From Planctomycetota bacterium (lineage in GTDB: Bacteria; Planctomycetota; Phycisphaerae; UBA1845): 17,375 nt of DNA. The notes under the pieces were generated by a model. That model was not told where the DNA came from. It was given only the letters and a program-made list of their open reading frames with translations, and searched no databases. This document shows positions 1 through 17,375 of this stretch, one piece after another (position 1 is the stretch's first letter; each line of letters begins with the position of its first letter). Location of the stretch: contig JADFRH010000014.1 of the NCBI GenBank assembly GCA_022561415.1, positions 1 through 17,375 on the forward strand, written 5' to 3'. A program made the position numbers and the translations under genes.

Positions 1-1
1 C

Positions 2-1322
2 CGCAAGAAGGAATTGCTTGGCTTCCCGCCGAGTATTACGACCTCCGCCACCACTTACATGCACGATCCGTCGTTCATGGGCTCGACCTTTTTCACGGCG
101 ACCGGTATCCCCGTCGGTAGGCTGCTCAGCGCCGGGCATGGCGCCACCACCGTGCCAACCGGTACGCCGGACATGCTCCCCCCGCTAAGCTGCCCGGTCT
201 CGTTCACGGTCAGCAGCGCTTCTGTTGGATTGGCGAACGGCCTGCCGAACCAGGTTAACGTAGACGCGACGGCCGCGGATCCGCGCCTTGACGTTACCGT
301 GTACGTGTCGCGCAGCGGCGGCGGACCGGGTGGGGCGCGTCCCGGGTCGCCGGATGGATCAAACACCCTGAGCGGCTCGTTGACCGGCGTAGGGGTCGGA
401 CCCTTTCCCGACTTCGTGATGGCCGACGCCATTACGAGTTTCTCCTATGGCCAGGACGGAACGATCCCGCTGATCGTGGTGTACGGCAAAGGTCCAGGGA
501 ATATTTACTTCTCACTGGACAAAGCCTCGCCGCCTTCGGTCGGCGTGTGTTTCGGCGCGGCGTCGGTCGGTGCGAACGTGTTCGCGTCCGTCACGCCTCC
601 GTTCGGGAGTTACGTCGACGTCATACAGGCGCCCGCTCTTCCGGGAACATACGTGTTGGTCGTGGATAGCAATGAACTGGGACTGGCCCCAGCGTTTGGC
701 GGAGCCGTTGACGACGAAGTGACCGGACTGGAACTCAAGGACGAGGTCCAAAAAACGGCCGGCTTGTTATGGTTCGGCACGCTTTCCGGACCGGCCAATG
801 GTGCCCTGGGTGGCGACACGGCCACGATTTATGTGAATGGCGCCGGCTTGTTTGAGCCGGGAAACTTCGGCATATACGCCGTGCCGGCCGACATGGGGTT
901 GGTGGCGGCGGACACGATTGACGCCCTTGTCCTTTCAGATACCGAAGCGGGCCACACACCGTTTGTTGCACCAACGCCGGGATGGCGTACTCCAACCGAA
1001 TGCTGCGGATGAGGCGCTGTTCTCGCTGGGTCGCGGATCACCCACGCTGGTAGCGCTCGGCGCATCGCCAGCCGACATCTTCTACACGGATTTCGACGGT
1101 ACGTTCTCACTGTTCATCCCAGCCGCCGCGATGGGGCTGGACCCTGCCCTGGATAACATTGACGCTGCCGACGTCAAGCCGCACCCAAAGGAGAAGAAGG
1201 AGGTACCGAAAGACGACATTCCCACCGTGTCCCAATGGGGGCTGATGGCCATGGCTCTGCTCATGCTCGTTGCGGGTACCATCGCGGTCGGACGGGCTCG
1301 CCGCCGGATTACGCCGGCGTAG
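2..1322 (+). pseudogene. Secreted surface-type protein with IPTL-CTERM-like tail, 5'-truncated by window, frameshifted
   Basis: The reading frame is already open at the left window edge (first codons read R-K-K-E-L), so the N-terminus is missing. The first frame runs to a stop at 1010-1012. The natural continuation, starting D-G-V-L-Q-P-N at 981, is one frame over and ends at 1322. Dropping one G from the GGG run at 979-981 joins them into about 439 visible residues with sensible protein on both sides (D-T-I-D-A-L-V-L-S before, D-E-A-L-F-S-L-G-R-G-S-P after). The composition is Gly/Ala/Val/Thr-rich with a beta-sheet character and no catalytic motif that I recognise. The C-terminus carries a sorting signal, so the protein is probably exported and anchored or processed at the cell surface. 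It may be a true pseudogene, or an intact gene with a one-base sequencing or assembly error. I cannot name a function. Confidence 0.7.
1218..1319 (+). other. IPTL-CTERM-like C-terminal sorting signal
   Basis: The last 34 residues of the frameshifted protein read I-P-T-V-S-Q-W-G, then a hydrophobic stretch (L-M-A-M-A-L-L-M-L-V-A-G-T-I-A-V), then a basic tail (G-R-A-R-R-R). A charged linker (K-P-H-P-K-E-K-K-E-V-P-K-D-D) precedes it. This tripartite layout is that of the IPTLxxWG-CTERM family of exosortase-type sorting signals. In other bacteria such signals are recognised by an exosortase, which is not in this window. Confidence 0.75.
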
Positions 1323-1647
1323 CCGCGGTCTCGAAATCAGATCGGACCTACAGAAACGCGTGGCGGTCCGGCGAAGCGGGATATCGCGGGGAACTTCCGG
1401 CGAATCCCGCTTCCGACCGCCCGCAAAGAAGAGGATTCCTTTCCACCCGTTCTGCTGCGCACGATGCAAGATGGTGAACTCGGCTCGTTGGCTCGACGGC
1501 GGTTACCGCGTGAGCGAACCGGCCACACCGGACGATCTCGAAAACGCGCAGTCCGATTCTACGGAATGGTAGGTCGGGCTGTGTTCATCGCACGCTTCAA
1601 GATCCGGCGAGCCGGGACGCGGCCAAGCCAACGCCTTTCCTGATGAT
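1323..1647. other. Intergenic stretch without a convincing gene
   Basis: About 325 bases lie between the end of the IPTL-CTERM protein and the end of the convergent acetyltransferase gene. Short open frames cross it on both strands, but their translations are Arg/Ser/Pro-rich, lack motifs and start inside the neighbouring gene. The only structure I see is one inverted repeat at 1373-1413. Confidence 0.5.
1373..1413. repeat. Inverted repeat, possible hairpin downstream of the IPTL-CTERM gene
   Basis: A perfect 10-base inverted repeat, GAAGCGGGAT (1373-1382) and ATCCCGCTTC (1404-1413), is separated by 21 bases and lies about 50 bases after the stop codon at 1322. It could form a transcript-end hairpin, but no T-run follows it and the loop is long, so a classical intrinsic terminator is not shown. 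Confidence 0.35.
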
Positions 1648-2178
1648 TCAGACACACGATTGATTCAGGACGTAGCGCACGACGTTTTCTTCGCCGCCGT
1701 GCCCCGTGGTGCTCTTATCCACGAGTTCGAAGCCGAGACGCTGCATCACGCGTATCGATGCGGACAGGTGGGGGAGAGTTTCACCCACGATGCGATCGAC
1801 GCGCGGGTCGGAGAAGGCCCAGTCAATGAGTGCGCCGGCGGCCTCCGTGGCGTAACCCCTGCGTTGAAAGGCGTCGAGAACGGCGTAGCCGATGTCAACG
1901 CGGCCGGCATCGGGCATTCCCTTGAACCCGGCGCCGCCAATGAGTATCCGATCCTCCTTTCGGATGATGTGCCAGACCGCCCAACCTACGAGATCTGGGT
2001 TTTTCTCGAGATGGGGCACCCAGTACCCCGTCGCTCCAGCCATGATTTCGGGTGGCCAGTCGTTGGGGACGGTTGCGGAGAGCCCCGCCGCGAGTGCCTC
2101 ACGCCCCTCGACGCCCGCCCGCGCAAGCGACAAATCCTCAGCAACGATCTCTAGTCTTTCCGTCTCGATTTTCAACAC
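1648..2178 (-). CDS. GNAT-family N-acetyltransferase (RimJ/RimL-like)
   Basis: This 176-residue protein is of normal length for a single-domain GNAT enzyme, which transfers acetyl from acetyl-CoA to an amine in the cytoplasm. It opens with the usual T-E-R-L-E strand (residues 7-10). The acetyl-CoA pyrophosphate-binding loop is Q-R-R-G-Y-A-T-E-A at about 105-113. A late S-x-x-V-M-Q-R-L-G-F-E segment (about 141-151) matches the end of the fold. The RimJ/RimL-type layout would fit acetylation of a protein N-terminus or a small amine, but the substrate cannot be read from the sequence. The start is GTG at 2178, or TTG one codon later; I found no in-frame ATG nearby. It reads towards the frameshifted surface protein and is probably not part of the lipid cluster. 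Confidence 0.9.
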   Translation of the reverse strand: MLKIETERLEIVAEDLSLARAGVEGREALAAGLSATVPNDWPPEIMAGATGYWVPHLEKNPDLVGWAVWHIIRKEDRILIGGAGFKGMPDAGRVDIGYAVLDAFQRRGYATEAAGALIDWAFSDPRVDRIVGETLPHLSASIRVMQRLGFELVDKSTTGHGGEENVVRYVLNQSCV

Positions 2179-2254
2179 GATCGGTCATCCGTCGCCGCCG
2201 GCTCGTCATGGCGGCGCGCACTTGCCTACGCCACACTTTTTTCGTCGCTGACGC

Positions 2255-2572
2255 TCACGGGTGGCTTCGTTTGTAGTGGGCCAGGCCGCCGCATTCGGGG
2301 CAGATGCCGGAGGTGTTGCCGCGCAGATCGTACCCGCAGTTGACGCAGGGTTTGCCCTTTCCCTGGGTGCGCTTCTTGTTCGGTACGCGTGCGATTCGGC
2401 ATGTGATCGCCAATGCGAAAAGGGCGATCGAGGCCATGAAACACCAGCGCGCCGCCTCGGGCGAAATCCCAAGCCACTCGGCGCAGAGATAAACGCAGAG
2501 CAATAGCCCCGTACCCAGCGCGCAGGCGATCGACGCGAAACGAAATACGCGAACTCGCTCGGATCGGCTCAT
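2255..2572 (-). CDS. Small membrane protein with C-terminal zinc ribbon (CGYDLRG type)
   Basis: From the ATG at 2572 the protein has 105 residues. Two hydrophobic segments (about 11-30 and 42-60) are probable membrane helices. A basic linker follows, then C76-x-x-C79-G-Y-D-L-R-G and C91-P-E-C94-G, a four-cysteine zinc ribbon. The CxxCGYDLRG...CPxCG signature recurs in small membrane proteins of planctomycetes, but I know of no established function. An earlier in-frame ATG at 2632 would add 20 residues and overlap the permease gene by 26 bases. I prefer 2572 because the extra segment is polar and unlike a membrane-protein N-terminus. It lies just downstream of the permease on the same strand and could be cotranscribed. 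Confidence 0.75.
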   Translation of the reverse strand: MSRSERVRVFRFASIACALGTGLLLCVYLCAEWLGISPEAARWCFMASIALFALAITCRIARVPNKKRTQGKGKPCVNCGYDLRGNTSGICPECGGLAHYKRSHP

Positions 2573-2606
2573 CGGAACTACGGGCTCTTTCTCTGAGGGC
2601 AATTCA

Positions 2607-3371
2607 TCATAGCACGATTTCACGAAGACCATCGAAGATCAGTATCTTCAGCCCGGCCAGCGTCAGCGCGGCGCGAAACGCAATGCGAAAATGCCGCTCA
2701 GGAACGCCGCGGAGAATCCGCTTGCCGATCAGCGTGCCGGGGATCACCATCACGACCATCACCAGCGCCACGGTACCCAGACGGGTCACGTCCAAATCGC
2801 GAAGCAGCAGAAACGCCGGGATCTTCATCGCGTGCGTGGTGAGCTGGCAAACGGCCTTGGTCGCTATGAGCCGTTCCTTGACGAAACCTCGGCGCGTGAA
2901 GACGGGTGCAATTAACGGCCCGACCGCCCCGACGGTCAGAGCGGCCGTGCCCGCCAGGAATCCGGTCAGCGTGAAGCCGCGCAGATTTGTCGACGTCTCC
3001 AGCTTCGGCAGCCGCGACGGCACATGAGTCGCCAGCAGGATGTACGCGCCGATCAGCGTCTTCAGGTAGGGCTCGCCCTCTTCAATCTGCCCCAGCCACC
3101 ACAGGAGAAAAACACCGACCGCCCCGCCGGGGACGACACCAATCACGAACCGCCCCAGCACGGGGCGATCAACGTGCGGCAGAAACGCGAGGACGCGCGT
3201 TCCGTTGCTGGCGATCTGAACGGCCGCGTGGGTCGGAATCGCGTCGGCGTGCGACATGAAACAAAGCATCACGGCCAGCAGCATCACGCCGCCGGCCATG
3301 CCGAGAATGGCTGAGACGATGGAAGTGATCAGAGCAGCGACCGCTAGGATAATCGGGATGGAGGAAGACAT
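2607..3371 (-). CDS. TauE/SafE-family membrane permease
   Basis: This 254-residue, highly hydrophobic protein has seven or so potential membrane segments (for example about 5-39, 71-94, 103-117, 133-158, 198-216 and 230-246). Family-type features are G-M-A-G-G-V in the first segment (24-29), P-T-H-A-A-V-Q-I-A-S-N at about 46-56, and G-F-L-A-G-T...G-A-V-G-P-L at 137-153 in the second half, consistent with the two-fold repeat of TauE/SafE (DUF81) proteins. Members are proposed exporters of sulfite, sulfonates or small organic anions; the substrate here is unknown. ATG at 3371 starts the protein. A spacer of 64 bases with short repeats separates it from the phosphopantetheinyl transferase upstream, so read-through from the lipid operon is possible but not shown. 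Confidence 0.87.
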   Translation of the reverse strand: MSSSIPIILAVAALITSIVSAILGMAGGVMLLAVMLCFMSHADAIPTHAAVQIASNGTRVLAFLPHVDRPVLGRFVIGVVPGGAVGVFLLWWLGQIEEGEPYLKTLIGAYILLATHVPSRLPKLETSTNLRGFTLTGFLAGTAALTVGAVGPLIAPVFTRRGFVKERLIATKAVCQLTTHAMKIPAFLLLRDLDVTRLGTVALVMVVMVIPGTLIGKRILRGVPERHFRIAFRAALTLAGLKILIFDGLREIVL

Positions 3372-3435
3372 CGTAGTGAAGAGTCAATAGTGAAGAGTGA
3401 AGAGAAGACAGTTGTCAGTTGTCATTTTTGGATGG
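3372..3435. repeat. Short tandem repeats in the spacer after the lipid operon
   Basis: The octamer GTGAAGAG occurs at 3376-3383, 3390-3397 and 3397-3404, and the heptamer GTTGTCA is tandemly duplicated at 3411-3417 and 3418-3424. A T-run follows at 3425-3429. The spacer is far less GC-rich than the genes around it. Confidence 0.6.
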
Positions 3436-4008
3436 TCAGTTCTTTGTCGGCAACACGTGCCACTCGATTTTGTTTGAGCCACTCGTGACCGCGATCACGT
3501 GCTCTTGGTGGAAGTAATGCGCGGTTTGCCACTTAGCGTCCTTGTAGCGAAACGTCATGCTTGACCGCGCTTCGATCGATTGCAGGCGACAGCGAAGCAG
3601 ATCGGCAATGCCGACGCCGCCGGCTTTGAGGATCGCCTCCTTGGCCGTCCAAAGCCGAAAGAACGACGACCAGGACCGGTCGCCCATGATGGCCCATTCA
3701 TCCCCGCCCGCAAGTGAATCGTGCAGCTTTCGCTTACGCGGCTCGATGCGTTCGATGTCGATGCCGACCGGCGTGTCGGCGACCACGGCCGCCGCGTACT
3801 CTTGCTTGTGCGTCACGGACCAATGGAAACCTTCGTTGGGCTGCGGTACCTCGCGGTCGTTTTTTCGCCAGCCCTCGAGCGGCGCGCAAGCTAGCTTGGC
3901 CGCGTGCCGCAAGGCGAGTCGAGCGTATTCACGCTGCACCTCGACCTGGCGGGGAGAACGCGGCGTCGATTCGAGGGGAATCGGAATGATGACCGGGTGC
4001 AGGGTCAC
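3436..4008 (-). CDS. Sfp-type 4'-phosphopantetheinyl transferase
   Basis: This enzyme would move the 4'-phosphopantetheine arm from CoA onto the serine of an acyl carrier protein, most simply the one encoded at 8199-8456. The two family signatures are present: V-G-I-D-I-E (about residues 81-86 from the start used here), which supplies the magnesium-binding Asp, and F-F-R-L-W-T-A-K-E-A-I-L-K (about 116-128). An upstream S-V-T-H segment matches the CoA-binding histidine region. At about 190 residues it is a compact bacterial Sfp/AcpT-type protein. I place the start at GTG 4008, which overlaps the FabI-like stop as GTGA. A further in-frame GTG at 4026 would add six residues. It is the last gene of the tightly overlapped operon, which suggests a transferase dedicated to this pathway. 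Confidence 0.88.
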   Translation of the reverse strand: MTLHPVIIPIPLESTPRSPRQVEVQREYARLALRHAAKLACAPLEGWRKNDREVPQPNEGFHWSVTHKQEYAAAVVADTPVGIDIERIEPRKRKLHDSLAGGDEWAIMGDRSWSSFFRLWTAKEAILKAGGVGIADLLRCRLQSIEARSSMTFRYKDAKWQTAHYFHQEHVIAVTSGSNKIEWHVLPTKN

Positions 4009-4826
4009 GCACCGTCGGTCGGCCACACACCGCGGACGGTGTGCTCGACGATTTCCGGATCGAAGTAGTTGATGCTCATGCCGGCGTCCACGACGATGCC
4101 CTGCGCGTTGATGCCGCTGGCTCGCGGGCTCAGAAGAAACAGGGCCGTGTCCGCGACTTCCGGCGTGGTCAGGCCCTTTTTTCGCGGGATGGCACGCTCG
4201 GCGAACATGTAGTGTTCGATGTATCCGGGAATCCCCGCCGACGCGCTGGTCTTGAGCAGCCCGGCGCAGACCGCGTTAAACCGCACCTGCGAGTCGCGGC
4301 TGAATGACTTGGCGAGAAACGCGAGCGACGAATCGAGGGCCGCCTTGGCGGGCGCCATGTAGCCGTAGCTTTCGACGGCCATGCGCGTGGTGGAGATGGA
4401 GATCGTAACGACGCTGGCCTCGCGATCAAGCAACGCCTTGAATGCGTTGGCGATGGCGATCAGCGAGAAGCAACTCACCGAGACGCATTGCAGGAAGTCC
4501 TGCTTGCGGACCTCGTGGAACACGCCGGAGAAGGATTCGTAATTGGCGAATGCGATCGAGTGAACGATGCCGTGGATCTTGGGATGCTTCGCCCCGACAG
4601 CCTCGGCCAGTGCCTTGATTTGATTCTCGTCGTCGACATCGCAGACGTGTATCTCACCACCTTCGAGCAAGTCCTTAAGGCTGTCACGACGCGCCTCGGA
4701 TCGCACGCTGTAGACGACGTTGGCGTCTTCGCTCTTGAGGCGGCGGGCGACGTGATAGGCGACGCTGCGCTTGTTGGCCACGCCGAATACGACGAACGTC
4801 TTGCCGGCTAGATCGAGAAAGCTCAC
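4005..4826 (-). CDS. fabI: FabI-like enoyl-ACP reductase (SDR family) lacking the first active-site Tyr
   Basis: This 273-residue protein has the length and layout of FabI, which reduces the enoyl-ACP double bond with NAD(P)H at the end of each chain-elongation round. The nucleotide-binding segment G-V-A-N-K-R-S-V-A (15-23) is FabI-like rather than the TGxxxGxG of ordinary SDRs. V-H-S-I-A-F-A lies at 88-94 and A-G-L-L-K-T-S-A-S-A-G-I at 188-199, matching the FabI substrate-loop region. The catalytic pair Y154-x6-K161 is present. The additional FabI tyrosine ten residues earlier (Tyr146 in E. coli) is replaced here: residue 144 is Ile, and there is no Tyr between 98 and 153. The start is GTG at 4826, overlapping the FabZ stop as GTGA. 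It could be a true enoyl reductase or a related reductase adapted to an unusual acyl chain. Confidence 0.85.
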   Translation of the reverse strand: MSFLDLAGKTFVVFGVANKRSVAYHVARRLKSEDANVVYSVRSEARRDSLKDLLEGGEIHVCDVDDENQIKALAEAVGAKHPKIHGIVHSIAFANYESFSGVFHEVRKQDFLQCVSVSCFSLIAIANAFKALLDREASVVTISISTTRMAVESYGYMAPAKAALDSSLAFLAKSFSRDSQVRFNAVCAGLLKTSASAGIPGYIEHYMFAERAIPRKKGLTTPEVADTALFLLSPRASGINAQGIVVDAGMSINYFDPEIVEHTVRGVWPTDGA

Positions 4827-5266
4827 TGGTCGTTTTCCTTGTTATCAACCAGCATGCACGCAAACTCGACGCGCACGGCCTGCTTGCCATCAACGCTCGC
4901 GCGACCGGTCATGAAATAGGCGCCGCCGAGTTCGCTGTCCAACGTCACTTCGACCTTGATCGTCTCGCCCGGGCGGACGATTCGCTTGAACCTCGCGTCC
5001 TTGATGCGGGTGAGCACCGGCACGCCCTCCCAATCGCCTGGGTCGAGCTGATGCGCGATCAGCAGAGCGCCGGCCTGGAAGCAGCACTCGCAGAGCAGCA
5101 CGCCGGGCATGATCGGGTTACCCGGATAGTGGCCGCGAAAGCACTCCATGTCCGGATCGACTCGCTTCTGCGTCACGATGCGTTCGCCCGTTACCTCGAT
5201 GATGTCATCGACGAAGAGAAACGGTGGGCGATGCGGAATGGCGTCAATGCCGATCGCGGTGTTCAT
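4823..5266 (-). CDS. fabZ: FabZ-like 3-hydroxyacyl-ACP dehydratase
   Basis: This 147-residue single hot-dog protein has the normal FabZ length. It would remove water from 3-hydroxyacyl-ACP. The family pattern is clear: [10 protein letters not shown] at 11-20, then F-R-G-H46[10 protein letters not shown] with the catalytic histidine, and L-L-C-E60 with the catalytic acid. The residues around the acid, C-E-C-C, are unusually cysteine-rich. ATG at 5266 overlaps the stop of the upstream FAD enzyme as ATGA, and its own stop overlaps the FabI-like start as GTGA, so translation of the three genes is probably coupled. A second, housekeeping FabZ is likely elsewhere in the genome; this copy sits in a specialised cluster. 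Confidence 0.93.
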
Positions 5267-6714
5267 GCCGACACCCGCTCCCCGTCCGCCTCGGCCTTGG
5301 ACTCTTCCGCGTAGAAGAAGCTTTCAACCTCGTTGGCGACGATGACACCGTAGTTGATCGCGCCGAGCCAGCCGGACATGATGATGCCGACGGAACCCGC
5401 GTGAAACAGGCCGGGCAACTGCTTGGGCAAGTCCATGCTGACCTTGAGCCCCTCAAACTTGGTGCCGAAGGTCGCCCCGTGCATCTGCTGCGTATAATGC
5501 TGGAACGTTCGCGGGGTCGAGGCCTCGACATGGTCGATCTTCGATCTAATGTCGGGAAGGTATTTCTCGAGCGCGGTGAGCGTCGTCTCGATCAAATGCT
5601 CTTTGGCTTGTGCGTACTCTTCCGGCGTAAGGTCGGCCCAGTCGCCCCAGTTCGCGTTGGTGGACGAAACGATGGCGTAGCGGTCCGAGCCGGGCCGGGT
5701 GTCGGGATAGTACATCGAGAACGTGCGGCTGGTGATGTCTTTGGCGCACAGCGCCGTCGAGTCGAACTCCTCTTTCACCGACGTGAAGAGCAGATCACCG
5801 ATGTAATCGACCGTCTCACCCTTTCGGATTCCCATGTAGACCTGACAACTGCTGTTGTTCAGCCGAACGGCCCTGGCCTCTTCGGCGAACGCTTTGGAAA
5901 CGTGCTCGTAGCCCACGAGCTTCTCGATGGTCGTCTTGAGGTTGGCGTTAGAGAGAACGACGTCGGCATCGATACGGCGACCGTTGGCCATAACGCCGCG
6001 TGCCCGACCGCCCTCGACGACGATCCGCTCCACCTGCGCCTGCTTGCGCAGATCCACCCCGTTGCGCTCGAGCTCCCGCTTCATCAGATGAATGAGCTTG
6101 TCCGTGCCGCCTTGGTAGATGTAGACGCCCTTGCTCATGAAGTTGGAAAAGACGATGCCGAAGGTGATGGCCGGGTCGTCCAAGGTCGAGCCGTTGGCAT
6201 AGGCAATCGGCTCCATGAGAAGCCGCACGACGTCGGATCGCCCGGGAAAGAACTGTTCGAACAACTCCCGCGTGGTCATCCGGTCGTCGTCGTAGAAGTT
6301 CATGTCACGCGCGGTGTCGAAGAACCGTTCGATGGTGTCGGCCTCGATGCCGAACTCTTCGATGAGAAGGCGGGTGAAGTCGACGCGATCGAACGTGGTC
6401 TGGAACGAGAACTGGGGATTGTCGAATCGGATGCCCTTGAGCTGGACGATCGAATCGGCGATCTCCTTGGTCCAGTACTTACGACAGCTCTTGATCATCC
6501 CGATCGGAAAACCGTGCAGAGAGATGTCAAAGATGTGCCCGCCCTTGCGTCGAAACCAGGTGGCCATGCCACCGTAGTTGTAGTGCTGCTCGAGCAACAG
6601 CACCGACCGCCCGCTTTTGGCGAGCGAATTGGCCGCCGTCAGCCCGGCAAGCCCGGCGCCGATGACGATCACGTCGTAACGATCCTTCACACCTTCCAGA
6701 CGGTCCCGTGCCAT
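5263..6714 (-). CDS. CrtI/RetSat-like FAD-dependent oxidoreductase (copy A)
   Basis: From ATG 6714 this is a 483-residue flavoprotein of the phytoene desaturase / retinol saturase superfamily. The N-terminal dinucleotide fold is [10 protein letters not shown] (15-24), ending in the acidic strand L-L-L-E-Q and followed by Y-G-G. The late conserved T-P-R-T...H-Y-T and G-A-T-F-G segments and a C-terminal FAD-contact region (F-H-A-G-S-V-G...G-W-L-G-A) complete the family plan. Members desaturate, isomerise or saturate conjugated chains. In this operon a carrier-bound or released polyunsaturated acyl chain is a more likely substrate than a carotenoid, since no carotenoid synthase genes are nearby; that is inference. 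An upstream ATG at 6816 would overlap copy B by about 90 bases and adds Arg/His/Gly-rich sequence, so I reject it. The FabZ start overlaps its stop. Confidence 0.88.
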
Positions 6715-6725
6715 AAGCCCCAGCC

Positions 6726-8123
6726 CTACGTGTCCATCAAAACGTGGTTGTTGGCCATCATGATGCCGCTGAGCATCGCCCCGATGATACCGACGTAGCC
6801 CTGATCCGTCCCGCACAGGAACAGGTTTTTCAGGTGCGTTCGACCGTCACGGTGTTTTTGAGGCGAACCATACACGGCCCCGTTGATGTGACCGGTGAAT
6901 CGCTCGATCGTACGCGGTGTGAACATGTCGGTGGCGACCACGTGCTCGCCCAGCCCGGGGGCGTACGTCTCAGCCTGTGCAAGAAATGACACCTTACAGT
7001 CTCGCTTGGCCGCGGCGTAGGCATCTTCGTCCAGCCCCGTCCACAGGTCGTAGTTCGCCATCCAGGTGACGCGAAAGAGGCTCTCGGTCATTCCCTCGTG
7101 GCCGTCGTAGTTGCTCGGGCAGCAGACGACCCCACTCCGCAGATCCACCAGGCCGTCGGGTTTGGCGTAGGTGAACTTTTCGGCGTCGTTGAAAAAGACG
7201 ATCGTCGCCGCGTGACCCAGCTTCGCGGGCGGTCGATCCAGCACCGCGATGGACTCGACAAAGGAGAGCCGCCCGGGTCCGCTCGAATCGCGATCGACCG
7301 CGTCCTGGCCGCAGAGCCGCATGGTCTCGTGATACCCGGCCGACGAAAGCACGACGTCGGCCGACAAGGTCTCGCCCGATTCAAGTCGAACGCCGGTCAC
7401 GCGATCGCGGTCGACCTCGATCCGGTCGACGCCGCATCGCATTTTCAGTTTCCCGCCGCAGGCGCGAAAGTGCCTGACGAGCGTCTTGATGATCGTCCGA
7501 ACGCCGTCGGGCGGCCGGGCGAAGCCCTCCAGAAAGATGGCCTTGAACATGATGACGAACTGGAGGAAATCCATGTCATGCTCTTCGGCGCTGCCGTAGT
7601 ACATGATGGGGCACAGCAGCATCTCGATCAAAAGCGGATCGTCGAGAAAGCCGCCGAGTGCCGCCCGCGTGGATTCGTACGGTGCGTCGAGCCGTCGATC
7701 GTCAAAGGCGCGGACGGCCTCGATGAGTCGGTAAAAGTTGTCGATCTGCCGGGGGAACTGCTCGGCAACCTCTTGGATCAGACGCTCGACATCGTTGGTG
7801 AATCGCAGGCGATGGCTTGGGAAGCGCACCTCGGAAAACCCCTGTGGGCGCAGGTCGAATTCGTCTCGATCGATGCGGAGCTGACGAAGCAGCTTGGGGA
7901 GCGGCGTGTTGCGCACGCCCGGCGGAACGAAATTGGAAACCGCGTGGAGACCGACGTCGAACTTGCGTCCGCCGAGGGTGTAGTAGGAGTTCAGTCCCCC
8001 GTAAGCGTAGTGCCGCTCGACGATGCAAACGCGCTTGTCGAAATAGGCCAGGCGAATGCCGGCGGCCAGCCCCGACATACCGGCCCCGATGATTACAACG
8101 TCGTAGTGCATGGCAATCCGCAT
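6726..8123 (-). CDS. CrtI/RetSat-like FAD-dependent oxidoreductase (copy B)
   Basis: This 465-residue protein belongs to the same superfamily as copy A. It has [10 protein letters not shown] (9-18), the acidic strand I-V-E-R-H-Y, Y-G-G, then R-K-F-D-V-G-L-H, as in retinol-saturase-like members. The late motif T-P-R-T-I-E-R-F-T...G-A-V-Y-G parallels copy A, and the end (L-C-G-T-D-Q-G...G-I-I-G-A-M-L-S-G) is the C-terminal FAD-contact region. The two copies agree at motifs but differ widely elsewhere, so they are old paralogues that probably do different steps. ATG 8123 is used; ATG 8111 (M-H-Y-D-V) is equally possible. Copy A starts 11 bases after its stop. The gap of 75 bases to the upstream carrier protein shows no obvious signal. 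Confidence 0.88.
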
Positions 8124-8198
8124 GGGAGGATTCGCTCACCCTCGACGGGAGCGCCGAATGCGGAAGGGCATAGACCGTAGCGGGCGCCGAAGGGCGGC

Positions 8199-8456
8199 TT
8201 ACACAACAACGGTCGCGAACTTGGGCGCAAGATAGGAGGCGCAGCTGTCGAGCGAAGCAAGGTGCGCGTAATCCTCCTTGGGCACTTCGATTTTGTACCG
8301 CTTTCGCAGCTCCATGACGATGTCGAGGAAATCCATGGAATCCATGTCAAGTTGGTCACGCAAACGAACGTCATGTTTGAGAGTCGACAAATCGGCGTCG
8401 GGCGCCACCGTCGCAATGATGTCCAAAACGAGTCGCTTGACTTCTTGGCTGCTCAT
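8199..8456 (-). CDS. Acyl carrier protein
   Basis: This 85-residue acidic helical protein matches the length of a type II acyl carrier protein. The phosphopantetheine site is D-M-D-S40-M-D-F-L-D, a variant of the usual D-S-L-x-x sequence with Met after the Ser. It holds the growing chain as a thioester on the swinging arm. The divergent attachment motif and the place between a ketosynthase and polyene-type FAD enzymes suggest a pathway-specific carrier rather than the general AcpP. The Sfp-type transferase at the end of the operon is the obvious activating partner. ATG at 8456 starts the gene, about 50 bases after the ketosynthase stop. Confidence 0.93.
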   Translation of the reverse strand: MSSQEVKRLVLDIIATVAPDADLSTLKHDVRLRDQLDMDSMDFLDIVMELRKRYKIEVPKEDYAHLASLDSCASYLAPKFATVVV

Positions 8457-8506
8457 GGTTCTTGGGAACTCTGTATTCTATTCGACTTTACCGCACAACG
8501 CACGCA

Positions 8507-9745
8507 CTAGCCGCGATACTTCGCGACCACAACCGCAGAGTTGATGCCGAGCATCCCAAACGAGTTGTTCAGGATGTAATCGACTTCGCCTATCTCTCGC
8601 GGTTCATTCACGACCAGGTTATGCACGGCACAATCCGGATCGACCTCCGTAATATTGATGGTCGGGTGAACGACCCCATCGTCAAACGCCGCCAGGTTGC
8701 CGGCCAACTCCAGCACGCCGGCCGCCCCCATCGCGTGCCCGATGAAACTCTTCGTATTGTTGACGAAAACATCGCCGCTGTCACCGAAGACCAATCGCAG
8801 GGCTTTGGCCTCCTGCGGATCGCCCAGTTCGGTCGCCGTCGCGTGCGTGCTTACAATATCGACATCTTGCGGCGAAATCTTCGCTTTGGCGATGGCCGAC
8901 CTCATGCACGTCGCGAGCCGCTCCACATCCGGCAGAACCGCATCGGTCGCGTCGGAGTTCATGGCGTAGCCGACAATCTCGCCGACGATCGCCGCACCGC
9001 GTTTCTTAGCATCATCGAGCCGTTCCAGCACGAAAATGCACCCACCCTCGGACACTACGATGCCGTTTCGATCCCTGCAAAACGGGCGCGACGCCTTCGT
9101 TGGATCGTCGTGCTCGGCCAGCGAGTGCTCGCTGGCAAAGCTCGCAAAGATGCCAAACGAGTGGATCGACTCCGACACCCCGCCCGCCAGCGCGAGATCG
9201 ACCTCGCCGAGGCGAAGCATCTGAACACCCTGAATCAGCCCCGCGTTGCCCGCAGCACACGCTGCCCCGATCGTGTAATGGGGCCCCGTGAGCCCCAAAT
9301 TCATCGTCACCTCGCCGGCCGGGTTGTTCGCCACCGTCCGGGGGTTGTGATGATGCGACCAGTATCTGACATCGTAGTCGTATTGACGAATCAGGTCAAT
9401 CTCGTTTTCCGTCTCGACCGTGCCGTGCTCGGTGATGCCCAGGTAGGTTCCCACCCGCGAAAGGTCGATAGAAGCCGGATCAATCCCGGCACGGATCAGG
9501 GCCTCATGGGCACAGAAAATCGAAATTGAACCGGCCCGCGTCCCGCGGCGGCGTTCCTTGCGGGTCTCATGTGCGAACTCGTCGAAATGGCAGACCCCGG
9601 CCGCAACCGAGCCCATGAACCGAGTCTCGATCTTGGTGATGCCGGACACCCCACCGAGCAGACTTTTCCGGAACGCTTCCGGTGAATCTCCGTTGGGGGA
9701 CGTGAGCCCCACTCCCGTGATGACGACCCTGCTATCTACCGACAT
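8507..9745 (-). CDS. fabF: FabF-like beta-ketoacyl-ACP synthase
   Basis: This 412-residue protein has the length of FabF/FabB. It would condense malonyl-ACP with an acyl chain. The Cys-His-His triad is intact: C163 in G-A-A-C-A-A-G, H301 in T-H-A-T-A-T-E-L-G-D, and H337 in T-K332-S-F-I-G-H-A-M-G-A-A-G, so it is an active condensing enzyme and not a chain-length-factor-type decoy. Two regions depart from FabF: a W-S-H-H-H-N-P stretch (129-135), and the C-terminal gate N-S-F-G-M-L-G-I-N (394-402), where E. coli FabF has F-G-F-G-G-T-N. Such changes alter the acyl pocket entrance and suggest an unusual substrate. ATG at 9745 starts the gene; a 218-base spacer to oleD holds a possible promoter. 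Confidence 0.9.
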   Translation of the reverse strand: MSVDSRVVITGVGLTSPNGDSPEAFRKSLLGGVSGITKIETRFMGSVAAGVCHFDEFAHETRKERRRGTRAGSISIFCAHEALIRAGIDPASIDLSRVGTYLGITEHGTVETENEIDLIRQYDYDVRYWSHHHNPRTVANNPAGEVTMNLGLTGPHYTIGAACAAGNAGLIQGVQMLRLGEVDLALAGGVSESIHSFGIFASFASEHSLAEHDDPTKASRPFCRDRNGIVVSEGGCIFVLERLDDAKKRGAAIVGEIVGYAMNSDATDAVLPDVERLATCMRSAIAKAKISPQDVDIVSTHATATELGDPQEAKALRLVFGDSGDVFVNNTKSFIGHAMGAAGVLELAGNLAAFDDGVVHPTINITEVDPDCAVHNLVVNEPREIGEVDYILNNSFGMLGINSAVVVAKYRG

Positions 9746-9817
9746 TCACTTTGTCTCGACCGGTACCCACTGGCCGGACCCTCGATTCCGCGGTGCCGGC
9801 AGACGTTGAAAACCCGG

Positions 9818-9846
9818 ATAATAGCTGGAAACCGCCGGCGTGGAAA
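9818..9846 (-). promoter_or_regulatory. Possible sigma70-like promoter ahead of the ketosynthase gene
   Basis: On the minus strand TTTCCA (9841-9846) is followed after 17 bases by TATTAT (9818-9823), giving 4 of 6 and 5 of 6 matches to the -35 and -10 consensus. It lies in the 218-base oleD-ketosynthase spacer, about 70 bases before the ATG. A second transcription start for the FAS-type genes is plausible but unproven. Confidence 0.28.
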
Positions 9847-9963
9847 CGGGCTCCGCCCCTGAAGTTCGCCCGACGGGTGATTGCGTGCGGAGATGCGCAC
9901 GGGCGACGGCAATCGAAACATCGGCGCGAGCCACCCAGCCCCGATCCCCCAGATGTGCCGTGC

Positions 9964-10962
9964 TTATCCAGGCCCTTTCTCGAGTATCGCGGCCGCCAGC
10001 CGTCGCACACCCTCCTCGGTTGAGATGCGAGGTATGTACCCCAAATCTCTCCTAGCGGCCGAAATGTCAAAATAGTGAGACTTTGCGAGCTGTGAAGCGA
10101 CAAATCGCGTCATAATGGGCTCTTTCTGGATTCTCATGCAGCGATAGACGAACTCGAGCGTGGCGCCGATTCGGTGGGCCTTCTTGTATGAAATCGCCTT
10201 GGACACCTGTGGAACGCCGATGGCGGCGAGAACCCCGTTGATCCAGGGCCAAAACAAAACGGGCTCGCCCTGGCTGATGAAATAGGCCCTTCCGGCACAC
10301 GGCGAGCCGGGAAGGAGGGCGTCGGCGGCGAGCAAGTGGGCCTCAGCCGCGTTGTCAATGTAAGTGATGTCCACCAGGTTTTTCCCGTCGCCGACCTGGA
10401 GAAAGCGCCCCGCGCGGGCCCGTGCGAGCACACGCGGGATCAGGTGCGAATCACCCGGCCCCCAAACCAGGTGCGGGCGAATGGCCACGGTGCTGAGGTC
10501 CGGACCGTTTGCCGCGAGTACGGCGCGCTCCGCCTCCGCCTTCGTTTCGGGATAGACGGCCAGGTATCGGGCGGGATAGGGCCGGCTCTCATCCGCACCG
10601 CAGACATCGTCCGTTCCAAAGACAACGCTCGGCGAACTTGTAAATACTAGCCTTCCGACGCCGTTTCGCCTGCACGCTTCGATCACATTTGAGGTGCCGC
10701 CTACGTTGATCTCGTGGAACGTTTTGCGCTTGCCCCAGACGCCGGTCAGACCACCCGCGTGAAAGACAACGTCGACGCCGGTACACGCCCGTGCCACCGC
10801 ACCAGCGTCGCGGAGATCGGCCTGAACGGTTGCGATTCCGGCCGCGTCATGGTGGGCGTAGCGGTTGCGGCCGAGGACGAGCACGTCGTCGCCGCGCTCG
10901 GCGAGCATCTGCGCGATGCGTGTACCGACGAAGCCGCCGCCGCCGGTGACCAGCGCCCTCAT
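9964..10962 (-). CDS. oleD: OleD-like NAD(P)-dependent 2-alkyl-3-ketoacid reductase
   Basis: This 332-residue extended SDR is of the 3-beta-HSD/epimerase type. It has the cofactor loop T6-G-G-G-G-F-V-G13, a central V-F-H-A-G-G-L-T-G-V-W-G, then T-S-S-P-S-V-V-F-G, and the catalytic Y137-P-E-T-K141. The G-V-W-G and T-S-S-P-S-V segments are close to what I know of OleD, which reduces the 2-alkyl-3-keto acid made by OleA to the 3-hydroxy acid in olefin biosynthesis. ATG at 10962 overlaps the oleC stop as ATGA, so oleC and oleD are translationally coupled and probably act in sequence. An upstream in-frame start at 10983 is less likely because it lengthens the overlap. A sterol-type 3-beta-HSD role is a weaker alternative. 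Confidence 0.85.
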   Translation of the reverse strand: MRALVTGGGGFVGTRIAQMLAERGDDVLVLGRNRYAHHDAAGIATVQADLRDAGAVARACTGVDVVFHAGGLTGVWGKRKTFHEINVGGTSNVIEACRRNGVGRLVFTSSPSVVFGTDDVCGADESRPYPARYLAVYPETKAEAERAVLAANGPDLSTVAIRPHLVWGPGDSHLIPRVLARARAGRFLQVGDGKNLVDITYIDNAAEAHLLAADALLPGSPCAGRAYFISQGEPVLFWPWINGVLAAIGVPQVSKAISYKKAHRIGATLEFVYRCMRIQKEPIMTRFVASQLAKSHYFDISAARRDLGYIPRISTEEGVRRLAAAILEKGPG

Positions 10963-12650
10963 CGGAGGCGCTCCGCGGCCCACCCGGCCAGCGCTTCGCG
11001 ATTGATCTTTGCGTTGTGCCGAATGTCCACCGGCAAACTCTTGTGAAACAGAACGTCGCGGATGGTCTCGGTCAGGGGGTTGGTCCGGCCGAGTTCCAAC
11101 AGCTCCTCACGGAACCGTAGGGTCCGCATGCCCTTGGGGAATCGCCTCGGAAGCGGCTCGATAACGATCGCCGCTCTTCGGATCGTCGACGAACCGACGC
11201 CGACCAACGCGGAGCGATTCACGTCCGGGTGCTCGTTAAAAATCGCTTCGCAACAAACTGAAAACCGTGTTCCGCCGTTCGTCTCGACGCGATGGGCCTT
11301 GCGCCCGCAGAACCAGATTCGCCCATCGCCGTCGCGATAGCCCACGTCGCCGATTCTGTGCCGGATTCGGTCGCCGTCGGATATCTTGGCCAGTCGCGTC
11401 GCTTCCGGCAGGCCGAAGTACTCTCTCGTGACGACCGGACCGGACACGACGATTTCGCCGATCTCGCCATCGGGAATCGTGAGGTCGTCGCGCCACGTCG
11501 GGATCGCGTCGTCGGTGATTCGAATGATTCGCAGATCGACGCCGCCCAGCGGCTTGCCGACGCAAATCCCCCCACCGGTGCGAGTCTTGGTGGCACACTC
11601 GCCGAGGCGCTCGCGCCCGCCGATCGACGCCACGGGCAACGACTCGGTTGCGCCGTAAGGAGTGTGAACGTCCGCCTCCTCGCCGATTACGCGATGCAGT
11701 TTCTCGATCAGCTCCGTCGAGACCGGAGCACCGGCGATCAAAATCCGGCGCAACGAGGGGAGCTTGACCCTTCGCTCGACGCAGAAGTCGGCCACGCGTC
11801 GCCACAGCGCGGGTGAGCCGAACGTGGTCGTCACGCCGTGGCTGCGTATCGCGTTGACGATCTTGCTCGGATCCACGGACCCGGGTCGTGAAGGATCCAT
11901 ATCAGGGATCACGGCGGTCATGCCCATAGCCGTGGAAAACAGGGCGAACAGGGGAAACGTCGGCAGGTCGACCTCGCCCGGCTTTATGCCGTAGGTCGCT
12001 TGAATGCTGCGCACCTGTGCGTCGAACATGCCATGCTCGTAAACGACGCCCTTGGCCGGGCCGGTCGCTCCGGAGGTGAACAGAACGGCCGCCGTCTCGT
12101 CGCGACGCGTCTTGATGAAGTCGAAGTCGTCCACTGCGGTTCGAGAGATGGATTGGAGCGTGGGTCCGCCCCAGCACCAGCGGCGGCCCACCGTGACGAC
12201 TCGTTTGACCGCTCGGAACGATCTCGGGCGCAGCACACGCATGAAGTGGGCCAGCGGGATGCCGACGAACCCCTGCAAATCCACCGATCGGAGGCACTCG
12301 AGCATGCGGCGGGCGCCCATGCCGGGGTCGATCATGACCGGCACGGCCCCGATCTTGAACAGTGCGAAGACCAGGGCGATGAAGTCGAAGCCGGGCCGGA
12401 CCATGAGAAGCGTACGCATACCGCGCTCGAAACCGGCACCGACCAGCCCGTTGGCGTAGCGATTGGTCAGTCGCTCGAGTTCGACAAAGCTGAGACGCGC
12501 ATCGTGCCGGTCTTTCGATCCCGCGAGGACAACAGCCGCCTGCTCAGGATGGCTCGCGGCCATGCGCGGCAGGTACGACGCGATGTTGAATGCATCGCCC
12601 GTTCCCTCGCCGGCAGTCTTCGCGCTCGTATGGGTCGGTGCTATCGACAT
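10959..12650 (-). CDS. oleC: OleC-like AMP-dependent synthetase (beta-lactone synthetase)
   Basis: This enzyme of the ANL adenylating superfamily has about 563 residues from ATG 12650. It shows the phosphate-binding loop T-S-G-A-T-G-P-A-K-G (192-201), the aromatic signature T-P-Y-G-A-T-E-S-L-P-V-A (330-341) and the C-terminal catalytic lysine in N-A-K548-I-N-R-E-A-L. The stretch L-P-T-F-P-L-F-A-L-F...P-D-M-D-P-S-R-P is typical of OleC, which activates a 3-hydroxy-2-alkyl acid with ATP and closes it to a beta-lactone. OleD, its usual partner, follows with a 4-base overlap. The frame extends upstream to GTG 12719, but a promoter-like sequence at 12706-12734 would lie inside that extension, and the added residues precede the normal N-terminus, so I use 12650. 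A fatty-acyl-CoA or -AMP ligase is the alternative. Confidence 0.86.
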   Translation of the reverse strand: MSIAPTHTSAKTAGEGTGDAFNIASYLPRMAASHPEQAAVVLAGSKDRHDARLSFVELERLTNRYANGLVGAGFERGMRTLLMVRPGFDFIALVFALFKIGAVPVMIDPGMGARRMLECLRSVDLQGFVGIPLAHFMRVLRPRSFRAVKRVVTVGRRWCWGGPTLQSISRTAVDDFDFIKTRRDETAAVLFTSGATGPAKGVVYEHGMFDAQVRSIQATYGIKPGEVDLPTFPLFALFSTAMGMTAVIPDMDPSRPGSVDPSKIVNAIRSHGVTTTFGSPALWRRVADFCVERRVKLPSLRRILIAGAPVSTELIEKLHRVIGEEADVHTPYGATESLPVASIGGRERLGECATKTRTGGGICVGKPLGGVDLRIIRITDDAIPTWRDDLTIPDGEIGEIVVSGPVVTREYFGLPEATRLAKISDGDRIRHRIGDVGYRDGDGRIWFCGRKAHRVETNGGTRFSVCCEAIFNEHPDVNRSALVGVGSSTIRRAAIVIEPLPRRFPKGMRTLRFREELLELGRTNPLTETIRDVLFHKSLPVDIRHNAKINREALAGWAAERLR

Positions 12651-12705
12651 CGAGGCATTCACAACAGACAGAAACCGTTCCCGTGACGGGGTCTCGATCG
12701 GGATG

Positions 12706-12734
12706 ACTATAGTTTCCACGCTGCGAGGTGTCGA
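12706..12734 (-). promoter_or_regulatory. Putative sigma70-like promoter of the oleC operon
   Basis: On the minus strand TCGACA (12729-12734) and TATAGT (12706-12711) are separated by exactly 17 bases, each matching five of six consensus positions. Transcription would begin near 12699, about 50 bases before the ATG at 12650. This is the best promoter-like sequence I found and sits at the head of the nine-gene cluster. Confidence 0.42.
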
Positions 12735-12755
12735 ACCGCACGCGCTCTACCCGGC

Positions 12756-12783
12756 TTGATATTGTACCGTGCGCACCTACGAT
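12756..12783 (+). promoter_or_regulatory. Putative promoter of the D,D-carboxypeptidase gene
   Basis: TTGATA (12756-12761) is followed after 16 bases by TACGAT (12778-12783), matching five and four of six consensus positions. It faces away from the oleC promoter candidate, about 20 bases beyond it, and would give a leader of 25-50 bases. Confidence 0.3.
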
Positions 12784-12841
12784 CAACGCCCTTGTGTCGT
12801 TGGGAAACCCAAACATGAATGGGCAGTGGATCAAGATTCGC

Positions 12842-14368
12842 ATGAACCGAGTGTCGCACGTCGCCTTGGCTGCGCTCGTCGCTCAGGCCGTGCTCGTTAC
12901 GTTCGCAGCCGGGCAGTCGGCGCTCGAGCGAGAGCTTCGGTCCGCGCTCTCTGCGCTACCCCATACGGAGACGCGAGTCAGTGCTTGCGTGGTCAACCTA
13001 CGTTTTGGAGAGACGATTCTCGCCTATCACGCCGACAAGTCGCTTACGCCGGCCAGCAGTATGAAGCTGTTTACGATGGTGACGGCCCTTGCCCTGTTGG
13101 GGCCGGGGTTTGAGTTCGAGACGGTTCTTGCGACCGACGGTACCAACCTGATCGCGATCGGTGACGGCGATCCGTCAACCGGCGACCGGAAGCTGCTGCG
13201 ATCGCGGGGCGAATCGATCACGGCGGAGCTCGAGCGATGGGCCGATGTGCTCGCCGTGCGCGGCGTGACGACCATCCCCGGCGATCTGGTCATCGACGAG
13301 TCAATCTTCGACGCTCAATTTGTTCATCCGTCGTGGGAGCAGAGCGACCTCGACAACTGGTACGCGGCGCCCATCGGAGCGCTTAACTTCAACGACAACT
13401 GCATCGACATCACGATTACGCCTGCGGCACGGGCCGGTGACCCCGTGCTGGTTTCCTTCGTGCCGAAAAACAGCCTGGTGGAGATCGTGAACAAGTGCGT
13501 ATCGGGTGGAAAAGGCGACCCCGTGCTGCGACACCCCCACGATTCGTTTTCCTACCGGATCAGTGGGCACTGCCGCAAGCGATGGGCTTTCGGGCCGGTC
13601 TCATTTCCTGATCCGGGCAAGCTGTTTGCCGATTCACTGCGTACGGTGCTGCAGGACAAAGGGATCACGATCGCCGGGGACGTGGTTCGTAGGCGGGTTC
13701 GCCGGGCGGACGGATCGCTCCCGAAAGACCTAACGATCGTCGCGAAGAGCGCGACATCACTGTCAGACGTACTCGCGAGAGTCGGCAGGAACAGCCAGAA
13801 CATGTTCGCCGAGTGCGTCTTCAAACGAACGGGGTATGCCTGGGCGTTGCAAACCGGGCAGGTGGACCCGCGTGGAAGCTGGCAAACGGGCAGGGAGGCC
13901 GTGCTACACGTTGCACATCGGGCTGGCCTGGAACCGGCCGGTCTGGCGGTGGCCGACGGTTCGGGGCTGAGCCGCGACAACGCCTGCACCGCCCGACAGT
14001 TGGTGACGCTTCTGGCGTGGGTCGACAGGCAGGCGTTCGGCCCGATTCTCCTGAACAACCTCGCGATCGGCGGTGAGGCGGGATCACTTCGCAAGCGGCT
14101 CGCGGAACTCGGCCCGCGCGTCCGTGCCAAGACCGGCACGATGCGAGGCATCACGGCCCTGGCGGGCTATGTGGGCGACGCCGGTGAGGCCGGTGGAACC
14201 GGCTTGCCGGCCGGCTTGCCTGGCCGATACGCGTTTGCGGTTCTATTCAACGGCTACCCCGGCACGAGCGCACCTTACAAAGCGATTCAGGACCGCATCT
14301 GCCGAGCGCTCGCGCGAGCCGTCGAGCCCGCCACGCCTCGGTCGAACCCGGCGCGAGCAAACCCCTAG
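12842..14368 (+). CDS. dacB: DacB/PBP4-type D-alanyl-D-alanine carboxypeptidase/endopeptidase
   Basis: From ATG 12842 this is a 508-residue protein that starts with a Sec-type signal peptide (hydrophobic core about 5-23, A-A-G end), so it acts outside the inner membrane on peptidoglycan. The three serine-peptidase motifs of the S13 family are present: S72-S-M-K75 with the nucleophile, S318-Q-N320, and K430-T-G. The long segment between the first and second motifs is the family's inserted domain. A Gly/Ala/Pro-rich loop (about residues 445-461) between the KTG strand and the next strand looks longer than usual. ATG 12815 would extend the N-terminus by nine residues and also leaves a workable signal peptide. 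It is divergent from oleC and ends about 40 bases from a convergent gene. A functional link to the lipid cluster is not evident. Confidence 0.92.
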   Translation: MNRVSHVALAALVAQAVLVTFAAGQSALERELRSALSALPHTETRVSACVVNLRFGETILAYHADKSLTPASSMKLFTMVTALALLGPGFEFETVLATDGTNLIAIGDGDPSTGDRKLLRSRGESITAELERWADVLAVRGVTTIPGDLVIDESIFDAQFVHPSWEQSDLDNWYAAPIGALNFNDNCIDITITPAARAGDPVLVSFVPKNSLVEIVNKCVSGGKGDPVLRHPHDSFSYRISGHCRKRWAFGPVSFPDPGKLFADSLRTVLQDKGITIAGDVVRRRVRRADGSLPKDLTIVAKSATSLSDVLARVGRNSQNMFAECVFKRTGYAWALQTGQVDPRGSWQTGREAVLHVAHRAGLEPAGLAVADGSGLSRDNACTARQLVTLLAWVDRQAFGPILLNNLAIGGEAGSLRKRLAELGPRVRAKTGTMRGITALAGYVGDAGEAGGTGLPAGLPGRYAFAVLFNGYPGTSAPYKAIQDRICRALARAVEPATPRSNPARANP

Positions 14369-14408
14369 CCCGTGAGTGAGCGGGTGAATTCGCTATGGCG
14401 TCTGACGA

Positions 14409-15290
14409 TCACGGACCGATCAGGTCGTCGAAGAGGAAACCGTAGTCGTCCAGGTCCACGGTGAGGTCATCGTTGATGTCGGCCGCTTCGCAGCAGGTGG
14501 CAATGACACCTGGCGGTTCGCTGAGGCAATTCTGTAGCAATGCGAAGTCCTTCAAGTCCGTACCGGCGATCGGATCAATCGCTACCGGACACGGCACAAC
14601 CGCCGCGCTTTGCCCGGCGTTGTTGGTGAAGACGGCCGGTCCGGGGGTCAGCGCGTAGTCGTCGAAGTTGGTCGTGCTTTCATCAGTGGCACTGCCTTGA
14701 AACAGTAGACCGCGTGTGTCGGAAGTCGGAAGCGGGCCGTCAAACGGTGGACCGAAGTCTCCGTCGTCGTCGTTGATCATGCTCCCGATTGTCGGACCGG
14801 TGTAGGCAGAGCCGCCGTAGCTCAGCGACCAATAAATCGTCCCGTCGCCATTCTCATACGTCAGGCGACCGGCCGCCAGATAGGAGGCTGGGATCAGGTT
14901 GGTCATCGTGAAGTCGGAGGCGAGCGGGGAATCGAGATGGGCGTGGAAGTTCTCGCTCGCGATCAAGACTCGGTCGCCAAGCGCACCGTTCGGCGTAGCG
15001 CTATTGAAGTCAATGATCGTGATGGGGTTCTGCCCGGCCGCATCCCACGCCCGCAGTCGCGCGTATTGGAACTGGTTGTCGGTGGGAAATCGGATTCGCA
15101 GTTGAATGGCCTGCGACGAGGTGTCGCCGTCGACGCCGCCGATGACCTGCTCGATCGCCACGTCATGAAATGAGGCACACGCGGGAGCGGCCGGCGTGAT
15201 GATCGGGCAGACCGACATCCCCCCAATAGCGACGGCGGCAACAACGGCTCCCTTGGGGCGACGGACCCGATCGCATCGGTTCCGGGGCAT
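14409..15290 (-). CDS. Secreted protein with C-terminal dockerin-like segment
   Basis: From ATG 15290 this is a 293-residue protein. The N-terminus is basic (M-P-R-N-R-C-D-R-V-R-R-P-K), then hydrophobic to P-A-A-P-A before C-A-S-F, which suits signal peptidase I; the context is not a good lipobox. The body is a beta-rich, Asp/Gly-rich domain that I do not recognise by function. The C-terminus has D-L-K-D-F-A-L-L-Q-N-C-L followed by A-D-I-N-D-D-L-T-V-D-L-D-D-Y, a calcium-binding-loop pattern like one dockerin repeat with a degenerate partner, common at the ends of planctomycete secreted proteins. An in-frame start at 15452 exists but puts 54 residues before the signal peptide, so I reject it. 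The role is unknown, perhaps surface attachment. Confidence 0.78.
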   Translation of the reverse strand: MPRNRCDRVRRPKGAVVAAVAIGGMSVCPIITPAAPACASFHDVAIEQVIGGVDGDTSSQAIQLRIRFPTDNQFQYARLRAWDAAGQNPITIIDFNSATPNGALGDRVLIASENFHAHLDSPLASDFTMTNLIPASYLAAGRLTYENGDGTIYWSLSYGGSAYTGPTIGSMINDDDGDFGPPFDGPLPTSDTRGLLFQGSATDESTTNFDDYALTPGPAVFTNNAGQSAAVVPCPVAIDPIAGTDLKDFALLQNCLSEPPGVIATCCEAADINDDLTVDLDDYGFLFDDLIGP

Positions 15291-15420
15291 GATCACTCGA
15301 ATTGGCGCACTGGCTCCCCCCATGCTGCTTGATGATAGGCAGGCCCATCGCCGGCTTCCAGTTCCGCGTAAGGAGCCCGCGCAAAGAATGAACGCCCGGA
15401 AATACCCCGTAGACCGGTCG

Positions 15421-15436
15421 AACCAGCTTGCTGGTT
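15421..15436. repeat. Perfect 16-base dyad in the spacer between two secreted-protein genes
   Basis: AACCAGC and GCTGGTT flank a TT centre, so the sequence is a perfect dyad with seven-base arms. It lies 81 bases after the metalloprotease stop and about 130 bases before the dockerin-like start, both on the minus strand. It may be an operator or a small hairpin. No T-run follows on the minus strand. Confidence 0.35.
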
Positions 15437-15516
15437 GGCCAAGTTGGGGCACTTCGGACGTTCGTTGTTACGCAAAGTCGTTAGCGGCCAAGTCGCTCTG
15501 CCATTCGCGGACGCCG

Positions 15517-17375
15517 CTATTGCGGAATCGTATAGAACGCCTCCTGCGCCTTGGCGATCCGCGATTGGATGTCGGCCAAGTGCGCCTCCGTATACGGATC
15601 AGGCTTGACCTTGGCGGCACTGGCCACCATCGTGTCGATACGGCGCAGCTCGTGAGCGGCCAGCGTGCCGACGGTTCGTAGCGAAGCGCTGCGAGCATTC
15701 TTCAGAAGCGCCAGATCCACGAGCCGCTGCACGTGCTCCTGCTGGAGGTTGCGCCGGAAGCCGGAGATCATGGGTGAGCGAGCCGTGTACTTGCCCTTTT
15801 TCGGCTGGGCACATTCGCGCCACGCGGCATCGGTGACGGTGGTCACAAGCTCCACGAGCGTCAGCGCGTCGGCGGAGTCGTCCGCTCGGAACTCGTTGTC
15901 GTAGACACGACGCAGCTTGGTCGGGTTCATTAGCAGCGTAAGCACCGTGGCCTGTACGCCTCCGACGAAATCATTGATCGGGTAGTTCGGATCGGCGGCA
16001 ATACCGCGCCGTGCTTCCGGATCCCACCAGTAATCCCGACTGAGATGGCGTAGAAGTTCCGGCGTGATCCCGTAGGCATCATCCTCGAACGAATTCTCGA
16101 GGATCAGCTCGATCGCCTCGCGCTGCTTGACGCCGGAGACATCCTCAATAGGCGTCTGCTGATCTTCATCGCCCTTGAAGTTGTTGTTAATGTAGGAGCC
16201 GCCGATCCAGACTGAGGCCAGGAACAACGAACTCACGTGCGAGGCGTTGATCATGTTGAAGCGCCGCCTCGCTTTGCTCCACGACTCGCCGTCTTTGACC
16301 TGCTTCTCGATAAGCGACGCACGCAGCTTGCGCACGATGCCGAGGCGTTCTCTGGCAAAGTTGAGGCTGTCGGCCCCGAGATCCCACGTGTTGTTGCGGG
16401 GATCGGCGCCGAAGAAGATGGCCAACTGGCTGACGAACAAGTGGCCGGGTTCGTTGACCCTGGCCAGCACGTCCTTGATCTCGTCTTCCGGGCCGTATCC
16501 ATAGGCGATCGCCCATTTGTCGTACACGCCCACGCTGTCGGTGACGTAGGGCCCCTGAACCTCGCCGATCTCGTGGTTGATGTTCGGCGCGTTGTAGTCC
16601 ATCACCGAGGCGACCATCGGGCCGCTGAAGCCCGGGCTGTTGATCTCTTTGAGTGACTTCCATGTCGAAGCGGCCATGTTGTGCTGAAGCCCGAGACAAT
16701 GCCCGACCTCGTGCGCGGAGATGTATCGGATCATCGGGCCGATGTAGTTCTCCGGAAGCCCATCGAGCATGTCCACCTCACCCGCGTCGAGCAGGCCGGC
16801 CGTGAAGGCGGCGTCGGCCAGGCCGATCTCCAGAGAAACTCGGTTGCCGATGCGACACGCCCCGTCCATCGCGCTTTGCGACCCGGCGCGAAACCATGGA
16901 TCGTCCGCGGATCCGAACGGGGACGCGGGTCTTGCGTTCCGGGCCGAGCCGTCGCCCGCGTGCGCCATGCGTTGCTGCGGCGAGATCAGCCGGATGCGCG
17001 GATCCCAGTTCGGGTGGCTGGCGAACCATTCGAGGGTTTCCGGTCCGAAGGTCTCGGCCGCGACGTCTTCGGTGGCGCGTTCGAACATGCCTCGGATCGA
17101 GCGGGTCAGGCCCTGATGCCACACGACGTCGGCGTCGAGAATCTCGCCTGTCAGCGGATTCGTTCGGCTCGGTCCGATGGCGTAGCGTTGATCGCTGGCG
17201 TTCCAGCGGAAGAAGTTGTACCGGGCGTCCTCGGGGTCTTTGTCCATGTGGGCGCCGGTGCTGGCGTCCTGCTGGTAGACCACGAGGGCTTGATCGATGC
17301 CGATGTCGCGGAACGCATCGTTCCACATTTGAATCCCCGCACGCACGTAGCGGCGAAATCGGATTGGGGTGGTGT
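15517..17375 (-). CDS. Metzincin-type zinc metalloprotease (DUF5117/DUF4953-like), N-terminus outside the window
   Basis: The frame is open to the right window edge (codons before 17346 read T-P-I-R-F-R-R-Y), so only the C-terminal part, about 619 residues, is visible. The zinc site H-E-V-G-H-C-L-G-L-Q-H is encoded at 16681-16713 and supplies three histidines and the catalytic glutamate. About 25 residues later S-V-M-D-Y forms the Met-turn, together defining a metzincin. The segment R-A-G-I-Q-M-W-N-D-A-F-R-D-I-G near the visible start and the long helical C-terminal region match the large zinc-dependent proteases annotated with DUF5117/DUF4953 domains, usually exported and 800 residues or more. 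Substrate is unknown. The apparent start at 17346 is an ORF artefact. It is followed on the same strand by the dockerin-like gene after a 226-base spacer. Confidence 0.88.
   Translation of the reverse strand, partial: TTPIRFRRYVRAGIQMWNDAFRDIGIDQALVVYQQDASTGAHMDKDPEDARYNFFRWNASDQRYAIGPSRTNPLTGEILDADVVWHQGLTRSIRGMFERATEDVAAETFGPETLEWFASHPNWDPRIRLISPQQRMAHAGDGSARNARPASPFGSADDPWFRAGSQSAMDGACRIGNRVSLEIGLADAAFTAGLLDAGEVDMLDGLPENYIGPMIRYISAHEVGHCLGLQHNMAASTWKSLKEINSPGFSGPMVASVMDYNAPNINHEIGEVQGPYVTDSVGVYDKWAIAYGYGPEDEIKDVLARVNEPGHLFVSQLAIFFGADPRNNTWDLGADSLNFARERLGIVRKLRASLIEKQVKDGESWSKARRRFNMINASHVSSLFLASVWIGGSYINNNFKGDEDQQTPIEDVSGVKQREAIELILENSFEDDAYGITPELLRHLSRDYWWDPEARRGIAADPNYPINDFVGGVQATVLTLLMNPTKLRRVYDNEFRADDSADALTLVELVTTVTDAAWRECAQPKKGKYTARSPMISGFRRNLQQEHVQRLVDLALLKNARSASLRTVGTLAAHELRRIDTMVASAAKVKPDPYTEAHLADIQSRIAKAQEAFYTIPQ

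What the first reader, a model, noticed from the sequence alone, without database searches (positions are those of the whole stretch)
3436..12650. Composite cluster: a private type II fatty-acid system joined to two CrtI-like enzymes and OleC-OleD
Nine same-strand genes encode ketosynthase, carrier protein, dehydratase, enoyl-type reductase and carrier-activating transferase, plus two CrtI/RetSat-like FAD enzymes, headed by OleC- and OleD-like enzymes. The motifs are seen directly. A FAS set with CrtI-like enzymes is known from candidate ladderane clusters of anammox planctomycetes, and OleC/OleD are known from long-chain olefin and beta-lactone synthesis. Their union in one operon suggests an undescribed polyunsaturated, cyclised or beta-lactone-containing lipid. 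The product is inference.
Basis: partly seen in the sequence, partly recalled or inferred. Interest (0 to 1): 0.82.

Follow-up and report, generated by a model that had tools for sequence, protein, structure and literature searches.

The report
Gene set for polyunsaturated hydrocarbon synthesis
Nine neighbouring genes most likely build an unusual polyunsaturated fatty chain and help fuse two such chains into a long hydrocarbon, using a set of small enzymes where other bacteria use one giant enzyme; this would explain how bacteria lacking the giant enzyme can make such lipids.

Summary
The decisive result is genomic company. In 197 genomes of G002's phylum (Planctomycetota) all 42 with CrtA also have OleA; the 74 OleA genomes split into 42 with CrtA, 30 with PfaD (type I polyunsaturated-fatty-acid synthase), 0 with both, 2 with neither. 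In 198 genomes of G002's class, 34 OleA genomes split 24 PfaD / 10 CrtA, none left over, and the OleA and OleB genome sets are identical. In 131 genomes of G008's order (Verrucomicrobiota) CrtA and OleA co-occur in 95; PfaD is in 1. Eleven fetched loci carry oleABCD beside the six-gene FAS-CrtI core. I read it as a type II, CrtI-containing acyl supplier that replaces the Pfa synthase and feeds the Ole pathway to a polyunsaturated olefin, probably near C31:9; not a ladderane, probably not a beta-lactone. Ole coupling is strong; chain structure and CrtI chemistry are inference; the samples are phylogenetically related, and the window's own genome was not available.

The parts
10959..12650 (-). 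OleC-like AMP-binding enzyme (beta-lactone synthetase family); longest frame begins at 12719
   Evidence: AMP-binding 1.9e-50; PRK09274 687 bits (cut-off 478); OlefBLtnSynXan 586 bits (cut-off 900, not reached)
9964..10983 (-). OleD-like SDR (2-alkyl-3-oxoalkanoate reductase family)
   Evidence: 3Beta_HSD 1.5e-55; NF042422 408 bits (cut-off 580, not reached)
8507..9745 (-). FabF-type ketosynthase (KS)
   Evidence: Cys, both His and the Lys invariant in 13 aligned rows
8199..8456 (-). acyl carrier protein with DSMDF phosphopantetheine site
   Evidence: PP-binding 2.8e-07; DSMDF invariant in 15 rows
6726..8111 (-). CrtA: first CrtI/CrtISO-like FAD enzyme; marker gene of this study
   Evidence: FAD fold; model pLDDT 87, best PDB match 4rep
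5263..6714 (-). CrtB: second CrtI/CrtISO-like FAD enzyme (longest frame begins at 6816)
   Evidence: model pLDDT 81.5, best PDB match 4rep
4823..5266 (-). FabZ-type 3-hydroxyacyl-ACP dehydratase
   Evidence: FabA-like domain 1.4e-22; PRK00006 111 bits (cut-off 113); His and Glu invariant in 11 rows
4005..4826 (-). FabI-type enoyl-ACP reductase; Y-x6-K kept, a second tyrosine of 1ulu ten residues earlier is Ile here
   Evidence: invariant in 11 rows; role of that tyrosine recalled
3436..4026 (-). Sfp-type 4'-phosphopantetheinyl transferase
   Evidence: ACPS 1.9e-13
12706..12734 (-). best sigma-70-like promoter match ahead of the OleC ATG (weak evidence)
   Evidence: TCGACA-17-TATAGT, 10 of 12; 7 sites found in 9.7 kb against 2.2 expected

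Best explanation
The cluster encodes a dedicated type II acyl-supply line plus two of the four Ole enzymes. The PPTase charges the ACP; the KS elongates; FabZ dehydrates; FabI reduces in some cycles; the two CrtISO/CrtI-like flavoenzymes set double bonds in the ACP-bound chain by O2-independent isomerisation or desaturation. KR and MAT are borrowed from the housekeeping FAS. OleA, encoded elsewhere, condenses two such acyl-ACPs head to head; OleD reduces, OleC closes the beta-lactone, and OleB, encoded elsewhere, decarboxylates it to a polyunsaturated olefin near C31:9. Shown here: gene identities, conserved order, co-occurrence with OleA and OleB, alternation with PfaD, fused oleABCD/FAS loci. 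Inferred: polyunsaturation, chain length, the CrtI chemistry, and the presence of OleA and OleB in the window's own genome.
For: (from 74-76): 42 of 42 CrtA genomes have OleA (Fisher 6e-23, 197 genomes); of 74 OleA genomes 42 have CrtA, 30 PfaD, 0 both, 2 neither. Class of G002, 198 genomes: 34 OleA = 24 PfaD + 10 CrtA; OleA and OleB genome sets identical; 11 of 11 CrtA genomes have OleC. Order of G008, 131 genomes (recount 116): CrtA 98, OleA 104, both 95, PfaD 1 (Fisher 8e-16). Linkage (40 regions chosen mostly for nearness or as exceptions): oleABCD and the KS-ACP-CrtA-CrtB-FabZ-FabI core in one locus in 11; KS-ACP-CrtA-CrtB-FabZ-FabI-OleA-OleB in 6 loci of G008's order. In 4 of 11 class genomes CrtA and OleC-OleD are on different contigs yet both present. 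The OleA tree splits by acyl source. Precedent: OleA links the Pfa synthase to C31:9, arguably taking acyl groups from its ACPs (PMC6463001, abstract and passages). Chemistry: D. psychrophila has CrtI-like genes in FAS clusters, no PUFA-type polyketide synthase, and makes C31:8 and C31:9 (PMC2649909 sections 9, 10 and 11 part 1).
Against: No product was measured. The window's own genome is not held. Genomes are related; acyl source changes only once on the OleA tree, so the partition need not reflect many independent events and the Fisher values are optimistic. Exceptions: G175 (CrtA and OleC, no OleA or OleB found), G251, G262, G286 (CrtA without OleA), G271 (CrtA, OleA and PfaD), 9 genomes of G008's order with OleA but no CrtA hit, G336 and G458 (OleA with neither), G392 and G403 (PfaD without OleA). 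In G052 and G178 only KS-ACP-CrtA, and in G175 only CrtA, was seen at the locus; the other FAS genes were not sought elsewhere. Whether D. psychrophila's CrtI genes belong to the same families was not tested. CrtI chemistry usually gives conjugated, not skipped, double bonds (recalled).
Confidence: 0.75

Rival explanations
1. Beta-lactone lipid: OleC-OleD act as the last enzymes and the product keeps the lactone ring.
For: No OleB-like gene among the 16 window ORFs scanned. oleACD clusters lacking oleB are read as beta-lactone makers (PMC7064751, passages).
Against: OleB is found in 10 of 11 CrtA genomes of the class sample, in exactly the genomes that have OleA; it is next to OleC in G038 and in 11 superclusters.
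Confidence: 0.08
2. Conjugated polyene product: the CrtI-like enzymes desaturate allylic positions, giving a conjugated, pigment-like polyene hydrocarbon instead of skipped cis double bonds.
For: Both flavoenzymes fold like carotenoid desaturases. CrtI chemistry gives conjugation (recalled).
Against: Both score best against the carotenoid isomerase model among NCBIfam models, though below its cut-off. The two Kuenenia CrtI-like proteins made no lycopene (PMC4790861 section 20); that they are orthologues of these was not tested. Alternation with PfaD points to a Pfa-type skipped polyene; C31:9 is the known polyunsaturated hydrocarbon (passages).
Confidence: 0.12
3. Ladderane-type or other cyclised lipid.
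For: Anammox candidate loci also hold FAS genes with two CrtI-like genes (PMC2649909).
Against: No radical SAM or methyltransferase gene among the 16 window ORFs scanned. The KS keeps its catalytic Cys, unlike three anammox KS paralogues. CrtA goes with OleA in 42 of 42 genomes of the phylum sample, whereas ladderanes are known from anammox bacteria only.
Confidence: 0.03
4. Two unrelated units side by side: a membrane-lipid FAS and a general Ole pathway acting on ordinary fatty acids.
For: In G052, G164, G175 and G178 the FAS-CrtI genes and OleC-OleD lie on different contigs.
Against: Co-occurrence stays near perfect even when unlinked; linkage recurs in two phyla; the OleA subfamily follows the acyl source.
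Confidence: 0.04

Closest known systems
OleABCD head-to-head olefin pathway (reported from Proteobacteria, Planctomycetes, Verrucomicrobia, Chloroflexi, Actinobacteria; PMC7158056, passages)
   Same: OleC- and OleD-like enzymes here; OleA and OleB elsewhere in related genomes
   Different: oleC-oleD head a type II FAS-CrtI operon; oleA-oleB sit apart in the nearest relatives; OleA belongs to a separate subfamily
Pfa synthase plus OleABCD (C31:9 hentriacontanonaene route; PMC6463001 and PMC3098273, passages)
   Same: dedicated acyl supplier with KS, ACP, DH, ER and PPTase feeding OleA; same genomic niche
   Different: discrete type II enzymes instead of the PfaA-D megasynthase; CrtI-like flavoenzymes and FabZ in place of its dehydratase/isomerase domains; no KR or MAT in the cluster
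CrtI-containing FASII clusters of Kuenenia and Desulfotalea (PMC2649909)
   Same: FAS genes with CrtI-like flavoproteins; D. psychrophila makes C31:8/C31:9 without a known PUFA synthase
   Different: those loci carry radical SAM, methyltransferase and ligase genes and have FabI elsewhere; the main text holds none of the words OleA, oleABCD, olefin, head-to-head
Carotenoid desaturase/isomerase CrtI/CrtISO and RetSat
   Same: FAD fold; best PDB match 4rep for both
   Different: about 18% identity to 4rep; carrier-bound acyl substrate presumed

Membership tests
OleABCD olefin pathway | OleC: AMP-binding enzyme of the beta-lactone synthetase family | tested here: inconclusive
   PRK09274 above its cut-off and both OleC equivalog models match full length, but below their cut-offs (586 of 900, 522 of 850)
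OleABCD olefin pathway | OleD equivalog | tested here: inconclusive
   best family is NF042422 but 408 of 580 bits; an Opitutae OleD scores alike (409)
OleABCD olefin pathway | OleA in the same genome | tested here: inconclusive
   own genome not held; met in 10 of 11 CrtA genomes of the class sample
OleABCD olefin pathway | OleB in the same genome | tested here: inconclusive
   own genome not held; met in 10 of 11
OleABCD olefin pathway | olefin product | not testable with these tools
   needs lipid analysis
Type II fatty-acid synthase | discrete KS, ACP, DH and ER with catalytic residues | tested here: met
Type II fatty-acid synthase | KR (FabG) and MAT (FabD) in the set | tested here: not met
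   none recognised among the 16 window ORFs scanned; presumably shared with the housekeeping FAS
Pfa (type I) PUFA synthase | multidomain PfaA and PfaD reductase | tested here: not met
   no such gene among the 16 window ORFs scanned; PfaD in 0 of 11 CrtA genomes of the class sample and 0 of 42 of the phylum sample, in 1 of 98 of G008's order (G271)
Anammox ladderane candidate cluster | radical SAM and methyltransferase genes, divergent KS paralogues lacking Cys163 | tested here: not met
   against PMC2649909
Beta-lactone cluster (oleACD, no oleB) | OleB absent from the genome | tested here: not met
   tested in relatives only: OleA and OleB genome sets identical, 34 and 34 of 198

The most novel reading that the evidence does not exclude
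KS-ACP-CrtA-CrtB-FabZ-FabI is an undescribed anaerobic polyunsaturated-fatty-acid synthase of type II, the modular counterpart of the Pfa megasynthase: two CrtISO-like flavoenzymes do the work of its paired dehydratase/isomerase domains (one 2,2- and one 2,3-isomerisation of enoyl-ACP), giving skipped all-cis acyl-ACPs that a matched OleA subfamily turns into C31:9-type olefins across Planctomycetota and Verrucomicrobiota. The CrtI genes of anammox ladderane loci would be a branch of the same machinery.
Probability: 0.35. Interest if true: 0.9.

Novelty: new variant of a known kind. Interest (0 to 1): 0.75.

Why it matters
Polyunsaturated hydrocarbons, and an O2-independent way to polyunsaturated chains, are known in bacteria mainly through the large Pfa synthase. 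A 2009 paper found C31:8 and C31:9 in a bacterium without it and proposed a CrtI-type FAS, but named no pathway from chain to hydrocarbon. The near-perfect alternation of CrtA and PfaD among OleA genomes gives that proposal a pathway, an OleA partner, a minimal gene list and groups to test in. It also offers a comparison system for the unsolved role of CrtI-like enzymes in ladderane loci, and a small-enzyme route to polyunsaturated chains.

Tried and rejected
Own-genome search for OleA and OleB: not possible. Beta-lactone, ladderane and two-unrelated-units readings: ranked low on the evidence listed. OleB-OleC fusion was suspected from OleC frames of 878-1186 aa: in G052 and G178 the OleB match lies on another contig, so the long frame is not a fusion there; in G064, G129, G135 and G187 OleB matches lie inside frames of the same length as the OleC frames, so fusion stays possible. 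Sigma-70 and terminator scans add little. A second FabZ seen by tblastn in several superclusters proved in L308 and L309 to be a FabZ frame with a transposase-like insert. The Sukovich 2010 product survey could not be read, so product reports for Opitutus, Pelobacter or Planctomyces beyond the passages cited are recall and carry no weight here.

Limits of the counts: CrtA was sought with the window protein at 1e-90 (class), an L008 protein at 1e-80 (order) and alignment A5 at 1e-60 (phylum); OleA with A1 (class) and A3 (order, phylum) at 1e-60; OleB with A2 at 1e-40; PfaD with TIGR02814. The genome search scores only part of the first-look candidates in many genomes, and completeness was not displayed although 80 was asked for. 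G002 and G005 (class sample), G002 (phylum) and G008 (order) were known beforehand to carry CrtA. Group names follow the record titles of G002 (Phycisphaerae) and G008 (Opitutae); the window's own taxon is not known. The OleA tree used 91 of 99 loci (8 missed by the motif cut: G010, G045, G152, G030, G181, G379, G467, G336), 84 labelled (54 CrtA, 30 PfaD); 7 unlabelled, among them G008, G234 and G265, which do have CrtA.
Full report
OBSERVATION. One search lists nine minus-strand ORFs from 12719 (ATG at 12650) to 3436. Pfam and NCBIfam give, in transcription order: OleC-like AMP-binding enzyme, OleD-like SDR, FabF-type KS, ACP, CrtA, CrtB, FabZ, FabI-type reductase, Sfp-type PPTase. OleC/OleD, CrtB/FabZ, FabZ/FabI and FabI/PPTase overlap. 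Flanks: a divergent S13 carboxypeptidase upstream, TauE and GNAT genes downstream. Catalytic motifs hold across the aligned relatives: KS Cys, two His and Lys (13 rows), ACP Ser (15), FabZ His and Glu (11), FabI Y-x6-K (11). Neither a KR nor a MAT was recognised among the 16 window ORFs scanned.

CONSERVATION. A scan with CrtA gave 8 loci. By tblastn the full nine-gene order is in L002, L005 and L006, and also in L047, L049, L050 and L059: 7 loci in all, two with an extra ORF inside (L006 between ACP and CrtA, L059 between CrtB and FabZ). L001, L003, L004, L007 and L048 agree as far as their contigs reach. L008 (Opitutae) has KS-ACP-CrtA only.

GENOMIC COMPANY, CLASS. In 198 genomes of the class of G002: OleC 35, CrtA 11, OleA 34, OleB 34, PfaD 24. 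All 11 CrtA genomes have OleC; 10 have OleA and OleB; G175 has neither. The OleA and OleB genome sets are identical. The 34 OleA genomes are 24 with PfaD and 10 with CrtA, no overlap, no remainder. In 7 of the 11, FAS-CrtI genes and OleC-OleD are linked (G002, G005, G038, G070, G147, G184, G204); in G052, G164, G175 and G178 they lie on different contigs. OleA and OleB form a pair elsewhere in G002, G005, G070, G184 and G204, and apparently in G147 at a contig end. G038 has OleB just ahead of OleC. In the canonical ole loci L063 (G156) and L067 (G117) a frame of about 2,000 codons ends just ahead of oleA; I read ketosynthase-like motifs in the L067 frame by eye, and PfaD lies on the same contigs.

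GENOMIC COMPANY, WIDER. In 197 genomes of G002's phylum (counts): OleA 74, CrtA 42, PfaD 32. CrtA lies wholly inside OleA (42 of 42); PfaD 30 of 32 (not G392, G403); overlap of CrtA and PfaD 0; OleA with neither 2 (G336, G458). G458's OleA groups with the PfaD type and its locus has ketosynthase domains, so PfaD may simply be missing from the assembly. OleA and CrtA lie within about 10 kb of each other in 19 of 42 (positions). In 131 genomes of the order of G008 (recount 116): CrtA 98, OleA 104, both 95, CrtA only 3, OleA only 9, neither 24, PfaD 1 (G271, which also has CrtA and OleA). Of the nine OleA-only genomes three were looked at: G222 and G255 carry CrtB-FabZ-FabI-OleA-OleB, so the system is not wholly absent there; G326 showed only OleA in its 16 kb. 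Fisher values are 6e-23, 6e-08 and 8e-16 for phylum, class and order; relatedness makes them optimistic.

SUPERCLUSTERS. Of 40 regions fetched, most picked for nearness of OleA and CrtA or as exceptions, so these are not frequencies: oleA, B, C, D and the six FAS-CrtI genes lie in one locus in L300, L301, L307, L308, L309, L311, L313, L314, L325, L327 and L328 (11). Loci L334-L339 of G008's order (6) read KS-ACP-CrtA-CrtB-FabZ-FabI-OleA-OleB. L340 (G332, contig of 5,957,605 bases, which I recall as the size of the Opitutus terrae PB90-1 chromosome) has the same genes in that order with a gap of about 4 kb between CrtA and CrtB.

OLEA SUBFAMILIES. A tree of 91 OleA proteins with 54 CrtA-type and 30 PfaD-type labelled rows needs one change of label; each type is one side of a branch, and the CrtA side spans both phyla. 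This fits an OleA matched to its acyl donor. It also means that the alternation is not a series of independent switches on this tree.

MECHANISM. Allen and co-workers showed OleA linking the Pfa synthase to the 31:9 hydrocarbon and argued that it takes acyl groups from the synthase's ACPs (PMC6463001, abstract and passages). Shulse and Allen suggested that Pfa-like clusters of Deltaproteobacteria and a planctomycete provide olefin precursors (PMC3098273, passages). The CrtA/PfaD alternation makes the FAS-CrtI set the natural second donor. Part for part: KS, ACP, dehydratase, enoyl reductase and PPTase match Pfa functions; CrtA and CrtB are left to set the double bonds. AlphaFold models of both fold like carotenoid desaturases (pLDDT 87.0 and 81.5; best PDB match 4rep, TM by query length 0.76 and 0.72), and both score highest against the carotenoid isomerase model in NCBIfam, below its cut-off. 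Isomerisation against desaturation is not decided here.

CHEMISTRY IN PRINT. Rattray 2009 (PMC2649909, sections 9, 10 and 11 part 1) reports C31:8 (4%) and C31:9 (1% of total lipid extract) in Desulfotalea psychrophila, no polyketide-type PUFA genes there, CrtI-like genes in its FAS clusters, and says such hydrocarbons were known from Planctomycetes. Its main text holds none of the words OleA, oleABCD, olefin or head-to-head. Javidpour 2016 (PMC4790861, abstract and sections 3 and 20) found that the two Kuenenia CrtI-like proteins do not make lycopene. In the open-licence library, searches for ladderane with OleA, for polyunsaturated/oleABCD/hydrocarbon/phytoene (15 of 161 listed) and for olefin/phytoene desaturase/ketosynthase/OleC listed no paper that, by title and start of abstract, joins a CrtI-type FAS to the Ole pathway; most subscription papers are not held.

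VERDICT. A conserved, widespread module in which a type II FAS with two CrtI-like flavoenzymes supplies the Ole hydrocarbon pathway in place of the Pfa synthase. The coupling is well supported; polyunsaturation is likely; exact product and CrtI chemistry are open.

Noticed in passing
window 12728-14368 (+) and 2607-3371 (-): The divergent S13 D-Ala-D-Ala carboxypeptidase upstream and the TauE-family gene downstream keep their places beside the cluster in several relatives (S13 in L001, L005, L006, L047, L048, L049; TauE in L002, L004, L005, L047, L049).
   Followed up: partly
L308:13774-14925, L309:12055-13041: fabZ in these superclusters carries an in-frame insert matching an IS200-like transposase domain (Y1_Tnp) inside the FabA-like domain; tblastn splits fabZ in a similar way in L307, L325, L327 and L328.
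   Followed up: partly
window 14-1012 and 837-1322 (+): Two overlapping frames look like one exported protein split by a frameshift, the second ending in a stretch that I recall as an IPTL-CTERM-type sorting signal; not tested.
   Followed up: no
window 14409-15452 (-): ORF with no Pfam match whose C-terminal acidic repeats look dockerin-like (recalled).
   Followed up: no
L333 (G271, around C24:27657): The one genome of 131 in G008's order with PfaD also has CrtA and OleA, so both acyl suppliers can share a genome.
   Followed up: partly
G064, G129, G135, G187 (loci L128, L135, L129, L130): OleB matches lie inside long open frames of the same length as the OleC frames (878-1186 aa), possibly OleB-OleC fusions, in PfaD genomes.
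   Followed up: no
L324 (G336) near 4078 and 7485: G336 has two OleA-like proteins of about 40% identity to the queries and neither CrtA nor PfaD; possibly a different OleA pathway.
   Followed up: partly
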